Source: Geothermobacter ehrlichii (GTDB lineage Bacteria > Desulfobacterota > Desulfuromonadia > Desulfuromonadales > Geothermobacteraceae). Taken from it: a DNA stretch of 64,000 bases. Location of the stretch: contig NZ_VNIB01000001.1 of the NCBI RefSeq assembly GCF_008124615.1, positions 372,001 through 436,000 on the forward strand. Direction: 5' to 3'. The notes beneath the pieces are model-generated. The model was given only the letters and a program-made list of their open reading frames with translations. It searched no databases and had not been told where the DNA came from. Each line of letters starts with the position of its first letter. Position 1 is the stretch's first letter. The position numbers and the translations under genes are program-made. Below, piece by piece: positions 1 through 64,000 of this stretch.

Positions 1-926
1 TTGTGCTCGCGGGCGATCTCGCGGATTTTCATCGCCAGATGATCCGCCCCCTTGGCGACCACCTGCGGTGCCAGCATGGTTTCGCGGTCGTACTTGAGAG
101 CCACCGACAGATGGGTCGGGTTGGTCACCACCACGTCGGCTTTTGGCACCTCGGCCATCATCCGCTTGCGCGCCATCTCCTGCTGGATGGAACGGACGCG
201 GGCCTTGAGGTGCGGATCCCCCTCGGTCTCCTTGAATTCTTCCTTGATCTCCTGCTTGGTCATCTTCATCCGCTGCTCCATCTCCCAGCGGACGAAGAGA
301 TAGTCGAACAGTGCAAGCACGACCAGCACGCCGCAGCTTTTGAACAGCACCAGCCCGGCGATGCGGCCGAGAAAGCGGACGGTTTCCCCCAGGGGAGCGT
401 CGACCAGCAGCACGCTTTCGGCGAAAGAGGCATGGACCGTCTTGAAGGCGACGAAACCTACCAGGCCGACCTTGGCCAGTGACTTGACCACCTCGACGGC
501 GCTGCGCTTGGAAAAGAATTTCTTCGCCCCCTGGATCGGGTTGAGCTTGCTCAGGTCGGGTTCGAGCGGCTTGGTGGTCAGCAGAAAGCCGATCTGCATG
601 ATGCTGCCCAGGGCGCCGACGACGAGCACCATCAGCAGCAGCGGGGCCAGCAGCATGCCGACCTGCTGCAGCAGGGCCAGGGCGAGATCGTAGACCGAGT
701 CTCCAGTCACGTCGATTTCGCCGGCTCGGCGCCAGATGTCGGCGACCAGAAACTGCAGCCTGGGCCAGAAGAAGGGCAGATAGAAGTACCAGAGCAGCAG
801 GGCCGAGGTCAGCAGAAGGGCGGTGTGCACCTCCTTGCTCTGGGCGACCTGGCCCTTCTTGCGAAAGTCTTCCCGGCGTTTCTGTGTCGCCTGTTCCGTT
901 CTTTCCTGATCCTGTTCTTCCGCCAT
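1..926 (-). CDS. flhB: Flagellar export switch protein FlhB (partial, C-terminus off the left edge)
   Basis: FlhB is an inner-membrane component of the flagellar type III export gate and switches substrate class from rod/hook to filament after self-cleavage. The reverse strand is open from an ATG at 926 to the window edge, giving the first 308 residues. The start is MAEEQDQERTE followed by a basic stretch and several hydrophobic helices. The autocleavage motif NPTH is encoded at 122-111, residues 269-272, which is the usual position in the family. The gene starts 3 nt after the fliR stop, so it is translationally linked. Only the cytoplasmic tail is missing, because of the window boundary. 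Confidence 0.96.
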   Translation of the reverse strand, partial: MAEEQDQERTEQATQKRREDFRKKGQVAQSKEVHTALLLTSALLLWYFYLPFFWPRLQFLVADIWRRAGEIDVTGDSVYDLALALLQQVGMLLAPLLLMVLVVGALGSIMQIGFLLTTKPLEPDLSKLNPIQGAKKFFSKRSAVEVVKSLAKVGLVGFVAFKTVHASFAESVLLVDAPLGETVRFLGRIAGLVLFKSCGVLVVLALFDYLFVRWEMEQRMKMTKQEIKEEFKETEGDPHLKARVRSIQQEMARKRMMAEVPKADVVVTNPTHLSVALKYDRETMLAPQVVAKGADHLAMKIREIAREH

Positions 927-929
927 GAC

Positions 930-1712
930 TCACCCCTGCAGGGCCGAAAAGAGCAGGGCGAAACGCTGCCCCAGGTCGTTGAATTCCTGGTTGAGCAGGG
1001 CAACCAGCAGATTGAGGGTCAGCCCGATCAGCAGAAAACTGATGCCGATGTTCAGCGGAAAAGAGAGCAGAAAGACGTTCAGCTGCGGAAAGACCCGCGC
1101 CATGATGCCGAGAACCAGGCCGGACAGCAGCAGGACGGCCAGCACCGGCGCGCTCAGCTGGACGCCAAGGGTGAACATGCGGCCGGCCAGCTCTAGCAGG
1201 TAGGGGATGGCCCCGCCGGAAAAATTCCACCGGCCGGGCGGCAGCAGGCGGAAGGAGGAAATCAGGGCCTCGATGAAGTAGTAATGAATGTTGAGCGACA
1301 GAAAGATCAGAATGGCCAGAATGTTCTGGAACTGCGAGATCAGCGACACCTGCCGCTGGTTCTGGGGATCGAAGACGTTGGCGGCTGCGAAGCCCATCTG
1401 GTAGCCGATGACGGTGCCACCGAGCTCGACGGCGGTGAAGATAAAGCGGGCGATATAGCCGACCATCAGCCCCAGGAGTCCCTCGCCGGCCAGCAGCACG
1501 GCCAGCGCGACCGGCGCGAACGTCATCTGCGGAATCAGATCCCGGACCAGGGGGAAGACCACCAGGGTCAGCATCACCGTCAGGGCGACGCGGATCCGCA
1601 TCGGAGCCTGGCTGCTGCCGTAGATGGGCAGGGTGCCCATCAGGGCGCCGATGCGCACCAGGCAGATCAGCAGCGCCTGGATGGTGGCGGTAGAGAGGAC
1701 CGGCAGTTCCAC
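930..1712 (-). CDS. fliR: Flagellar export gate protein FliR
   Basis: FliR (260 residues) is a polytopic inner-membrane part of the FliPQR export channel. The sequence is almost entirely hydrophobic helices, with the family features of an N-terminal LIRIGA-type segment and an internal GEGLLGLMVG-like stretch. The start is GTG at 1712, with GGAGG about 9 nt upstream. The order fliO-fliP-fliQ-fliR-flhB is the classical export-gate block, and spacing to both neighbours is only a few bases. Confidence 0.96.
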   Translation of the reverse strand: MELPVLSTATIQALLICLVRIGALMGTLPIYGSSQAPMRIRVALTVMLTLVVFPLVRDLIPQMTFAPVALAVLLAGEGLLGLMVGYIARFIFTAVELGGTVIGYQMGFAAANVFDPQNQRQVSLISQFQNILAILIFLSLNIHYYFIEALISSFRLLPPGRWNFSGGAIPYLLELAGRMFTLGVQLSAPVLAVLLLSGLVLGIMARVFPQLNVFLLSFPLNIGISFLLIGLTLNLLVALLNQEFNDLGQRFALLFSALQG

Positions 1713-1717
1713 GGGCG

Positions 1718-1987
1718 TCAGCCTCCGAGATGTCCGATCTGGCCGTACAGATCGCGAGTGAAGGCGACCATGACCCGGATCATCCAGGGGGCGGTGATTA
1801 CCAGCGCTACCAGCACGGCGACGATCTTGGGGATGAAGGTCATGGTCTGTTCGTTGATCTGGGTGGCGGCCTGAAAGATGCTGATGACCAGGCCGACCAC
1901 GACGGCGCAGACCAGCATGGGGCCGGAGAGCATCAGCACCATTTCCACGGCGCGGCGGCCGACATCGATGACCATTTCGGGTGGCAT
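1718..1987 (-). CDS. fliQ: Flagellar export gate protein FliQ
   Basis: FliQ is an 89-residue, two-helix inner-membrane protein of the export gate. I chose the ATG at 1987, giving MPPEMVIDVGRRA, because a GGAG lies 6 nt upstream; an in-frame TTG two codons earlier lacks that spacing. The conserved QAATQINEQTMTFIPK loop between the two helices is present. The length matches the family exactly. Confidence 0.96.
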   Translation of the reverse strand: MPPEMVIDVGRRAVEMVLMLSGPMLVCAVVVGLVISIFQAATQINEQTMTFIPKIVAVLVALVITAPWMIRVMVAFTRDLYGQIGHLGG

Positions 1988-2055
1988 GGGCAACTCCTCT
2001 GGCGTTTGGGCCTAGGCTTCCGGGCGATGGTTGTCACCGCGGGTCCGGCCCGCAA

Positions 2056-2799
2056 TCAGTGAAAACTCTGGACCAGCGATCCGACCACCAGCCCCCAGCC
2101 GTCGACCAGTACGAAGAGCAGCAGCTTGAAAGGGAGCGAAATGATCGGCGGTGGCAGCATCATCATCCCCATGGCCATCAGCACCGAGGCGACCACCATG
2201 TCGATGACCAGGAAGGGGACATAGATGAGGAAGCCGATCTGAAAGGCCCGCTTCAGTTCCGAAAGCATGAAGGCCGGTATCAGGGTCATGGTCGGCACAT
2301 CGTCCAGATCCTCCGGTTGTTCATCGCCGGTCATGGCGACGAGCAGGGCGAGATCCTTTTCGTCGGTCTGGCCGAACATGAATGCGCGCATCGGTTCCAC
2401 AGCCTTCTCGAGCGCCTGTTTCTGTGGCAGTTTGCCGTCGAGGTAGGGCTTGATGGCCTGCTCGTTGATCTGGCTGAAGACCGGTGCCATGACGAAGAAG
2501 GTCAGAAAGAGCGACAGCCCGATAATGACCTGGTTCGGCGGCATCTGCTGGGTACCCATCGCCTGGCGGACGAAGGAGAGGACGACGACGATGCGGGTGA
2601 AGGCCGTTGTCATCAGCAGGATGGCTGGCGCTACCGAAAGGACGGTCAGCAGCACCAGGATCTGCAGGGCCGTCGAAACCTCGCCGGGGCTCTTCGCCTC
2701 ACCGATGCCGACGGTCAGGGTCGGTAGGCCCTGCGCCAGGGCGTGGTGCGCCGTAAACAGGCAGAGCAGAAAGAAGATGCAGGCCGCCAGTCGCTTCAC
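2056..2799 (-). CDS. fliP: Flagellar export gate protein FliP
   Basis: FliP (247 residues) forms the core of the export channel. It has a cleavable signal peptide (about residues 1-22, ending HHALAQ), as usual for FliP, followed by hydrophobic segments with the family stretch TTAFTRIVVVLSFVRQA. The start is GTG at 2799 and overlaps the fliO stop by 4 nt (GTGA). A 68-nt gap to fliQ follows. Confidence 0.96.
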   Translation of the reverse strand: MKRLAACIFFLLCLFTAHHALAQGLPTLTVGIGEAKSPGEVSTALQILVLLTVLSVAPAILLMTTAFTRIVVVLSFVRQAMGTQQMPPNQVIIGLSLFLTFFVMAPVFSQINEQAIKPYLDGKLPQKQALEKAVEPMRAFMFGQTDEKDLALLVAMTGDEQPEDLDDVPTMTLIPAFMLSELKRAFQIGFLIYVPFLVIDMVVASVLMAMGMMMLPPPIISLPFKLLLFVLVDGWGLVVGSLVQSFH

Positions 2800-3173
2800 T
2801 CGCCCACCTCCAGTTGCCGGTCGAGCGCGTCGGCGAAGCTTTTATCCGTCGGCAGTTCACACAGCAGGCTGACGCTGTCCTGTCCGATGCCGACCAGCAG
2901 TTCACGGCCTCTGACCTCGATCAGGGCCACGGCCTTCTTCGGGGCCAGGGCGCGGGTTTCGATGACCCGGATGGCGCCTTTCTTCTGACCGGGAAGAAGC
3001 TGCAGCCGTTTTTTTGCCAGGGCCAGGACGAGCAGGGCCAGGCCGATCACCAGCACCAGCGAGCCGACGACCCGCAGTCCGCCGGTCAGCAGCCCGGGGG
3101 GGCTGTAGTTTTCGGCGGCCAGGACGGGCCAGGCCTGGGCGAGCAGTCCTATGAACAGAAAGGTCCGCAGCAT
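2796..3173 (-). CDS. fliO: Flagellar biosynthesis protein FliO
   Basis: FliO (125 residues) is a small membrane protein that helps assemble the FliP ring. The sequence shows an N-terminal signal-like helix, a short periplasmic part, one transmembrane helix (about residues 32-52, VVGSLVLVIGLALLVLALA) and a cytoplasmic beta-rich FliO domain with VIETRALAPKKAVALIEV. Sequence conservation in this family is low, so the call rests on this architecture and on the position between fliN and fliP. The ATG overlaps the fliN stop by 1 nt. Confidence 0.9.
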   Translation of the reverse strand: MLRTFLFIGLLAQAWPVLAAENYSPPGLLTGGLRVVGSLVLVIGLALLVLALAKKRLQLLPGQKKGAIRVIETRALAPKKAVALIEVRGRELLVGIGQDSVSLLCELPTDKSFADALDRQLEVGE

Positions 3174-3493
3174 CAGCCCAGATTCTCGATCCGTTCGGCG
3201 GGGCTGATGACATCGGTCAGCCGCAGGCCGAACTTGTCGCCGGCCAGCACCGCTTCGCCGCGGGCGATCAGCTTCGAGTTGACATACAGGTCGAGGGGTT
3301 CGCCGGCCAGCTTGTCCAGTTCGATGACATAGCCCTCGCGCATCTGCAGCAGGTCCTTGACCAGGATGCGGGAGCGGCCGACCTCGACCGAGACGTTGAG
3401 CGGAATGTCGAGCAGAAAATCGATGCCGCGCGAACCGCTTTCCGCGGTGTTTTCGCCGGCACCGGTGTTGACCGTTTCGTTAGCTGTTTCCAT
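3173..3493 (-). CDS. fliN: Flagellar motor switch protein FliN
   Basis: FliN (106 residues) forms the lower part of the C-ring. After a short variable N-terminus comes one SpoA-type domain, with the family motifs LLDIPLNVSVEVGRS, LLQMREGYVIELDKLAGEPLDLYVN and the closing GDKFGLRLTDVIS. It overlaps the 3' end of fliM by 14 nt, so the two switch proteins are translationally coupled. Confidence 0.96.
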   Translation of the reverse strand: METANETVNTGAGENTAESGSRGIDFLLDIPLNVSVEVGRSRILVKDLLQMREGYVIELDKLAGEPLDLYVNSKLIARGEAVLAGDKFGLRLTDVISPAERIENLG

Positions 3494-4472
3494 GGTTCGC
3501 TCCTTCGGTGTAGATGTCTGTGATGCGCACCGCCTTGTTGCCGTTTCTCACCCCGACCTGGGCGACGTATTTCGGCCGGCCTTCGACCTTGATGACCAGG
3601 GGGTCATTGGGGTTCCAGGGCAGATCGATGATGTCGCCTTCGCGGAAGTTGATGAAATCGCGCATCTGCAGGGTGATGGTTCCCAGTTCGGCCGCGATCT
3701 CGACCGAAATGGTCGGCAGTTCGGCCAGCAGCTGCCGCCGCCAGGCCTCGTTGCCGCCGTCCTCCCGGCTCTGCTGCATGCTCTCCCGGATCGGATCGAG
3801 AATTGAATTGGGAAAAATCAGTTCAAGCAGCCCCTTGGTGGCGCCGATCTCGATTTCGAGAGAGGCGACCACAGTCATGGCGTCGCCGGGAATCAGGTTG
3901 ACCAGGCGCGGGTTGCTTTGCAGCCTCTGCAGGGAGATGCTGACCCCGTCCAGGGAACTCAGGACTTTCGCCAGGTCGAGAGCGATGTCGCTGAACATGC
4001 TCTTGAGTATGTTCATCTCGATCGCCGTCAGCGGACGGTTCGGGACGCTGGCCGGCTTGGTCGGATCCCCGCCGAGCTGAATTTCGACCAGGGCGCAGGC
4101 GAGTGACGGCGAGAGGACGGCCAGAACACCGTGCCGCAGCGGATCGAAACGATACAGGCCGATGGCGACGCCGCTCTGCAGGCGATGCAGAAAGGTTTCG
4201 CATTCGACCGGACGGATGCCTGTGCGGCGGATGTTGGCTGACTGCTGCACCCGGTTGGTGATCGAAATGGCGTAGTTTCTGGCAAAGGAATCGATCAGCA
4301 GATCGAAGTTGTTCAGTTTCAGGTCGCTCGACGCGTGCGCCCGAACCAGGTTCAGCGGACTGATTTGCCTGCCGTCTTCGACCGTTTCGATATTCGGTTC
4401 CGCAGGAATTTCTCCCTGGTGGACCGCCGACAGCAGCTCGCTGATCTCTTCCTGGGTGAGAATGCGTTCCAC
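3480..4472 (-). CDS. fliM: Flagellar motor switch protein FliM
   Basis: FliM (330 residues) links CheY-P to the rotor. The N-terminal peptide LTQEEISELLSAV is the CheY-P docking segment. The middle part is a CheC-like fold and the C-terminal about 75 residues are a SpoA domain (ISVEIAAELGTITLQMRDFINFREGDIIDL). The start is GTG with AGGAGG 4 nt upstream. Together with FliG and FliN in this locus it gives a complete C-ring. Confidence 0.96.
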   Translation of the reverse strand: MERILTQEEISELLSAVHQGEIPAEPNIETVEDGRQISPLNLVRAHASSDLKLNNFDLLIDSFARNYAISITNRVQQSANIRRTGIRPVECETFLHRLQSGVAIGLYRFDPLRHGVLAVLSPSLACALVEIQLGGDPTKPASVPNRPLTAIEMNILKSMFSDIALDLAKVLSSLDGVSISLQRLQSNPRLVNLIPGDAMTVVASLEIEIGATKGLLELIFPNSILDPIRESMQQSREDGGNEAWRRQLLAELPTISVEIAAELGTITLQMRDFINFREGDIIDLPWNPNDPLVIKVEGRPKYVAQVGVRNGNKAVRITDIYTEGANHGNS

Positions 4473-4480
4473 GACGCCTC

Positions 4481-4969
4481 CTACTGGACCACGAAATCGG
4501 TGAAGTAGATCCGCTTGATCTTGCCGGTCTTGAGAAAACTGTTCAGTTTCGCCGTCAACTCGGCCCGCAGCTGCATCTTGCCCTGCAGGTCCTGCAGCTC
4601 GTTGAAGGACTTGTTGCCGATCAGCATGATGACGGCGTCGCGGATCTGCGGCATGCGCTGGTTGACTTCGTCGACAGCCTGTTCGTTGGTCAGCTCCAGG
4701 GTCATGGCCGCCTTCAGGTAGCGGGTTCCCGATTCGTCGAGAATGTTGACGATGAACGATTCGATGTTGACCATGGGGCCGACATCGGAACTTTCGAGCG
4801 CCGCCGCTTCCTGGGCGGCCTTCCCCTTTTTCGCCTCCTCGTCACTGCCGCCGAGCAGCAGGAAGGCGGCGACCCCGCCGCCGATCAGGACCACCAGGGC
4901 GATGGCGATGATCAGGATGAGCTTCTTCTTGCCGCCCCCCTCCGGGGCTTTTTCGGTCTTTTCTGCCAT
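4481..4969 (-). CDS. fliL: Flagellar basal body-associated protein FliL
   Basis: FliL (162 residues) is a single-pass inner-membrane protein that associates with the stator. The sequence has a basic N-terminal cytoplasmic tail (GGGKKK), one transmembrane helix at about residues 16-37, an Ala/Glu-rich linker and a periplasmic domain containing FIVNILDESGTRYLKAAMTLEL and the terminal IYFTDFVVQ typical of FliL. It lies between motB and fliM, 8 nt from fliM. Confidence 0.94.
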   Translation of the reverse strand: MAEKTEKAPEGGGKKKLILIIAIALVVLIGGGVAAFLLLGGSDEEAKKGKAAQEAAALESSDVGPMVNIESFIVNILDESGTRYLKAAMTLELTNEQAVDEVNQRMPQIRDAVIMLIGNKSFNELQDLQGKMQLRAELTAKLNSFLKTGKIKRIYFTDFVVQ

Positions 4970-4985
4970 GCGTCGACCTCGTTCG

Positions 4986-5726
4986 TCAGAAAGGTAGCTG
5001 TTCGGTTGCGTCGATCAGATAGGGGAGTTCTTCCCGGTAGTTGCCGAGATTTTCCAGCACGAATTCCACCCGCCGGTTCATGGCGCGGTGTTCGGGCGTG
5101 TCATTGTCGATCACGGGATGCAGCGAGCCGTAGCCGACCGCCGACATGCGGTCGAGGGGCATCAGCTTGTTGGCCGCCATGAACTTCAGAACGTTCACTG
5201 CCCTCTGCACCGAGATGTCCCAGTTGCTCAGCCCGGAACGGCGGCTGCGGGTATTGTCGGTATGCCCCTCGATGCGCAGGCTCATCGGCAGTGGGCGGAC
5301 CAGCTCGGCGACCTTGCGCAGGATCGGTTCGGCCTCCGGCTTGATGGTGGTTTTCCCGGAGTCGAAGAGGATTGCGCTGTTAACCCGCAGGACGACGGCC
5401 CCCCGATCCTTGACCAGCTCGATGTCGCGATCGATGCGCAGCCGCTGCATGTGCGACTGGATGCGCTTGTAGACCCGGGTGACCAGGTCGTCGAAGATGG
5501 GCGCCACGTCGACGATCTTCGGTTTGGTCACCTCGGCCTTGTCCGAAGAGCCGAGCACGCCGAAGGCGCCGCGCAGGGAGCCTGCCGCATCCATGAACTT
5601 CATCTTGTCGAGGCGTGCCATGGAAAGCATGAGCACGAAGAAGGTCAGCAGCAGGGTGACCATGTCGCTGAAGGTGACCATCCAGGCCGGCGCGCCGGCC
5701 GGTTCTTTTTTCGGTTTTCTCGCCAT
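4986..5726 (-). CDS. motB: Flagellar motor stator protein MotB
   Basis: MotB (246 residues) is the peptidoglycan-anchored stator subunit. Residues about 14-38 (AWMVTFSDMVTLLLTFFVLM) form the single transmembrane helix carrying the ion-binding aspartate. A linker leads to an OmpA-like peptidoglycan-binding domain with IEGHTDNTRSRRSGLSNWDIS. It follows motA by 13 nt. Whether the stator uses H+ or Na+ cannot be told from the sequence alone. Confidence 0.96.
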   Translation of the reverse strand: MARKPKKEPAGAPAWMVTFSDMVTLLLTFFVLMLSMARLDKMKFMDAAGSLRGAFGVLGSSDKAEVTKPKIVDVAPIFDDLVTRVYKRIQSHMQRLRIDRDIELVKDRGAVVLRVNSAILFDSGKTTIKPEAEPILRKVAELVRPLPMSLRIEGHTDNTRSRRSGLSNWDISVQRAVNVLKFMAANKLMPLDRMSAVGYGSLHPVIDNDTPEHRAMNRRVEFVLENLGNYREELPYLIDATEQLPF

Positions 5727-5739
5727 CTGAAGATCCGTA

Positions 5740-6507
5740 TCAATTCTTGAAGTTGCTTTCCCGTTCCTTGGGGGCGAGGAAGGCGTGCAGTTTTTGCTCG
5801 ATGATGCGCGGATTCTCGCCCTTCAGGATGAGCTTGAGGCCTTCGGCGATCAGCGATTTGTCGAGGACTTCCGAGGCCGAACGGTTCTTCAGCTTGCCGG
5901 CGACCGGCAGGCAGATGACATTGGCGATGATGGCGCCGTAGAAGGTTGTCAGCAGGGCGACGGCCATGGCCGGACCGATCGATGACGGATCGTTCAGCGA
6001 CTGCAGCATCTTGACCAGACCGATCAGGGTTCCAATCATTCCCATTGCCGGCGCGTAGGTACCGAAGGCGACGAAGATGTCGGCGCCGTTTTCGTGCCGT
6101 TCCTGGATGTAGTCGATTTCCCGGTCGAGCAGCTCCTTCAGGGTTTCCGGCTCCTGGCCGTCGACCGCCATCTGCAGGCCCTTGGCGAGAAATTCGTCGT
6201 CGACGTCGTTCAATACCGATTGCAGGGAGAGTACCCCCTCCTTGCGCGCCTTGCCGGCGTACTCGACCAGGGTCTTGACCCGGTCCTTCGGATTGGTGGT
6301 CTTGTGCAGAATGGTCTTCTTGAAAATGCTGATCGAGCGGAAAACATCGCCGAAAGGATAGTGGATCAGGACCGCACCGATGGTTCCGCCGACCACGATC
6401 AGCGCCGAAGGGATGTCGATGAAGATCAGCAGACTGCTGCCGCTGGCCATCGCCATGATCATCAGGGTGAAGGCGCTAATGATGCCGACAATGGTCGAAA
6501 GGTCCAT
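5740..6507 (-). CDS. motA: Flagellar motor stator protein MotA
   Basis: MotA (255 residues) is the four-helix stator subunit. It shows the N-terminal helix pair with FIDIPSALIVVGGTIGA, the large cytoplasmic loop with charged residues that contact FliG, and the GTYAPAMGMIGTLIGLVKML segment with the conserved prolines. It is the first gene of its transcription unit. GAGG lies 5 nt upstream of the ATG, and a candidate sigma-54 promoter lies about 66 nt upstream. Confidence 0.96.
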   Translation of the reverse strand: MDLSTIVGIISAFTLMIMAMASGSSLLIFIDIPSALIVVGGTIGAVLIHYPFGDVFRSISIFKKTILHKTTNPKDRVKTLVEYAGKARKEGVLSLQSVLNDVDDEFLAKGLQMAVDGQEPETLKELLDREIDYIQERHENGADIFVAFGTYAPAMGMIGTLIGLVKMLQSLNDPSSIGPAMAVALLTTFYGAIIANVICLPVAGKLKNRSASEVLDKSLIAEGLKLILKGENPRIIEQKLHAFLAPKERESNFKN

Positions 6508-6572
6508 TGGTTACCTCTTGGATGCAGAATAATGGTTTTTCTTTTGACGCAATGGCTGCTGCCCCAGGGTTT

Positions 6573-6588
6573 ATCAAGAGATGTGCCA
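6573..6588 (-). promoter_or_regulatory. Candidate sigma-54 promoter of motA-motB-fliLMNOPQR-flhB
   Basis: On the minus strand TGGCAC (6588-6583), five bases, then TTGAT (6577-6573). This keeps the -24 element and spacing of the sigma-54 consensus but has GAT in place of GCA/GCT at -12. The same variant precedes the sigma-54 activator gene at 31142. Predicted start of transcription is near 6562, leaving a leader of about 55 nt. Confidence 0.6.
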
Positions 6589-6621
6589 CCGTGAAAAAGC
6601 AGAAAAATTGACACGGTGGCA
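6584..6621. repeat. Perfect 10-bp inverted repeat overlapping the motA promoter -24 box
   Basis: TGCCACCGTG at 6584-6593 and CACGGTGGCA at 6612-6621 are exact reverse complements separated by 18 nt (centres 28 bp apart). The left arm contains most of the -24 element. No T-run follows, so this looks like an operator or activator site rather than a terminator. Confidence 0.6.
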
Positions 6622-6669
6622 AGGTTGAAAGTTGTTGAAAAACAAGAATAAAAAAAATTCGGTGGGTAA

Positions 6670-6712
6670 ACAAAAAGGGCGGACCGCCCGTGGAAGAAAA
6701 GGGCGGTCCGCC
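6670..6712 (-). terminator. Rho-independent terminator of the long flg/fli operon
   Basis: Arms 6678-6689 and 6701-6712 form a perfect 12-bp GC-rich stem (GGGCGGTCCGCC and its complement) with an 11-nt loop. Read on the minus strand, the stem is followed by TTTTTGTTT. It lies 46 nt beyond the flgE stop, so it separates the first flagellar operon from the motA promoter. Confidence 0.9.
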
Positions 6713-6757
6713 TTTGAGTCATGATTTTGACCCGGGCCGGAATTCCGGCCACCTGGG

Positions 6758-8029
6758 CTAGCGCTTGAGGTTGATCAGTTCGTTGAGCATCTCGTCGGTG
6801 GTGGTGATGATCTTGGAGTTGGCCTGGAAGCCGCGCTGGGTGGTGATCATCTTGACGAATTCCTGGGCCAGATCGACGTTCGACTGCTCCAGGGAGTTGG
6901 TGAAGATTTTGCCGACGCCGGAACCGACGGTGCCGATGATCGGCGGACCCGACTTGTCGGAGGTGGAGAAGAGGTTGGCGCCTTCCTTGGTCAGACCGCC
7001 GGGGTTGGAGAACTTGGCCAGGGCGATCTGGGCCAGTTTGCGGGGCTGGCCGTTGCTGAAGTTGCCGATGACGTAGCCGTCGTTGTCGATGCTCAGCTTG
7101 ACCAGGGTGCCGGTGCCGAAACCGTCCTGTTCCTGGGCCACCACCACCGAATCACTGGAGAACTGGGTGGTCTGGAAGTCGATGGCGATCTGCTGGTTCT
7201 GGTCGGCGGCGTTGGTCCAGGTCAGGGCGCCCGGGTTGGTGACGCCGATCACCGGGGCGGTCAGCTGGCCGGTGTTGTCGAACTGCATGGTCCCCTGGCC
7301 GACGATGGTCAGGGTGCCGGGTGTGCCGCCGATCTCGCTGCTGTCGACGGTGGTGTACCAGCCCCATTCCAGCGGGTTGGTCGCCGGGTCGAGCTTGGTG
7401 AAATAGGTGGTCAGCAGATGGGTCTGCCCCAGCGAGTCGTAGATCTGGATCGAGGCCGCGTAGTTGGAGGTGTTGGCCGGATCGTTGATGTCGAAGGGAC
7501 CGACATAGGGTGCGTTGGAGTTGAGGTTGGTGTTGAGGGTGATGTTGGCGGTGGCGTTGGCCGGGCTGAAGGAGCGGGTGTTGGCCTTGATGTCGGTCAG
7601 GTCGCCGATGGTATTGCCGTCCATGTCGAGCATGTAGCCCTGGACCTTGAATCCTTCCGGATTGACCAGGTAGCCGTCGGCGTCAAAGCGGAAGGCGCCG
7701 GCGCGGGTGAAGCGCAGCTCGGAAGTGACCGGGTCGGCGACCATGAAAAAGCCGGGGCCCTCGATGGCGAGGTCAGAGTTGAGTTCGGTGTTCTGGAAGG
7801 TGCCCTGGCTGAAAATGTTGTCGACGACCGAAAGACCGGAGCCGCGGCCGATCTGGGAAGTGCCGCCGGAGCCGGAGACGCTGCTCGAGAGCAGGTCGGC
7901 GAAGAGAGCCCGGCTGGTCTTGAAGCCGATGGTGTTGCTGTTGGCGATGTTGTTGCCGATAACGCTCATGGCGTGACTGTTGGTGGTCAGACCGGAGACG
8001 CCACTGTAGAGACTGCTTGCGATGCCCAT
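6758..8029 (-). CDS. flgE: Flagellar hook protein FlgE
   Basis: FlgE (423 residues) polymerises into the hook. The N-terminal rod-type motif (MGIASSLYSGVSGL...GNNIANSNTIGFKTSRA), the central EGPGFFMV segment and the C-terminal coiled region ending in QRGFQANSKIITTTDEMLNELINLKR are all present. The length is that of a typical short hook protein. It is the last gene of the operon, 84 nt after the TIGR02530-type gene and just before a strong terminator. Confidence 0.95.
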   Translation of the reverse strand: MGIASSLYSGVSGLTTNSHAMSVIGNNIANSNTIGFKTSRALFADLLSSSVSGSGGTSQIGRGSGLSVVDNIFSQGTFQNTELNSDLAIEGPGFFMVADPVTSELRFTRAGAFRFDADGYLVNPEGFKVQGYMLDMDGNTIGDLTDIKANTRSFSPANATANITLNTNLNSNAPYVGPFDINDPANTSNYAASIQIYDSLGQTHLLTTYFTKLDPATNPLEWGWYTTVDSSEIGGTPGTLTIVGQGTMQFDNTGQLTAPVIGVTNPGALTWTNAADQNQQIAIDFQTTQFSSDSVVVAQEQDGFGTGTLVKLSIDNDGYVIGNFSNGQPRKLAQIALAKFSNPGGLTKEGANLFSTSDKSGPPIIGTVGSGVGKIFTNSLEQSNVDLAQEFVKMITTQRGFQANSKIITTTDEMLNELINLKR

Positions 8030-8113
8030 GGTTTGTTTCCTCCTCGATGGGCCGCCTCAATCGGTCGGCGGCCCGCGAACCTCCTCGATGAGGACCGGTT
8101 CGGCTGGGGGTGA

Positions 8114-8500
8114 TCAGGCGATCACCGCACTGTCGATGTTGGTAAAGACGTTTTCCTTCAGGTTGCGGCTGTCGGCCACCGTGACGATCGTGCCGTTGCG
8201 GACGCTGACGACCAGCGCCAGGTTGTCGAGCAGCACCAGGGCGTCTCTGCCCCCCTTGCCGCCGACTCTGGCCACGGCGTCCTCCAGGCGCCTGGTCTGG
8301 GCCGCGTCGAGGCGGATGCCCCGCTGGTCCATCCGCTCGGTCGCGTGGCGCGAGAAGCGCAGTGCCGAATGCTCGACAGTTCGCTTCAGCACCTGGTCGA
8401 AGGATGTCGCCGGGCGGCTGTTCGTGCCGCTTCGTTCCGGTTGCCGGCCGATGCCGGGGCCGCCGAGCGGCCGCGGAACGATGGTGACCGGCGTGTTCAC
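8114..8500 (-). CDS. Flagellar operon protein of the TIGR02530 type
   Basis: This 128-residue protein has the features of a small family regularly found between flgD and flgE (known to me as TIGR02530, function unclear): a disordered Pro/Gly-rich N-terminus, then FSRHATERMDQRGI, and a C-terminal LALVVSVRNGTIVTVAD near NVFTNIDSAVI. It probably acts in hook assembly, by position only. The start is GTG at 8500, overlapping the flgD stop by 4 nt. Confidence 0.85.
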   Translation of the reverse strand: MNTPVTIVPRPLGGPGIGRQPERSGTNSRPATSFDQVLKRTVEHSALRFSRHATERMDQRGIRLDAAQTRRLEDAVARVGGKGGRDALVLLDNLALVVSVRNGTIVTVADSRNLKENVFTNIDSAVIA

Positions 8501-9165
8501 GGTGTGCCTCCCTTCACGTTCTGCAGCTGGCTCAGGGCGAACGCGCCGCTGGTTGTTTCGACCCGCGTGCCGGCGGCATCGAGCTGCACACCGTCGACAG
8601 TCGCCCGCACCAGCGTGGTGGCTTCGATCTTCCTGTCGTCCATGTCCCTGGCGACCACCGCGATCCGGTAATCACCGGGTGGCAGGGGAGTCCCCGCGTC
8701 GTTGCGGCCGTCCCAGCTGAGGAAATGCTCCCCGGCCGAGGTCCCCGGTGCCGTCAGGGTCGCCACCGTCTGGTTGTTGGTGTTGAGAATGTGGACCGAC
8801 ACCTCGCTGGCGGACACCGGCAGGTGATAGCCGAATTCGACCGGCGTGTCCTGATAGCGGAAAATGTCCGATTCCGCCACGACTTCCCGACCGATCAGTC
8901 CCAGCGCCGAAAGCCGCTCCATGTCGCCGCTGAGCGATCCGAGCCCTTCCAGGGTCTTGTTCATGTTGAACATCTGCTCCAGCGCGCTGAACTGGGCGAG
9001 CTGGGCGGTGAACTCGGTCGGGTCGGCCGGATTGAGCGGATCCTGATTCTCCAGCTGGGCTACCAGAAGCTGCAGAAAATCCTCTTTGCCGAGGGTCTGC
9101 GTGGTCAGGGACGTGCCGGTTGCCGCCGGAGTTGTCTGGCTGCCTATGCCGTTGATGGCTGACAT
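8497..9165 (-). CDS. flgD: Flagellar hook capping/assembly protein FlgD
   Basis: FlgD (222 residues) is the scaffold cap for hook polymerisation. The N-terminal motif LGKEDFLQLLVAQLENQDPLNP and the following TEFTAQLAQFSALEQM are diagnostic. The C-terminal half is the Ig/tudor-like domain with HFLSWDGRNDAGTPLPPGDY. The gene sits between fliK and the TIGR02530-type gene, the usual hook gene order. Confidence 0.95.
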   Translation of the reverse strand: MSAINGIGSQTTPAATGTSLTTQTLGKEDFLQLLVAQLENQDPLNPADPTEFTAQLAQFSALEQMFNMNKTLEGLGSLSGDMERLSALGLIGREVVAESDIFRYQDTPVEFGYHLPVSASEVSVHILNTNNQTVATLTAPGTSAGEHFLSWDGRNDAGTPLPPGDYRIAVVARDMDDRKIEATTLVRATVDGVQLDAAGTRVETTSGAFALSQLQNVKGGTP

Positions 9166-9190
9166 GCGGCCTCCTTGTCGTCAGGCGCGT

Positions 9191-10612
9191 CTAGACGCGC
9201 AGGCTCAGGCCCGCACGTTGCGGTGCGGGACGGTTGACGATGGGTTCGGGTTTGACCGGATTCTCCGGCAGCGTATCGTGTGGCCAGCCGCCGAAGTCCT
9301 GTTGCCAGGCCTGGTGACCGGAGCGCTGGAAGAACTGGCCGGAGAAGTGGCCCGCAGACTGCTGACCGGAGAAGTGGCCGGAAAAGGGCTGTTCCTGGCC
9401 GCCGGCGTGCGGGCTTTCCGCCGCCACCCTGACCTCGATCCGGTCGACACGCAGGCCCTGGTGTTCGAGGGCGTGCCGCAGACTGTCGAGATGACGGTTC
9501 AGGACGTCCTGAACCTGGTGCGACTGGGTCTGCAGGGTGGCGGAGATCCGGTTGTCCCGGATGTCGATGTCGAGACGGACCTCGCCCAGTTCTTCCGGAT
9601 AGAGGCGCAGACTGGCCTGGCCGCTTTCCAGCCTGCCGGAACGGCCGAAGTGGCTGACCACCTGATCGACGACCACCCGTTCGGCGATTCGGTCGCCCGA
9701 GGCGAGATGCAGGCTCCTTTCGGGGGGGGCTGCCGGAGCCGCCGGCGCCGGTTGCGGCGTTTCGGAACGGCCGGTTGCCGGCGCGATGACGAACGGGGGG
9801 GCTCCCGGGTCGGCGGCGGTTTCGCTTCCCCCCGCCTTCGGAACCGGGTCGTGCGCGGGGAGCGGTCCGGTTTTCGTCGCCGTCGGCGACGGTGCGGTCC
9901 GCTCGGGCTGTCCGGTTGCCCGGGTCGCTTCCGCGCCTTGCGCCGGCTGCCGCCCACGATCGCCCAGCAGGTGGGCGAAGCGCTTCTCGGCCAGGCTCAT
10001 CACCGGTTCGGATTGTTTTCCGTCCTTATCGGCGAGTGGTTGCGGCAGGGGTTGTCCGACAATCGGTTCGACGGTGCTGGCCGTCAGGCCAGGCTGTGCC
10101 TGTCCGGTACCCTTTGCCGTTATGGCGCCGATGTCGATACGGATGCCCCTGCTTGTCCGGTGCGTCGGCAGCGAACGCCCGACAGGTGCGGTCTGTTGGA
10201 GTTGCCCGACGCGATCAGGCGGCAGACTGTCGTTGCCTGTCGTCAGGTCCGTCATCGCGACCTCGGTCGGCATTCTCTGCGGCAGTTGCGGCACCAGCAG
10301 GTTTTCGACAGCGGTTTCGGTTGCGCCGACAGCCGGTTTCGCACCAAGCTCGTTTCCGCCCGGAGCGGTATCTTCGGCGGGGACGGGTATCTGTTGCGGC
10401 ATGGCCGTCTGCCGTCCGTCCGCCAGCAGCACCATCAGCAGCGCCATGGCGTTCGGATCCGGGCCGGGTCCGCTGCTGTTGCGGAGACTGCCGTCGAGCA
10501 GGGCGGCAAAGGGACCTTCACCGACGGCGTTTCCGGTAGGGGCTGCGGCCGGCGGCTGTCCGGGTACCGGCAGGTCGCCGATGGCCACCAGGGGAATTGC
10601 CATCATGTTCAT
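9191..10612 (-). CDS. fliK: Flagellar hook-length control protein FliK
   Basis: FliK (473 residues) is a secreted ruler that ends hook growth through FlhB. The long Pro/Ala/Thr-rich N-terminal and middle region is low complexity. The C-terminal domain around residues 330-400 carries the family motif LRLYPEELGEVRLDIDI and later VQDVLNRHLDSLRHALEHQGL. The tail has an imperfect repeat of the type GHFSGQ. A GGAGGTG lies 7 nt upstream of the ATG. Homopolymer runs of 8 and 7 bases lie inside the gene (near 9722 and 9793). Confidence 0.9.
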   Translation of the reverse strand: MNMMAIPLVAIGDLPVPGQPPAAAPTGNAVGEGPFAALLDGSLRNSSGPGPDPNAMALLMVLLADGRQTAMPQQIPVPAEDTAPGGNELGAKPAVGATETAVENLLVPQLPQRMPTEVAMTDLTTGNDSLPPDRVGQLQQTAPVGRSLPTHRTSRGIRIDIGAITAKGTGQAQPGLTASTVEPIVGQPLPQPLADKDGKQSEPVMSLAEKRFAHLLGDRGRQPAQGAEATRATGQPERTAPSPTATKTGPLPAHDPVPKAGGSETAADPGAPPFVIAPATGRSETPQPAPAAPAAPPERSLHLASGDRIAERVVVDQVVSHFGRSGRLESGQASLRLYPEELGEVRLDIDIRDNRISATLQTQSHQVQDVLNRHLDSLRHALEHQGLRVDRIEVRVAAESPHAGGQEQPFSGHFSGQQSAGHFSGQFFQRSGHQAWQQDFGGWPHDTLPENPVKPEPIVNRPAPQRAGLSLRV

Positions 10613-10672
10613 GCTTTTTCACCTCCTTTCTTCGTGGAATGGTTGTCCCTGTATGTGAGCCGTCCCGTGCCG

Positions 10673-11215
10673 TCAGTTCCGCTCCAGGGTCGAGTAGGCC
10701 CTGGTGAAGCGAATGGCGTAGGACGGGGGCATCTGCGTGAGAATTTTTCCACGGATCTTGGTCTTGATCCGGGCCAGGATGGCCTGGGAAAGATCCCAGT
10801 CCATCTTTTCGAGCAGCCGGGCCGCCTTGGCCTTGTCCATCTTTTCGTACATCCTGGCCAGCTCGGCGAGGCGCTCCTGTTCGGCGGCGTCCTTCTGCTT
10901 CAGCATCCGGGCGATCTCGTCGCGCAGGCTTTCGAGTCTGGCCAGGCGTTGCTCCAGCTCGCGCTGCAGGCTGTCGAGTTCGATTTCCCGCTCGCGCAGG
11001 GCTTCCTCTTTCTGTTTCAAGGCCTGGCGGTGCTTTTCGATTTCGGCCAGCAGCCGGCGTTCCTCGACACTGGTCGGTCCGGGCTGCGCCGGGCTGTCAG
11101 TCGCCTGACTGTCTGCAGCCTGTCCGCCTGCTGCCGGACTGTCCACCGCCCCGGCAATCCCGGCCGGGGTGGTCAGGCAGAGCAGGGCAAGGATGGCCAA
11201 CAGGTTTTTTTTCAT
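10673..11215 (-). CDS. MotE-like periplasmic coiled-coil protein with MgtE-type domain
   Basis: The ATG at 11215 (MKKNLLAILALLCL) overlaps the fliJ stop by 4 nt and starts a signal peptide; the frame stays open further upstream, but inside fliJ. The 180-residue product has a Gln/Ser/Pro linker, a coiled coil (about residues 50-115, Glu/Arg/Leu-rich) and a C-terminal helical domain with MYEKMDKAKAARLLEKMDWDLSQAILARIK. This resembles the MgtE N-terminal fold of MotE, a chaperone for the stator protein MotC in some bacteria. A role in stator or basal-body assembly is inference from location. Confidence 0.75.
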   Translation of the reverse strand: MKKNLLAILALLCLTTPAGIAGAVDSPAAGGQAADSQATDSPAQPGPTSVEERRLLAEIEKHRQALKQKEEALREREIELDSLQRELEQRLARLESLRDEIARMLKQKDAAEQERLAELARMYEKMDKAKAARLLEKMDWDLSQAILARIKTKIRGKILTQMPPSYAIRFTRAYSTLERN

Positions 11216-11655
11216 GCCAGTCCTCCGTTCTGTCGCCGCAGGGCGATTTCGTCCAGGCTCCGGTTTTCGATCTGCCGGGCAAGCCGCTGTTGCTCCTGCA
11301 GGTGCCGGTCCTTGAGCTTTTCGACCGATTTCTTGTCCTGACTGGCCTTGAGCAGTCTTTCGCGGGCCAGGGCAACCTCCCGGTTGCACTGCTGCAGGTT
11401 CTCTTCCATGGCGGCGAGTTCCTGCTGCCGAAGCTGGATGTTGGACTGGAACAGGCGCATGTCAGTCGCCGACATTCCCGTGGCCTGCCGCTGAACGAAA
11501 TCCCGACAGAGAAATTCGAGTTCGGCGCGTTGCCGGTTGATTTCGGCCAGCAGGGCTTCCTGGGTCCTGATGCGGCCGGCCAGCTCCTGCCTGGCTTCGC
11601 GCTCGAGAATATTCCGGTAATTCAGCAGTGCCTCGAGTTTGAATCTCTTGCCCAT
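11212..11655 (-). CDS. fliJ: Flagellar export chaperone/stalk protein FliJ
   Basis: FliJ (147 residues) is the coiled-coil stalk of the FliI ATPase ring. The whole protein is predicted helical and charged. The N-terminus FKLEALLNYRNILEREARQEL is typical of the family. The position right after fliI supports the call, since the family is weakly conserved. The 89-nt gap to fliI is one of the longer gaps in this operon. Confidence 0.9.
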   Translation of the reverse strand: MGKRFKLEALLNYRNILEREARQELAGRIRTQEALLAEINRQRAELEFLCRDFVQRQATGMSATDMRLFQSNIQLRQQELAAMEENLQQCNREVALARERLLKASQDKKSVEKLKDRHLQEQQRLARQIENRSLDEIALRRQNGGLA

Positions 11656-11744
11656 GGCTCTAGCCTTTCTCGGTTGTCTCCGGCGGCACGGTATTGACGA
11701 ACAGCTTTCAGCCGTCCGGTTGCGGCCTTATGCGCCGTCTGTTC

Positions 11745-13124
11745 TCATGTCGCCGCCGTCTGCTGGTAGACGGCCGCCGGCTGAGGCTGGTGCGCGACGA
11801 TTTTCGGCTCCTGTGCCGGCGTCGGGGTCGAAAGCGCCAGGATTCTCTGGCGTGTCGTTTCGAAGTCGGTCTCGTCGTCCAGGGCCTGACGCAGAAAGTC
11901 GTTGATGTCGTCGATTTTGCCAATGGCTTGGTCGATCTTGGGGTTGTTCCCCTTGACGTAGGCACCGATGTTGATCAGGTCTTCCGCCTCCCGGTAAGTG
12001 GCCAGCATCTCCCGCAGCCAGCCGGCGGCCCGCTGGTGTTCAGTGTCGGTAATCTCGCGCATCACCCGGCTGGCCGAGGTCAGGATGTCGATGGCCGGGT
12101 AGTGGTTGCGCGCGGCCAGCTCGCGCGACAGCACGATGTGACCGTCGAGGATGGAGCGTACGGCGTCGGCCACCGGGTCGTTCATGTCGTCCCCTTCGAC
12201 CAGGACGGTGTAGAGTCCGGTGATGCTCCCCTGGCCCTTGAAGTTACCTGCCCTCTCCAGCAGCTTGGGCAGGGTGGCGAAGACCGAGGGGGTGTAGCCC
12301 TTGGTCGTCGGCGGTTCGCCGATGGCCAGCCCGACCTCGCGCATCCCCATGGCGAAACGGGTCACCGAATCCATCATCAGCAGCACGTTCTTGCCCTGCC
12401 GGCAGAAGTATTCGGCGATGGTGGTGGCGACAAAGGCGCCGCGCATGCGCAGTAGCGGTGACTGGTCCGAGGTCGCCACCACCACGACCGAGCGGGCCAG
12501 GCCCTCGGGGCCGAGATCACGTTCGATGAATTCGCGTACCTCCCGGCCGCGTTCGCCGATCAGGGCGATGACGTTGACATCGGCGCGCGTATGCTGAGCC
12601 ATCATGCCGAGCAGCACGCTCTTGCCGACGCCCGAACCGGCCATGATGCCCATGCGCTGGCCGATGCCGCAGGTCAGCAGGCCGTCGATGGCGCGGATGC
12701 CAAGCTCGAGGGGACGGTCGATCTTCTCCCGGTCGAGGGGGCCGGCGGGCAGGGCGTAGATCGGCATTTCCTGCTCGCTGCCGGGATCGGGAAGCCTGTC
12801 GATCGGCTGTCCCATGGCATCGACGACCCGGCCGAGCAACTCCTCGCCGACCGCCAGGGTGGCGCTGTCGCGCAGAACCCGGATGAGACTGCCCGGTCCC
12901 AGCCCTCTCAGTTCGCCCAGCGGCATCAGCAGGGCGCGATCGCCACGGAACCCGACCACCTCGGCCAGAACCGGCTCCTCGCCGTTGAGGGGCTGAAGCT
13001 GGCAGAGGGTGCCGACGGTGGCGGTCGGGCAGTAGCCTTCGACCACCAGGCCGACGATCTGCGCCACCTTGCCGCAGACCTTCATCGGGTTGAAACCGGA
13101 GAGTTTTTCCAGCAGCCGTTCCAT
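11745..13124 (-). CDS. fliI: Flagellum-specific ATPase FliI
   Basis: FliI (459 residues) is the F1-like ATPase of the export apparatus. It shows the Walker A motif AGSGVGKSVLLG near residue 165, the ALIGERGREVREFIE segment, Walker B VLLMMDSVTRFAMG and the EGDDMNDPVAD segment typical of export ATPases. The last about 25 residues are a variable Pro/Gln tail. The ATG overlaps the fliH stop by 1 nt. Confidence 0.97.
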   Translation of the reverse strand: MERLLEKLSGFNPMKVCGKVAQIVGLVVEGYCPTATVGTLCQLQPLNGEEPVLAEVVGFRGDRALLMPLGELRGLGPGSLIRVLRDSATLAVGEELLGRVVDAMGQPIDRLPDPGSEQEMPIYALPAGPLDREKIDRPLELGIRAIDGLLTCGIGQRMGIMAGSGVGKSVLLGMMAQHTRADVNVIALIGERGREVREFIERDLGPEGLARSVVVVATSDQSPLLRMRGAFVATTIAEYFCRQGKNVLLMMDSVTRFAMGMREVGLAIGEPPTTKGYTPSVFATLPKLLERAGNFKGQGSITGLYTVLVEGDDMNDPVADAVRSILDGHIVLSRELAARNHYPAIDILTSASRVMREITDTEHQRAAGWLREMLATYREAEDLINIGAYVKGNNPKIDQAIGKIDDINDFLRQALDDETDFETTRQRILALSTPTPAQEPKIVAHQPQPAAVYQQTAAT

Positions 13125-13777
13125 CAGTCCTCTTTGAGGGCTTCCAGCAGGGTTTTTCTGACCTCTTCCAACTGGCCTTCGATGGTGGCGTCGACCTGGC
13201 CGAGGTCCGATTCGACCAGACAGCCGCCCCGCTCGATCGTCTCGTCGGCCTTGAAGTAGATGTTTTCCAACCCCTTGATGCTGGCCAGAAAGAGCGGTTT
13301 GCGCTCCTCGACCAGTTCGAGATCGGCGGGATTGACGTGAATGACGTAGGAATCCGAGCTGACCGCAGCCTGCAGGGCCATGTTGATGGTCGACAGGACG
13401 ATTTCCGGATCGACGGTCACTTCGCGGTGAATGACCTGCCGGGCGATGGTCAGAACCAGCCGCAGCATGTCCTGGCTGCTGTTCCTGAGAATCGATTCGC
13501 GCAGCCGGCTGATCTCCTCCAGTCCCCTGGCCAGGGCGGAAACGGTCTTTTCAAACTGCTCTTCCGCTTCCTTGCGGCCGTCCCGACGACCACGGCTGTA
13601 GGCTTCTTCCTGGCTGAGAAGCTCGGGTGGAGGAGGTGATGCCTGGGCGGCGGCCGGTTCGCTGAAGACGGGATCGGCCGGCTGCGGCGGATCCGGCTGG
13701 GGTTCGTCGAAGTTGACGAACTGGACCTGCTGCAGGTTGGCGAACTCCTGGGCGCGGTGAATTCTAGACAAGGACAT
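13124..13777 (-). CDS. fliH: Flagellar export regulator FliH
   Basis: FliH (217 residues) is the peripheral stalk that regulates FliI. I chose ATG 13777 (MSLSRIHRAQEF) because GGAGG sits 5 nt upstream; an in-frame GTG two codons earlier is worse placed. There is a Pro-rich N-terminal third, then a helical region with EEAYSRGRRDGRKEAEEQF, and a C-terminal domain similar to the V/F-type subunit E/delta fold. It overlaps the fliG end by 14 nt. Confidence 0.92.
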   Translation of the reverse strand: MSLSRIHRAQEFANLQQVQFVNFDEPQPDPPQPADPVFSEPAAAQASPPPPELLSQEEAYSRGRRDGRKEAEEQFEKTVSALARGLEEISRLRESILRNSSQDMLRLVLTIARQVIHREVTVDPEIVLSTINMALQAAVSSDSYVIHVNPADLELVEERKPLFLASIKGLENIYFKADETIERGGCLVESDLGQVDATIEGQLEEVRKTLLEALKED

Positions 13778-14783
13778 CGCCACCTCCGCGGCCGGCTATC
13801 ACGATCTGGCCTTCTTCTTCCAGTTTCAGGGCGATTTCGACGATCGCCTGCTGCATGGCCTCGACTTCGGAGAGGCGGACCGGTCCCATGGCTTCGAGAT
13901 CCTCCTCGATCATGGCCGCGGCCCGTTCCGAGATGTTGCTGAAGATCTTCTCCTTGACCGAGTCGGAGCAGCTCTTCAGGGCCATGGTCAGCTGATCGTT
14001 GTTGACCTCGCGCAGAATGGTCTGCAGGGCTCGGTTGTCGAGTTCGGCCAGGTCCTCGAAGGTGAACATGCGTCGTTTGATCTCCTCGGCCAGTTCCGAA
14101 TCGGTTTCGTCGATGGCGTCGAGGATGTCCTTGTCGAGGCCGCCTTCGAGCCGGGCGAGAATCTCCACCGCCTTGTCGACGCCGCCGACGGTCTGCTGTT
14201 CGTTGCCGGTGACGACGCCGATCTCCCGCTGCAGGGCTTCTTCGATTTGGGCGATGACCTCGTGCGACACCTTGTCGATGTTGGCGATGCGGTACATGAT
14301 GTCGGCCCGCATCTCCTCGGGCAGAAAGGAGATGATCCGGCTGGCGTGTTCCGGTTTCTGGGTCGAGAGGATCAGGGCCACGGTCTGCGGGTGCTCCGCC
14401 TGCAGCAGGCTGGCCACCATGCGCGGCTGCATCAGCGAGATGGTTTCCAGCGGCCGTTCGTCGGTGGTGTTCTCCACCTGTTCGATCAGGCTGCTGGCCC
14501 GCTCGGGGTCGCCGGCCGAGGAGATCGCCTTGCGGACGAATTCCCGGCCCTGGACGAACAGGCCGGTGTACTCGGACGAATCTTTCTTGAAGGCCTCGAT
14601 CACATCCTTGGCCAAGTTGGCCGGAACGTGACTGATGTTCATCATGCAGCGGCTCAGAATCCGGACATCGTCGTCCGGCAGTTCCTCGAAGACCCGGGTC
14701 GTAGTCTCTTCACCAAGGCAGAGGAGCAGAATGGCCGCTTTCTCGACTCCGGTCAGTTTGGCGAAGCTCTTGTCGGTGATCAT
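13764..14783 (-). CDS. fliG: Flagellar motor switch protein FliG
   Basis: FliG (339 residues) couples the MS-ring to the stator. The N-terminal domain (LTGVEKAAILLLCLGEE) binds FliF, the middle has the EHPQTVALILS motif, and the C-terminal domain contains the charged torque helix around DQLTMALKSCSDSVKEKIFSN. The sequence is full length. It follows fliF by 4 nt. Confidence 0.97.
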   Translation of the reverse strand: MITDKSFAKLTGVEKAAILLLCLGEETTTRVFEELPDDDVRILSRCMMNISHVPANLAKDVIEAFKKDSSEYTGLFVQGREFVRKAISSAGDPERASSLIEQVENTTDERPLETISLMQPRMVASLLQAEHPQTVALILSTQKPEHASRIISFLPEEMRADIMYRIANIDKVSHEVIAQIEEALQREIGVVTGNEQQTVGGVDKAVEILARLEGGLDKDILDAIDETDSELAEEIKRRMFTFEDLAELDNRALQTILREVNNDQLTMALKSCSDSVKEKIFSNISERAAAMIEEDLEAMGPVRLSEVEAMQQAIVEIALKLEEEGQIVIAGRGGGDVLV

Positions 14784-14787
14784 GCTC

Positions 14788-16341
14788 TCAGTTCTCCTGC
14801 ATCCATGCCTTGACCACCTGGGTTGGCGACGATTGCGACTGCATCAGCTGCCGGCGCAGGCGTTCCGCCGGGTCCTTGGCCGAGAGCAGGGCGGCCTCGC
14901 CCCCCTCGAGCATTTCCTGCTCCAGCTCTTCGACCGTCTTGTACTGCGGCACCGGCTCGGGCCGCAGGCTGCGGATCAGCGGTCTGACCAGCAGGAAGTA
15001 GGCGAGCAGGCCGGCGATGGCGATCAGCAGGTAGCGGATCAGGGGGAGGTAGTCGTTGATCCTGTCCATGGCGTCCGGCTCGGGGATCGGTTCAGCCAGG
15101 ATGTCGGTTTCGAACGGCATGGAGACGACGCTGATCACGTCGCCGCGCTTGTCGCTGATGCCGAGAGCGCTGCGCACCATCTGTTCGATGGCAGCCAGCT
15201 CCTTGGCATCGCGCGGCTGGAAGGTCGTCTCTCCCGATTCGGTCTGCACCTGCCGGTCGGCCACCAGCACGGCGACGGAAAGACTCTTCAGTTTGCCAAC
15301 CGGTTCGACGTACTTGCTGACGATCTTGCTGACCTCATAGTTGGTCGTCTCTTCGGTGCGGCTGGAGGGCGTCGCCGCCACCGCTGGCTGGCTGCCGCTC
15401 AGGGTGCTGTCGATGCCGACGGTGCCGCCGGTCGACACCGAACCGGTCTTTTCTTCCGTCACCTGTTCGCTGACCACGGCGGTGCGCTTCGGATCGTAGA
15501 TCTCCTCCATCCGTTCCGTCTTGGTGAAATCGATCTGCGCAGTGACCTGAACCAGGGAGTTTCCGGCCCCCAGGGCCCGGTCAAGCAGGGCCTGGGCCCG
15601 CTGTTCCAGCCGCGACTCGAGGGCCGCCTGGTGTGACAGCATGGCCGGGGCGGTGTTGTCGTCGGCCAGGCCGGCCTCCGGCTTGTTCAGAATCTTGCCG
15701 CTGGCGTCGACCACGGTGACCTTTTCCGGCTCCAGACCTTCGACGCTGCCGGCGACCAGGTGGACGATGCCGTTGATCTGCGACCGGCTCAGGCGCCGGC
15801 CGGCGGCGAGCTTGACGATGACCGAGGCGGTCGGCTCCTGCTGCTGCGACCGGAGCAGCCGTTTTTCCGGCAGGGCGAGATGAACGCGGGCGCCCTGGAC
15901 GGGGGAGAGCGAGGCGATGGTGCGGGCGAGTTCCCCCTGCAGGGCGCGGCGGAAATTGATCTTCTGGGCAAAATCGGTCATGCCGAAGCTCTGCCGGTCG
16001 AAGATCTCGAAGCCGACGCCGCCGCCCTGCGGCAGACCCTCGCCGGCGAGCTGCAGCCGGCTTTCGTGCACCTTGTCGGCGGGAATGTAGATGGCCTGAC
16101 CGTCGTTCTTCAACTGGTAGGGAATCTTGCGATCCTTGAGCCATTCCACCACCGCCGCGGCGTCGGTCGGGGTCAGGTTGGCGAACAGCAGGCTGTAGTC
16201 GGCCACCCGCGCCTGAATGATCAGAACGGCAAAGAAGATCAGGCAGATCAGGGTGACCCCGACCAGACTCAGTTTGCGTGAAAGCGGCCAGTCCTGCAGC
16301 ATGCCGATGGCTGATTTCTGTTCGGTCTTTTCCGTAGCCAT
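14788..16341 (-). CDS. fliF: Flagellar MS-ring protein FliF
   Basis: FliF (517 residues) forms the MS-ring in the inner membrane. Two transmembrane helices flank the periplasmic part (about residues 25-46 and 425-445). The ring-building motifs include GGVGFEIFDRQSFGMTDFAQ, RALQGELARTI and RVHLALPEKRL. The C-terminal cytoplasmic tail, which binds FliG, is present. fliE is immediately upstream and fliG immediately downstream. Confidence 0.97.
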   Translation of the reverse strand: MATEKTEQKSAIGMLQDWPLSRKLSLVGVTLICLIFFAVLIIQARVADYSLLFANLTPTDAAAVVEWLKDRKIPYQLKNDGQAIYIPADKVHESRLQLAGEGLPQGGGVGFEIFDRQSFGMTDFAQKINFRRALQGELARTIASLSPVQGARVHLALPEKRLLRSQQQEPTASVIVKLAAGRRLSRSQINGIVHLVAGSVEGLEPEKVTVVDASGKILNKPEAGLADDNTAPAMLSHQAALESRLEQRAQALLDRALGAGNSLVQVTAQIDFTKTERMEEIYDPKRTAVVSEQVTEEKTGSVSTGGTVGIDSTLSGSQPAVAATPSSRTEETTNYEVSKIVSKYVEPVGKLKSLSVAVLVADRQVQTESGETTFQPRDAKELAAIEQMVRSALGISDKRGDVISVVSMPFETDILAEPIPEPDAMDRINDYLPLIRYLLIAIAGLLAYFLLVRPLIRSLRPEPVPQYKTVEELEQEMLEGGEAALLSAKDPAERLRRQLMQSQSSPTQVVKAWMQEN

Positions 16342-16361
16342 GTGTCGTCAACCTCCTTCGA

Positions 16362-16658
16362 CTAAACCTGCATCCGCATGATTTCCTGGTAGGCCTCGAT
16401 CACCTTGTTGCGCATCTGTACCAGCAGCCGCATGGAGATGTCCGCCTTCTCCATGGTAAGCACCACGTCCGGCAGGCTGACGTTTTCGCCGCTCTGCAGT
16501 TTGCCGATGGCCTGGTCGGCCTGCTGTTGAATACTGTTGGTTTTTTCGATGATCTCTCCCAGCGCCTTGCCGAAATCGGCCGCCAGGCCGCCGGCGCTTC
16601 CTGCGGGTTTGGCGATCGGCGCCGGAAATCGGGTGTTGAGCTGGATTCTGTCCATCAT
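16362..16658 (-). CDS. fliE: Flagellar hook-basal body protein FliE
   Basis: FliE (98 residues, or 97 if the second ATG is used) connects MS-ring and rod. The C-terminal motif VVLTMEKADISMRLLVQMRNKVIEAYQEIMRMQV is diagnostic. Two adjacent ATGs occur. GGAGG is 4 nt before the first and 7 nt before the second (16655), so the second may be the real start. It lies in the standard order flgB-flgC-fliE-fliF. Confidence 0.95.
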   Translation of the reverse strand: MMDRIQLNTRFPAPIAKPAGSAGGLAADFGKALGEIIEKTNSIQQQADQAIGKLQSGENVSLPDVVLTMEKADISMRLLVQMRNKVIEAYQEIMRMQV

Positions 16659-16675
16659 CTGACCTCCGTTCCGTA

Positions 16676-17107
16676 TCAGCGGCCGATTTCAAGGGCCTTG
16701 AGCGCCATGCGCTTGGCCGCCTTGATGACGTTGGCGTTTGCTTCGTAGGCCTTGGTCGCCGACAGCATGTCGGTCATCTCCTCGACCGGATTGATGTCCG
16801 GCTTTGCGACGTAGCCGTTTTCGTCGGCATCGGGATGTCCCGGCTCGTACACCATGCGGGGCGGACGGGAGTTGACGACGATGGCTGGCACCTCGACGCC
16901 CTGGACGGCCTGCCGGGTCACCCGGTCGAGCCGTCGACCGAAATCGAGGGGGGTCGAGCGGAAGACGACGTTGCGCTTGCGGTAGGGGCCGCCTTCCGGG
17001 GTGCGGGTCGTCTCGACGTTGGCCAAGTTGGCGCTGATGACGTTGAGCCGGATGCGTTGCGCCTTCAGTGCAGAGGCGCCGATTTTCATGGTGTCGAAAA
17101 CATTCAT
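16676..17107 (-). CDS. flgC: Flagellar proximal rod protein FlgC
   Basis: FlgC (143 residues) is a proximal rod subunit. The start at ATG 17107 (MNVFDTMKIGASAL) has GGGAG 7 nt upstream and matches family starts; an upstream in-frame TTG is rejected. The motifs LNVISANLANVETTRTPEGGPYRK and the C-terminal EEMTDMLSATKAYEANANVIKAAKRM are typical. Confidence 0.96.
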   Translation of the reverse strand: MNVFDTMKIGASALKAQRIRLNVISANLANVETTRTPEGGPYRKRNVVFRSTPLDFGRRLDRVTRQAVQGVEVPAIVVNSRPPRMVYEPGHPDADENGYVAKPDINPVEEMTDMLSATKAYEANANVIKAAKRMALKALEIGR

Positions 17108-17121
17108 TCTGTCACTCCCTG

Positions 17122-17505
17122 TCAACGGCCGTCTTGGGCGACGTATTTGAGCAGTCCGATCTTCTTGTTCAGCATCTGTACCGCCGCCTCGTAGAGAATC
17201 TGGTTTTCGGCCAGGGTGACCATCTCCTGGTCGACGTTGACCGCGTCCATCTCGGTACGGACCCTGCCGGTGACGCTGGAGACATCTCCGCCCGAACCGA
17301 GATGGCGGGGACGGGTTCTTTTGATCCCTCCTTTGGTAGTCAGGGCGCTTTGCAGTTCGGATTCGAATTCCAGTCGGCGCGGATGGTACCCGGGCGTTTC
17401 GGCATTGGCGATGTTGCTGGCGATCACCTGCTGCCGTTTCTGCCGCAACTCGAGAACCTTCTGCAGGGTGGCGAAACTCTTGTCGAACAGTAGCGGTCCC
17501 GGCAT
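17122..17505 (-). CDS. flgB: Flagellar proximal rod protein FlgB
   Basis: FlgB (127 residues) is the first proximal rod subunit. The motif QVIASNIANAETPGYHPRRLEFE and the C-terminal EMVTLAENQILYEAAVQMLNKK are typical. It begins 9 nt after the preceding TPR gene, with no room for a separate promoter, so the envelope protein and the rod genes are co-transcribed. Confidence 0.96.
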   Translation of the reverse strand: MPGPLLFDKSFATLQKVLELRQKRQQVIASNIANAETPGYHPRRLEFESELQSALTTKGGIKRTRPRHLGSGGDVSSVTGRVRTEMDAVNVDQEMVTLAENQILYEAAVQMLNKKIGLLKYVAQDGR

Positions 17506-17514
17506 GGTTTTCTC

Positions 17515-19893
17515 CTACAGGGTCAGTTCACGCAGCCTTTCCGCTGCCAGTTTCTTCCACAGGTTTGTCGACGAGGCCGATTCGGCCACCTGCCGCAACA
17601 GCCGGCTGCCCTCGTCGATCCGGTCCTGACGGAGCAGGAGGCAGCCGATCCGGTAGTTGGCCTGGCCGGTGAAGAGCTTCTGCTTCACCAGCTGCCGGAA
17701 ATGTTTCAGTGCCAGCTTGATCCGGCCGGCCCGATAGCAGGCTTCAGCGAGACGCAGCTTTTCGGCAGGAGCGAGTTCTTCCCTGTTTTCGAGCGTCTGC
17801 AGCAGTTCGGCGGCACGTTCATAGTTGCCGGTCTGCCAGTAGAGATCGGCGGCCGCGCGCAGACCCTCGGTGTTGTCCGGAAGGTCGGTCCGTTTTTCCA
17901 GCCAGGTCAGGGCCGCCTCGGCCGATTCGAGCCGGCTGCGCGCCACGAGTTCCAAAGTGATAGCCCGGTTTCGATCACGGTGTCCTTTCAGCAGTTTGGC
18001 TGCCCTTTGCGCATATTCGACGGTCAGCTCCGGTTCACCGAGGCGCTGATAATTTTGCGCCAGAGCCAGGCAGGCCTCTCCCTTGCGCTGCCGGTTTTCG
18101 ACCCGGTCGTAGAGAAAGAGAAAAATGCGGTTGGCGCGCTCGAGCAGTTCGAGATCGTTGAAGGCCCTGGCGATGGTGGAGAGAAAATCCCACGACATGT
18201 ACTGCTGGATCAGCAGGTTGCGGTGACGCTCGACCAGGGCCAGGGCCTTGACGGCCTTCCCGTCGGCCAGATAGCCGTTGATGGTATCCGGCAAAATCTC
18301 GGTCAGCAGGGCGACCGCGTCTTCACGCAGGCGCCCGCGGTGGAACTGCCGGAGAATCTTTTCCAGCTGCTCGACCGCCGCCCGGTCGTTTTTGGTCAGG
18401 TGCAGCAGGACGGCGGCCTTCAGGGCCGCCTCGAGCCGCAGGTCGAACCGGGTCGCCTGCTCGGCGATTTCGAGATAGTCGGCGAGCTGGTTCTCAAGTC
18501 CGGTCGGATTGTCGGCCGGAGCCATGATGTCAGTCAGGCGCAGGACAACGCGCCGGGCGGCTTCGGAATCGGGTTCCAGCCAGCGGATCTGCTGCAGTTC
18601 GTCGAAGGCGGTGATGATCTGTTGTGGCGTCCTGTTGATGGTCAGAGCGGCGAAACGGGCCAAAAGCTTTTGGTCGCGCGGCAGATCTGGCAGTCGCGAG
18701 AGCTTGTCGAAGGCCATTCCGGCGACGTCGGGCCGGTGAGCCCGCTGCGCAGCCGCGGCCAGCAGGGCCAGGCTGAAGGGCGACCGATCAAGTTCGGGGC
18801 CGAGCTTCTGGTAGGCGGCAACGGCTTCTTCGTTCTTGCCGGCCAGGACCAGGGTGTCGATCCGCCGCAGTTCCAATTTTTGCGCCAGTCCCCGGGTGAG
18901 GGGGACGTCGATCGTCTGCAGAATGCCGGTTGCTTCCTGCGGGCGATCAAGGGCCAGAGCTGTCTCCGCTTTCAGCAGGGTGGCCAGGAGCCGTAGATCC
19001 TCTGTCGGATTCTCCATTCGGTCGAGGCTGACCCGGGCATCGAAGATCCGTGCGGTGCGCAGCTGCAGCTGCGCCTGCAGATAGAGGCGGCGGTTGGGGT
19101 CGTTCAGTTGTTCATGTTGCTGCAGAACCAGGTTTTCCCGCTCGGCGTCCTCATAGCGGCCCAGACGGATGAAGGCTTCGAAAAGCGCAAGCTGTTCTGC
19201 TTCGCCGAGGTCCTTTTGCGGCAGGGTGCTCAGGCCCTGCCAGTCGGCTTTGGCGTAGGCGTTTCGCCAGCTGTCGTCCAGGGATGTCGGCGGCGACAGA
19301 TAGGGGAAGGTCCATGCCGGTTGTACTTCGATGAAGACCGGCGTGTGGGAGGCTCGCAGAAATCCGCGCCAGTTGCCGCTCCAGACCGAATGGGCGGCGC
19401 CCGTCGGTTTCAGCTCGACCCCCTTCTTTCGGAAGCGGGGCATCCCGGGCAGATCGAAAACGATTGCGGGACGGACGCCGGATTCCTGTTCCCAGCGGAT
19501 GTCGATGTAGAGCCTGTGCAGCCGGATGTCCGGGGTCGCGACCACGTTTCCGGGCATTCGTCGCAACAGACAGGAAACGACCAGGCTCTTTCGATCACGC
19601 GCCAGCAGCACCTTGACGATCTTGTCGTCTTCGGGCAGGCGCCTGATGCCGGCGCCGTAAGTTGTGTCGAAAAGCCGTATCTCCACTTTCTGTCCCAGGG
19701 TTTTCAGGCGGTAGTTGGGGATGCGGTTGAAATCGAGTATCAGTCGGGTCGAAGCGGGGGTTCCACTTGCCTCGATGTCGGTCAGGGTCGGCGCCGCCTC
19801 GGCAGCCAGGGCCGAACCGGACATCAGCGACATGGCCGTGATCAGTAGCGCCGTCAACCGGGCGAATCTTTGAAGGGCAGGCGTGAGTCTCAT
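17515..19893 (-). CDS. Exported AMIN-like/TPR repeat protein heading the flagellar operon
   Basis: I take ATG 19893 (MRLTPALQRFARL), which gives a 792-residue protein with a signal peptide ending near SALAAEA. Residues about 35-160 look like an AMIN-type beta domain (TRLILDFNRIPNYRLKTLGQKVEIRLFD). The remainder, about 250-792, is helical repeats with TPR character (for example AEKLRLAEACYRAGRIKLALKHFRQLVKQ). It is probably periplasmic and may anchor flagella or organise the cell wall at the flagellar site. That role is inference: the gene is first in the operon and 9 nt from flgB. No exact homologue is known to me. Confidence 0.75.
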   Translation of the reverse strand: MRLTPALQRFARLTALLITAMSLMSGSALAAEAAPTLTDIEASGTPASTRLILDFNRIPNYRLKTLGQKVEIRLFDTTYGAGIRRLPEDDKIVKVLLARDRKSLVVSCLLRRMPGNVVATPDIRLHRLYIDIRWEQESGVRPAIVFDLPGMPRFRKKGVELKPTGAAHSVWSGNWRGFLRASHTPVFIEVQPAWTFPYLSPPTSLDDSWRNAYAKADWQGLSTLPQKDLGEAEQLALFEAFIRLGRYEDAERENLVLQQHEQLNDPNRRLYLQAQLQLRTARIFDARVSLDRMENPTEDLRLLATLLKAETALALDRPQEATGILQTIDVPLTRGLAQKLELRRIDTLVLAGKNEEAVAAYQKLGPELDRSPFSLALLAAAAQRAHRPDVAGMAFDKLSRLPDLPRDQKLLARFAALTINRTPQQIITAFDELQQIRWLEPDSEAARRVVLRLTDIMAPADNPTGLENQLADYLEIAEQATRFDLRLEAALKAAVLLHLTKNDRAAVEQLEKILRQFHRGRLREDAVALLTEILPDTINGYLADGKAVKALALVERHRNLLIQQYMSWDFLSTIARAFNDLELLERANRIFLFLYDRVENRQRKGEACLALAQNYQRLGEPELTVEYAQRAAKLLKGHRDRNRAITLELVARSRLESAEAALTWLEKRTDLPDNTEGLRAAADLYWQTGNYERAAELLQTLENREELAPAEKLRLAEACYRAGRIKLALKHFRQLVKQKLFTGQANYRIGCLLLRQDRIDEGSRLLRQVAESASSTNLWKKLAAERLRELTL

Positions 19894-19921
19894 GGCTGAC
19901 AAATCTCCCGGGACTGGTGAA

Positions 19922-19937
19922 TGCCATTCATGTGCCA
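19922..19937 (-). promoter_or_regulatory. Candidate sigma-54 promoter of the TPR-flgBC-fliEFGHIJ-fliK-flgDE operon
   Basis: On the minus strand TGGCAC (19937-19932), five bases, then TGGCA (19926-19922). The -24 box is perfect and the invariant GC of the -12 box is kept at the right distance, with one mismatch (TGGCA for TTGCA). The predicted start near 19911 gives a leader of about 18 nt. Confidence 0.6.
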
Positions 19938-20071
19938 AATTGCAAGACATTGAAATTAAATGACAAATTCTCTTGATGTCTGATCTGTGCCCTGGATGGT
20001 CGAACTTTTGACAGCCCTGACGGCGCATTTGCATCGGTCAAGGGAAAATGGCTCCGGCCGGGTGAAAACTG

Positions 20072-20098
20072 TAAAGCTCGCGGTTTTTGAACCGATAT
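20072..20098 (+). promoter_or_regulatory. Candidate sigma-28 (FliA) promoter of the che operon
   Basis: TAAAG at 20072-20076 and CCGATAT at 20092-20098 are separated by exactly the distance in the enteric sigma-28 consensus TAAAGTTT-N11-GCCGATAA. Five of five bases match in the -35 core and six of seven in CCGATAA. It is about 115 nt upstream of the cheA start. fliA itself is not in the window. Confidence 0.65.
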
Positions 20099-20221
20099 GA
20101 GACGTGACAGGCTATCACCCGTATGGGGCTTCGGTTGCAATTGTCCGGGAAAAGGCCTGGTCGCGAACAAAAGCACCAGTCCTCCATTACATTCAAAGAG
20201 GAACGGAAAGAGTGTGGAGCC

Positions 20222-22834
20222 ATGAGCCAGCTAACCGACGACCAGATCGAAATCATTAATGACTTTATCCAGGAAAGCCGTGACATGCTCGACAATCTCG
20301 AGCCGACCATCATCGAGTTGGGACAGAGCTGTCAAAATGTCGACTGCTGGTCGGTTCTGGACTGTTCCAACGAAGCCTGTTCCCGGCACGGCAAATCACT
20401 GAAGACGGCCTGCTGGCTTGACGAAGGCTATATCGGCGATGGCGCCAGAAGGTGCGTCTTTGCCGAAAGCGAAAGCGACTGCCGGAGTTGCCAGGTCTTC
20501 ACGCTGACCAATGGCGATCCCGAAACCATGAACGCCATTTTTCGCCTTTTCCATTCGATGAAGGGGAGCGCCGGTTTCCTCGAGTTCGAAAACGTTTCCC
20601 ATGTCGCCCATCAGGCCGAAAATCTGCTCGATCTGATCCGCTCGGGCAAGATCATGCTCGAGGAAGAGCATGTCGATCTGCTCTGCAAAACCTGCGATTT
20701 TGCGCGCGAGGCGCTCGATTACATCGAATCGAACTACGACGATGAAGGTATGGCCGAAGCTGGTCAGGCGATCGGCGAGGAGTTGGGGAGGGTCATCGAG
20801 TCGGCGAAGAAAAAGGCGGCCAAGACGTCGGATCAAACCGATGATGCCAATCCGGCCACGGCGGATGGCGAGGCTTCCGTTGCGAGTGTTTTTTGTGGTG
20901 ACGAATTTCTCGGCAAGTTTGTCGAGGAGGGCGAGGAACTGCTCAATGCCATAGAAGAACTGGTGCTGGCCTGGGAGAAGGCCCCCGATGACGCGGACCT
21001 TGTCGGGGAATTGTTCCGCAGTATTCACAGTTTCAAGGGCAACTGCGGATTTGCCGGTTACCGGCAGATGGAACATCTGGCGCATCAGATGGAATCGGTG
21101 CTCGATGCTGCCCGCCAGGGGCGCTCTTTCACCGGTGGGCCGCCAGCCGAGGTTCTGCTTCAGTGCGTCGATGCCCTGAGCAAATCGATGGCGTTGGTGG
21201 CGGCCGGTGAAAAGGAAGACGTTTCCTGCATGGAAGAGCTCGGACAGGCACTGGAAGCGGTACTGACTGAAAAGAAACAACCTGAAGCCAGACAGGCGGA
21301 AGCACCGTTGCCCGATCCGGAAGAGTTGCGCCTGGCCGATATCCTCGTTCGTCGCGGGGTGGTCGCCATGGGGACCATGGCCACCCTGATGCGAACCAAG
21401 ACCCGCCCGCTGGTTGATGCGCTGATCGGCTGCGAGATCGCCACCAAAGAGCAGATCGACAAAGCCATTGCCGAGGAGGAGAAGGAGCGCAGGAAGGCCG
21501 AGGACGAGGCCAGGAAGGCGCAAAAGACCGAGAAGAAGGAGATGCCCGGGGCCAAGAATGTCGGCAAGGTGCAGCCTGCCAAACCGGTTCAGGCGGTGAA
21601 GAAACCCCCTGTTCAGGCCAAGCGTCAGGACATTCGTGTCGATCTGGAAAAGCTGGACAAGCTGATCAACCTGATCGGCGAGATGGTCATCGCCGAAAAC
21701 ATGCTGGTGCACAGCCCCGACCTGGAAGGTCTGGAACTGGAGAATTTCAGCAAGGCCAGCCAGCAGATGAGCAAGATTGTGCGCGAATTGCAGGAGATGG
21801 CGATGGTTATCCGGATGATCCCGGTTTCCGGCCTGTTCCGGCGCATGATCCGGCTGGTGCACGATCTGTCGAACAAGACCGGCAAGAAGGTCGAGTTCGA
21901 ACTCGAAGGCGAGGAGACCGAGGTCGACAAGACGGTGATCGAACAGATCTCCGATCCGCTGGTCCACCTGCTGCGCAATTCGCTCGACCATGGCCTCGAG
22001 TCGCCGGAAGAACGTCTCGCTGCCGGCAAACCCGAGAAGGGACTGCTCAAGCTGAGTGCCCGGCACGAAGAAGGGGAGGTCTGGATCACTGTCGAGGATG
22101 ACGGCCGCGGGCTCGACCGGGAGAAGATTCTGGCCAAGGCCATCGACAAGGGGCTGATCGAGGGAGACGGCAGCGAAATGAGCGACCGGGCCGTCTACAA
22201 CCTGATCTTCCAGCCGGGATTTTCCACCGCCGAAAAGATCACCGACATTTCCGGCCGCGGCGTCGGCATGGACGTGGTGCGGCAGAACCTGGAAAAGATC
22301 CGCGGCAAGATCGAGGTCTACAGCAAACCGGGAGAAGGTACGACCATCAAGCTGCGCATTCCCTTGACCCTGGCCATCATCGACGGGCTGATGGTGCGCG
22401 TCGGCGAGACCCGCTGCATCCTTCCCCTGCTGGCGGTGCGCGAAATCTTCCGTCCTCTGCTCGAGAATCTCACCCACACGCCGGACGGCCAGGAGCTGGT
22501 CAGGGTGCGGGAGAATTTCATTCCCATTCTGCGTCTGCACCGGGTACTCGACGTCGAGCCCGAATCACGGTGTCTCGAGGATGGCGTTCTGGTCGTGCTC
22601 GAACACCAGGGAGATCGCATCTGTCTGCTGGTTGACGAGATTCTGGGGCAGCAGCAGACGGTGATCAAGGGGCTGTCCGACTATCTCGGCAATGTCGATG
22701 TCGCCGCCGGCTGCACCATTCTCGGCAACGGCGATGTCTGTCTGATTCTCGATGTCGGCAGCATGATCGATCTGGTCGAGGAAGGAAACTGCGTTGAACT
22801 CGAGCCGGAGCAGGTCTATTTCAGGGCCGGCTGA
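20222..22834 (+). CDS. cheA: Chemotaxis histidine kinase CheA with two Hpt domains and a Cys/Trp-rich insert
   Basis: CheA (870 residues from ATG 20222) autophosphorylates and passes phosphate to CheY and CheB. Hpt-1 runs from residue 8 to about 170 with phospho-acceptor His111 (HSMKGSAGFLEF). It is interrupted between its first two helices by a Cys-rich insert (residues 37-93) with CW pairs at 42-43 and 64-65 and Cys 48, 53, 78, 87, 90. Hpt-2 (about 225-330) has His269 (HSFKGNCGFAGY). A charged linker follows, then the dimerisation domain, the kinase domain (N box LLRNSLDHGLESPEER, G boxes DDGRGLD and GRGVGMDVV) and a CheW-like domain. The weak GGAG is only 2 nt from the ATG; longer in-frame starts exist but lack family similarity. 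Confidence 0.96.
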   Translation: MSQLTDDQIEIINDFIQESRDMLDNLEPTIIELGQSCQNVDCWSVLDCSNEACSRHGKSLKTACWLDEGYIGDGARRCVFAESESDCRSCQVFTLTNGDPETMNAIFRLFHSMKGSAGFLEFENVSHVAHQAENLLDLIRSGKIMLEEEHVDLLCKTCDFAREALDYIESNYDDEGMAEAGQAIGEELGRVIESAKKKAAKTSDQTDDANPATADGEASVASVFCGDEFLGKFVEEGEELLNAIEELVLAWEKAPDDADLVGELFRSIHSFKGNCGFAGYRQMEHLAHQMESVLDAARQGRSFTGGPPAEVLLQCVDALSKSMALVAAGEKEDVSCMEELGQALEAVLTEKKQPEARQAEAPLPDPEELRLADILVRRGVVAMGTMATLMRTKTRPLVDALIGCEIATKEQIDKAIAEEEKERRKAEDEARKAQKTEKKEMPGAKNVGKVQPAKPVQAVKKPPVQAKRQDIRVDLEKLDKLINLIGEMVIAENMLVHSPDLEGLELENFSKASQQMSKIVRELQEMAMVIRMIPVSGLFRRMIRLVHDLSNKTGKKVEFELEGEETEVDKTVIEQISDPLVHLLRNSLDHGLESPEERLAAGKPEKGLLKLSARHEEGEVWITVEDDGRGLDREKILAKAIDKGLIEGDGSEMSDRAVYNLIFQPGFSTAEKITDISGRGVGMDVVRQNLEKIRGKIEVYSKPGEGTTIKLRIPLTLAIIDGLMVRVGETRCILPLLAVREIFRPLLENLTHTPDGQELVRVRENFIPILRLHRVLDVEPESRCLEDGVLVVLEHQGDRICLLVDEILGQQQTVIKGLSDYLGNVDVAAGCTILGNGDVCLILDVGSMIDLVEEGNCVELEPEQVYFRAG

Positions 22835-22864
22835 AACATATCCAGTGAACAAAGGAGTTGAAGT

Positions 22865-23374
22865 ATGGAAAACGCGGTTGTTCCGATGGAGCTTGAAGCC
22901 TCGGAAGAGGTTGTCGACGGACTGAAGGGAAAGTATCTGACCTTTCACATCGCCGACGAGGACTACGGCATCGAAATCCGGCACGTGACCGAAATCATCG
23001 GCATTCAGGCGATAACCGACGTGCCGGACCTGCCCGAATTTATCCGCGGGGTGATCAATCTGCGTGGCAATGTGATTCCGGTGATGGATGTGCGTCTGCG
23101 CTTCCGGCTGCCGGAAAAGCCCTATGAAGAGCGCACCTGCATCGTCGTGGTCAATGTCGACGACAAGACGGTGGGGTTGGTCGTAGACCGGGTGAACGAA
23201 GTGGTCGACATCTCCGACAAGGATATCGAACCCCCGCCGCGGACCAAGTCGGAAAGCAGTCAGTATATTCTCGGCATGGGGAAGATTGGTGATCAGGTGA
23301 AGATTTTACTCGATGTACGTCGGTTGCTCTACAGCGAGGAGATGGAAAAGTTCAGGCAGAAAAAAGGTGAATGA
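22865..23374 (+). CDS. cheW: Chemotaxis coupling protein CheW
   Basis: CheW (169 residues) links CheA to the receptors. The single CheW domain covers about residues 20-155, with KYLTFHIADEDYGIEIRHVTEIIG, the GVINLRGNVIPVMD motif and TVGLVVDRVNEVVDI. AAGGAG lies 8 nt upstream of the ATG. No methyl-accepting receptor gene occurs in this window, so receptors are encoded elsewhere. Confidence 0.96.
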   Translation: MENAVVPMELEASEEVVDGLKGKYLTFHIADEDYGIEIRHVTEIIGIQAITDVPDLPEFIRGVINLRGNVIPVMDVRLRFRLPEKPYEERTCIVVVNVDDKTVGLVVDRVNEVVDISDKDIEPPPRTKSESSQYILGMGKIGDQVKILLDVRRLLYSEEMEKFRQKKGE

Positions 23375-23403
23375 ACGCGATACTGCCGGGACAGGAGGAC
23401 GTC

Positions 23404-24294
23404 ATGATCTCTGGTTCGACACAGATCAGCACCTCCCCCGAGGCTGTCAGCGCAACCGGCGGTTTGCTGACCATCACCGACGAGGAATTCCAGGCCATAC
23501 GGACTCTGGTCCATGAGCGGTTCGGCATCAATCTGACCGAGCAGAAAAAGCCGCTGGTTTCCGGTCGATTGCAGAAGCTGCTGCGTAAACGCGGGTTCAG
23601 CACCTTTGCCGCCTATTACGATTTTCTGCAGAAGGACAGCTCGGAAAAGGGGTTGAGCGAGCTGGTCGATCATATCTCGACCAACCACACTTACTTCAAC
23701 CGGGAGAACGATCATTTCGTCTATTTTCAGCAGACGGCCCTGCCGGCGGTGGTCGAGCGGCTGCGCAAGGAGCGGCGCTTCGACCTGCGCATCTGGTGTG
23801 CCGGTTGTTCGACCGGCGAGGAGGCCTACATGCTGTTGATGCTGATGCGCGAGGTTCTCGGCAGTGATTACGGCAACTGGCAAGCAGGCATTCTTGCCAC
23901 CGACATTTCCAGCAGGGCCCTTGCCGTGGCGAGGGAGGGACGCTACAGCGACGAGGCGTTGTCGCAACTGCCGGAGAACTTGCGCCGCAAGTATTTTCGC
24001 CGTACGGCTGAAGGCGACTGGCAGGTTGTCGATGCCCTGCGTCAGGAGGCGACTTTTCGACGTTTCAACCTCATGAACGAGGTGTTTCCGTTCAAAAAGC
24101 CGTTTCAGATCATCTTCTGCCGTAATGTGATGATCTATTTCGACCAGCCGACCAGGGAGAGGCTGATAGCCAAGTTTCACAAGCTGACCGAAAAGGACGG
24201 CTATCTGTTCATCGGTCATTCGGAAACCCTGGCCCGCAACCAGTCTCTCTATCGCTACCTGCAGCCGGCGGCCTACCAGAAGATGGAGGGTTGA
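23404..24294 (+). CDS. cheR: Chemotaxis protein methyltransferase CheR
   Basis: CheR (296 residues) methylates receptor glutamates using SAM. I prefer ATG 23404 because AGGAGG lies 5 nt upstream; an in-frame ATG at 23371, overlapping the cheW stop, gives 11 extra residues. The SAM-binding motif IWCAGCSTGEEAYML, the DHISTNHTYFNRENDHF segment and FCRNVMIYFD are all present. Confidence 0.95.
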   Translation: MISGSTQISTSPEAVSATGGLLTITDEEFQAIRTLVHERFGINLTEQKKPLVSGRLQKLLRKRGFSTFAAYYDFLQKDSSEKGLSELVDHISTNHTYFNRENDHFVYFQQTALPAVVERLRKERRFDLRIWCAGCSTGEEAYMLLMLMREVLGSDYGNWQAGILATDISSRALAVAREGRYSDEALSQLPENLRRKYFRRTAEGDWQVVDALRQEATFRRFNLMNEVFPFKKPFQIIFCRNVMIYFDQPTRERLIAKFHKLTEKDGYLFIGHSETLARNQSLYRYLQPAAYQKMEG

Positions 24295-25358
24295 TGATGA
24301 CGAAAAGGGTGCGCGTACTTGTCGTCGACGATTCGGCCCTGGTGCGGCAGGCGATCAGCCATGGGCTGAACCAGGACCCGTCCATCGAGGTGGTCGGACA
24401 GGCTGTCGATGCCTTCATGGCCCGGGATCTGATTGTCAGACTGCGGCCGGATGTTGTGACCCTGGATGTCGAAATGCCGCGCATGAACGGGGTCGAATTC
24501 CTGCGCCGGCTGATGCCGCAATATCCCTTGCCCGTCATCATGGTCAGTTCGCAGACACGGGCCGGTTGCCGGGTGACCATCGAGGCGCTTGAGGCCGGCG
24601 CGGTCGATTTTGTCACCAAGCCTTCCGGCATGGGGATCGGCCTCGAGCAGATGCTGGTAGAGTTGCGGGAAAAGGTCAAGATCGCCGCGGCCGTCGATGT
24701 CAGCCACTGGCGGAAGAGAAGGGACGTTCTGCCGCGGATAGTGAAACGCAAACCCATGACGCTGAACAGGACGGGAGATCTGCTGGTTGCCATCGGCGCC
24801 TCGACGGGAGGAACAGAAGCCACCCGGAAGATTCTGTCGCAGCTGCCCGAGGGGTTTCCGGGAATTGTCATCACCCAGCACATGCCGCCCGGGTTTACCT
24901 CCATGTATGCCGAGTCCCTGGATCGGTCCTGCCCACTGAAGGTCCGGGAAGCGCACAACGGCGACCGCGTTGCTCCGGGGCAGGTACTGCTGGCACCGGG
25001 CGGCAAGCACATGCGCGTGGTCAGGCGGAACGGTGGCGGCTGGGAAGTCGTTTGCCGCGAAGGAGAGCTGGTCAGCGGCCACTGTCCGTCGGTCGATGTC
25101 CTGTTCGAGTCGGTTGCCAGGGCGGCGAGAGCGAAGGCCATCGGTGTCATTCTCACCGGCATGGGACAGGACGGAGCCGACGGCCTGCTCGCCATGGCCC
25201 GGGCCGGGGCCCGAACCATCGGCCAGGACAGGCAGAGCTGCGTTGTCTACGGAATGCCGAAAGTCGCCCATGAAAAGGGTGCCGTCCAGAAGCTCGTTCC
25301 CCTGGCGAATATTCCCGAGGTTCTGGTGAGACTGGTGGCGGAGGGAGACCATGGCTGA
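24294..25358 (+). CDS. cheB: Chemotaxis response regulator and methylesterase CheB
   Basis: CheB (354 residues) removes receptor methyl groups when phosphorylated. The receiver domain (about 4-125) has the acidic pair VVDDS and phospho-Asp in VVTLDVEMPRMNG. The methylesterase domain has the catalytic Ser in GASTGG, His in ITQHMPPGF and Asp in GMGQDGADG. The start is ATG 24294 or 24297; GGAGG is 4 or 7 nt away. It overlaps the cheR stop by one base. Confidence 0.95.
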   Translation: MMTKRVRVLVVDDSALVRQAISHGLNQDPSIEVVGQAVDAFMARDLIVRLRPDVVTLDVEMPRMNGVEFLRRLMPQYPLPVIMVSSQTRAGCRVTIEALEAGAVDFVTKPSGMGIGLEQMLVELREKVKIAAAVDVSHWRKRRDVLPRIVKRKPMTLNRTGDLLVAIGASTGGTEATRKILSQLPEGFPGIVITQHMPPGFTSMYAESLDRSCPLKVREAHNGDRVAPGQVLLAPGGKHMRVVRRNGGGWEVVCREGELVSGHCPSVDVLFESVARAARAKAIGVILTGMGQDGADGLLAMARAGARTIGQDRQSCVVYGMPKVAHEKGAVQKLVPLANIPEVLVRLVAEGDHG

Positions 25359-25839
25359 TCTGGTTCTCGGCATTGGTGATTTCGGCGCCACCCGCGATCC
25401 GGCAAGTACCATCAAAACCTACGCCTTGGGCAGCTGCATCGCCGTCGTTCTGCTTGATCCGGCGAGCCGTACGGTCGGCATGCTTCATTTCGCCCTGCCC
25501 GATTCGACCATCAACCCGCGCAAGGCGCAGGAAAAACCGGGCTATTTCGCCGATACCGGCATCCCTCTGCTGTTTCGGGAAATGACCCAGGTCAGCGGCG
25601 GTCACAATGTGAAGGGCTGGGTGGCCAAGCTCATTGGCGGCGCCGCCGTCATGCAGGCCGAGGACAATTTCAATATCGGCAAAAGGAATATTCTGGCCGC
25701 CAAGAAGATTCTCTGGGAGCAGGGACTCGGCCCCGCGGTGGAAGACGTAGGCGGCAATTACAGCCGCACGGTGACAGTGTCGGTCATGACCGGAGAGGTG
25801 GCCATTTCGTGCCCCGGTCGTGGGCAATGGAAAATCTGA
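25351..25839 (+). CDS. cheD: Chemoreceptor glutamine deamidase CheD
   Basis: CheD (162 residues) deamidates receptor glutamines and in some bacteria is a partner of CheC. The catalytic Cys is in TYALGSCIAVVLLD, the His in GMLHFALPDS, and the conserved KLIGGAAVM segment follows. It overlaps cheB by 8 nt. Its presence beside several CheC/CheX-like genes in the same operon suggests CheD-CheC type adaptation control. Confidence 0.94.
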   Translation: MADLVLGIGDFGATRDPASTIKTYALGSCIAVVLLDPASRTVGMLHFALPDSTINPRKAQEKPGYFADTGIPLLFREMTQVSGGHNVKGWVAKLIGGAAVMQAEDNFNIGKRNILAAKKILWEQGLGPAVEDVGGNYSRTVTVSVMTGEVAISCPGRGQWKI

Positions 25840-25850
25840 GGTCAGTGGTC

Positions 25851-26723
25851 ATGGAAAATACGGCTGAAAAGATTCACAAGGCAATCGCCCGGGCGCCGCT
25901 CCTCTCCGTCCACGCCCAGAGGCTGCTCCAGATCTGCGCCAGTACCGATCACGACATCGACGATGTGCTTGAGGTCGTGCGGTGCGATGCGACGCTTACC
26001 GCTCGGGTGCTGCGGGTGGTCAACTCGTCGGTCTATGGCCTGCTCTCTCCCATCAATACCATCGACCGCGCCGTGGCCTATCTCGGAGAGAGGATGGTGA
26101 CCTGCATCGCCCTTGGCGAAAGTGCCGGCAAGCTGCTCAAAAAACCTTTGTCCGGCTACGAAGCCGAAGGAGGCGAACTGTGGAAGCACGACCTCTACAC
26201 CGGGTTCGCAGCCAGGGAAATTGCCAGGCGCTGCCGTATCGAGACCGACGTCGATCTGGCCTTTACCGCCGGCCTGCTCCACGACATCGGCAAAGCGATC
26301 ATCGCCGACTTTCTGGCCAACAGCGCCGAGGATTTTGTCGGTGGCATCGCCCGGGGAGAGCTGGCCGATTATGTCGATGCCGAACGGCAGGTTCTTGGCT
26401 TCGATCACTGCGAGGTTGGACTGGAACTGGCCCGCCAGTGGAAACTGCCGAACCAGATACACTGGGTTGTCGCCTGGCATCACCATCCGCAGCAGGCGCC
26501 AGAAGAGGCCCGGCCGCTGGTCTACGCCGTTCATCTCGGTGACATTCTGGCCATGATGGCCGGATACGGAACCGGCAGTGACAGTTTGCAGTACGCCATC
26601 GACCAGGATTACGTCAACTATATCGACCTGACGGAAGACGATCTGTCTCAGATCATGCTGACGGTGGAAGAGGAATTCGACAAGGCCATCAAGGCCATGG
26701 CCGGCGAGGTTGCCGGCAGCTGA
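25851..26723 (+). CDS. HDOD domain signalling protein
   Basis: This 290-residue protein is an HDOD domain (about residues 15-220), a variant of the HD superfamily found beside two-component and chemotaxis genes. Visible motifs are VVRCDATLTARVLRVVNSSVYGL, the INTIDRAVAYLG helix, LLHDIGKAI and VVAWHHHPQ. The HD pair is intact in HDIGK, which is often lost in HDOD proteins. The start at ATG 25851 (MENTAEKI) has GAGG 9 nt upstream, after the cheD stop. Its substrate is unknown; a role in chemotaxis or c-di-GMP-type signalling is inferred from location. Confidence 0.85.
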   Translation: MENTAEKIHKAIARAPLLSVHAQRLLQICASTDHDIDDVLEVVRCDATLTARVLRVVNSSVYGLLSPINTIDRAVAYLGERMVTCIALGESAGKLLKKPLSGYEAEGGELWKHDLYTGFAAREIARRCRIETDVDLAFTAGLLHDIGKAIIADFLANSAEDFVGGIARGELADYVDAERQVLGFDHCEVGLELARQWKLPNQIHWVVAWHHHPQQAPEEARPLVYAVHLGDILAMMAGYGTGSDSLQYAIDQDYVNYIDLTEDDLSQIMLTVEEEFDKAIKAMAGEVAGS

Positions 26724-26780
26724 AGACTGGATCAGGGGGCACGACCCTGACGGGATAAAAAACAGGATTTGGAGGACATG

Positions 26781-27152
26781 ATGGGAAAATCGGTTCTTAT
26801 TGTCGACGATTCGAGCACCATGCGCAAGATCGTGGCCCGTTCTCTGCGCCAGGCCGGATTCGATTTCGAAACCATTCTCGAGGCGGCCGATGGCCAGGAA
26901 GCTCTGTCGGTTCTTGATGAAAGCAGGGTCGACATCATTCTCAGCGACATCAACATGCCGAACATGAACGGTGTCGAATTTCTGCGGGAGAAGGCCGACA
27001 ATCCTGCCATTGCCAATATTCCGGTGGTGATGATCACTACCGAGGCCGGTTCCGACATCCTGCGCGAAGCCCTGCAACTCGGAGCCAAGGGGAGCATCAA
27101 GAAGCCCTTTACGCCCGATCAGGTGCAGAAAACCCTGGGAGAGTACGTCTGA
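26781..27152 (+). CDS. cheY: Chemotaxis response regulator CheY
   Basis: CheY (123 residues) carries the signal from CheA to FliM. It shows the acidic pair IVDDSSTMRK, phospho-Asp in ILSDINMPNMNG, Thr in VVMITTEAG and Lys in GSIKKPFTP. I start at ATG 26781 because GGAGG is 5 nt upstream; the ATG just before has only 2 nt. It is the only stand-alone CheY in the window and is followed by its likely phosphatases. Confidence 0.95.
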   Translation: MGKSVLIVDDSSTMRKIVARSLRQAGFDFETILEAADGQEALSVLDESRVDIILSDINMPNMNGVEFLREKADNPAIANIPVVMITTEAGSDILREALQLGAKGSIKKPFTPDQVQKTLGEYV

Positions 27153-27176
27153 GTGTTCGAGTCGAGGAGACTGACT

Positions 27177-27647
27177 GTGGATTATCGCAAATTCATCATC
27201 GATGGAACCCGCGAGATCTTCGAAACCATGCTGATGGCGGAAGTATCTCCGGGACAGCAGAAAGATGTTCAGCCGGAAGAGTTCGAACGAGATCTGACCA
27301 GCATGGTGGGAATGGCCGGTGCCTGCCGGGGGATGCTGGCCATCCATTGTCCGAAGCCGATCGCCCTGGCCATCACCGGCGCTCTGCTCGGCATCGAACT
27401 CGACGATGTCTGCGAAGACGTCTTCGACGCTATGGGCGAGATGGCCAACATGATAGCCGGCAACGTCAAGGCCGTGCTCTGCAACAAGGGACTTGATGTC
27501 AGCTTGTCCATTCCTTCGGTTGTCTCCGGTCCCGATTTCCAGGTTGACAGCCTGGTGGAGGGCAGCCGGACGGTAGTCGCCTTCGATACCCAGGGCGGTG
27601 AATTTCTCGTCGAGCTGCGCTTGGAAGAGACTGCCGTAGCAGCATGA
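27177..27647 (+). CDS. CheX-like chemotaxis phosphatase (first copy)
   Basis: This 156-residue protein starts at GTG 27177, with GAGGAG 7 nt upstream. It has one CheX/CheC-type domain. The phosphatase signature D-x3-E-x2-N is present as DAMGEMAN (around residues 90-97), followed by the hydrophobic MIAGNVKAVL helix. In the family this acid/amide pair hydrolyses CheY-P. It directly follows cheY, which supports the role. No CheZ is visible in the window. Confidence 0.82.
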   Translation: MDYRKFIIDGTREIFETMLMAEVSPGQQKDVQPEEFERDLTSMVGMAGACRGMLAIHCPKPIALAITGALLGIELDDVCEDVFDAMGEMANMIAGNVKAVLCNKGLDVSLSIPSVVSGPDFQVDSLVEGSRTVVAFDTQGGEFLVELRLEETAVAA

Positions 27648-27677
27648 TGACCTACGTTGCCGTACATGGAGGATGGA

Positions 27678-28169
27678 ATGAATCAAGCCTGTGAAAACAT
27701 CGTTGCCAAGGCTTCCGGATACGGCCCTTTACTGACCGAGGCGGTGCAGGAGATCTTCACCGACATGATTCCCATGGCGGTGAGCGAAGGCGAGATACTG
27801 CGGCAACGTCCGCAGGTATTTCGTCGCAATTTCTCCGGTCTGCTCGGGTTTTCGGGCGATATCCGGGGGATTGTCGGCATCCATTGCCCGGAAGAGGTCG
27901 GCCAGGCCGTCTACCAGGCAATGCTCGGTATGCCGGAGGCCGGCGAGGATGGCGAAGTTCGCGACATGGTCGGAGAACTGGTCAACATGCTGGCGGGCGG
28001 ACTGAAGATCCGGATCCAGGAGGGGGGGAGGACCATGGCGCTCGCCGTACCCCAGCTCTTTTCCGGCGGCGAATACCAGATTTATCTGCCTGCCGGAGGA
28101 ACCTGGATGGGGCAGGTGTATCGAACGGACAGGGGGCCTTTTATCGTCGAACTGAAAATTTTCGACTGA
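27678..28169 (+). CDS. CheX-like chemotaxis phosphatase (second copy)
   Basis: The 163-residue product resembles its upstream neighbour in layout: an N-terminal helix with LLTEAVQEIFTDMIPM, a GDIRGIVGIHCPEEVG strand pair, and the signature DMVGELVN followed by MLAGGLKIRI. The signature residues Asp, Glu and Asn are kept, so a CheY-P phosphatase role is plausible. The start at ATG 27678 has GGAGG 5 nt upstream. It may be a tandem duplicate that diverged in the C-terminal half. Confidence 0.82.
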   Translation: MNQACENIVAKASGYGPLLTEAVQEIFTDMIPMAVSEGEILRQRPQVFRRNFSGLLGFSGDIRGIVGIHCPEEVGQAVYQAMLGMPEAGEDGEVRDMVGELVNMLAGGLKIRIQEGGRTMALAVPQLFSGGEYQIYLPAGGTWMGQVYRTDRGPFIVELKIFD

Positions 28170-28182
28170 CAGCGGACTGTTT

Positions 28183-29988
28183 ATGGATCGAACCAAGATC
28201 GCGCAAAAGATTCTCTCAGCCTATCTGCCCAAGGGACAGGAGGAGATCGCCGCCCTGCTCGGACAGGATGTTGTCCTCGAGGATGAAGGCCTTGAATCGA
28301 AAGACAGGGAGGCCTTCTTTGACCAGCTGCAGGGCAAGCAGGTGATTGCGACGATCCAGGTCGAAGGGGAGAAGCCCGGCAATGCCTGGTGCGTGGCCGA
28401 TTTTCGCGACGCCATCCGGCTCGGCGGAACCCTGATTATGCTTCCCGAAGAGGAGATCGCCGAGCGGATCTCCTCGGGTGAGATGGGCGAGGAAGAAAAG
28501 GACGCCTTCGGTGAAATCGTCAATCTGCTGATAGGCGTGCTCTCTTCTTTGTTCGAAACGGTCTATCCAGGCAAGCTCCGAATGGTCAAGACCGGGGTCG
28601 ATCTGGTTGATCCTCTGCAGGTCGCGGCTCGGGAAGAGTGGCCCTTTCCCGAAGGAAGCCTGATCATCCAGGCGGCGAAAGGCAAGCTGGCTGGAGAGGA
28701 TTTCGCCGGCATGTTCTATCTGGTACTGCCGGCCGAACTTGTCGGCGAAGAAGAGGCGACTGTCGGCGATGCCCTGGAAGCCAAAGCCGAGGAAAGAGTA
28801 CCGGAGCCGAGCGACGAGACCGGGAACAAGCTGGGCGGGGGGCAGCCCGTTGCAGAAAGTATGGATGACTCGGCAATAGAGGCAAGGAAAGAAACCGGAA
28901 AAAAAACCGGCATTACCAGACAAAAACTGACCAAGATTCTCAAGGCGGTTCTCGAGCGTCTGCAGGTCGAGGTCGGCGGGTTTCTCGGGCATGACTTTTC
29001 TCTGAAGAATAGACGCATCAGGTTTGCCACCCCGGAGGAAATTTTCAGTGGCCTTCAGGGCAAGCAGGTTCTGGCCGACATTCAGGTCGAAGGGGATGCG
29101 AAAGGGCAGGGCTGGCTGATGATGACCCTGCCCGCCGCCATCCGGCTTGGCGGGACTCTGATCATGCTGCCCGACAGTGAGCTGCAGGTGCGCTTGGCCA
29201 GTGACGAGTATGGCGAAGAGGATTCGGATGCGTTTGGCGAAATCGTCAATATCGTGGCCGGTGTCTATACCACGGTCTTCAAGGATCTCTATGCCGGCGG
29301 CAACCTGCGCTTCGTCAAGATCGACCAGGCGGTGATCGATCCGCTGGTTATCGAGGTCGGCGAGGACTATCCGGTGGCCGACGAGGAATATGTCCTGATC
29401 GAGGCCGAGGCCTTTTTCGACGATGTCAGCCTGGGCGCGACCCGCACCTTCTTTCCGTTGCGGGTTTTCCATCTCAGGCCGGATGACGAAGTCAAGGAAA
29501 CGCCAAAGAACCCGGTCAGCCGGACCACGGATGCTGACGGCGATGGGGATGAAGCTGGTGTCCCATCGGAGCGGCAGCCGGAAGGGCCTTCGGGCGATAC
29601 GGCCGGTTCCGATAGCGGCGAAGAACGGCCGGTGGTCGTGTTGTGCTGTGGTGATGACCAGATGGCCGAAACCTTTCGCAAAGCGGGTGAAGATGTTGGT
29701 TTCAATGTGGTTGTCAGGCCCTTGCATGGAAATTCCGGGGACGAGAAACTGAAATCACCGGCGGTAAGGCTGATCATGCTGGTTTTCGACGATGTCGGCG
29801 AGAAGGGGCTGGCCGCAGCCATCCGCATCAACTCCATTGTTCGTGATCAGGTGCCGATGATTGCCGCTGGCCCCAACTGGACCCGCAGCATGGTACTGCG
29901 GGCCATCAAGTACGGGATCAGGGATATCCTGGTCACACCGGCCGACGAAGAGAGGATCAGCGAAAAGATTCGAGAGCATGCCGCCTGA
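28183..29988 (+). CDS. Tandem CheC/CheX-like protein with C-terminal degenerate receiver
   Basis: The 601-residue protein has three parts. Unit A (about 1-185) and unit B (about 245-430) are clearly homologous: both have LQGKQV-A-IQVEG, AIRLGGTLIMLP and the phosphatase signature DAFGEIVN. An acidic, low-complexity linker (about 430-485) leads to a receiver-like domain (about 485-601). There the phospho-acceptor Asp position reads LIMLVFDDVG (Val) and the usual Lys-Pro reads VTP, so it is probably not phosphorylated. It is the last gene of the che operon, 13 nt after the second CheX-like gene. I infer a role in CheY-P removal or motor binding. Confidence 0.78.
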   Translation: MDRTKIAQKILSAYLPKGQEEIAALLGQDVVLEDEGLESKDREAFFDQLQGKQVIATIQVEGEKPGNAWCVADFRDAIRLGGTLIMLPEEEIAERISSGEMGEEEKDAFGEIVNLLIGVLSSLFETVYPGKLRMVKTGVDLVDPLQVAAREEWPFPEGSLIIQAAKGKLAGEDFAGMFYLVLPAELVGEEEATVGDALEAKAEERVPEPSDETGNKLGGGQPVAESMDDSAIEARKETGKKTGITRQKLTKILKAVLERLQVEVGGFLGHDFSLKNRRIRFATPEEIFSGLQGKQVLADIQVEGDAKGQGWLMMTLPAAIRLGGTLIMLPDSELQVRLASDEYGEEDSDAFGEIVNIVAGVYTTVFKDLYAGGNLRFVKIDQAVIDPLVIEVGEDYPVADEEYVLIEAEAFFDDVSLGATRTFFPLRVFHLRPDDEVKETPKNPVSRTTDADGDGDEAGVPSERQPEGPSGDTAGSDSGEERPVVVLCCGDDQMAETFRKAGEDVGFNVVVRPLHGNSGDEKLKSPAVRLIMLVFDDVGEKGLAAAIRINSIVRDQVPMIAAGPNWTRSMVLRAIKYGIRDILVTPADEERISEKIREHAA

Positions 29989-30009
29989 GCGGAACGAGCG
30001 ACAGAGGGA

Positions 30010-30056
30010 AAAGGAACGGGCCCGGAGCCAATGGCTCCGGGCCCGTTCCTTTTTTG
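30010..30056. terminator. Strong bidirectional terminator between che operon and regulator gene
   Basis: Arms 30012-30029 and 30033-30050 form a perfect 18-bp GC-rich stem with a 3-nt loop (AAT), followed on the plus strand by six T. On the minus strand the stem is followed by TTTT. It separates two convergent genes (stops at 29988 and 30081), so it probably works in both directions. Confidence 0.93.
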
Positions 30057-30080
30057 CGCAGAAAGAGGGAGAAGGAAGAA

Positions 30081-31142
30081 CTACGCGCATGATGCCCGCT
30101 GCACGCCCATGTTGATGTCGATTCGCTTTTTCTTGATCTTTTCGATAAGCGTGGTGCGTTTCAGGTTCAGCAGTCGAGCGGCTTCTTTCTTGTTGCCTCC
30201 GGTACGGGCAAGGGCCTGGCTGATGAGCTGACGCTCAAGGCCGTCGACCAGGTCGTTGAAATTGATCCCGTCGCCGTTCCAGATGGCCTCGTGCAGGGCG
30301 ATGGTGCTGATGCTTCCGGCGTCCACGCCCTGGCGCTGGCGGATGTTGGCGGCAGAGGTCATGTGGGCGGTGTACTTGGCGGGAAGATCGTCCAGGTCGA
30401 CGGTTTCGCCGCCGTGCAGCACCACCAGCCGCTGAACCAGATTCTCCAGTTCCCGCACATTGCCCGGCCAGGGGTAGCTGATCAGCGCCTGCACCGCCGC
30501 CTCGGTGAAGCCGGCCAGGGGATGTTTCTTGCCGCGGTTGAAGACCTTGGTGAAGCTCTCCAGCAGCAGGGGAATATCCTCGCGCCGGTCACGCAGGGGG
30601 GGGATCTGCAGGGGAATGACACTCAGGCGGTAGTAGAGGTCTTCACGGAACTTGCCTTCGGCCACCAGCTTTTCCAGATCGCGGTGGGTGGCGGCGACAA
30701 TGCGGACGTCGACCGGAATCGGCTTGACGCCGCCGACCGGTTCGTATTCCTTCTCCTGCAGCACGCGCAGCAGCTTGGCCTGCAGGGCCGGTTTCATGTC
30801 GCCGATCTCGTCGAGAAAGAGGGTGCCGCCGGCCGCGTACTGGATGCGTCCCATCTTGTTCTGGGTTGCGCCGGTAAAGGCTCCTTTGACGTAGCCGAAC
30901 AGTTCGCTTTCGAGCAGATCGTCCGGAATGGCGGCGCAGTTGACAGGAACGAAATTCTTGTTCCGTCTCGGACCGCGGGCGTGGATGGCGCGTGCCACCA
31001 GCTCTTTGCCGGTCCCGCTTTCGCCCTGGATCAGAACGGTACTCTCGCCGTCCTCGGCCACCTGGTCGATGATCCGAAAGAGTTTCTGCATCCGGAGTGA
31101 ACTGCCGATGATGCCTTCGAAACCGTCTGATTTTCGGAACAT
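30081..31142 (-). CDS. FleQ-like sigma-54 activator without receiver domain
   Basis: This 353-residue protein starts at ATG 31142 with AGGAGG 4 nt upstream. It has only about 15 residues before the AAA+ domain: Walker [15 protein letters not shown] loop in [14 protein letters not shown], Walker [12 protein letters not shown], and an Arg-finger region. The C-terminal HTH ([28 protein letters not shown]) resembles that of FleQ/FlrA, the flagellar master activators. Control of the flagellar sigma-54 promoters here is inference from location and HTH type. Without a receiver, its activity may depend on expression level or a partner. Confidence 0.85.
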
Positions 31143-31215
31143 GTTTCCTCCTCTGCAAGCCGGGAATGTCACCGCTTCTGATATCAGGTGATGTCGGGAT
31201 GTTGTCACCTCTTTC

Positions 31216-31231
31216 ATCAAGAACGGTGCCA
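31216..31231 (-). promoter_or_regulatory. Candidate sigma-54 promoter of the FleQ-like gene
   Basis: TGGCAC (31231-31226), five bases, TTGAT (31220-31216) on the minus strand. It has exactly the same -24 and -12 hexamer/pentamer as the motA promoter. It lies 74 nt upstream of the ATG at 31142. Confidence 0.6.
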
Positions 31232-31399
31232 AGACAAATGGGTGACGTCAATTTTTTGAAGAATGGTTCGATGAGGTGGGGTAAGTGTTTGTCGGACGGT
31301 GATTTGTGGCGGAGAAAAAATCTCCGTCAACAAATCCCGGGGTGTTGTGTCAGCGGGCAAACGCTGTCGACCGGCGACTGGTGGGTCGTGCCAGTGTGC

Positions 31400-31443
31400 C
31401 ACAGGTGTGAACTGTGTCAAGGCACAGGTGTGTCATGACACAC
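31400..31443. promoter_or_regulatory. Candidate upstream activator site: direct repeats plus 16-bp palindrome
   Basis: CACAGGTGTG occurs twice, at 31400-31409 and 31423-31432, exactly 23 bp apart, on the same helix face. The second copy runs into the perfect palindrome GTGTGTCATGACACAC (31428-31443). The cluster is upstream of the sigma-54 promoter of the FleQ-like gene and just after the stop of the NtrC-type regulator gene, a plausible self-cascade. Confidence 0.55.
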
Positions 31444-31460
31444 TGGCGGACAGGAGGGTG

Positions 31461-33146
31461 TTACAAGCCGTACTCCCGAAGTTTGCGGTAGATGGTTCGG
31501 CGGCTCATGCCGAGTATCTTGGCGGCCCGGGTCTTGTTGCCGCCAGCCTGGCGCAGGGCCTCGAGAATCGATTCCCGGTCGTCGCGAAACCTGTCGGAAT
31601 GGGTGCTGCCGGGAGACTGAGGTGAACCGACCCGCGCCATAAGGTCGCTGGAGAGGTGATCAGTGGTGATCAGGGATTCCTGGCAGAGGACGAAAGCGTG
31701 CTCCATGGCATGTTCGAGTTCGCGCACATTGCCGGGCCAGGAATAGCTGCGGAAGACGGTCATTACGTCTTCGGAGACACCGCGGATCTGTTTGCCGAAG
31801 CGGGCGTTGAATTTCTTGGTGAAGAAATCGACCAGCAGATCGAGATCCTTGCCACGTTCGCGCAGGGGGGGCAGTCTGAGGTTGACGACATTGAGACGGT
31901 AATAGAGATCTTCCCGGAATTCACCGGCCTGCACTTTTTCGAGCAGATCCTTGTTGGTCGCGGCGACGATGCGGACATCGACCTTGATCGGGGTCGAGTC
32001 GCCCACCCGTTCGATGGTCTTTTCCTGCAATACCCGCAGCAGCCGGACCTGCATGGCGGGCGAGATGTCACCGATCTCGTCTAGAAAGAGGGTGCCGCCG
32101 TTGGCCTTCTGGAAACGGCCGATCTTGTCCTTGACGGCGCCGGTGAAGGCCCCCTTGACATGACCGAACAGTTCGCTTTCGAGCAGGCTTTCCGGCAGGG
32201 CGGCGCAGTTGAACTTGACCAGCGGTCCGTTGCGCCGGTCGCCCATGGTGTGCAGCGCCTCGGCGACCAGTTCCTTGCCAGTCCCCGATTCGCCGGTGAT
32301 CAGTACCGTGGTATCGACCGAGGCCAGTGAGCGGATGAGGCGGTAGAGCTTCTGCATGGCCTCGCAGGAGCCGATCATATTATCCGGCTGGTTTCGTTCC
32401 TGGATGTCCTTTTCCAGGGCGACTATGCGTGTTTCGTCGCGCAGAACCAGAACGGCACCGCTGAAACGGCTGTCCTGGGTTGTCAGCGGGGCGGAGTTGA
32501 GGGTCAAAACCCGTTGCAGTCCCGGCAATTCGCTGCGGTAGAGTTCGGCCGGTTGCCTGCTTTCGAGGGTCTGGCGTATCAGGTCGGCACAGATCCTTCC
32601 GGCTTTGCCGATGCTGTCGAGGGACTCGCCGATGGTTTCGCCGGCAATGCCGAGAAGCTGCTTGGCGACATCGTTGATTTCGACCAGGCGAAGTTGGTTG
32701 TCGACGGTCAGGATACCGTCGCGCAGGCAGCGGAAGATCGCTTCGAGATGCGCCTGGTAGTTTTGCTTCTGGGTCAGCAGCTCCTTGTGCTGCAGTGCCA
32801 GCTTGGCCAGTCGGATCAGGGTTTCCTGCCGGACCGGTTTGGAAATGTAGTCGAAGGCGCCCAGCCGAACCGCATCGGCGGCAGTGTCGACCTCGGGGGC
32901 GCCGGTGACCATGATGACCGGTGCATCGAGTCTTTTTTTGCGAATGACCCGCAGCACGTTGATGCCCGAATGACGGCCGAGCAGAATATCGAGAAAAATC
33001 AGGTCGTATTCGTTGCGATCGAGCAGGGTCAGAGCCTCGTCGGCCGAAGCTGCCGTGTCGACCTGGTAGCCTTCGTCTTCGAGAAAACTGGCGAAAGTCA
33101 GCCGAATGCTTTCTTCGTCGTCAATGCAGAGGATGCGGTGACTCAT
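31461..33146 (-). CDS. NtrC-family response regulator with PAS domain
   Basis: This 561-residue protein has a receiver (1-120, phospho-Asp in DLIFLDILLGRHSG), a PAS-like domain (about 135-240, ILTVDNQLRLVEINDVAKQLLGI), a sigma-54 AAA+ domain (about 260-490, [32 protein letters not shown]) and a Fis-type HTH (GGNKTRAAKILGMSRRTIYRKLREYGL). It overlaps the upstream kinase gene by 4 nt, so the two form a pair. Regulators of this type control flagella in Geobacter relatives; that link is inference. Confidence 0.9.
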   Translation of the reverse strand: MSHRILCIDDEESIRLTFASFLEDEGYQVDTAASADEALTLLDRNEYDLIFLDILLGRHSGINVLRVIRKKRLDAPVIMVTGAPEVDTAADAVRLGAFDYISKPVRQETLIRLAKLALQHKELLTQKQNYQAHLEAIFRCLRDGILTVDNQLRLVEINDVAKQLLGIAGETIGESLDSIGKAGRICADLIRQTLESRQPAELYRSELPGLQRVLTLNSAPLTTQDSRFSGAVLVLRDETRIVALEKDIQERNQPDNMIGSCEAMQKLYRLIRSLASVDTTVLITGESGTGKELVAEALHTMGDRRNGPLVKFNCAALPESLLESELFGHVKGAFTGAVKDKIGRFQKANGGTLFLDEIGDISPAMQVRLLRVLQEKTIERVGDSTPIKVDVRIVAATNKDLLEKVQAGEFREDLYYRLNVVNLRLPPLRERGKDLDLLVDFFTKKFNARFGKQIRGVSEDVMTVFRSYSWPGNVRELEHAMEHAFVLCQESLITTDHLSSDLMARVGSPQSPGSTHSDRFRDDRESILEALRQAGGNKTRAAKILGMSRRTIYRKLREYGL

Positions 33147-35098
33147 GTCGTTTCGTTTTTGGCCACGGGCAATCGGATGATGACCCGGGTGAATTCTCCT
33201 TCCACGCTGTCGAATTTCATGCTGCCGCCATGATCCTGAATAATACCATGGCAGATGCTCAGGCCAAGTCCGGTTCCTTCTCCCTGCGGCTTGGTGGAGA
33301 AGAACGGATTGGTAATGCGGTTGACGAGGTGCGCGGGGATGCCGGTGCCCCGGTCGTGCACCACGATTTCGGCCAGCTCGCCACCGGGCAGAGGGGTTGC
33401 CGAGATGGTCAGACGCTTGTCGGGGTCGGTTTGCGGATATTTCTGATTCAGGGCATAGCGGGCATTGTTGATCAGATTGATAAAGACCTGCTCCAGTTTC
33501 TGGTGCATGCCGCGGATGCAGGGCATGTCCGGCGGGATGTCGATTTCGAGATGAATGCCGTCCTTGCGCAGTCTCGCTTCGCAGAGGGTCATCGCCTCGT
33601 CCAGGATATCCTGCAGCCGAACCGGGCGTTTTTCCTCGATTTTGTCACGGGAAAAGCTGAGCAGGTTGCCGACGATGGTGGCGATGCGGTCCCCTTCTTT
33701 GAGGATGCGTTCGGCGATCTCGTTCCGTTCGCCCTGCCGGCGGGCCTTGTTGATCAGGATTTGCGCGTAATTGATGATGCCGTTGATAGGGTTGTTGATT
33801 TCGTGGGCGACGCCGGCGGCCAGTTCGCCCAGGGCGGCGAGTTGGCCGGTGCGCATGGTCTCGGCTTGCAGCCGAATCTTTTCGGTCACGTCGTGGGCGA
33901 TGATCATTACCTGGATGACTTGCCCCTGGTCGTTCATGACCGGAAAGGCGCGCAGACCCCACGAACGTTCATCTGGTGTGCCCACCAGTGACGTGGCCGG
34001 TTTGCCCGTTTCCAGGCAGGAGCGTACCATGGCCGCGTCACAGGGGAGATTGCATTCCCGGTGCAACTCCTCGCAGAGACGGCCGAGCAGGACATCGAGA
34101 CTTTTGCCTGTTTCCTTGACGGCGCCTTTGTTGACCCAGCTTATTTCCAGGTCGGGGGTAATGAGAATCAGGGGATCGGGAATGCCGTCGAACAGAATCT
34201 GGAACTGGTCGAAGAGTTGACGGTAGCTCTTCTTCTGGCGCTGCAGCTCGCTTTCCCGGCGCTTCTTTTCCGTAATGTTGTGCAAAAGGCAATGGGTCCG
34301 GAGTCTGCCGGTTTCCGGGTCTCTTTCCAGGCGCCCTTCGACCATGATGTCGAGGGGACGGCCGTTTTTGTCGAGCATGGTGATCTCGCCCTTTTCAACC
34401 TGGTCCGACATCAGGAAAGCCTGAAACAGCTGTTGCAGTTTTTGCCGTGATTCTTCAGTCAGCAGGTCGGCCACAGGTTTGCCGATCAATTCATCACGAC
34501 TGTAGCCGAGCATCCGCTCGAAGGCGGGATTGACATCGAGGAAACATCCCCTGCTGTCGAGGGACTGGTAGGCGATCGGAGTGTTGCGGTAAAAGGAGCC
34601 GAGATGTTCCCGGTTTTTGCGTAGTCCTTCTTCAGCCAGGGTCTCGCGGGTGACATCGAGGGTGAGTACAATCACTCTTTCCCAGCTGTCGTGGTAGCCG
34701 GTCGGGATGGAAGCCCGAAGATCGATGTAGATGGCTTCTCCCTGCAGGGTTCGGTGCTGGACCCGGGTGGAGAACTCGGTGCTGCCTTCGGCCAAGGCCG
34801 CCAGCTCTTCGGAGAAGATCCTGAAGCTGTGGTCGGTAAAAACACGTTCCTGGTTGGTCAGCAGCTCCTGCTTGTTTTTTGCTCCGTACAGTTCGAGGGC
34901 TTTGCCATTGACATCAAGGATACGCACCAGGCCGGCACATTCGCGCACTATGTCGGGGTGCTGAAGAAAGAACAGGCTCCAGTCCTGGATGTCGTTTTGG
35001 CGCAACTGGTCGATTCTTTTCCTGACAGCGGAAAAATCTTCAATCCAGGCTGGAACGGGCAGAGACTCAAACAGTTCACTCAGGCTCGATCCGGGCAT
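33143..35098 (-). CDS. PAS-domain sensor histidine kinase (soluble)
   Basis: This 651-residue protein has no transmembrane helix, so it senses in the cytoplasm. It has three PAS-like regions (about 45-165, 170-285 and 290-400; for example GCFLDVNPAFERMLGYSRDELIG). The dimerisation/phospho-His region LGELAAGVAHEINNPINGI follows, and then the ATPase domain with INLINNARYAL and GTGLGLSICHGII. It resembles NtrB-type kinases. The third PAS has several Cys (EELHRECNLPCDAAMVRSC), which might bind a cofactor. The gene overlaps the NtrC-type regulator by 4 nt. Confidence 0.92.
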   Translation of the reverse strand: MPGSSLSELFESLPVPAWIEDFSAVRKRIDQLRQNDIQDWSLFFLQHPDIVRECAGLVRILDVNGKALELYGAKNKQELLTNQERVFTDHSFRIFSEELAALAEGSTEFSTRVQHRTLQGEAIYIDLRASIPTGYHDSWERVIVLTLDVTRETLAEEGLRKNREHLGSFYRNTPIAYQSLDSRGCFLDVNPAFERMLGYSRDELIGKPVADLLTEESRQKLQQLFQAFLMSDQVEKGEITMLDKNGRPLDIMVEGRLERDPETGRLRTHCLLHNITEKKRRESELQRQKKSYRQLFDQFQILFDGIPDPLILITPDLEISWVNKGAVKETGKSLDVLLGRLCEELHRECNLPCDAAMVRSCLETGKPATSLVGTPDERSWGLRAFPVMNDQGQVIQVMIIAHDVTEKIRLQAETMRTGQLAALGELAAGVAHEINNPINGIINYAQILINKARRQGERNEIAERILKEGDRIATIVGNLLSFSRDKIEEKRPVRLQDILDEAMTLCEARLRKDGIHLEIDIPPDMPCIRGMHQKLEQVFINLINNARYALNQKYPQTDPDKRLTISATPLPGGELAEIVVHDRGTGIPAHLVNRITNPFFSTKPQGEGTGLGLSICHGIIQDHGGSMKFDSVEGEFTRVIIRLPVAKNETT

Positions 35099-35156
35099 GA
35101 CACGGAAATCTCTCCTCCATAGCGGGGGCTTTTACGGAAGTACAAAAATTGTGCCG

Positions 35157-35543
35157 CTATTTTGTCCCGGCGAGCGATGCCCGGTAATCGAGGGCCTTGC
35201 GGGTGATGGTTTCCAGGGTGTCCTGGCGGACGGGCTTGGGGATGTAGGCGAAGGCGCCGTTGCGAATCGCGTCGCTGACGGTCTGTTCGTCGGGAGCTCC
35301 GGTCACCATGACGACCGGGGTGTTCGGAAGTTGTTGCCTGATATCCTTGAGCAGGGTCAGACCGGAATGCAGGCCGAGCAGCAGGTCGAGAAAGATCAGA
35401 TCGAATTCCCGCTGGCTGATCCGCTCAAGGGCTTCCTCCGGCGAACAGGCGGTTTCGACCTGGTAGCCCTGGTCGCCAAGGAGGTATTTGAAGGTGAAAC
35501 GGATGCTCTCTTCATCATCGACAACAAGGATCTGTTCATTCAT
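35157..35543 (-). CDS. Single-domain response regulator (receiver only)
   Basis: This 128-residue protein (start ATG 35543, MNEQILVVDDEESIRF) is one receiver domain with phospho-Asp in DLIFLDLLLGLHSG and Lys in YIPKPVRQ. It is very similar to the receiver of the 561-residue regulator in the same operon (shared DDEESIR-TF, DLIFLD-LLG-HSG, VMVTGAP, KPVRQ-TL). It probably competes for or relays phosphate from the same kinase. A 58-nt gap separates it from the kinase gene. An upstream in-frame ATG at 35582 is possible but less likely. Confidence 0.88.
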   Translation of the reverse strand: MNEQILVVDDEESIRFTFKYLLGDQGYQVETACSPEEALERISQREFDLIFLDLLLGLHSGLTLLKDIRQQLPNTPVVMVTGAPDEQTVSDAIRNGAFAYIPKPVRQDTLETITRKALDYRASLAGTK

Positions 35544-35635
35544 TCCCTGGGGTCCCTTCAGGAAAAAACATTTGATATCCACAGGTTGCGTGCGGCGTTC
35601 ATGCTTGGGGAAATTGGAGCCTTCCTGCCTGTCTC

Positions 35636-35663
35636 ATAATATTTAACACATTTTTGGTGAAAA
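35636..35663 (-). promoter_or_regulatory. Candidate sigma-70 promoter of the regulatory operon
   Basis: TTTTCA (35663-35658), 16 bases, TATTAT (35641-35636) on the minus strand; 4/6 and 5/6 matches. It is in the AT-rich part of the 261-nt gap between the receiver gene and tlyA, which otherwise shows no ORF. It would give a leader of about 85 nt. Confidence 0.4.
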
Positions 35664-35804
35664 TGCGTCAGCATGTATCGTCTTTCAGCCGAGCGGCCGG
35701 GTGGCAGGCGCTTCTTCCTTCGGTCGATACCGGTTGTTCGGGGGAGGGGGCTGTGTTAACTTGCCGTTATCTGCAACTGCTTCAATCATTCTGATACCCG
35801 ATTC

Positions 35805-36554
35805 ATGTCAAGCGAGAAGATCCGACTGGACAGATTGTTGGTCGAACGGGGGCTTGCCGGTTCACGGGAGAGAGCAAGGGCCTTGATCCTTGCCGGCCAG
35901 GTGCTGGTGAACGAGCAGCGCATCGACAAGGCCGGCAGCCAGGTTGCCGTCGACGTCGAACTGCGGCTCAAGAGGGAGGATATCCCCTATGTTTCCCGCG
36001 GCGGTCTCAAGCTCGAGGCTGCCCTGAAGCAGTTTCCCGTTCGCATCGGGGGGCGGGTCGCTATCGATGTCGGCGCTTCGACCGGCGGCTTCACCGATTG
36101 TCTGCTGCAGCATGGCGCAGCCCGGGTCTACGCCGTCGACGTCGGTTACGGCCAGCTCGCCTGGAGCCTGCGCAACGATACGCGGGTGATCAATCTCGAG
36201 CGGACCAACATCCGACATCTTACCGCCGATCGCCTTGATCCGCTGCCCGACCTCGCCGTCATCGACGCCTCCTTCATTTCGCTTGCCAAGGTGCTGCCGC
36301 CGACCTTGGCGTTGCTGCAGCCGGAGGCCGACATCATCGCCCTGGTCAAGCCGCAGTTCGAGGTTGGTCGGGGCAAAGTGGGCAAGGGAGGGGTGGTGCG
36401 CGATCCCGCGCTGAGGCGAAAGGCGCTGCAGGATGTCGCCGATGCCGCCCGGGAGCTGGGCCTGACCGTAGGCCAGAGCATCGAGTCGCCCGTGCCCGGT
36501 CCGAAGGGCAATCGTGAATTCCTGCTGCACCTGTTCAAAAGAGGTGGTGTTTGA
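35805..36554 (+). CDS. tlyA: TlyA-family rRNA 2'-O-methyltransferase
   Basis: TlyA (249 residues) methylates rRNA 2'-O positions in the bacteria where it has been studied. The N-terminal S4 RNA-binding domain (about 6-66) begins [30 protein letters not shown]. The FtsJ-like SAM domain has [28 protein letters not shown] and LVKPQFEVG, the last with the catalytic Lys. The length is standard. No clear ribosome-binding site precedes the ATG. The stop overlaps the next start (TGATG). Confidence 0.93.
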
Positions 36555-37315
36555 TGTTTCCCGTCTATTTCATCGGTGCCGGCCCTGGCGATCCCGGCAT
36601 GCTGACTCTTGACGGAGCACGGGCCCTCGAGGATTCTGCGACCGTCTATGCGCCCGAGCCCTACGGCGAAACCTTCGCCAAACTGTTGCAGGGCAAGCAG
36701 ATTCTCATCCCGTTCGACTACAGCTACGAGGAGCTGATCGCCCGGGTGCGCAGCGAGTCGGAACAGGCGCCGGTCAGTTTTCTTGTTCCCGGCGACCTGA
36801 CCTTCTATTCCCCCTTTCAGCCTTTCATCGATGCTCTCGGTGAGCGGGTGAAGGTGTTGCCGGGGGTTGGCATCGCCAACGCTGCCGCCGCCCGGCTCGG
36901 CAAGACCCTCGATCTGCCCGGCGTTTGCAACCGGGCCATCATCGCCTCGCCTCGAACGCTGGGAGACGGTCCGGACGCCCCGACACTGGAAGAGCTCGCC
37001 GCCCCCGGCGTGACCCTGCTCATCTACATGAACAACATCCCGTTGCCCGAGCTGGTGGCCGTTCTCCGGCGCGGTTACGGCAAGAACGTGCCGATGGCAC
37101 TTCTGCACCGCATCGGCCTGCCGGGCGAGGAGATCGTGCTGGCTGACCTCGATACGATGGCGGAACGGGTCGGTGACCGTGATTTCTTCAATCTCGGACA
37201 GAACAACCCGCGGCCGTCCCTGACCCTGGTCATTGTCGGGGAGACCCTGACCGCCGAACCGGGCGGTGACTGGTGGAACTGGCGCTGGGAGCATGTCTGG
37301 AAACACCGCGCATGA
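36554..37315 (+). CDS. Tetrapyrrole methylase (CbiF/CobM-like) family protein
   Basis: This 253-residue protein has the tetrapyrrole methylase fold. The opening FIGAGPGDPGMLTLDGARALEDS and internal VPGDLTFYSPFQPFIDAL, with PGVGIANAAAARLG, match the SAM-binding layout of precorrin-4 methyltransferases. No other cobalamin gene is near, so its substrate is uncertain; it could be a stray CbiF or a family member with another job. The ATG at 36554 overlaps tlyA by 1 nt, with GAGGTGG upstream. It is coupled to the next gene by ATGA. Confidence 0.8.
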   Translation: MFPVYFIGAGPGDPGMLTLDGARALEDSATVYAPEPYGETFAKLLQGKQILIPFDYSYEELIARVRSESEQAPVSFLVPGDLTFYSPFQPFIDALGERVKVLPGVGIANAAAARLGKTLDLPGVCNRAIIASPRTLGDGPDAPTLEELAAPGVTLLIYMNNIPLPELVAVLRRGYGKNVPMALLHRIGLPGEEIVLADLDTMAERVGDRDFFNLGQNNPRPSLTLVIVGETLTAEPGGDWWNWRWEHVWKHRA

Positions 37316-38271
37316 AACTGATCAGTCCGGTTGACAATCTGCAGGAAGTCGAGGCGCTGATTTCGGCGGGCGCCGACGAACTCTATGGCGGCGTGGTGCC
37401 AGCGGGATGGCTGCAGAAATACGGCCTGCTGGCGTCCGCCAACCAGCGAACATTCGCCGGTGCCCAGTTTCGGGACCTGCAGGAGTTTCTGGCCGCTGTA
37501 AGCACCTGCCGCCGTGCGCAACGCCCGTTTTATCTGACCCTGAACAGCCCCTTTTACGACGAAGAGCAGTATGCCGAGTTGATGGAGCTGGTCGAGAAGG
37601 CGGCCGCGGCCGGTCTTGCCGGCGTCATTCTCGCCGATTTCGGTCTGCTGCGGACCCTTGCCGACGCCTTTCCCGAGCTCGAGTATCACGCCAGCACCCT
37701 GGCGCATCTCGGCAATTCGGCTGCCGTGAGGCTCTACGCGCGCCACGGCATCGGCCGGGCGATTCTGCCCCGGCATCTTTCGGTGAAAGAAATGGCGGCG
37801 ATCGTGCGGCAGGTTCCCGGGATGTGTTTCGACGCCTTTCTATTGGTGGGCAAATGTCCCAACACCGAAGGACTCTGCACCTTCCACCACAGCAGTCCGG
37901 ACAAGATCTGGCCCTGTGAAATTCCGTACGAGATCAGCCCCCTGGATCCTACCGCGCGGCAATCCCTCGAGCCGGTGCTTGAGCGCCAGACGAGCTGGTC
38001 GCGCAGCAACCGCCGGCACGGCTGTGGTCTGTGCGCCATTCCCGCCCTCAAGGCAGCCGGCATCCATGGATTGAAGCTGGTCGGAAGGGGAGCGCCGACC
38101 CGGCTCAAGCTGGCCAACCTCGCCCTGGCGTGCGATTGCCTGCAACTGGCCGAGACCAGGGGCGACGGAGCCGCCTACCGCCGGGCGGCGGTCGCGGCGC
38201 ACCAAAAACGCTTCGGCACGCCCTGTTCCACCAATGTCTGTTACTATCCCGAGTTCTGCCGGGACGAATAG
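37312..38271 (+). CDS. Peptidase U32 family protein
   Basis: This 319-residue protein starts MKLISPVDNLQEVEALISAGADELYGGV, typical of U32 proteins (such as UbiU/UbiV, RlhA and YhbU), which are often iron-sulfur hydroxylation factors rather than peptidases. A TIM-barrel-like N-terminal part is followed by a Cys-rich region: KCPNTEGLC, IWPC, HGCGLC and a final CSTNVCYYPEFC. This suggests a 4Fe-4S cluster. The substrate cannot be told. The ATG overlaps the stop of the methylase gene (ATGA). Confidence 0.85.
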   Translation: MKLISPVDNLQEVEALISAGADELYGGVVPAGWLQKYGLLASANQRTFAGAQFRDLQEFLAAVSTCRRAQRPFYLTLNSPFYDEEQYAELMELVEKAAAAGLAGVILADFGLLRTLADAFPELEYHASTLAHLGNSAAVRLYARHGIGRAILPRHLSVKEMAAIVRQVPGMCFDAFLLVGKCPNTEGLCTFHHSSPDKIWPCEIPYEISPLDPTARQSLEPVLERQTSWSRSNRRHGCGLCAIPALKAAGIHGLKLVGRGAPTRLKLANLALACDCLQLAETRGDGAAYRRAAVAAHQKRFGTPCSTNVCYYPEFCRDE

Positions 38272-38277
38272 AGTCGC

Positions 38278-39408
38278 ATGATCAGGATTCTGCATACGGC
38301 CGACCTGCATCTTGGCGCCGCCTTTCCGACGCTGGGCGCCAGGGAGCAGCAACGTCGGGAGGATTTTCTCGCCACTTTTACCCGGATTGTCGATCTGGCC
38401 ATCGCCGAAAAGGTCGAGCTGGTTCTGGTCGCCGGCGACCTGTTCGACCGGTGCGATCCGGACAGCGGACTTGTCGGTTTTGTCCAGGGGGCGTTCGCCC
38501 GTTTGGACGATGCGGGGATCGGCGTCGTCCTGCTGCCGGGGACGCATGACCACCAGCTTGCCGGCACCGGCGTTTATCGCCGGGAGAATTTTCCGACGGC
38601 GGTTCTGCTGACCGACGTTCAGGTCGCCACCCCGGTCAAGCTTCGCGTCGGCCGCGAGGATGTCTACCTCTACGGTTTCGCCGCCGGCGTGGCAGAGGAG
38701 CCGGCGGCCCTTCTCGCCGGCATGCGCCGCCGTTTCGACGACGGACTGCATGTCGGGCTGCTGCACGGCTCGCTCGAGGGAAGCCCCGAATGGGACTATC
38801 GAGGCAAGGATCTGCCCTTTGCCCTGACCGACCTGCAGGACTGGGATCTCGATTATCTCGCCCTCGGGCACTACCATCGCTTTCAGGAGCTGTCGCTGGG
38901 GGGGCGGCTGTACGGCTGCTATCCAGGTTCGCCGGAAGGGAAGAGGTTCGGCGAAAACGGGCCGCGTTATGTGCTGCTGGTCGAAATCGGCCCACGCACG
39001 GCTTCGGTGCGGCCGGTGGAAATCCAGACGCGAAAGCTGGTCGAAAAGACGATCGAGCTCGAAGCCGGCATCACCGGCGAGGCCGTCGCCCGGATGGTGG
39101 AAGCCGCGGCCGATTGCGACGACCTGGTGCGGCTGCGGCTGCACGGCACCCTCGAGCGGGCACTCGACATCGACTGGCTGACCGGGCGCTGTCGCTCCGC
39201 GTTCTTCCACCTCGACCTGGTCGACGAAACCCGTTGGCTGAGCGATGAGCGGCTCGATGAACTGGCCCGCGAAGAGAGTGTGAGGGGCGAGTGCGTCCGC
39301 CGATTCAGAAAGCTCTTGCGTCGGACCGACGATGACGAACAGCGTCGGGAGATCGAGCAGGCGCTGAGGGAAATCCTGGTCCGGTTCCGGATCGTGGAGG
39401 GGCGGTAA
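38278..39408 (+). CDS. SbcD/Mre11-like DNA repair exonuclease (YhaO type)
   Basis: This 376-residue protein has the calcineurin-like phosphoesterase motifs in order: ILHTADLHLG (DxH), LVAGDLFD (GDxxD), LLPGTHDH (GNHD variant with Thr in place of Asn), GLLHGSLEG and ALGHYHRFQ (GHxH). It resembles YhaO and SbcD, which form nuclease complexes with an SMC-like ATPase. The following gene overlaps its stop by one base and encodes that ATPase, so the two form a complex. The stretch from about 270 on is the variable capping domain. Confidence 0.88.
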   Translation: MIRILHTADLHLGAAFPTLGAREQQRREDFLATFTRIVDLAIAEKVELVLVAGDLFDRCDPDSGLVGFVQGAFARLDDAGIGVVLLPGTHDHQLAGTGVYRRENFPTAVLLTDVQVATPVKLRVGREDVYLYGFAAGVAEEPAALLAGMRRRFDDGLHVGLLHGSLEGSPEWDYRGKDLPFALTDLQDWDLDYLALGHYHRFQELSLGGRLYGCYPGSPEGKRFGENGPRYVLLVEIGPRTASVRPVEIQTRKLVEKTIELEAGITGEAVARMVEAAADCDDLVRLRLHGTLERALDIDWLTGRCRSAFFHLDLVDETRWLSDERLDELAREESVRGECVRRFRKLLRRTDDDEQRREIEQALREILVRFRIVEGR

Positions 39409-41600
39409 TGATACTGCGCGCCCTCGAGCTGGAGGCGTTCGGCCCCTTTGTGCGTGCCACCTTCGAATTTCGCCGCGGCCTCAACCTGGTGATCGGGCCG
39501 AACGAGGCCGGCAAGTCGTCGATGATGGACGCGGTGCCGGCCGTGCTGTTCGGCGTCAGGGACAAGGGGCGCTTCGTTCCCTGGACTCGGCCGGGCATCT
39601 GCCGGGCATGTGTCAGGTTCGAGACTGCCGAGGGAACGGTCACGGTGCAGCGCGATCTGCTGACCGATGAAGTCTCCCTGACCTGGTCCGATCACCTGTA
39701 TCAGCCGGCGCACCAGGTTGCCGGCAAGGCCTCGCCACGGGGACGGTCGGGAGAGCGGGAGGCCTATCTGAACGAAATCGAACGCCTGATCGGCTTTCGC
39801 GACCCCGATCTGTTCCGTTCGTCTCTCTTTTTCGGCCAGGGCGCCCTCTCTCTCGATTTCGGGCGTTCTCTGGCCGAGCGGATCAAGGATCTGCTTTCGG
39901 GCGGAGGAGATGTCAATTACGACCAGGTGCTCACCCGGTTGCGCGAGTCGCTGTTCGCGATCACGGCCGAAAATCCCTGGGGCAAGGACAAGACACGCGA
40001 TCGGAGGCTCGAGAGCGCCCGCAAGGAGCTGGTGCGGATTCGGGAGGAGTTGCGCCGTTCCGAGTCCGCCCTGGCGGAACTGACTGCCCTGGAGGCGGAG
40101 CTGGATGCGCTCGAACGGAGAATCGAGCGTGAGCGGAGCGAACTGGCGAAGGGCGAACGCTATCTGCAGTGGATCAGCCGTTACTGGCACCTCGCCCGGG
40201 AGAAGGAACGGCTGACCGCCACCCTGGATGAATGGCAGCAGCGGCGGCAGACGCTGGGCGAGCTGCTCGAGCGCGAAAGGGAACTGCACGTCGAGCTGTC
40301 ACGGCGTCTGTCCCTGTCGCCGGCGATGCCGTTTCCAGACGAGGTTCTGCGTCTGCTCGAGCAGGGGACGAAGCTGGCGCGATTTCTGCCCGGGTCGTTA
40401 CCGGACCGGGACCAGGAAAGAGATCGGCGGGGACGGCTGTGGCGCCGGGTCGGCCTCGGCCTCGGGACGCTGCTGGCTGTCGGCGGCTCCCTGCTGGCCC
40501 GTCATCTTCGGCCCGAGTGGGGATTCTATCCCCATTTTGCCGCTGCCCTTCTCTGGCTTTTCACCGTTTTCGCCCTGAGGCTGTCCGGGCGGAAAAAGAC
40601 CCGGCGACAGAGCGTCGCTTCGGACAACCTGCGATCTTCTGCAGAGCTGCACCGTATCTGCCGGCAACTCTCCGATCGGCTGGGGATCGATGCCGACAGG
40701 CTGTGTGTCCTGCTGGCCGATGGCGGCGATGCCTGGGCCGAGCTGTTCGAGCAGCTGCGGCAGGTGCATGCCGCCTTGGCCGTACTGCCTGATCGGCGGC
40801 AGGTGGATGTGCGCATCCGGGAGCTGGCGCGGGAACTGGCGCTGGTCGAGGAACGGCAGAGCCGGGGGAGGCAGCTGCGCCAGGGAGTCGATCTTCAGGC
40901 CGACGATCTCGAACAGGCCGAGCGTGCGCTCGAAGGCAAACGCCGGGAACTGGAGGAACTGGGCGAGCGCCGAACCAGGCTTCTCGAGCGCCGGATCGGG
41001 CTGGCCGCCCCGGTCGCCGATCGTGCCCGGCTGATAGAGAGGGAGCAGGAACTGTCACGCGAGGTCGCCGCACTCGAAAGGAAGAAACGCATTCTGACCC
41101 TCGCCTGCGGTGAACTGCAGCAGGCGGTGAACGATTTTCGCGCCAATTACCTGCAGCGTTTTGCCGAAAGGGTCGGCGGCTACCTGCACTTGCTCACCGA
41201 CGGCCGTCACGGAAAAATCCGGCTGCGCGACGATCTGAAGATCGATATCATGACCGCCTCGGGGAGCTGGAAAGGGAGCGAACAGTTCAGCCAGGGAACC
41301 CGCGATACCCTCTCTCTCGCCGTCAGGCTCGGTCTGGTCGAACAGTTTTCCCGGGGGCGGCACCTGCCGCTGCTGCTCGACGATGCCCTGGTCAACCTCG
41401 ACCAGCATAGGCAGAAGCTGGCGCTGCATCTGCTGGCTCGGCTGGCCGGCAGGCATCAGGTGATTCTGTTCAGCCATGACGAACGACTCGGCCGCAAGGC
41501 CGCACGTGAAGGCTGGCATGTGATAACCTTGGACAGACGTGCATCCGCAAAACCACAGCGACAGGAGGAGGCCCATGCCGGACAGTTGCATCTTCTGTAA
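39408..41600 (+). CDS. YhaN/SbcC-like AAA ATPase with central transmembrane helices
   Basis: This 730-residue protein has an N-terminal ATP-binding half (FRRGLNLVIGPNEAGKSSMMDAV, Walker A) and a C-terminal half with a signature-like FSQGTRDTLSLAVRLGLVEQF and Walker B LPLLLDDALVNLD. Between them are coiled coils (about 190-300 and 430-580) and two hydrophobic segments (about 346-366 and 372-392), as in membrane-attached YhaN proteins of Firmicutes. It pairs with the exonuclease upstream. Its biological substrate is not known. The C-terminal end overlaps the HIT gene by 26 nt. Confidence 0.85.
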   Translation: MILRALELEAFGPFVRATFEFRRGLNLVIGPNEAGKSSMMDAVPAVLFGVRDKGRFVPWTRPGICRACVRFETAEGTVTVQRDLLTDEVSLTWSDHLYQPAHQVAGKASPRGRSGEREAYLNEIERLIGFRDPDLFRSSLFFGQGALSLDFGRSLAERIKDLLSGGGDVNYDQVLTRLRESLFAITAENPWGKDKTRDRRLESARKELVRIREELRRSESALAELTALEAELDALERRIERERSELAKGERYLQWISRYWHLAREKERLTATLDEWQQRRQTLGELLERERELHVELSRRLSLSPAMPFPDEVLRLLEQGTKLARFLPGSLPDRDQERDRRGRLWRRVGLGLGTLLAVGGSLLARHLRPEWGFYPHFAAALLWLFTVFALRLSGRKKTRRQSVASDNLRSSAELHRICRQLSDRLGIDADRLCVLLADGGDAWAELFEQLRQVHAALAVLPDRRQVDVRIRELARELALVEERQSRGRQLRQGVDLQADDLEQAERALEGKRRELEELGERRTRLLERRIGLAAPVADRARLIEREQELSREVAALERKKRILTLACGELQQAVNDFRANYLQRFAERVGGYLHLLTDGRHGKIRLRDDLKIDIMTASGSWKGSEQFSQGTRDTLSLAVRLGLVEQFSRGRHLPLLLDDALVNLDQHRQKLALHLLARLAGRHQVILFSHDERLGRKAAREGWHVITLDRRASAKPQRQEEAHAGQLHLL

Positions 41601-41922
41601 GATCATCGGCGGTGAGATACCGGGAACGTTCGTGTATCAGGACGACCGGCTGGTGGTACTCGAGGATATCAATCCTCAGGCGCCGCACCACTATCTCATC
41701 GTTCCGCGCAAGCACATCCGCACCACGCTCGATCTCACCAGTGCCGATAACGAGCTTATCGGCCACATCTACCAGATCGCCGGCAAGATCGCTCACGACC
41801 GCGGCTTCGCCGAGGACGGTTTCCGGATCGTCAACAACTGCAATGCCGCCGGCGGCCAGGTTGTCTGGCATATCCATTTCCACCTGCTCGGCGGTCGTGA
41901 CATGGGCTGGCCGCCCGGCTAG
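41575..41922 (+). CDS. HIT family nucleotide-binding protein
   Basis: This 115-residue protein has the histidine-triad motif HIHFHLL near the C-terminus and the start CIFCKIIGGEIPGTFVYQDD, which places it in the HinT branch (purine nucleoside phosphoramidase). The start ATG 41575 has AGGAGG 3-4 nt upstream and lies inside the end of the ATPase gene. The true substrate in vivo is unclear, as for most HinT proteins. Confidence 0.93.
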   Translation: MPDSCIFCKIIGGEIPGTFVYQDDRLVVLEDINPQAPHHYLIVPRKHIRTTLDLTSADNELIGHIYQIAGKIAHDRGFAEDGFRIVNNCNAAGGQVVWHIHFHLLGGRDMGWPPG

Positions 41923-42140
41923 CAGGGGGTAGAAAAACGTTTTTCTCCTCCCCCCCCTAACGCCCCCATTCCGGGACGGCGGGAAGGGTCTCGATCCCTC
42001 GCAGGTTTTCCGTCGGAAGACGGTCCGCACGCGCCGTCTTGTCCGGTGCATCTTTGCTCTTCTCCGGGCGCGGATTTTTTTTTATTATCGACTGAACCGG
42101 GTTGGGCAATCCGGAATTCTCATCGTTGCGGGAGAGAACC
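41923..42140. other. Intergenic region with hairpins upstream of the RelA/SpoT-like gene
   Basis: This 218-nt gap holds GAAAAACGTTTTTC (41932-41945, perfect palindrome), flanked by a G run and a C run (41950-41957) that can extend it, and a second hairpin with arms AAGACGG (42017-42023) and CCGTCTT (42034-42040). Neither has a U-tract, so I do not call a terminator. An AT-rich stretch near 42076-42088 could be a promoter, but no good -35 is seen. Confidence 0.4.
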
Positions 42141-43586
42141 TTGGCGGAGCTCATGGAATACGACCAGCGCCGGGAATTGCGCCTGATCAATGAAATGATG
42201 GAGCTGCTGGTCACCCATCACGGTGGCGAGCTGAGCGAAGAGGAACTGGACAGGTCGATCGACGATCTGCAGCAGGCGATCCAGATTTCCCGCAAGTCAC
42301 ACGACGGGCAGTTTCGCAAGTCGGGAGAGCCCTATTTCTTTCATCCGCTGCGGGTGGCGCATCTGGCCGCCCGCCACTGGATGGACTTTCCTTCCGTCAT
42401 CGCCGCGGTTCTGCATGACGTGGTCGAGGATACCGACCTGTCCCTCGAGCACATCAGGGAGAATTTCGGCGGCGAGGTCGCTCTGCTGGTCAACGGCCTG
42501 ACCAAGGTCGAGGACGACCGGCTGAGCAAGGAGGCGCTGCAGGCCGAAACCTACCGCAAACAGCTGCTGGCGGCGATCGAGGATGTGCGGGTTCTCTGCC
42601 TCAAGTTCTGGGATCGCATCGACAACATGCGGACCATCGGCGCCCTGGCGCCGGCCAAGCAGCAGCGCATCGCCGAAGAGACGCGCAAGGTCTACGTGCC
42701 CCTCGCCCGGCATCTGGGCATGGGCTATGTCGCCACCGAACTCGAGGCGTTGGCACTGACCACCATCTATCCCAACCGCGCGGCCCGCTACCGACGGATC
42801 ATCGAGCAGCTGAAGCAGGAAACCGCAAGCAGCCTTCGCAAGATACGCGCCGTTCTGTCCAATTCCTTCGAACATCACAAGCTTTCGACCCTGCAGCGTG
42901 ACCGCTGGCGGCCGTTTTCGATTTCCGCAGCCCGGGACACGGGCAGGGGGCTTGCCACCCTTTACACTCTGGAGATTCAGGTCGATCGCACCATGGATGC
43001 CTACCTGGCCCTGGGCATTCTGCACAGCCTCTTTCCGCCCATTCCCGGCAAGCTGCGCGATCATCTCTACACCACGTCCAAGCACGGCTACCAGGCCCTG
43101 AAAACAACGGTGCAGGCTGGCAAATACCGGCTGCGGGTCGAGATCACGACGCGCAAGTTCGCCCGTTTCAACGAGTCCGGTGTTCTGGCGCCGGGTTTCG
43201 ATTTTCAGCTGAGCAATTTCAAGAGCTTGATGAAGTCGCTGATGGAGGGGGAATCGGCGATCGACACCGAAAGCCTGCGGCTGGCCTCGTCCAAGATCCG
43301 CGTCTACACACCGCGCGGCGAGTCGCGGATTCTGCCCGAGGGGAGCAGCGTGCTCGATTTCGCCTTCGACATTCATGAGGAGCTGGGCCTGCATGCCCGG
43401 CGCGCCCGCATCAACGGCAAGACCCGGCTGCTCAAGGCCCGGCTGATGGACGGCGACCAGGTCGCCATCGAGCGGGCAGAAAAACCGCAGGTGCTGCCGA
43501 AATGGCTCGAATGGGCCATCACCCCGCGCGCCCGCAACGCCATCCGCAAGTACCTGCGCAGCCAGGTGAAGAAGAATGTCGAATGA
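42141..43586 (+). CDS. RelA/SpoT homologue: HD hydrolase with degenerate synthetase domain
   Basis: The start is uncertain: TTG 42141 (GGGAG 6 nt upstream) is preferred, with TTG 42102 and ATG 42153 also possible. The 481-residue product has the (p)ppGpp hydrolase HD domain: YFFHPLRVAHL, HDVVEDTDL (His92) and WDRIDNMRTIG. The synthetase region keeps LGILHSLFPPIPGKLRDHL and GYQALKTTV, but I see no R-x-K basic motif and the Asp of the usual Asp-Leu-x-Ala-x-Arg is missing. The ExQ motif reads VEITTRK. A TGS domain follows (IRVYTPRGESRILPEGSS); the ACT domain is absent. I infer an enzyme that only hydrolyses. Confidence 0.82.
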   Translation: MAELMEYDQRRELRLINEMMELLVTHHGGELSEEELDRSIDDLQQAIQISRKSHDGQFRKSGEPYFFHPLRVAHLAARHWMDFPSVIAAVLHDVVEDTDLSLEHIRENFGGEVALLVNGLTKVEDDRLSKEALQAETYRKQLLAAIEDVRVLCLKFWDRIDNMRTIGALAPAKQQRIAEETRKVYVPLARHLGMGYVATELEALALTTIYPNRAARYRRIIEQLKQETASSLRKIRAVLSNSFEHHKLSTLQRDRWRPFSISAARDTGRGLATLYTLEIQVDRTMDAYLALGILHSLFPPIPGKLRDHLYTTSKHGYQALKTTVQAGKYRLRVEITTRKFARFNESGVLAPGFDFQLSNFKSLMKSLMEGESAIDTESLRLASSKIRVYTPRGESRILPEGSSVLDFAFDIHEELGLHARRARINGKTRLLKARLMDGDQVAIERAEKPQVLPKWLEWAITPRARNAIRKYLRSQVKKNVE

Positions 43587-44629
43587 AAACGGCGATTCTC
43601 TTCCTGCTGTTTCTCTGCGTCAGTGTCGGACAGGTGGTTGCGGCCGGCCGGGCCAATCTCTTCATCTATCACCGTTTCGGTGAGCGGCGGTATCCTTCCA
43701 CCAACGTTTCCCTCGAAGATTTCCGGGCGCACCTGGCGATCCTGAAGAAGAGCGGGGTTGCGGTTGTCAGCCTCGGCGAACTGGTCGACCGTCTGGAAGG
43801 CAAGGCCGCCTTCGACCGTCCGCTGGCGGTGCTGACGGTGGATGACGGCTTTCGCAGTTTTCTGCGTGTGCTGCCGCTGCTGGAGGAGTACGGCTTTCCG
43901 GTCACCCTGTTCATCAATACCGACGCCGTCGGCGGTGCTTCCTACCTGGGCTGGGACGAGATCCGTGAGCTGATGACACGGGGGGTCGAAATCGGCAGCC
44001 ATTCGGCCGCTCATCTGCACATGGTCGACCGCAAGGCTGGGGAGACCGAGCAGCAGCGGCTGCAGCGGCTGCGCGACGACCTGGAACAGGCCCGCACCGC
44101 CTTTCGCCGTCACCTTGGCATCGATCCCGACCTGTTCGCCTATCCCTACGGCGAATATGACCCGGCCGTAGAGCAGTTGCTCAAGCGCATGGGATTTCGC
44201 GCCGCGGTCGCCCAGCAGTCCGGGGTGGTGACCACGGCCAGCGACCGTTATGCCCTGCCGCGATTCCCCATGGGCGGACCGTACGCCGACCCGAAGCAAT
44301 TTGCCGGCAAGCTCGCCATGCGGCGTCTGCCGGTGTTCGCCGTCCGGCCCCTGTCGCCGGTGCTGGCGGCGGAAAATCCGCCGGTGCTGACTCTGGGGAT
44401 TGCCCCCGGCCAGGTCGACCTGGACCGGCTGACCTGCTATGTTTCCGGACAGCCGGGTGCGCGGATCGAATGGATCGACAAAAACCGGGGTCTGCTGCGG
44501 GTTCGTGCGGCGGGACCGATTTCGGGGCGGCGGGGCAAGTACACGCTGACGGCGCCGGGCCTCGGAGGCGGCTGGCATTGGTACAGCCACCTCTGGATCC
44601 GGCCGGACGTCCCGGAACGCGGTTACTGA
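43583..44629 (+). CDS. Exported polysaccharide deacetylase
   Basis: This 348-residue protein (ATG 43583, overlapping the upstream stop by 4 nt) has a signal peptide ending near VVAAG and a NodB-type domain. The metal/catalytic motifs are LTVDDGFRSF (TxDDG) and SHSAAHLHM (HxxxH), followed by FAYPYGEYDPAVEQLL. The C-terminal about 90 residues form an extra beta-rich part. It probably deacetylates an envelope or exported polysaccharide. Coupling with the RelA/SpoT homologue is odd. It converges with, and overlaps by 7 nt, the gene on the other strand. Confidence 0.88.
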   Translation: MKTAILFLLFLCVSVGQVVAAGRANLFIYHRFGERRYPSTNVSLEDFRAHLAILKKSGVAVVSLGELVDRLEGKAAFDRPLAVLTVDDGFRSFLRVLPLLEEYGFPVTLFINTDAVGGASYLGWDEIRELMTRGVEIGSHSAAHLHMVDRKAGETEQQRLQRLRDDLEQARTAFRRHLGIDPDLFAYPYGEYDPAVEQLLKRMGFRAAVAQQSGVVTTASDRYALPRFPMGGPYADPKQFAGKLAMRRLPVFAVRPLSPVLAAENPPVLTLGIAPGQVDLDRLTCYVSGQPGARIEWIDKNRGLLRVRAAGPISGRRGKYTLTAPGLGGGWHWYSHLWIRPDVPERGY

Positions 44630-45576
44630 GCGACGGCCACCAGGGTGTCCTGGCGTCCGTAGAGTTTGCGGCGCAGGGAGGGCCTCAGCTCCGATCGGGC
44701 CAGGCGTTCGAGCCGGTTGTGCCGGATCAGGGCGCGGATATCGTCGACATAGGCCTGGCGGCGGGTCGAGTAGAGGTGCAGGCCGCCGGCGAGCTGCGTG
44801 CCGGACAGGGGAAGGCCTTCCCGGCGCAGGCGTTCCCGTTCGCGGCGCAGCGATTCGTAGGCCCAGTGGGTGTTGATGTTGCGGGCGTAGGAGCGGAGCG
44901 ATTCGTAGAGGGAGGAGAAGACCCGCACCTCGTAGGTTTCTCCAGCAGGGCGACCTTCCGGAACGATGCCGGTGCCGGGGACGAAGGTCCACTCGCCGAA
45001 CAGGTTATTGGCGGCGAGGCAGAAGCGGGAGGTGCCGTAGGCCGATTCGTTGGCCGCCTGCGCCAGCAGCAGCTCGACCGGAATCATGTCGACGCGTCGT
45101 AGCAGCTTTTCCCGCACGGCCGCCGAACGGAGCACGTCGCCCCTGACATGGTAGGCCTGCTGCAGGCTGTCGAGAAACGCCCTGTCCACGATGGACAGGG
45201 GACGTTTGGCGCTGACGCGGCCCAGGATGCGCTGCAGCCGTTTCCGCTCGAGCCGGATCTCCTCGTTGAGCATCAGCGCCATCGGCAGCAGGCCAAGATA
45301 GAACAGGCGCTTCTTTTCGCCGACGGTGGGAATCCGCCCCATGTCCGGCGGAAAACGCTGCAGCAGCAGCGGCGGAACCCCTCGGTCGAGGGTGTCGAGG
45401 TCATAATCGAGACGGTTGAAGATGTCCGCCAGCTCGGTGTAACTTTTCGGGGCGATCACCCGCGGCGGAATGAGGAGCTCGACCTGGCCGTCGCCGGTTG
45501 GCTCGCGGCAGCCGCCGCTGAGCAGGGCCGGCAGTACCAGCAGAAATATGAGAGTCAGACTGAAGGTCTTTTTCAT
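44623..45576 (-). CDS. Bax-like glucosaminidase lipoprotein
   Basis: This 317-residue protein (ATG 45576, [13 protein letters not shown]) has a lipoprotein signal with the lipobox LLSGGC, so it is probably membrane-anchored. The central and C-terminal parts match the Bax/FlgJ-type glucosaminidase domain: [27 protein letters not shown], with the catalytic Glu in NES, and [20 protein letters not shown]. It is likely a peptidoglycan hydrolase. It could act on peptidoglycan near flagella, but its context is general. Confidence 0.88.
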
Positions 45577-45678
45577 CGTTTTCAACGACTGTGCGTCGGG
45601 CATAGGGCCGCATCATATACCATGCGCCCAAAATCGATGCAACCCGTTGTCCGTCGACTGATTGAGAGGAGCGCGTCG

Positions 45679-46098
45679 ATGAAGTCCTACCGCAAGGAAC
45701 TCTGGTTTCAGATCCCCGCCCGTAGGGGGTTCGTCAACATCACGCCCGAGATCGAAGCCTGTTTGGTCGAGAGCGGCATCAGCGAAGGACTCTGTCTCGT
45801 CAATGCAATGCATATCACGGCTTCGGTATTTATCAATGACGATGAGTCGGGTTTGCACGATGATTTCGAGCGCTGGCTGGAGGAACTTGCGCCGCACGAG
45901 CCGCTGGAGCGCTACCGGCACAACCTGACTGGCGAGGACAATGGCGACGCCCACCTGAAGCGGACCGTCATGGGGCGCGAGGTCGTGGTCGCCGTCACCG
46001 GCGGGCGGCTCGATTTCGGTCCCTGGGAGCAGATTTTTTACGGTGAGTTCGACGGACGGCGCCGAAAGCGGGTACTGGTCAAGATCATCGGCGAGTGA
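45679..46098 (+). CDS. YjbQ/UPF0047 family protein
   Basis: This 139-residue protein starts at ATG 45679 with GAGAGGA 8 nt upstream. The motifs [46 protein letters not shown] and the C-terminal [31 protein letters not shown] are those of the YjbQ family (UPF0047), in which thiamine phosphate synthase side activity has been reported. The metabolic role here is not known. Confidence 0.92.
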
Positions 46099-46163
46099 AA
46101 AATCCCTGCCTATGGCCGCAGAGCCGGAAATTTTGCCCTATAATTGGGAAAAGAGAAAACGAG

Positions 46164-46328
46164 ATGCAGACGATCAAGACAGCGACCTTTGAAGCCCTGA
46201 TCGCCCTGGCCGAGGAACAGCCGGAAGGCGGCTACATCTTTCGGCTGGACGGAGAGGAGTACCGCATCGAAGATGTTCTGGAAATTTCACGGATTGCGGA
46301 AAAGCATGGCTATATTGTCATCTACTGA
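46164..46328 (+). CDS. Small conserved-looking hypothetical protein (54 residues)
   Basis: ATG 46164 gives 54 residues, MQTIKTATFEALIALAEEQ at the start and EDVLEISRIAEKHGYIVIY at the end. It is acidic, has no membrane segment and no Cys. I do not recognise the family. Codon usage fits the neighbours, and it lies 15 nt upstream of the ferritin-like gene, so it may be in that operon. The upstream Shine-Dalgarno is weak (AAGAG). Confidence 0.6.
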   Translation: MQTIKTATFEALIALAEEQPEGGYIFRLDGEEYRIEDVLEISRIAEKHGYIVIY

Positions 46329-46343
46329 CCGAGGGAGAGAGCA

Positions 46344-46817
46344 ATGAGCAACTCACAGGTCTGTCATACGTTCGAGGCCGCCCTGGAGATGGCCATCGAG
46401 ATGGAGAATGAAAGTTTCCGGCACTATCTGCGCGGGATCCTGATAGTTCGCGACAAGGCGGCCAGGGATATCCTGAAGGAGATGGCCCTGGACGAGCTCG
46501 AGCACAAGTACGAGCTGGAAAAGGCCCTGGTCGAGGGGAGTATGGGCGGCGAGCACCAGCTGAACCGGCCGGTGCCGACCATGAATCTCGACTATGTGCT
46601 CAGCAAGAAGGACCTGGCGCCCGATTCCGGGGTGCGGGAGGCGCTCGCCTACGCCATCCACCTGGAAAAGAACGCCCTCGATTTCTACCAGCGGATGGCC
46701 CAGGGATGTGCCGGCGCCCCCATGGCGGAGCTCTTCCGCCGCATCGGCAACGACGAAAGCCGGCATCTGCAGAAACTGGAGGACCTCTACGAGGCGCATT
46801 TTCTGAGCGAGAACTGA
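46344..46817 (+). CDS. Ferritin-like (rubrerythrin-type) diiron protein
   Basis: This 157-residue four-helix protein has two E-x-x-H type segments typical of ferritin-like domains: MALDELEHKYELE and GNDESRHLQKLEDLYEAHF. Glu residues in MAIEMENESFRHYL and LEKNALDFYQRMA would complete the diiron site. The rubredoxin domain of full rubrerythrin is absent. It is probably an oxidative-stress or iron protein; the exact function is unknown. AGGGAGAG precedes the ATG. Confidence 0.82.
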   Translation: MSNSQVCHTFEAALEMAIEMENESFRHYLRGILIVRDKAARDILKEMALDELEHKYELEKALVEGSMGGEHQLNRPVPTMNLDYVLSKKDLAPDSGVREALAYAIHLEKNALDFYQRMAQGCAGAPMAELFRRIGNDESRHLQKLEDLYEAHFLSEN

Positions 46818-46873
46818 CACCTGATTCCGGTGACAGGGCCGCCGCGGCGGATCGCAGGAAAGGAGGACCCAAG

Positions 46874-47212
46874 ATGAACCGCTGTCTGCTCATGGGGCTG
46901 TTCGCGATCTTTCTTTCGGTCACCACACTGTGGCGGGTTCTGCGCGAGCGGGAAGAGGCGCCCCTGTGCCGATTGCGTCGCCTCTGGGGCCGAAGTTGCG
47001 GCACCGGCCTCTATTTTCTGGTCAATGTCGCTCTTCCTCTGGTGATAGGTGTCGTCTTTCTTGCCCGGGGCGTGGTTGCCTTCGCTCCCGACGGTGGCGA
47101 CCTGGAACAACTGTGGCGGCTGGCGAATCTTCGTTCCTTTCTTCCCGTTCCCCTGGTCAGGCTCAGGCTGCCGCTCGAACCCCTGTTCGATTTCGACCTG
47201 ATGGTCCCTTGA
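46874..47212 (+). CDS. Small membrane protein of unknown function (112 residues)
   Basis: ATG 46874 has a strong AGGAGG upstream (8 nt). The product has two hydrophobic helices: about 4-22 (LLMGLFAIFLSVTTLW) and about 45-65 (GLYFLVNVALPLVIGVVFLARG), with a basic Arg-rich segment between them. I do not recognise the family. It lies between the ferritin-like gene and htpG, all on the same strand. Confidence 0.6.
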   Translation: MNRCLLMGLFAIFLSVTTLWRVLREREEAPLCRLRRLWGRSCGTGLYFLVNVALPLVIGVVFLARGVVAFAPDGGDLEQLWRLANLRSFLPVPLVRLRLPLEPLFDFDLMVP

Positions 47213-47237
47213 CATCGTCACCTCCTGTCATTAGTTT
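47209..47237 (+). promoter_or_regulatory. Candidate promoter of htpG
   Basis: TTGACA (47209-47214), 17 bases, TAGTTT (47232-47237). The -35 is perfect, the -10 matches 4/6, and the spacing is ideal for sigma-70. A sigma-32 reading (CTTGACA as -35) is also possible because htpG is a heat-shock gene. It lies about 55 nt upstream of the htpG start. Confidence 0.45.
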
Positions 47238-47291
47238 TGCCAGCGATTGCCGGCGGGCCCGGGGCGCCCGCCAGGGACAGGAGGACTGAGC

Positions 47292-49157
47292 ATGTCGGAA
47301 CAGCAGGAAAAGATCGAACAGGGAAACATTTCCATCCACACCGAGAACATCTTCCCCATCATCAAGAAGTGGCTCTACAGTGAGCACGACATCTTTCTGC
47401 GCGAACTCGTCGCCAATGCCGTCGACGCCATTCACAAACTGAAACAGATCGGCACGGTCGAGGGGCTGCAGATTGGTGACGATTTCGCGGTCGAGATCGA
47501 GATGGACAAGGCGGCCGGCACGGTCACGGTCCGTGACAACGGCATCGGCATGACGGCCGACGAGATCCGTCGCTACATCAACCAGATCGCCTTCTCTTCG
47601 GCGAAAGAGTTCGTCAGCCGGTTCAGGGATGCCGCCGATCCGAACCAGCTTATCGGTCATTTCGGCCTCGGCTTCTATTCGGCGTTCATGGTGGCGGACA
47701 AGGTCGAAATCCGTTCTCTGTCCTACCAGGAGGGCGCCGAAGGTGCCCACTGGGTCTGCGACGGCTCAACCCGGTACGAGCTGCGTCCCTTTGCCAAGGC
47801 CGACCGCGGTACCGAAGTTATCCTGCATATCGCCAAGGAATCGTCCGAATTTCTCGACCAGGAGCGGCTGCGGCAGGTTCTGAAGCGCTACTGCAATTTT
47901 CTGCCGGTCCCCATTCGGCTGGGGGGCGAGGTGGTCAACGACTGCGCTCCCCTCTGGTGCCGCACGCCGAGCGAGATTTCCGAGGAGGAGTACAGACAGT
48001 TCTACCGCAAACTCTATCCGCTGGCCGAAGATCCCCTGTTCTGGATTCATCTGAATGTCGATTTTCCGTTCAACCTCAGGGGGATCATCTACTTTCCCAG
48101 GCTCAACAACGAGTTCGACGTCACCAAAAGCCACATCAAGCTTTTCTGTAACCAGGTTTTCGTCACCGACAACTGCCCCGAGCTGATCCCCGAGTTTCTG
48201 CTGCCGCTGCAGGGGTGTCTCGATGCGCCCGATCTGCCGCTCAACGTCTCCCGCAGCTATCTGCAGAAAGAGCCGCAGGTCAGGAAGATCCGGGAGGTTC
48301 TTGCCGGCCGGGTCGCGGCCCGGATCGTCGAACTGGCAAAAAAGGACCGGGAGTCCTTTGTCGACGTCTGGGAGATGATCCACACCTTTGTCAAGTTCGG
48401 CATGATGCAGGACGACAAGTTCCGCTCCCGGGTCGAGGACATTGTCCTGTTCCGCACCACCCACGAGAGCGGCCATACCACCCTGAAGGATTATCGGGAA
48501 CGGGCCAGCAAGGACCAGGGCGACAAGATCTTCTATGCCACCGACGAGGTCGGCCAGGCTTCCTATGTCAGGCTGTTCAACAGTCAGGGCAGAGAAGTGC
48601 TGATTCTTGACGCCATGATCGACAGCCATTTCATCCAGTTCCTTGAGATGAAAAATCCGTCGCTGCGCTTCATCAGGGTCGATGCCGAAGTGGATGCATC
48701 GTTGGTTGACGAGGAGGACAAGGCCGCCGACCTGGTGAGTGCCGACAGTGAAAAATCTCCACGGGAGCTGCTGAACGAGTTTGCGACCGGGCTTTTCGGC
48801 AAAGAGGGCGTCCGGGTGCGGGTCGAAAGCCTGAAGGACGAACAGCTGCCCGGCCTGCTGCTGGTCGACGAGAGGCTGCGCCGTTTTCGGGAAATGACCC
48901 GTCTTTCCGGCAGGGATCTGCCGGACGGTGACGATGAAAAGACCTTTCTGGTCAACATCGGCAGCCGGGCCGGCAAGAGGATTGTCGAGCTGCTGCGCTC
49001 GGGACGGCGGGACACGGCTGAACTTGCCCTCAGGCATGTCTACGATCTGGCCTGCTTGTCCGGTCAAGCCTTCGACCGGGAACGGATGGAGGCGTTTCTG
49101 CAACGAAGCGCCCGGCTGCTGGAGCTGGTCGGAGCGGCCGAGACCGAAGAGGGATGA
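47292..49157 (+). CDS. htpG: Chaperone HtpG (Hsp90)
   Basis: HtpG (621 residues) is the bacterial Hsp90, an ATP-dependent dimeric chaperone. The N-terminal ATPase domain has YSEHDIFLRELVANAVDAIHKL, DNGIGMTADEI and FGLGFYSAFMV, the middle domain PLNVSRSYLQ, and the C-terminal domain provides dimerisation. ATG 47292 has AGGAGG 7 nt upstream. The sequence is full length and it stands alone, ending at a terminator. Confidence 0.97.
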   Translation: MSEQQEKIEQGNISIHTENIFPIIKKWLYSEHDIFLRELVANAVDAIHKLKQIGTVEGLQIGDDFAVEIEMDKAAGTVTVRDNGIGMTADEIRRYINQIAFSSAKEFVSRFRDAADPNQLIGHFGLGFYSAFMVADKVEIRSLSYQEGAEGAHWVCDGSTRYELRPFAKADRGTEVILHIAKESSEFLDQERLRQVLKRYCNFLPVPIRLGGEVVNDCAPLWCRTPSEISEEEYRQFYRKLYPLAEDPLFWIHLNVDFPFNLRGIIYFPRLNNEFDVTKSHIKLFCNQVFVTDNCPELIPEFLLPLQGCLDAPDLPLNVSRSYLQKEPQVRKIREVLAGRVAARIVELAKKDRESFVDVWEMIHTFVKFGMMQDDKFRSRVEDIVLFRTTHESGHTTLKDYRERASKDQGDKIFYATDEVGQASYVRLFNSQGREVLILDAMIDSHFIQFLEMKNPSLRFIRVDAEVDASLVDEEDKAADLVSADSEKSPRELLNEFATGLFGKEGVRVRVESLKDEQLPGLLLVDERLRRFREMTRLSGRDLPDGDDEKTFLVNIGSRAGKRIVELLRSGRRDTAELALRHVYDLACLSGQAFDRERMEAFLQRSARLLELVGAAETEEG

Positions 49158-49168
49158 ACAGTTGCCGG

Positions 49169-49203
49169 AACGGGGTGGGCGCGGGGCTCACCCCGTTTTC
49201 TTT
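49169..49203 (+). terminator. Rho-independent terminator of htpG
   Basis: AACGGGGTG (49169-49177) pairs with CACCCCGTT (49189-49197), a 9-bp stem with an 11-nt loop followed by TTCTTT. It lies 12 nt after the htpG stop. Confidence 0.8.
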
Positions 49204-49228
49204 CAGGTAGTGGGCGGTGCTTTCCGGC

Positions 49229-49621
49229 TCAGAAGCGGTAGATGCGGACCGAGCCAGAGGCCAGCCTTTTCTCCGCCCACTTCCTCAGAACTTTCTTGAG
49301 CAGTTCACGCGTGGCCGGCACCAGGCAGAAGAAGCCGAGCAGGTCGGTCCAGAATCCGGGCGTGAGCAGCACCAGACCGCCGGCGAGAACCATCGCCCCG
49401 TCGAACAGCTTTTCGGTCGGCATGCGCCCCGCGGCCAGTTCGCGCTGGATCTGCAGCAGCAGTTCCAGTCCCTGGGTGCGCGCCAGCCAGGCGCCGGCTA
49501 CCCCGGTCAGCAGGATCAGGCCGAGGGTGGGCCAGAGGCCGATCAGTTCGCCGGCGCGCAGCAGGGTGTAGATTTCGAGTACCGGCACGGCGATGAATAT
49601 CAGTACGATTCTTATGAACAT
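49229..49621 (-). CDS. fxsA: FxsA-family membrane protein
   Basis: FxsA (130 residues) is a small inner-membrane protein; overproduction in E. coli blocks F-plasmid exclusion of phage T7, but its normal role is unknown. ATG 49621 (MFIRIVLIFIAVPVLEIYTLL) is chosen over the longer in-frame start. Motifs: LEIYTLLRAGELIGLWPTL and GGLVLLTPGFWTDLLGFFCLVPATR. It converges with htpG, with the terminator in between. Confidence 0.9.
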   Translation of the reverse strand: MFIRIVLIFIAVPVLEIYTLLRAGELIGLWPTLGLILLTGVAGAWLARTQGLELLLQIQRELAAGRMPTEKLFDGAMVLAGGLVLLTPGFWTDLLGFFCLVPATRELLKKVLRKWAEKRLASGSVRIYRF

Positions 49622-49733
49622 CTCTTTTCCCGTGGTTGCGTCGGCCAGCAATGCGTGGCCCATTTTTTCATTAGGTGCGAAACCATTTGTGCGATGGTAC
49701 GGGTAAGGTGCCGTTGTTACGAGCGTTTCTTGT

Positions 49734-49752
49734 TTGCCTAAAAAGTAGGCAA
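49734..49752. repeat. Perfect 7-bp inverted repeat (TTGCCTA/TAGGCAA)
   Basis: TTGCCTA (49734-49740) and TAGGCAA (49746-49752) flank AAAAG, in the 238-nt gap between fxsA (leftward) and the 3' end of mazG. With no T-run it is a possible operator upstream of fxsA. Confidence 0.35.
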
Positions 49753-49783
49753 TGTGCCAGGTGTGCCATCAATCCACTTTGCC

Positions 49784-49835
49784 AACAGGTTATGCACAGC
49801 ATTCTGAACAGGCTGTCCACACCTGTTGTGGACAA
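49784..49835. repeat. Cluster of DnaA-box-like sequences with an 8-bp dyad
   Basis: Two imperfect 15-bp direct repeats (AACAGG followed by a nonamer) start at 49784 and 49807. The nonamers are TTATGCACA (49790-49798) and CTGTCCACA (49813-49821), and a third, TTGTCCACA, reads on the minus strand (49835-49827). They resemble the DnaA box TTATCCACA. The last two form the dyad TGTCCACA-N5-TGTGGACA. Confidence 0.4.
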
Positions 49836-49859
49836 GGAAGAAATCCTATTGAAAGTCGG

Positions 49860-50624
49860 TCATTTTCGGTTTGCGGATGAAAAATTACCCGAATTGTTAC
49901 CCTGACCGATGGCGGCATTGAGCTGTTGCCGATAGGCGTTCATGGTTCTGAGCAGGCTGGTTTCGGCATCGCATCCGAGACTGGCGGCGAGCCGGACGAC
50001 CTCGAGAAGCAGCTCGCCGATGAGCTCTTCGGCCCCTTCCGGTTCGGCGTCTGTCGGCGGAAGGGCGGCCAGCCGGTCGCTCATGCGGACGAGAATGGTC
50101 TTTCGCCTGTCCTGTTCCAGATCTGATTTCATCGCTTTCGAAACCAGCTTCTGGGCCTGCATCAGGGCGGGCAGGGTGTTCGGGATGGTATCGAACGGGC
50201 CTTGTGTGCCGCGTTTGGGTTTCTCCTTGCTCTTGATCCGTTCCCACTGGAGATGCAGCTCCTTTTCACACGACCAGTCGGCGTCGGCGAAAACGTGCGG
50301 ATGACGCCGCACCAGCTTGTCGGCGATGCTGTCGGCAACGACGGTGGCATCGAAGGCTTCCTGTTGTCTGAAAATCTCGGCCTGAAAGACGACCTGCAGC
50401 AGAAGATCGCCAAGCTCTTCGCAGATTTTATCGTTGTCTTTCAGGTCGATGGCCTCGATAACTTCATAAGCTTCTTCAAGGATATGGGGCTTCAGGCTCT
50501 CCGGAGTCTGGCGGGCGTCCCAGGGACAGCCACCAGGTCCGCGCAATCGGTGCATGATGTCGCAGAGCCGCTCAAAGGCATCTCCCGGCGATTTCGACGC
50601 TTCGAGTTCTGACAGTCTTGGCAC
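49860..50624 (-). CDS. mazG: Nucleoside triphosphate pyrophosphohydrolase MazG
   Basis: MazG (254 residues) hydrolyses (d)NTPs to monophosphates. GTG 50624 has AGGAGG 7 nt upstream. The N-terminal unit has the full motif CPWDARQTPESLKPHILEEAYEVIEAI followed by CEELGDLLLQVVFQAEIF. The C-terminal unit is poorly kept: AEELIGELLLEVVRLAASLG replaces the usual Glu-rich, GDLL-type motif, although in E. coli that unit is the active one. The C-terminal tail is Gly/Asn/Ser-rich. Promoter and homopolymer are described separately. Confidence 0.92.
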   Translation of the reverse strand: MPRLSELEASKSPGDAFERLCDIMHRLRGPGGCPWDARQTPESLKPHILEEAYEVIEAIDLKDNDKICEELGDLLLQVVFQAEIFRQQEAFDATVVADSIADKLVRRHPHVFADADWSCEKELHLQWERIKSKEKPKRGTQGPFDTIPNTLPALMQAQKLVSKAMKSDLEQDRRKTILVRMSDRLAALPPTDAEPEGAEELIGELLLEVVRLAASLGCDAETSLLRTMNAYRQQLNAAIGQGNNSGNFSSANRK

Positions 50625-50664
50625 GGGTTGTCCTCCTGGTTCGTGTTCGGTCCGGTCTTCACAA

Positions 50665-50691
50665 GGTATAGGGGGGGGGGCGGCAAGTCAA
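50665..50691 (-). promoter_or_regulatory. Candidate mazG promoter with a ten-C tract as spacer
   Basis: On the minus strand TTGACT (50691-50686), a 15-nt spacer (50685-50671) made of TGCCG plus ten C, then TATACC (50670-50665). The hexamers match 5/6 and 4/6. The predicted start near 50658 gives a leader of about 34 nt to the GTG at 50624. The spacing is 2 nt short of the optimum, so tract slippage could change promoter strength. Confidence 0.5.
50671..50680. repeat. Homopolymer of ten G (ten C on the mazG strand)
   Basis: Ten consecutive G in the gap between mazG and yceD, the longest mononucleotide run I noticed in the window. It forms the -10 side of the candidate mazG promoter spacer. 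Confidence 0.9.
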
Positions 50692-50786
50692 CGCAGGAAT
50701 GGCGGCCGGGAAATGCCTTGCAAATTTATCGGGAATGGGCTAATAAAAAACGGCCTTCGGCAGGGGAGGAAAGTCCTGCTTTTCTC

Positions 50787-50814
50787 TTGACATGCCTTCG
50801 GCAGGTCTTATACT
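50787..50814 (+). promoter_or_regulatory. Sigma-70 promoter of the yceD-rpmF-plsX-fab operon
   Basis: TTGACA (50787-50792), 16 bases, TATACT (50809-50814); 6/6 and 5/6 matches. The predicted start near 50821 is about 23 nt before the TTG start codon of the yceD-like gene. Confidence 0.75.
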
Positions 50815-50843
50815 ACGCGCTCTCGCATGGAGGGCAGGTAATT

Positions 50844-51419
50844 TTGTTTCAGCTCGAGTGGGATGATGTCAGGGATGCGGGCCTGAACGAGGTCTGGGAG
50901 GATGACGCCTCCTCGTTTCCAGTTCTGCAGGCACTTGTAGACGAGGGCGTCTGCACCTTTTCCGAGCCCGTTCGCGCGGAGATCCACGCCCGCCGGCTGG
51001 TCGACATGCTCGAGGTCGACGGCTGGATAGCGACTTCCGTCCGGCTCGGCTGCAGCCGCTGTCTGGCCGACTTCTCCCGCCAGCTGCACGCCGTGTTCCG
51101 TCTGACCTTTACCCGTGAGCTGCCGGTGATCGCCGATGTCGGCGAAGAGACGGACGAGGAAGGCGTCGAGCTGACGCCCGACGAGCTGGGGCTGATTCAC
51201 GTCGAGGGCGAACAGATCGATCTGCGTTCGCTGCTGGCTGAGCAGATTGTGCTCGAGCTGCCGGCCAAGCCGTTGTGCCGGCACGACTGCGCCGGGCTCT
51301 GCCCCCATTGCGGCAGGGATCTCAATGCCGGTCGCTGCAGTTGCGAGGCTCCGGTTTTCAACAACCGCTTCGCTGCTTTGAAGGATTTGAAGATTCCGTC
51401 TGCCGACGAGGACGACTGA
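50844..51419 (+). CDS. yceD: YceD family (DUF177) protein
   Basis: The frame begins well upstream, but the promoter at 50787-50814 limits the start; TTG 50844 (MFQLEWDDVRDAGL, with GGAGG 10 nt upstream) is my choice, giving 191 residues. Motifs of the family: LGCSRCLADF, an acidic middle part, EGEQIDLRSLLAEQIVLELP and the metal-binding-like CRHDCAGLCPHCGRDL. YceD proteins usually precede rpmF and affect 23S rRNA abundance or assembly; the mechanism is not settled. Confidence 0.88.
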   Translation: MFQLEWDDVRDAGLNEVWEDDASSFPVLQALVDEGVCTFSEPVRAEIHARRLVDMLEVDGWIATSVRLGCSRCLADFSRQLHAVFRLTFTRELPVIADVGEETDEEGVELTPDELGLIHVEGEQIDLRSLLAEQIVLELPAKPLCRHDCAGLCPHCGRDLNAGRCSCEAPVFNNRFAALKDLKIPSADEDD

Positions 51420-51503
51420 GGCTGCGCAGACGTCTTCCGGGCAGGCCCGCATAAAAAAACAATCAAATCCCGGACCCTCGCTTCCGGGTAAGGAGCAGAA
51501 CCG

Positions 51504-51683
51504 ATGGCAGTGCCAAAGAAGAAAACGTCGAAATCGAAACGGGACATGCGCCGCGCCCATGACAGCCTGACCCCGCCCGGCGTCTCGACCTGCCCCCAGT
51601 GCAACGAACCGAAACAGCCCCATCGTGTGTGCCCCAACTGCGGGTTCTACAAGGGCAAAGAGATTCTGAGCGGCGAGGATTGA
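51504..51683 (+). CDS. rpmF: 50S ribosomal protein L32
   Basis: A 59-residue protein starting at ATG 51504 ([19 protein letters not shown]). It has the L32 zinc-ribbon pairs CPQC and CPNC. AAGGAG lies 9 nt upstream. The position between yceD and plsX is the usual place. Confidence 0.96.
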
Positions 51684-51693
51684 GGGGTTTCGC

Positions 51694-52749
51694 TTGAAGG
51701 GGAAAATCACTGTCGCCGTCGATGTTATGGGTGGAGACAACGCCCCGGCCGTCGAGGTTGCGGGCGCTGTCGCTGCTTGCCGGCGATGGGGAATTCCAGT
51801 GGTTCTTGTCGGTGATTCGGACCGCATCGCGCAGGAGCTCTCTTCCCACGCCACGGATGGCCTTTCCATAACCATCCAGCATGCCAGCGAGGTCGTCGGG
51901 ATGCACGATTCGGCATCCGACGCTATCCGCAAGAAGAAGGACTCCTCCATCCGGGTCGCTTTCGAACTGGTCAAGCGTGGCGAGGCACAGGCCGTGGTCA
52001 GTGCCGGCAATTCCGGTGCCACCATGGCTGCCGGCATGTTCATTCTCAAGCGGATTCCAGGGATTGAACGACCGGCGATCGCCGCCATTATGCCCAATCT
52101 GGTCAACGAGACCATGGTGCTCGACGCCGGCGGCAATGTCGATTGCCGTCCGCGGCACCTGAGCCGCTTTGCTCTAATGGGGGCGGTCTACTCGAAGCTG
52201 GTTCTCGGCAAGGAGGATCCGCGTGTCGGGCTGCTTTCCAACGGCGAGGAGGAGAGCAAGGGCAACGAGCTGACCCGTGAGGCGCACACGCTTCTCACAC
52301 GTTCCGACATCAACTACGTCGGTTACGTCGAGGGGCGCGACATCTACAACGGTTCGGTCGATGTCGTCGTCTGCGACGGTTTTGTCGGCAACGTGGTGCT
52401 GAAGACCTCCGAAGGCCTGGCAGAGGCCCTTGCCACCATGCTGCGCCAGGAGATGTCGGGCAGTCTTCTTGCCAAGCTCGGCTACCTTCTCGCCCGTCCT
52501 GCCTTCCGGCGGTTCCGCAAGAAAATCGATTACGCCGAATACGGCGGCGCGCCGCTTCTGGGGGTGGCCGGCACCGGCATGATCTGTCACGGCGGTTCCA
52601 ACGAAAAGGCGATCATGAACGCCGTCAAGCTCGCCGCCGACTATGTGGAGAAGAATGTCAATCAAACCCTTGAAGAAGCGCTGAGTGTTGTCACGGCCAG
52701 CGAACAGTCCGCTATGGATGACGGGCAGCCGGCCATTAACGGTGCCTGA
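51694..52749 (+). CDS. plsX: Phosphate acyltransferase PlsX
   Basis: PlsX (351 residues) makes acyl-phosphate from acyl-ACP for phospholipid synthesis. The start is TTG 51694 (GAGGGG upstream). Motifs: [12 protein letters not shown] at the start, [14 protein letters not shown], and [22 protein letters not shown] near the end. The length is standard. It starts the lipid synthesis block. Confidence 0.96.
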
Positions 52750-52764
52750 GGGAGGTTCATTGTC

Positions 52765-53745
52765 ATGCTGAGAGCGCGTATTACCGGAACCGGGTCCTAC
52801 CTGCCAAAAAAGATTCTGAGCAACCACGACCTGGAAAAGATGGTCGATACCTCCGATGAGTGGATAACGACCCGGACCGGCATCCGGGAACGGCGCGTGG
52901 CTGCCGATTCGGAAGCGACATCCGATCTGGCCGTCAATGCCGCGCGACGGGCGCTGGAGATGGCGGGGGTCGCTCCCGAGGAGATCGACTATCTCGTCGT
53001 CGGCACCATTACTGGCGATTTTCCCTGGCCGGCGACCGCCTGCCTGGTGCAGGATCGGCTCGGGGCGAAGAACGCCTTCGCCGTTGATGTGTCTGCGGCC
53101 TGCAGCGGTTTTATCTATGCTCTCGATTCCGCTGTCAAGCAAGTCGTCAGTGGCGCGGTCGGCAAGGCGCTGGTGATCGGGGCCGAGGTGTTGACCCGGA
53201 TCATGGACTGGACCGACCGTAACACCTGCGTACTGTTCGGCGATGCCGCCGGCGCGGTTGTTGTCGAGGCGACCGATGGCGGTTCCGGCGTGCTTTCCAC
53301 CCATCTTCATTCCGACGGCAGCTACTGGGAGCTTCTCTATCAGCCCGGATTCGGCACCCGTCACCCGGTCAGCGAGCAGGGGATCAAGGAGCGGATCCCC
53401 TTCCTGAGGATGCAGGGGAACGAGGTTTTCAAGGTCGCTGTCCGCTCCATGACCGAAGTCGCCGAGGAGGCGCTCGCCGCCAACGGCATCAAGGCCGGCG
53501 ACCTGCGTCTGTTCATCCCGCACCAGGCCAATATCCGCATTCTCGATGCCGTCGCCAAGCGGCTCGGTCTCGGCGAAGACCAGGTCTTCGTCAATGTGCA
53601 CAAGTACGGCAACACCTCGGGCGCGACCATTCCCGTCGCTCTGGACGAGGCCAATCGCCAGGGGATGCTGAAAGAAGGCGACCTGGTGCTGCTCGACGCC
53701 TTCGGCGGCGGCTTTACCTGGGGCTCGGTCCTCATTCGCTGGTAA
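52765..53745 (+). CDS. fabH: Beta-ketoacyl-ACP synthase III FabH
   Basis: FabH (326 residues) starts fatty acid synthesis by condensing acetyl-CoA (or another short acyl-CoA) with malonyl-ACP. The catalytic Cys is in VDVSAACSGFIYAL, the His in PHQANIRILDAV and the Asn in GNTSGATIPVAL. GGAGG lies 9 nt upstream of the ATG. Preference for straight or branched primers cannot be told. Confidence 0.97.
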   Translation: MLRARITGTGSYLPKKILSNHDLEKMVDTSDEWITTRTGIRERRVAADSEATSDLAVNAARRALEMAGVAPEEIDYLVVGTITGDFPWPATACLVQDRLGAKNAFAVDVSAACSGFIYALDSAVKQVVSGAVGKALVIGAEVLTRIMDWTDRNTCVLFGDAAGAVVVEATDGGSGVLSTHLHSDGSYWELLYQPGFGTRHPVSEQGIKERIPFLRMQGNEVFKVAVRSMTEVAEEALAANGIKAGDLRLFIPHQANIRILDAVAKRLGLGEDQVFVNVHKYGNTSGATIPVALDEANRQGMLKEGDLVLLDAFGGGFTWGSVLIRW

Positions 53746-53773
53746 TCGGCAACGTAAAAGGGGAGACGACGAT

Positions 53774-54694
53774 ATGCTGGCATTCGTTTTTCCGGGACAG
53801 GGGTCCCAGGCCGCCGGGATGGGCAAGGATCTGGCCGAGCGGTTTGCCGTCGCCCGCGAGACCTTTGAACAGGCCAACGACGCCCTTGGCTTCGATCTGG
53901 CGTCCCTCTGCTTCGACGGCCCGGATGAAGATCTGAAACTGACCGAAAACACGCAGCCCGCCATTCTGACCCACAGCATCGCGGCGCTGCGCGTTCTGCA
54001 GCAGGAGACCGGCCTGCAACCCGATCTGGTGGCCGGGCATTCGCTGGGCGAATATTCGGCTCTGGTCTGCGCCGGCGCCCTCGATTTCGCCGACGCCGTC
54101 CGCACCGTCCGCGACCGTGGCCGCTTCATGCAGGAGGCCGTTCCGGTCGGGCAGGGGGCGATGGCGGCGATCATCGGCCTCGACCCCGGCCTTTTGCAGC
54201 AGGTCTGCGACGAGGCGGCCGATGGCGAGATCGTTGCTCCCGCCAACTTCAACAGTCCGGGGCAGGTGGTCATCGCCGGTCATGCCGCGGCGGTGGAACG
54301 GGCCGTCGCCCTGGCCAGGGAGAAGGGGGCGAAACGAGCGCTTCCTTTGCCGGTCAGTGCCCCCTTCCATTGCCCGCTGATGCAGCCGGCGGCCGACCGG
54401 CTGGCCGCGGTTCTCGACCAGGTCACCGTCCGCGGCTTGCAGGTTCCGGTGGTGACCAATGTCGAGGCGCAGGTCAACCGGGATGCAGGCCGGGTGCGGG
54501 AACTGCTCGTTGCCCAGGTCTGTGCGCCGGTTCGCTGGGAAGAGAGCGTTGGCTGCATGGTCGGGCAGGGTGTGGATCGCTTTATCGAGATCGGTCCGGG
54601 CAAGGTTCTGGCCGGCCTGATCAAGCGTATGGCCCGTGGCACGCGCATCGAAACGTTCGGCACCACCGCCGAACTCGACGCCCTCCGATCCTGA
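53774..54694 (+). CDS. fabD: Malonyl-CoA:ACP transacylase FabD
   Basis: FabD (306 residues) loads malonyl groups onto ACP. It shows FVFPGQGSQAAGMG at the start, the active-site Ser in VAGHSLGEYSAL, and the conserved VSAPFHCPLM with the catalytic His. It is full length. fabH lies 28 nt upstream and fabG follows. Confidence 0.97.
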   Translation: MLAFVFPGQGSQAAGMGKDLAERFAVARETFEQANDALGFDLASLCFDGPDEDLKLTENTQPAILTHSIAALRVLQQETGLQPDLVAGHSLGEYSALVCAGALDFADAVRTVRDRGRFMQEAVPVGQGAMAAIIGLDPGLLQQVCDEAADGEIVAPANFNSPGQVVIAGHAAAVERAVALAREKGAKRALPLPVSAPFHCPLMQPAADRLAAVLDQVTVRGLQVPVVTNVEAQVNRDAGRVRELLVAQVCAPVRWEESVGCMVGQGVDRFIEIGPGKVLAGLIKRMARGTRIETFGTTAELDALRS

Positions 54695-54735
54695 AATTCG
54701 CACTGAAATCCGCTTAAGCAAGGAGATTGTTCGAC

Positions 54736-55473
54736 ATGCCCGCAGGAAAGATTGCCCTGGTCACCGGTGCTTCCCGAGGAATCGGTCGTGCCATCGCTAT
54801 CGAGCTGGCGGCCCGCGGGGCCAAAATCGCCGCCGCCGGCCGCGACCGCGAGGCTTTGGAGGGGGTCGCGGAAGCGATCTGCCAGGCCGGTTCCGAGGCC
54901 CTGATCGTCACCGGCGATATCAGCTCGGCCGCTTCCGTCGACGATATGGTGAAAAAGACCCTGGAGCATTTCGGGCGGATCGATATACTGGTGAACAATG
55001 CCGGACTGACCCGGGACGGCCTGCTGCTGCGCATGAAGGACCAGGACTGGGACGCGGTCATGGACGCCAACCTCAAGGGCGCTTTCATGCTGACGCGGGC
55101 TGTGGCCAAATCGATGACCAGGCAGCGTTACGGCCGGATCATCAACATCAGTTCCGTCGTCGGCGAGATGGGCAATCCCGGTCAGGCCAACTATTGCGCC
55201 AGCAAGGCCGGCATGATCGGGCTGACCAAGTCGAACGCCAGGGAACTGGCCCGGCGGAATATCACCGTCAATGCGGTGACTCCCGGCTTTATCGTAACCG
55301 CCATGACCGATGCCATGACCGACAAGGCCAGGGAAGAGCTGGTACAGCAGATTCCCATCGGCCGTCTCGGTACCCCCGAAGATGTGGCTGTCGCCGTTGC
55401 CTTCCTGGCTTCCGAGGCGGCGGGCTACATCACCGGACAGGTGCTTGGCGTCAACGGCGGGATGTATATGTAG
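54736..55473 (+). CDS. fabG: 3-oxoacyl-ACP reductase FabG
   Basis: FabG (245 residues) reduces 3-ketoacyl-ACP with NADPH. ATG 54736 (MPAGKIALVTGASRGIGRAIA) is preferred; AAGGAG is 10 nt upstream, while the in-frame TTG 9 nt earlier is too close to it. It has the Rossmann motif TGASRGIG, NNAGLTRDGLLLRM, catalytic Ser in INISSVVGEMG and the YxxxK in YCASKAG. Confidence 0.97.
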   Translation: MPAGKIALVTGASRGIGRAIAIELAARGAKIAAAGRDREALEGVAEAICQAGSEALIVTGDISSAASVDDMVKKTLEHFGRIDILVNNAGLTRDGLLLRMKDQDWDAVMDANLKGAFMLTRAVAKSMTRQRYGRIINISSVVGEMGNPGQANYCASKAGMIGLTKSNARELARRNITVNAVTPGFIVTAMTDAMTDKAREELVQQIPIGRLGTPEDVAVAVAFLASEAAGYITGQVLGVNGGMYM

Positions 55474-55547
55474 AGTTGACGACGAACGGTCAACTATCCA
55501 AAAGATCGGTTTGCGAAAACCGATATCAACCGAGGAGGTAACAAGTT

Positions 55548-55781
55548 ATGGCTTCTGTTGAAGAACGTGTAAAGCAGATTGTCGCCGAGCAGCTTGGCGT
55601 CGACGAGGCTCAGGTCACCCCCGAGGCTTCTTTCATGGATGACCTCGGTGCCGATTCCCTCGACACCGTCGAACTGGTCATGGCTCTGGAAGAGGAATTC
55701 GACATCGAAATTTCCGACGAGGACGCCGAGAAGATCCAGAAGGTTCAGGACGCCATCGACTACATCAACGAAAACTCCTGA
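55548..55781 (+). CDS. acpP: Acyl carrier protein
   Basis: AcpP (77 residues) carries the growing acyl chain on phosphopantetheine attached to Ser in the motif [18 protein letters not shown]. It is acidic and full length. GGAGG lies 9 nt upstream. Directly after it is a long stem-loop. Confidence 0.98.
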
Positions 55782-55788
55782 AAACAAT

Positions 55789-55820
55789 GAGCACGAAGGC
55801 CCGACCGGGCCTTCGTGCTC
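55789..55820 (+). repeat. Perfect 14-bp stem-loop between acpP and fabF
   Basis: GAGCACGAAGGCCC (55789-55802) and its reverse complement (55807-55820) flank the loop GACC. No U-tract follows. It may stabilise the abundant acpP message or dampen read-through into fabF. Confidence 0.7.
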
Positions 55821-55876
55821 ACCCGCTGTCGGTCGGGTGGGATGCCCGGCCACCCCGGTGGAGGCTGGTGAACATC

Positions 55877-57115
55877 ATGCGAAGAGTTGTCATTACAGGG
55901 CTTGGAATCATATCCCCCTTGGGAACCGGACTGGACAAGAACTGGGACGCCCTGACCCAGGGAAAGTCCGGCATCGACCGGATCACATCCTTTGATGCAT
56001 CGGATTTGCCAACCCAGATCGCCGGCGAAGTCAAAGACTTCAACGCCGGAGATTTTATCGATAAGAAAGAACAGCGCAAGATGGACCTGTTCATCCAGTA
56101 CGCCGTGGCGGCCGCTGATATGGCGCTGGCGGATGCGGGTTTCACCATCGACGAGTCGAATGCCGAAAGGGTCGGCGTGCAGGTCGGTGCCGGTCTCGGC
56201 GGTCTGCCGACCATCGAGAAATACCACAAGGCGATGCTCGAGGGCGGATACAAGAAGATCTCGCCTTTCTTCATCCCCATGCTGATCATCAACCTTGCCC
56301 CCGGTTTCATCTCCATGCGGACCGGGGCCAAGGGACCGAACCTCTCGTCCGTTTCGGCCTGCGCCACCGGCACCCATTCCATCGGCGACGCCTTCCGCGT
56401 CATTCAGCGGGGTGATGCCGACGCCATGATCTGCGGCGGCGCCGAGTCGACCATTACCCCCCTGGGCATCGGCGGTTTCAACGTCATGAAGGCCCTTTCG
56501 ACCCGCAACGACGAGCCGGCGGCGGCCAGTAGGCCCTTCGAGAAGAGCCGTGACGGTTTTGTCATGGCCGAAGGCGCCGGCATTCTCTTCCTCGAAGAGT
56601 ACGAATCCGCCAAGAAGAGGGGAGCCCGCATCTACGCCGAGGTCGTTGGCTATGGCCTGACCGGTGATGCCTATCACCTGACCGCGCCCGCCCCGGGTGG
56701 CGAGGGTGCGGCCCGTTGCATGAAGATGGCGATCGACGGTGCCAGGGTTAACCCGGAAGAGGTCGACTACATCAACGCCCACGGTACATCGACGCCGTTC
56801 AACGATCTCTACGAAACCATGGCCATCAAGTCGGTTTTTGGCGACCATGCCAAAAAGTTGATGGTCAGCTCGACTAAGAGCATGACCGGTCATGCTCTTG
56901 GCGCCGCCGGCGGCATCGAGGCAGTCTATCTCGCCCTGACCATCGACCGGGGCGTGGTACCTCCCACCATCAACTACGACGAACCCGATCCGGAGTGCGA
57001 CCTTGACTACGTGCCGAACCAGGCGCGCGAGGCCGAGGTACGGGTCGGCCTGAGCAACTCCTTCGGATTCGGCGGCACCAATGCCACCCTTGTGTTCAGA
57101 AAGGTTGACGGATGA
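55877..57115 (+). CDS. fabF: Beta-ketoacyl-ACP synthase II FabF
   Basis: FabF (412 residues from ATG 55877, [16 protein letters not shown]) elongates acyl-ACP. The catalytic Cys is in [16 protein letters not shown], the His in [11 protein letters not shown] and [17 protein letters not shown] three codons earlier is a possible start because GGAGG is closer to it. Its stop overlaps the rpiB start (ATGA). Confidence 0.96.
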
Positions 57116-57564
57116 TCGTGATCGGCAGCGACCATGGCGGTCTCGAGCTGAAAAACGCCATCGCCGACTATCTGCGCGAGCGGGATATCGAGGTTCTAGA
57201 CCTCGGCACGACGAACGGCAATTCCGTCGATTACCCCGATTTCGGGGAAAAGGTCGCCGGCATGGTGAGTAGCGGCGAGGCCGAGAAGGGGATACTGGTC
57301 TGCGGTACAGGCATCGGCATGTCGATCGTCGCCAACAAGTTTCCCGGAGTGCGTGCCGCCTTGGTCACTGACGAGTTCATGGCCCAGATGGCCAAGGAAC
57401 ACAACAACGCCAACGTTCTGGTCATGGGCGGGCGGGTTCTCTCCGCCGACCGGGCCACGGTGATGGTCGGGATCTGGCTCGATGCGAAATTCGAGGCCGG
57501 ACGGCACCAGCGGCGGCTCGACAAGATTGCCGAGCTGGAAAAAAAGCTCGGCTGCCGCGAGTAA
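57112..57564 (+). CDS. rpiB: Ribose-5-phosphate isomerase B
   Basis: RpiB (150 residues) interconverts ribose 5-phosphate and ribulose 5-phosphate. Motifs: [25 protein letters not shown], the catalytic Cys in [15 protein letters not shown] and [12 protein letters not shown]. It is the last gene of the lipid operon, and a hairpin follows. Its product feeds nucleotide and riboflavin synthesis downstream. Confidence 0.95.
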
Positions 57565-57570
57565 AAAGGT

Positions 57571-57600
57571 GGGCAGGCGAGAGCCTGCCCAAGTTGTTTT
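57571..57600 (+). terminator. Weak hairpin terminator after rpiB
   Basis: GGGCAGGC (57571-57578), loop GAGA, GCCTGCCC (57583-57590), then AAGTTGTTTT. The stem is good but the T-tract is broken, so termination is probably partial. Confidence 0.55.
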
Positions 57601-57618
57601 ATCGGCTGCAAGAACGAA

Positions 57619-57636
57619 CCGGCGCCATGGCGCCGG
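57619..57636. repeat. Perfect 18-bp palindrome upstream of glyA
   Basis: CCGGCGCCATGGCGCCGG is its own reverse complement. It ends 24 nt before the glyA ATG and overlaps the probable leader. It could be an operator or an RNA hairpin. It has no resemblance to a glycine riboswitch. Confidence 0.6.
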
Positions 57637-57660
57637 GAAGAGTTGACCGGAGGCTTGACA

Positions 57661-58911
57661 ATGGAGAATCTGCTGCAGGATTTCGATCCCGAAATCGCCC
57701 GGGCCATTCGGCTCGAAACCGAACGCCAGGAATACAGCCTGGAGTTCATCGCGTCGGAAAACTTCGTCAGCGAGCGGGTGTTGCAGGCCCAGGGATCGGT
57801 GCTGACCAACAAGTATGCCGAGGGGTATCCCGGCAAGCGCTATTACGGCGGCTGCGAATTCGTCGACATGGCCGAACAGCTCGCCATCGAACGCGCCAAG
57901 CAGCTCTTCGGTGCCGAGCATGTCAATGTCCAGGCCCATTCCGGTTCCCAGGCCAACATGGCCGTCTACATGGCGGTCTGCCAGCCGGGCGATACGGTGC
58001 TGGGCATGAACCTGGCCCACGGGGGACACCTGACTCATGGTTCACCCGTCAACTTCTCCGGCAAGCTCTACAATGTCGTGCCCTACGGGGTGAAGAAAGA
58101 GACCGGCACCATCGATTACGACGAGGTGGAACGGCTGGCCCTCGAGCACAAGCCGAAACTGATCGTGGTTGGCGCCAGCGCCTATCCGCGGGTCATCGAT
58201 TTCGCCGCCTTTCGCGCCATTGCCGACAAGGTCGGCGCCGTGGTCATGGTCGACATGGCCCACATCGCCGGTCTGGTGGCGGCGGGAGAGCATCCAAACC
58301 CTGTCCCCCATGCCGAGTTCGTGACGACCACGACCCACAAGACGCTGCGCGGGCCGCGCGGCGGCATGATCCTCTGTACCGAGGAATGGGGCAAGAAGCT
58401 GAACAGCAACATCTTCCCCGGCATCCAAGGCGGTCCCCTGATGCATGTCATCGCCGCCAAGGCGGTCGCCCTGAAGGAGGCCCTGCAGCCCGAGTTCAAG
58501 GATTACGCCGCCCAGGTGGTCAAAAATGCCCGGGTGCTGGCCGAGGCCCTGGTCAGCCGGGGTTTCAACCTGGTTTCCGGTGGTACTGACAATCACCTGA
58601 TGCTGGTCGATTTCAGCGGCACCGAGCTGACCGGCAAAGTCGCCGAGCATACCCTCGAACAGGCGGGCATCACGGTCAACAAGAACGCAGTCCCCTTCGA
58701 TACCCGTTCGCCCTTCGTGACCAGCGGCATCCGCATCGGCACGCCGGCAACGACCACGCGCGGGCTGAAGGAGGCCGAGATGACCCAGGTCGGCGAATGG
58801 ATCGCCGAGGCCCTGAACAATATCGGCAACGAGCAGGTGCTGGCGCGGATCCGCAAGGAGGTGAAGGAGCTCTGCCAGCGCTTTCCGCTCTACGCTCACA
58901 GGCTGGTGTGA
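57661..58911 (+). CDS. glyA: Serine hydroxymethyltransferase
   Basis: GlyA (416 residues) makes glycine and methylene-THF from serine. The PLP lysine is in [15 protein letters not shown], and the start [17 protein letters not shown] and [13 protein letters not shown] are typical. GGAGG lies 7 nt upstream of ATG 57661. It starts the block that continues with dCMP deaminase and riboflavin genes. Confidence 0.97.
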
Positions 58912-58914
58912 TCG

Positions 58915-59379
58915 ATGCGACCGGGGTGGGACCGATATTTCATGGATATCGCCACCCTGGTGGCGAGTCGGTCGACCTGTCTGCGGCGACAGGTCGGCGC
59001 CGTGGTGGTCAAGGCGAAGAACATCCTGGCGACCGGCTACAACGGAACGCCATCCGGCATCACCCATTGCGAGGTGGCGGGCTGTCTGCGCGAGCAGCTG
59101 AAGGTGCCTTCCGGCCAGCGGCACGAGCTTTGCCGCGGCCTGCATGCCGAGCAGAACGCCATCATCCAGGCGGCCCGGCACGGGGTCAATCTCGATGGCG
59201 GTGTCCTCTACTGTACGCATTCGCCCTGCATCATCTGCAGCAAGATGCTGATCAACGCCGGTATCCGCAAGGTGGTCTACCTCGAGGGCTATCCGGACGA
59301 GCTGTCGCTGCAGATGCTGCAGGAAGCCGGAATCGAACTGGTACCCTTTTCCGCCGATGAGGAGGGAGACGAAGCATGA
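58915..59379 (+). CDS. dCMP deaminase (ComEB-like)
   Basis: This 154-residue zinc deaminase converts dCMP to dUMP. The zinc motif is HAEQNAII with [10 protein letters not shown], and the [27 protein letters not shown] start fits. It lies 3 nt after glyA; both contribute to thymidylate supply. It overlaps the nrdR start by 4 nt. Confidence 0.93.
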
Positions 59380-59855
59380 AATGTCCGTTTTGCGGCTTCG
59401 CTGACACCCGGGTGGTCGATTCCCGGCTGGGCAAGGATGGCAACAATATCCGTCGCCGGCGTGAATGCGCCGGTTGCGAAAAGCGCTTCACCACCTACGA
59501 GCGGATCGAGGAAACCCTGCCGCTGGTGATCAAGAAGGATGGCCGCCGGGAACCGTTCGATCGCACCAAGATCATCGCCGGCATGCAGCGGGCCTGCGAA
59601 AAACGGCCGGTTTCGATCGAAACCATCGAAAAGGCGGTTGACGGTCTTGAGCTGACCCTGCAGGAGAGCGGAAAGAAGGAGATCGAGGCCAGCCGCATCG
59701 GTGAAATGGTGATGGAAGTGCTGCATGACCTGGACGAGGTCGCCTACGTGCGGTTCGCCTCGGTCTACCGGCAGTTCAAGGACATCAACGAGTTCATGAA
59801 CGAGTTGCAGGAGCTGCTGGCCCAGAACCAGAAGGGTCCGAAACAGCGCGCCTGA
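59376..59855 (+). CDS. nrdR: Ribonucleotide reductase repressor NrdR
   Basis: NrdR (159 residues) is the ATP/dATP-sensing repressor of ribonucleotide reductase genes. The N-terminal zinc ribbon has CPFC and CAGC, followed by [11 protein letters not shown] and an ATP-cone domain starting [19 protein letters not shown]. No ribonucleotide reductase gene is in the window. The short tail after the ATP-cone is Gln/Lys-rich. Confidence 0.96.
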
Positions 59856-60973
59856 TGACCGGCAGGGAAGAGAAATTCATGTGCCGGGCTCTTGAGCTCG
59901 CGCGCCTGGGAGATGGGCGGACACGGCCCAACCCTCCCGTCGGTGCTGTCATCGTACGGGACGGTGTCGTGGTCGGAGAGGGCTGGCACCGGCGCGCCGG
60001 TCAACCGCATGCCGAAATCGAAGCCCTGCTGCAGGCCGGGGAAGCCGCGCGCGGGGCGGAGATCTACGTCACCCTCGAGCCCTGTTCGCACACCGGGCGG
60101 ACCGGACCCTGTGCCATGGCCCTGATCGAGGCCGGCATCCGCCGGGTGGTAACGGGTATTGAGGATCCCAACCCGGTCGTGGCCGGCCGCGGGCTGGCGA
60201 TGCTGCGCCAGGCCGGAATCGAGGTCGAAACCGGCCTGCTCGCGGATGAGTGCCGCTGGCTCATCGGGCCGTTTCGCACCTTCATGCTCGCCGGGCGGCC
60301 GCTGACAACGCTCAAGGCGGCGGTGACCCTGGACGGGCGCACCGCCACCGGACATGGCGAGAGCCAGTGGATTTCCTGCGAAGAGAGCAGGCTCGACGTC
60401 CACCGGTTCCGCGACCGGGTCGACGCCATCATGGTCGGCGTCGGCACGGTTCTGCGTGACAATCCGCGTCTGACTACCCGGTTGCCGGACGGTGCCGGGC
60501 GGGATCCGCTGCGGGTGGTCGTCGACTCGCGACTGCGCACTCCGCCCGAGGCCGCCGTCGTTCGCGGTGAGGCCGGCGCCGGCGTCATCATCGCCACCAC
60601 GCCGCAGGCCGACCCGCAGCGCATCAGGGCGCTCGAGGCGGCCGGCGCCGAAATCCTGATCTGCGACGAGATCGAGGGACAGGGCGTTGATCCTAAGTCG
60701 CTGTTGCGGGCGCTGGCCGAGCGGGAGATCATGCATCTGATGCTCGAGGGCGGCGCCACCCTCAATCGCAGTCTGCTGAAGGCGCGGCTGATCGACCGGG
60801 TCCGCCTCTATGTGGCGCCGGTGCTGTTCGGCGGCGACGACGGCGCCGGACTTTTCAGCGGTCCCGATGTCGGCTATATAAGGGCGGCCCATCGCCTGCG
60901 CTACCATCGTGTCGACCGCGTCGGCAGCGATCTGCTCATCGAAGGGGAGATGCTACCATGTTCACCGGACTGA
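59855..60973 (+). CDS. ribD: Bifunctional riboflavin deaminase/reductase RibD
   Basis: RibD (372 residues) performs the second and third steps of riboflavin synthesis. The deaminase half has HAEIEAL and PCSHTGRTGPC, the reductase half LKAAVTLDGRTAT, DAIMVGVGTVLRDNP and LMLEGGATLN. It overlaps nrdR by 1 nt and ribE by 16 nt, so no space exists for an FMN riboswitch here. Confidence 0.96.
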   Translation: MTGREEKFMCRALELARLGDGRTRPNPPVGAVIVRDGVVVGEGWHRRAGQPHAEIEALLQAGEAARGAEIYVTLEPCSHTGRTGPCAMALIEAGIRRVVTGIEDPNPVVAGRGLAMLRQAGIEVETGLLADECRWLIGPFRTFMLAGRPLTTLKAAVTLDGRTATGHGESQWISCEESRLDVHRFRDRVDAIMVGVGTVLRDNPRLTTRLPDGAGRDPLRVVVDSRLRTPPEAAVVRGEAGAGVIIATTPQADPQRIRALEAAGAEILICDEIEGQGVDPKSLLRALAEREIMHLMLEGGATLNRSLLKARLIDRVRLYVAPVLFGGDDGAGLFSGPDVGYIRAAHRLRYHRVDRVGSDLLIEGEMLPCSPD

Positions 60974-61602
60974 TCGAGGATGTCGGTATCCTGCGCCGTT
61001 TCCAGCGTGGCGGCAGCCTGTGCCAGCTGACCATCGCCACCGGCCTGCCGGTGACCAGCCTCCGGCTCGGAGACAGTGTCGCGGTCAACGGCGCCTGTCT
61101 GACGGTCGTCCATGTCGGCAGCGACGAGTTTACCGTCGATGTTTCGCCGGAAACGCTCGAGCGCACGGTGCTGGCGGCTCTGCAGCCGGGGGACCGGGTC
61201 AACCTGGAACGGGCGTTGCGTCTCGGCGACCGGCTCGGTGGCCATATCGTCACCGGGCACGTCGATGCCATCGCCACGCTGCGTTCGCGGCGCACGGCGG
61301 GCAACGCCGAAGTTCTCGATTTTGCCCTGGAGGCGGAGGCGCTCCGCTACCTGGTGGAAAAGGGATCGGTCGCCATCGACGGCATCAGTCTGACGGTCAA
61401 CAGCGTCGGGGCCGACGGTTTTTCCGTCGCCATCATCCCCCATACACTGGAAAAAACGACGCTGTTTGCCATCAGACCCGGACAGAAGGTTAATATAGAG
61501 ACGGATATTCTCGGGAAATATGTCGAACGCCTGCTGCAGGGCCGAACGGATCGCAACGAGGGGTTGAGCCTCGATCTTCTGGCCCGCAACGGTTTTCTCT
61601 GA
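60958..61602 (+). CDS. ribE: Riboflavin synthase alpha subunit
   Basis: This 214-residue protein has two homologous lumazine-binding barrels. The start [10 protein letters not shown] is typical, with VNGACLTV in the first barrel and IDGISLTV in the second. It dismutates lumazine to riboflavin. It is full length and sits between ribD and ribBA. Confidence 0.95.
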
Positions 61603-61613
61603 AAGAGGTTGTC

Positions 61614-62819
61614 ATGCCGCTAGCGAAGATTGAAGCGGCCCTGGAGGACATCCGCCAGGGCAAGATGGTCATTCTGGTCGATGACGAGGACCGGGAGAAC
61701 GAGGGCGACCTGACCATGGCCGCCGAGAAGGTAACGCCCGAGGCGATCAATTTCATGGCCAAGTACGGCCGGGGGCTGATCTGTCTCTCGCTGACCGAGG
61801 AGCGCGCCGATTATCTCGACCTGCCGCTGATGGTGCAGGCCAACACCTCGTCTTTCGGTACCGCCTTCACTGTGTCGATCGAGGCCCGTCGCGGCGTGAC
61901 CACCGGCATTTCCGCCGCCGACCGCGCCCGTACCATCCAGGTGGCCATCGCCGACGAAACCGGTCCGTCCGACCTGGCGCGGCCGGGTCATGTCTTTCCG
62001 CTGCGGGCCAAAAAGGGCGGGGTGCTGGTGCGCGCCGGCCAGACCGAAGGATCGGTCGATCTGGCGCGGCTGGCCGGACTCAAGCCGGCCGGGGTCATCT
62101 GCGAGATCATGAACGAAGACGGCACCATGGCGCGGATGCCCGAATTGCGGAAATTCGCCGATCAGCATGGACTGAAGATCGTCACCATCGCCGATCTTGT
62201 CGCCTACCGCATGCGCAAGGAACTGCTGGTGCGCCGGGCGGCAGAGACCGTCCTGCCGACACCCTACGGCGGCGAATTTCGCGCCATCGCCTACGAGAAC
62301 GACGTCGACAACCTGAATCATCTGGCCTTGGTCAAGGGGGAGATCGACGGCGAAAAACCGGTGTTGGTGCGCGTCCATTCCGAATGTCTCACAGGTGACG
62401 TCTTCGGTTCCCAGCGCTGCGACTGCGGCGATCAGCTGCATGCGGCGATGCAGATGATCGCCGACGAAGGCGCCGGCGTCATCCTCTACATGCGCCAGGA
62501 GGGGCGGGGCATCGGACTGATCAACAAGCTGCGCGCCTACGCCCTGCAGGACCAGGGCTGCGATACGGTCGAGGCCAACGAAATGCTCGGTTTCAAGGCC
62601 GACCTGCGCGACTATGGCATCGGCGCCCAGATCCTTTCCGAGCTCGGAGTCCGCAAGATTCGGCTGATGACCAACAATCCGCGCAAGATTGTCGGTCTCG
62701 AAGGTTACGGCCTGGAGATCGTCGAACGGGTGCCGATTCAGGTCGAACCGACCGGTGAAAACCTGAAGTACCTGAAAACCAAGAGAGAAAAGCTGGGGCA
62801 TCTGCTGGAAAACATCTGA
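61614..62819 (+). CDS. ribBA: Bifunctional DHBP synthase/GTP cyclohydrolase II
   Basis: RibBA (401 residues) has an N-terminal 3,4-dihydroxy-2-butanone 4-phosphate synthase ([28 protein letters not shown]) and a C-terminal GTP cyclohydrolase II ([28 protein letters not shown]). In the first half the usual metal-ligand motif GHTE reads GQTE ([14 protein letters not shown], near 62034-62045), which may lower activity or be a lineage variant. GAGG lies upstream of the ATG. Confidence 0.95.
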
Positions 62820-62852
62820 GCGGAATGCCAACCGATCAAAGGAGAAGATGTC

Positions 62853-63317
62853 ATGGTCAAGGTTGTCGAGGGAAAGCTGGAGGCCAGGGGGGTGAAAATC
62901 GCGCTGGTGGTCAGCCGTTTCAACAGTTTCATCTGTGACCGGCTGCTCGAAGGCGCACTCGACGCGCTGGTGCGCCACGGTGCCGAGGAAAAGGATCTGA
63001 CCATCGTCAAGGTGCCCGGGGCGTTTGAAATCCCCCTGACGGCACAGAAGCTGGCCACGTCCTCCAAGTATGATGCGGTCATCTGTCTCGGTGCGGTCAT
63101 CCGCGGCTCGACACCGCATTTCGACTATGTCAGCGCCGAGGTGTCCAAGGGGATCGCCGCAGTCGGTCTCGAGACCGGTGTGCCGGTCATCTTTGGCGTG
63201 CTGACCACCGACACCATCGAACAGGCGGTCGAGCGGGCCGGCAGCAAGGCGGGCAACAAGGGCGCCGAAGCTGCGATCAGCGCCATCGAAATGGTCAATC
63301 TCTGCAAGGCTCTCTGA
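62853..63317 (+). CDS. ribH: 6,7-dimethyl-8-ribityllumazine synthase
   Basis: RibH (154 residues) condenses the two riboflavin precursors to lumazine. Motifs: [29 protein letters not shown], the substrate loop [14 protein letters not shown] and [23 protein letters not shown]. It is full length and the last rib gene before nusB. Confidence 0.97.
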
Positions 63318-63320
63318 TCG

Positions 63321-63791
63321 ATGGCCAGGGGAGTGCGTCGCCAGGGCAGGGAGCTGGCGTTGAAGATCATTTACGGCTTTGCCGGCCTGAACCAGGAGAT
63401 CGGCCGCATCCTGGCCGATTTCTGGCGGAACTTCCGTTTCCGTGACGACGTGCTGGGCGAGGCGGTCGAAGATGCGGAGGCGGTTCCAGACGAAGTGCGC
63501 CAGTTCGCCGATGAACTGGCCAGGGGGGTACACGCGCATCTCGAGCGGATCGACGCGCGCATTGCGGACTGTTCCCGCAACTGGAGTCTCGACCGCATGG
63601 CGAGGGTCGATCTGGCCCTGTTGCGCCTGGGAACCTATGAACTGCTTTTCTGTCCCGATGTGCCGACCAGCGTCGTCATCAACGAGGCGATCGAAATCGG
63701 CAAGCGGTTCGGCACCGCCGAAACCCCGGGCTTCGTCAACGGCATTCTCGATCGTATCGCCCGCGACCGGGAGGCGAAATCGGCCGGATGA
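63321..63791 (+). CDS. nusB: Transcription antitermination factor NusB
   Basis: NusB (156 residues) supports rRNA antitermination. It starts ARGVRRQGRELALKIIYGF and ends with DVPTSVVINEAIEIGKRFGTAETPGFVNGILDRI, the family signature. The middle is a helical bundle. It follows ribH by 3 nt, the usual arrangement. Confidence 0.96.
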   Translation: MARGVRRQGRELALKIIYGFAGLNQEIGRILADFWRNFRFRDDVLGEAVEDAEAVPDEVRQFADELARGVHAHLERIDARIADCSRNWSLDRMARVDLALLRLGTYELLFCPDVPTSVVINEAIEIGKRFGTAETPGFVNGILDRIARDREAKSAG

Positions 63792-64000
63792 GCAGACTTC
63801 AGGAGGTTGTTTCGCCGCCCGACCGGATCGAGGCCGATCTGGCCGTGGTCTTTTTCGAACCCGCCACCGTTGCGCCGGACGGCCCCGCCGGTCTGTTCGA
63901 TTGCCGGCTCGGCGGGGTGCTGGCCGATCATCTGCGCAGCACCGAAGGAGGCCGGCTTGAGCAACGGCTTCTCGTCCGTTCGTCAGGACGGATCGCCAGC
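63788..64000 (+). CDS. Partial gene, N-terminus of a possible M17-like peptidase
   Basis: ATG 63788 overlaps the nusB stop (ATGA) and the frame stays open to the window edge (71 residues). The start MSRLQEVVSPPDRIEADLAVVFFEP and LGGVLADHLRSTEGGRLEQRLLVRSSGRIAS resemble the N-terminal domain of leucyl-aminopeptidase-like (M17) proteins. Too little is present to be sure, and the catalytic part, if any, is outside the window. Confidence 0.5.
   Translation, partial: MSRLQEVVSPPDRIEADLAVVFFEPATVAPDGPAGLFDCRLGGVLADHLRSTEGGRLEQRLLVRSSGRIAS

Follow-up and report, generated by a model that had tools for sequence, protein, structure and literature searches.

Predicted CheX-type phosphatase units joined to an aspartate-less receiver: a conserved protein family encoded downstream of cheY in Geothermobacter ehrlichii and its relatives

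Introduction

The site at which phosphorylated CheY (CheY-P) is removed shapes chemotactic signalling. In enteric bacteria CheZ is placed at the receptor array, while FliY of Bacillus sits at the motor. CheC and FliY carry two active sites in one body, and non-catalytic relatives such as FliM lose the catalytic Glu and Asn. CheY itself contacts its partners through the face formed by beta4, alpha4 and beta5.

In catalysis of the CheC/CheX type, an Asn orients the attacking water and an acidic residue bridges to the Lys of the receiver (PMC3035606). Aspartate-less receivers (ALRs), including AmiR, HP1043, FrzS and others, have a receiver fold without the phosphorylatable Asp, and Val, Ile or Leu at that position is rare among them (PMC4395418). 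The receiver of CheV matters in the motility of Vibrio cholerae (PMC8789113). Desulfuromonas sp. AOP6 and 2873T carry cheA, cheW, cheR, cheB, cheC, cheD and three cheX genes beside flagellar genes, a set that the authors regarded as a unique type, and three cheX genes were reported only in these flagellated Desulfuromonas strains (PMC8235581).

The present analysis concerns a 601-residue protein encoded in a 64,000-nucleotide stretch of the Geothermobacter ehrlichii genome, hereafter the window. Like CheX of Thermotoga and Borrelia (PF13690), it has one Glu/Asn site per unit, its units have the CheX fold among their structural matches, and its gene lies in a cluster where cheX genes adjoin cheY. 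CheX is, however, a single homodimerising domain of about 155 residues, whereas the 601-residue protein has fused units of about 189 residues followed by a dead receiver. The closest folds are those of FliY and CheC (4hyn, 1xkr), known from Thermotoga and Bacillus, with which the units also share their length and the D-x3-E-x2-N signature, but the units have lost the Asn of the first site, and the protein ends in a receiver fold where FliY ends in a FliN/SpoA domain. Its tail resembles the ALRs but differs from them in being fused behind a predicted CheY-P phosphatase and in having a hydrophobic Val, Ile or Leu at the Asp position. The V. cholerae CheV receiver (PMC8789113) and ALRs in general (PMC4395418) are the nearest precedents found.

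Organization of the locus

The plus strand of the window bears a run of chemotaxis genes in the order cheA, cheW, cheR, cheB, cheD, an HDOD gene and cheY, and downstream of cheY lie two single CheX genes followed by the gene of the 601-residue protein (Table 1). The longest ORF of cheX1 begins at 27153, but the start at 27177 is preferable because this GTG stands behind a good Shine-Dalgarno sequence (GAGGAG); the longest ORF of cheX2 begins at 27657. The cheY product is presumed to be the substrate of the adjoining phosphatases. A long run of flagellar genes, named from their translations, occupies the minus strand to the left of the che cluster. It includes, within the window, a FliM verified by Pfam, which begins near LTQEEISELLSAV, a motif of the type through which FliM binds CheY. 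To the right of the 601-residue protein gene, a sigma-54 activator is read from the sequence of the minus strand, and Pfam places one at the same position in three relatives (L068, L099 and L093).

Table 1. Coordinates of the cheY-cheX-cheX module in the window and of the parts of the 601-residue protein
Feature	Position	Strand	Basis
cheY, stand-alone phosphorylatable receiver	26769..27152	+	Pfam Response_reg 9e-28
cheX1, single CheX-type phosphatase, motif DAMGEMAN	27177..27647	+	Pfam CheX 4.3e-22; GAGGAG before GTG 27177
cheX2, single CheX-type phosphatase, motif DMVGELVN	27678..28169	+	Pfam CheX 7.9e-20; GGAGG before ATG 27678
601-aa tandem CheX-type phosphatase (predicted) with C-terminal dead receiver	28183..29988	+	ORF; conserved family
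Unit 1, residues 1-189	28183..28749	+	AlphaFold2 pLDDT mostly >90; Foldseek FliY/CheC/FliM middle domain/CheX
Active-site motif DAFGEIVN of unit 1, residues 107-114	28501..28524	+	D/E/N conservation in homologous units
Disordered linker, residues about 190-241	28750..28905	+	pLDDT <50
Unit 2, residues 243-431	28909..29475	+	AlphaFold2 pLDDT mostly >90; Foldseek as unit 1; 38% identical to unit 1
Active-site motif DAFGEIVN of unit 2, residues 349-356	29227..29250	+	D/E/N conservation in homologous units
Disordered linker, residues about 435-480	29485..29622	+	pLDDT <50
Aspartate-less receiver domain, residues 482-601	29626..29985	+	Receiver fold; profile matches to CheY sequences
V534, phospho-Asp position	29782..29784	+	End of beta3 in AlphaFold2 model; never D in 115/115
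W566-T567-R568, start of alpha4	29878..29886	+	W and T invariant, third R or K, 115/115
T585, conserved-Lys position	29935..29937	+	T in most; K only in 8 Geobacterales-type forms

Among the 63 loci with at least 2.6 kb of upstream sequence, the order cheY, cheX (one or two copies) and a gene of the 601-residue type, all in one direction, was found in every case (63/63), with cheX in two copies in 59. Since close homologs of the window's cheA, cheR, cheB and cheD were present upstream in only 13-17 of these loci, the cheY-cheX-cheX-gene module is tighter than the rest of the cluster. The host genome encodes three CheA proteins and one two-site CheC, which lies elsewhere beside a CheA; its CheX proteins are those of the locus, and a genome search found no CheZ.

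Several further features of these loci were observed. An additional receiver gene and an additional CheX gene lie between the HDOD gene and cheY in L099 (L099:6583-7461), with similar loci elsewhere, and are absent from the window; a second cheY-like match occurs at the HDOD-cheY position in several other Desulfuromonadales loci. In a Desulfobulbus-type locus (L068:5241-7244), the kinase before cheY has only an HATPase_c domain and a weak Hpt match by Pfam, without a CheW domain. The CheA of the window (20222-22834) contains, at residues about 36-91, eight Cys with CW motifs inserted in its N-terminal Hpt domain, after the first helix and ahead of the phospho-His helix. All eight are also present in the Geothermobacter locus L032, and the insert is possibly a metal or redox site in the phosphotransfer domain of the kinase.

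Predicted structure and active sites of the phosphatase units

The first-pass annotation had described four D-x3-E-x2-N motifs (DAMGEMAN, DMVGELVN and DAFGEIVN twice) in three consecutive ORFs, and all four were found there. Their reading as CheC/CheX-type active sites was borne out by conservation: among 231 homologous units the D is conserved in 230, the E in 231 and the N in 229, far from chance. The proposed internal duplication likewise held, with the two units aligning end to end at 38% identity. Pfam CheX matches the 601-residue protein in two stretches (1.2e-6), the whole-protein score of 29 bits being just above the curated cut-off of 27, and the NCBIfam CheX equivalog gave no match.

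AlphaFold2 modelling of the full protein, using 23 homologs, yielded well-defined units, two disordered linkers and a receiver-like tail, with a pTM of 0.54. In Foldseek, the best matches of the units were Thermotoga FliY, CheC and FliM middle domains, followed by CheX, among them the CheX of Borrelia from its complex with CheY; the values were 2.7e-9 for 4hyn, 2.3e-8 for 1xkr and 3.1e-6 for 1squ. A unit profile searched against PDB sequences gave weak matches to CheC (0.013) and FliY (0.02). Both by fold and by length, the units are a little closer to FliY, CheC and the FliM middle domain than to CheX. A SpoA/FliN fold lacking the active site, the outcome that the first-pass annotation had named as fatal to its reading, is ruled out by the Pfam and Foldseek results: the units fold as members of the CheC/FliY/CheX class and keep the Glu and Asn, and no SpoA/FliN domain was matched by Pfam in the 601-residue protein. 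One weak profile match, L180, is a FliY judging by its sequence: its N-terminal motif is FliM-like and its end FliN-like, which sets it apart from the 601-residue protein.

The N-terminal helix of the units keeps a Glu in 225/231 cases, while the position three residues further on is mostly Ala, Gly or Ser and not Asn, so that each unit has one active site, as in CheX, although its length is nearer to that of CheC and FliY. A second AlphaFold2 prediction, restricted to residues 1-431 and based on 89 sequences, reached a pTM of 0.80 despite the 50-residue disordered linker. So high a value would not be expected if the units moved freely at the ends of a flexible linker, and the two are most likely packed together, in a mutual arrangement that the model predicts with confidence. 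We infer that this packing corresponds to the arrangement of the CheX homodimer.

The C-terminal receiver has lost its phosphorylation site

The tail has a receiver fold, with Foldseek matches to 2qxy, TmCheY and others. Pfam Response_reg scored it at 0.12, below the cut-off, and a profile of the tails of the family matched CheY sequences at about 4e-6. Its key positions were registered on the AlphaFold2 secondary structure and on a family-only alignment of 115 non-redundant proteins. The phospho-Asp position is occupied by Val, Ile, Leu, Met, Ala, Gly or Ser in 115/115 tails and never by Asp; the switch-Thr position holds Gly, Ala or Ser, the aromatic switch position is always Ile, and the conserved Lys is lost, mostly to Thr, except in eight Geobacterales-type forms. 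In the window's protein V534 lies at the end of beta3 and T585 replaces the Lys, which confirms the earlier description of a receiver that cannot be phosphorylated.

The cognate CheY proteins served as a control for the conservation of the tail, expressed as mean entropy per helix. Helix alpha1 is the most conserved helix of the cognate CheY (0.33) but the least conserved of the tail (2.85), whereas the conservation of alpha4 is similar in the two (0.63 in CheY and 0.79 in the tail); the overall means are 0.75 for whole CheY and 1.86 for the whole tail domain. Selection has freed the phosphorylation side of the tail and has kept the beta4-alpha4-beta5 side with its invariant Trp-Thr pair. The conservation of alpha4 in the tail may partly reflect folding rather than binding.

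Distribution and evolution of the family

A search of the order to which the host belongs found the protein in 86 of 136 genomes, or in 84 when two matches at marginal E-values are set aside. FliM is present in 80 of the 136 genomes, and 78 of these 80 carry the protein; the protein also occurs in 6 of the 56 FliM-negative genomes, several of which are incomplete drafts. The protein tracks flagella and is linked to flagellar genes, although a Fisher p-value for the co-occurrence is inflated by the relatedness of the genomes. The three-cheX pattern described for flagellated strains supports this association independently (PMC8235581).

An alignment-based genome scan returned 181 relatives, the best 80 of which are all Desulfuromonadales-like or Desulfobulbales-like. 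Over all gathered loci, before removal of duplicates, 105 ORFs have two units, 14 have three and 13 have one. The three-unit forms (L041, L051, L061 and 11 other loci) measure 734-853 residues and bear the same tail, one being cut at a contig end; such forms occur in Desulfopila-type bacteria. One-unit forms occur in Geobacterales-type bacteria, and phylum-wide sampling added a one-unit form of about 360 residues, within the same bacterial class, in two families (f22 and f24) taken to be Geobacterales. Proteins made of one to three CheX-type units and a dead receiver are a real, conserved family, and probably a functional one.

The tree, built from 56 units, unites units 1 and 2 of the window's family in one clade (support 98/95) and places all units from Desulfobulbales in a second (96/87). 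A single duplication, with all first units of two-unit proteins grouped together, was rejected by the AU test (p 5e-5). The one-unit protein L029 nests among second units, suggesting unit loss, and the first and second units of the three-unit protein L041 are very similar, which points to a recent gain. The tree is compatible either with several unit multiplications or with homogenisation within lineages by gene conversion.

Relatives with other C-terminal parts were also seen. Family f58 has a related phosphatase unit, likewise next to cheY and cheX, that is followed by a CBS pair where the dead receiver would otherwise stand (L137:1456-2619, Pfam), and a similar CBS-type layout is read from the sequence of L138:1357-2502. 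In family f47 (L133:1480-2460), on a deeper branch, a CheX-like unit precedes a more diverged receiver-like tail, and cheY follows.

Discussion

On balance we lean towards the view that the 601-residue protein is an auxiliary phosphatase that acts on CheY-P in flagellar chemotaxis, a dimer ready-made by duplication that its dead receiver docks to a partner. By the mechanism of the family, the Glu/Asn pair of each unit would insert into the active site of phospho-CheY and there place a water molecule for attack, and the two units would form one dimer-like body, the fused counterpart of the CheX homodimer. The flexible linker would carry a receiver that, needing no phosphorylation, could serve as a docking module, and its conserved beta4-alpha4-beta5 face would anchor the phosphatase to the motor or to the CheA array, a location that would in turn set where CheY-P is destroyed. 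Hydrolysis of CheY-P by this protein is predicted from homology, conserved residues and fold. The explanation as a whole is supported by the near-invariant D/E/N residues, by the CheC, FliY, FliM-middle and CheX folds, by the pTM of 0.80 for the unit pair, by the 63/63 gene order, by the lack of CheZ in the genome, by the co-occurrence with FliM, by the dead receiver in 115/115 tails and by the entropy contrast between alpha1 and alpha4. Binding of the receiver to CheA or FliM, as suggested earlier, would fit the location of the conserved residues.

Against the phosphatase reading, proteins of the CheC type can have weak phosphatase activity and serve chiefly to regulate other proteins. The units might mainly be a structural or regulatory module resembling CheC or FliM, as a CheD partner or a C-ring component, given that cheD belongs to the same cluster and that FliY, CheC and the FliM middle domain head the list of fold matches. 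Such a role seems quite improbable to us: the Glu and Asn that non-catalytic relatives such as FliM lack are here near-invariant, Pfam detects no SpoA/FliN domain, and a close cheD homolog was not found beside the gene in Desulfobulbales loci. Slightly more doubtful again is the idea that the tail is a pseudo-substrate, filling and blocking the phosphatase sites of its own chain until CheY-P displaces it. The tail does have a CheY-like fold and is joined through a flexible linker to units that bind CheY, and the Geobacterales-type forms retain the Lys that the phosphatase Glu contacts, but in the two- and three-unit forms this Lys is gone (mostly to Thr), which makes the role less likely, and the phospho-Asp position is hydrophobic. 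Moreover, alpha1 and the phosphorylation side evolve fast, and the full-length model does not indicate fixed docking.

The dead receiver could instead be a sensor, turning the phosphatase units on or off when it binds a partner or a small ligand. ALRs can take other inputs (PMC4395418), and the CBS pair of family f58, beside cheY and cheX, indicates that a typical ligand-binding domain can occupy the C-terminal position. We nevertheless regard a sensor as unlikely, though less so than the two preceding roles, since the invariant residues lie on the beta4-alpha4-beta5 side with no obvious pocket and the former active-site region is variable. As an extension of the docked-phosphatase reading, we tentatively propose, with more doubt than that reading itself, that a dead receiver keeping its output face would act as a permanent address tag for the flagellar switch or the CheA array, placing there a CheY-P phosphatase of several units, and that the number of catalytic units, one to three, would have been raised repeatedly and independently, as if to tune how strong a local CheY-P sink is.

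The earlier statement that no described protein has this exact layout stands in part. A description of a CheX-receiver fusion was not found in the literature searched, and earlier work on CheC-type phosphatases or on CheX with CheY may contain one; the layout is, however, not unique to this protein but belongs to a conserved family whose members have one, two or three units. The cluster had already been noticed in print at the level of genes, and in the portion considered that report counts genes and does not mention the tandem fusion or the dead receiver (PMC8235581). The fusion family apparently had not been described.

If the proposed function is correct, the family would represent a further solution for placing CheY-P removal, one that most of the flagellated bacteria in the order and many Desulfobulbales use. 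Its tail would then clearly exemplify, in nature, a receiver in which binding has replaced phosphorylation as the object of constraint, and the one-, two- and three-unit forms would offer a natural series on the effect of repeated catalytic units in a signalling phosphatase.
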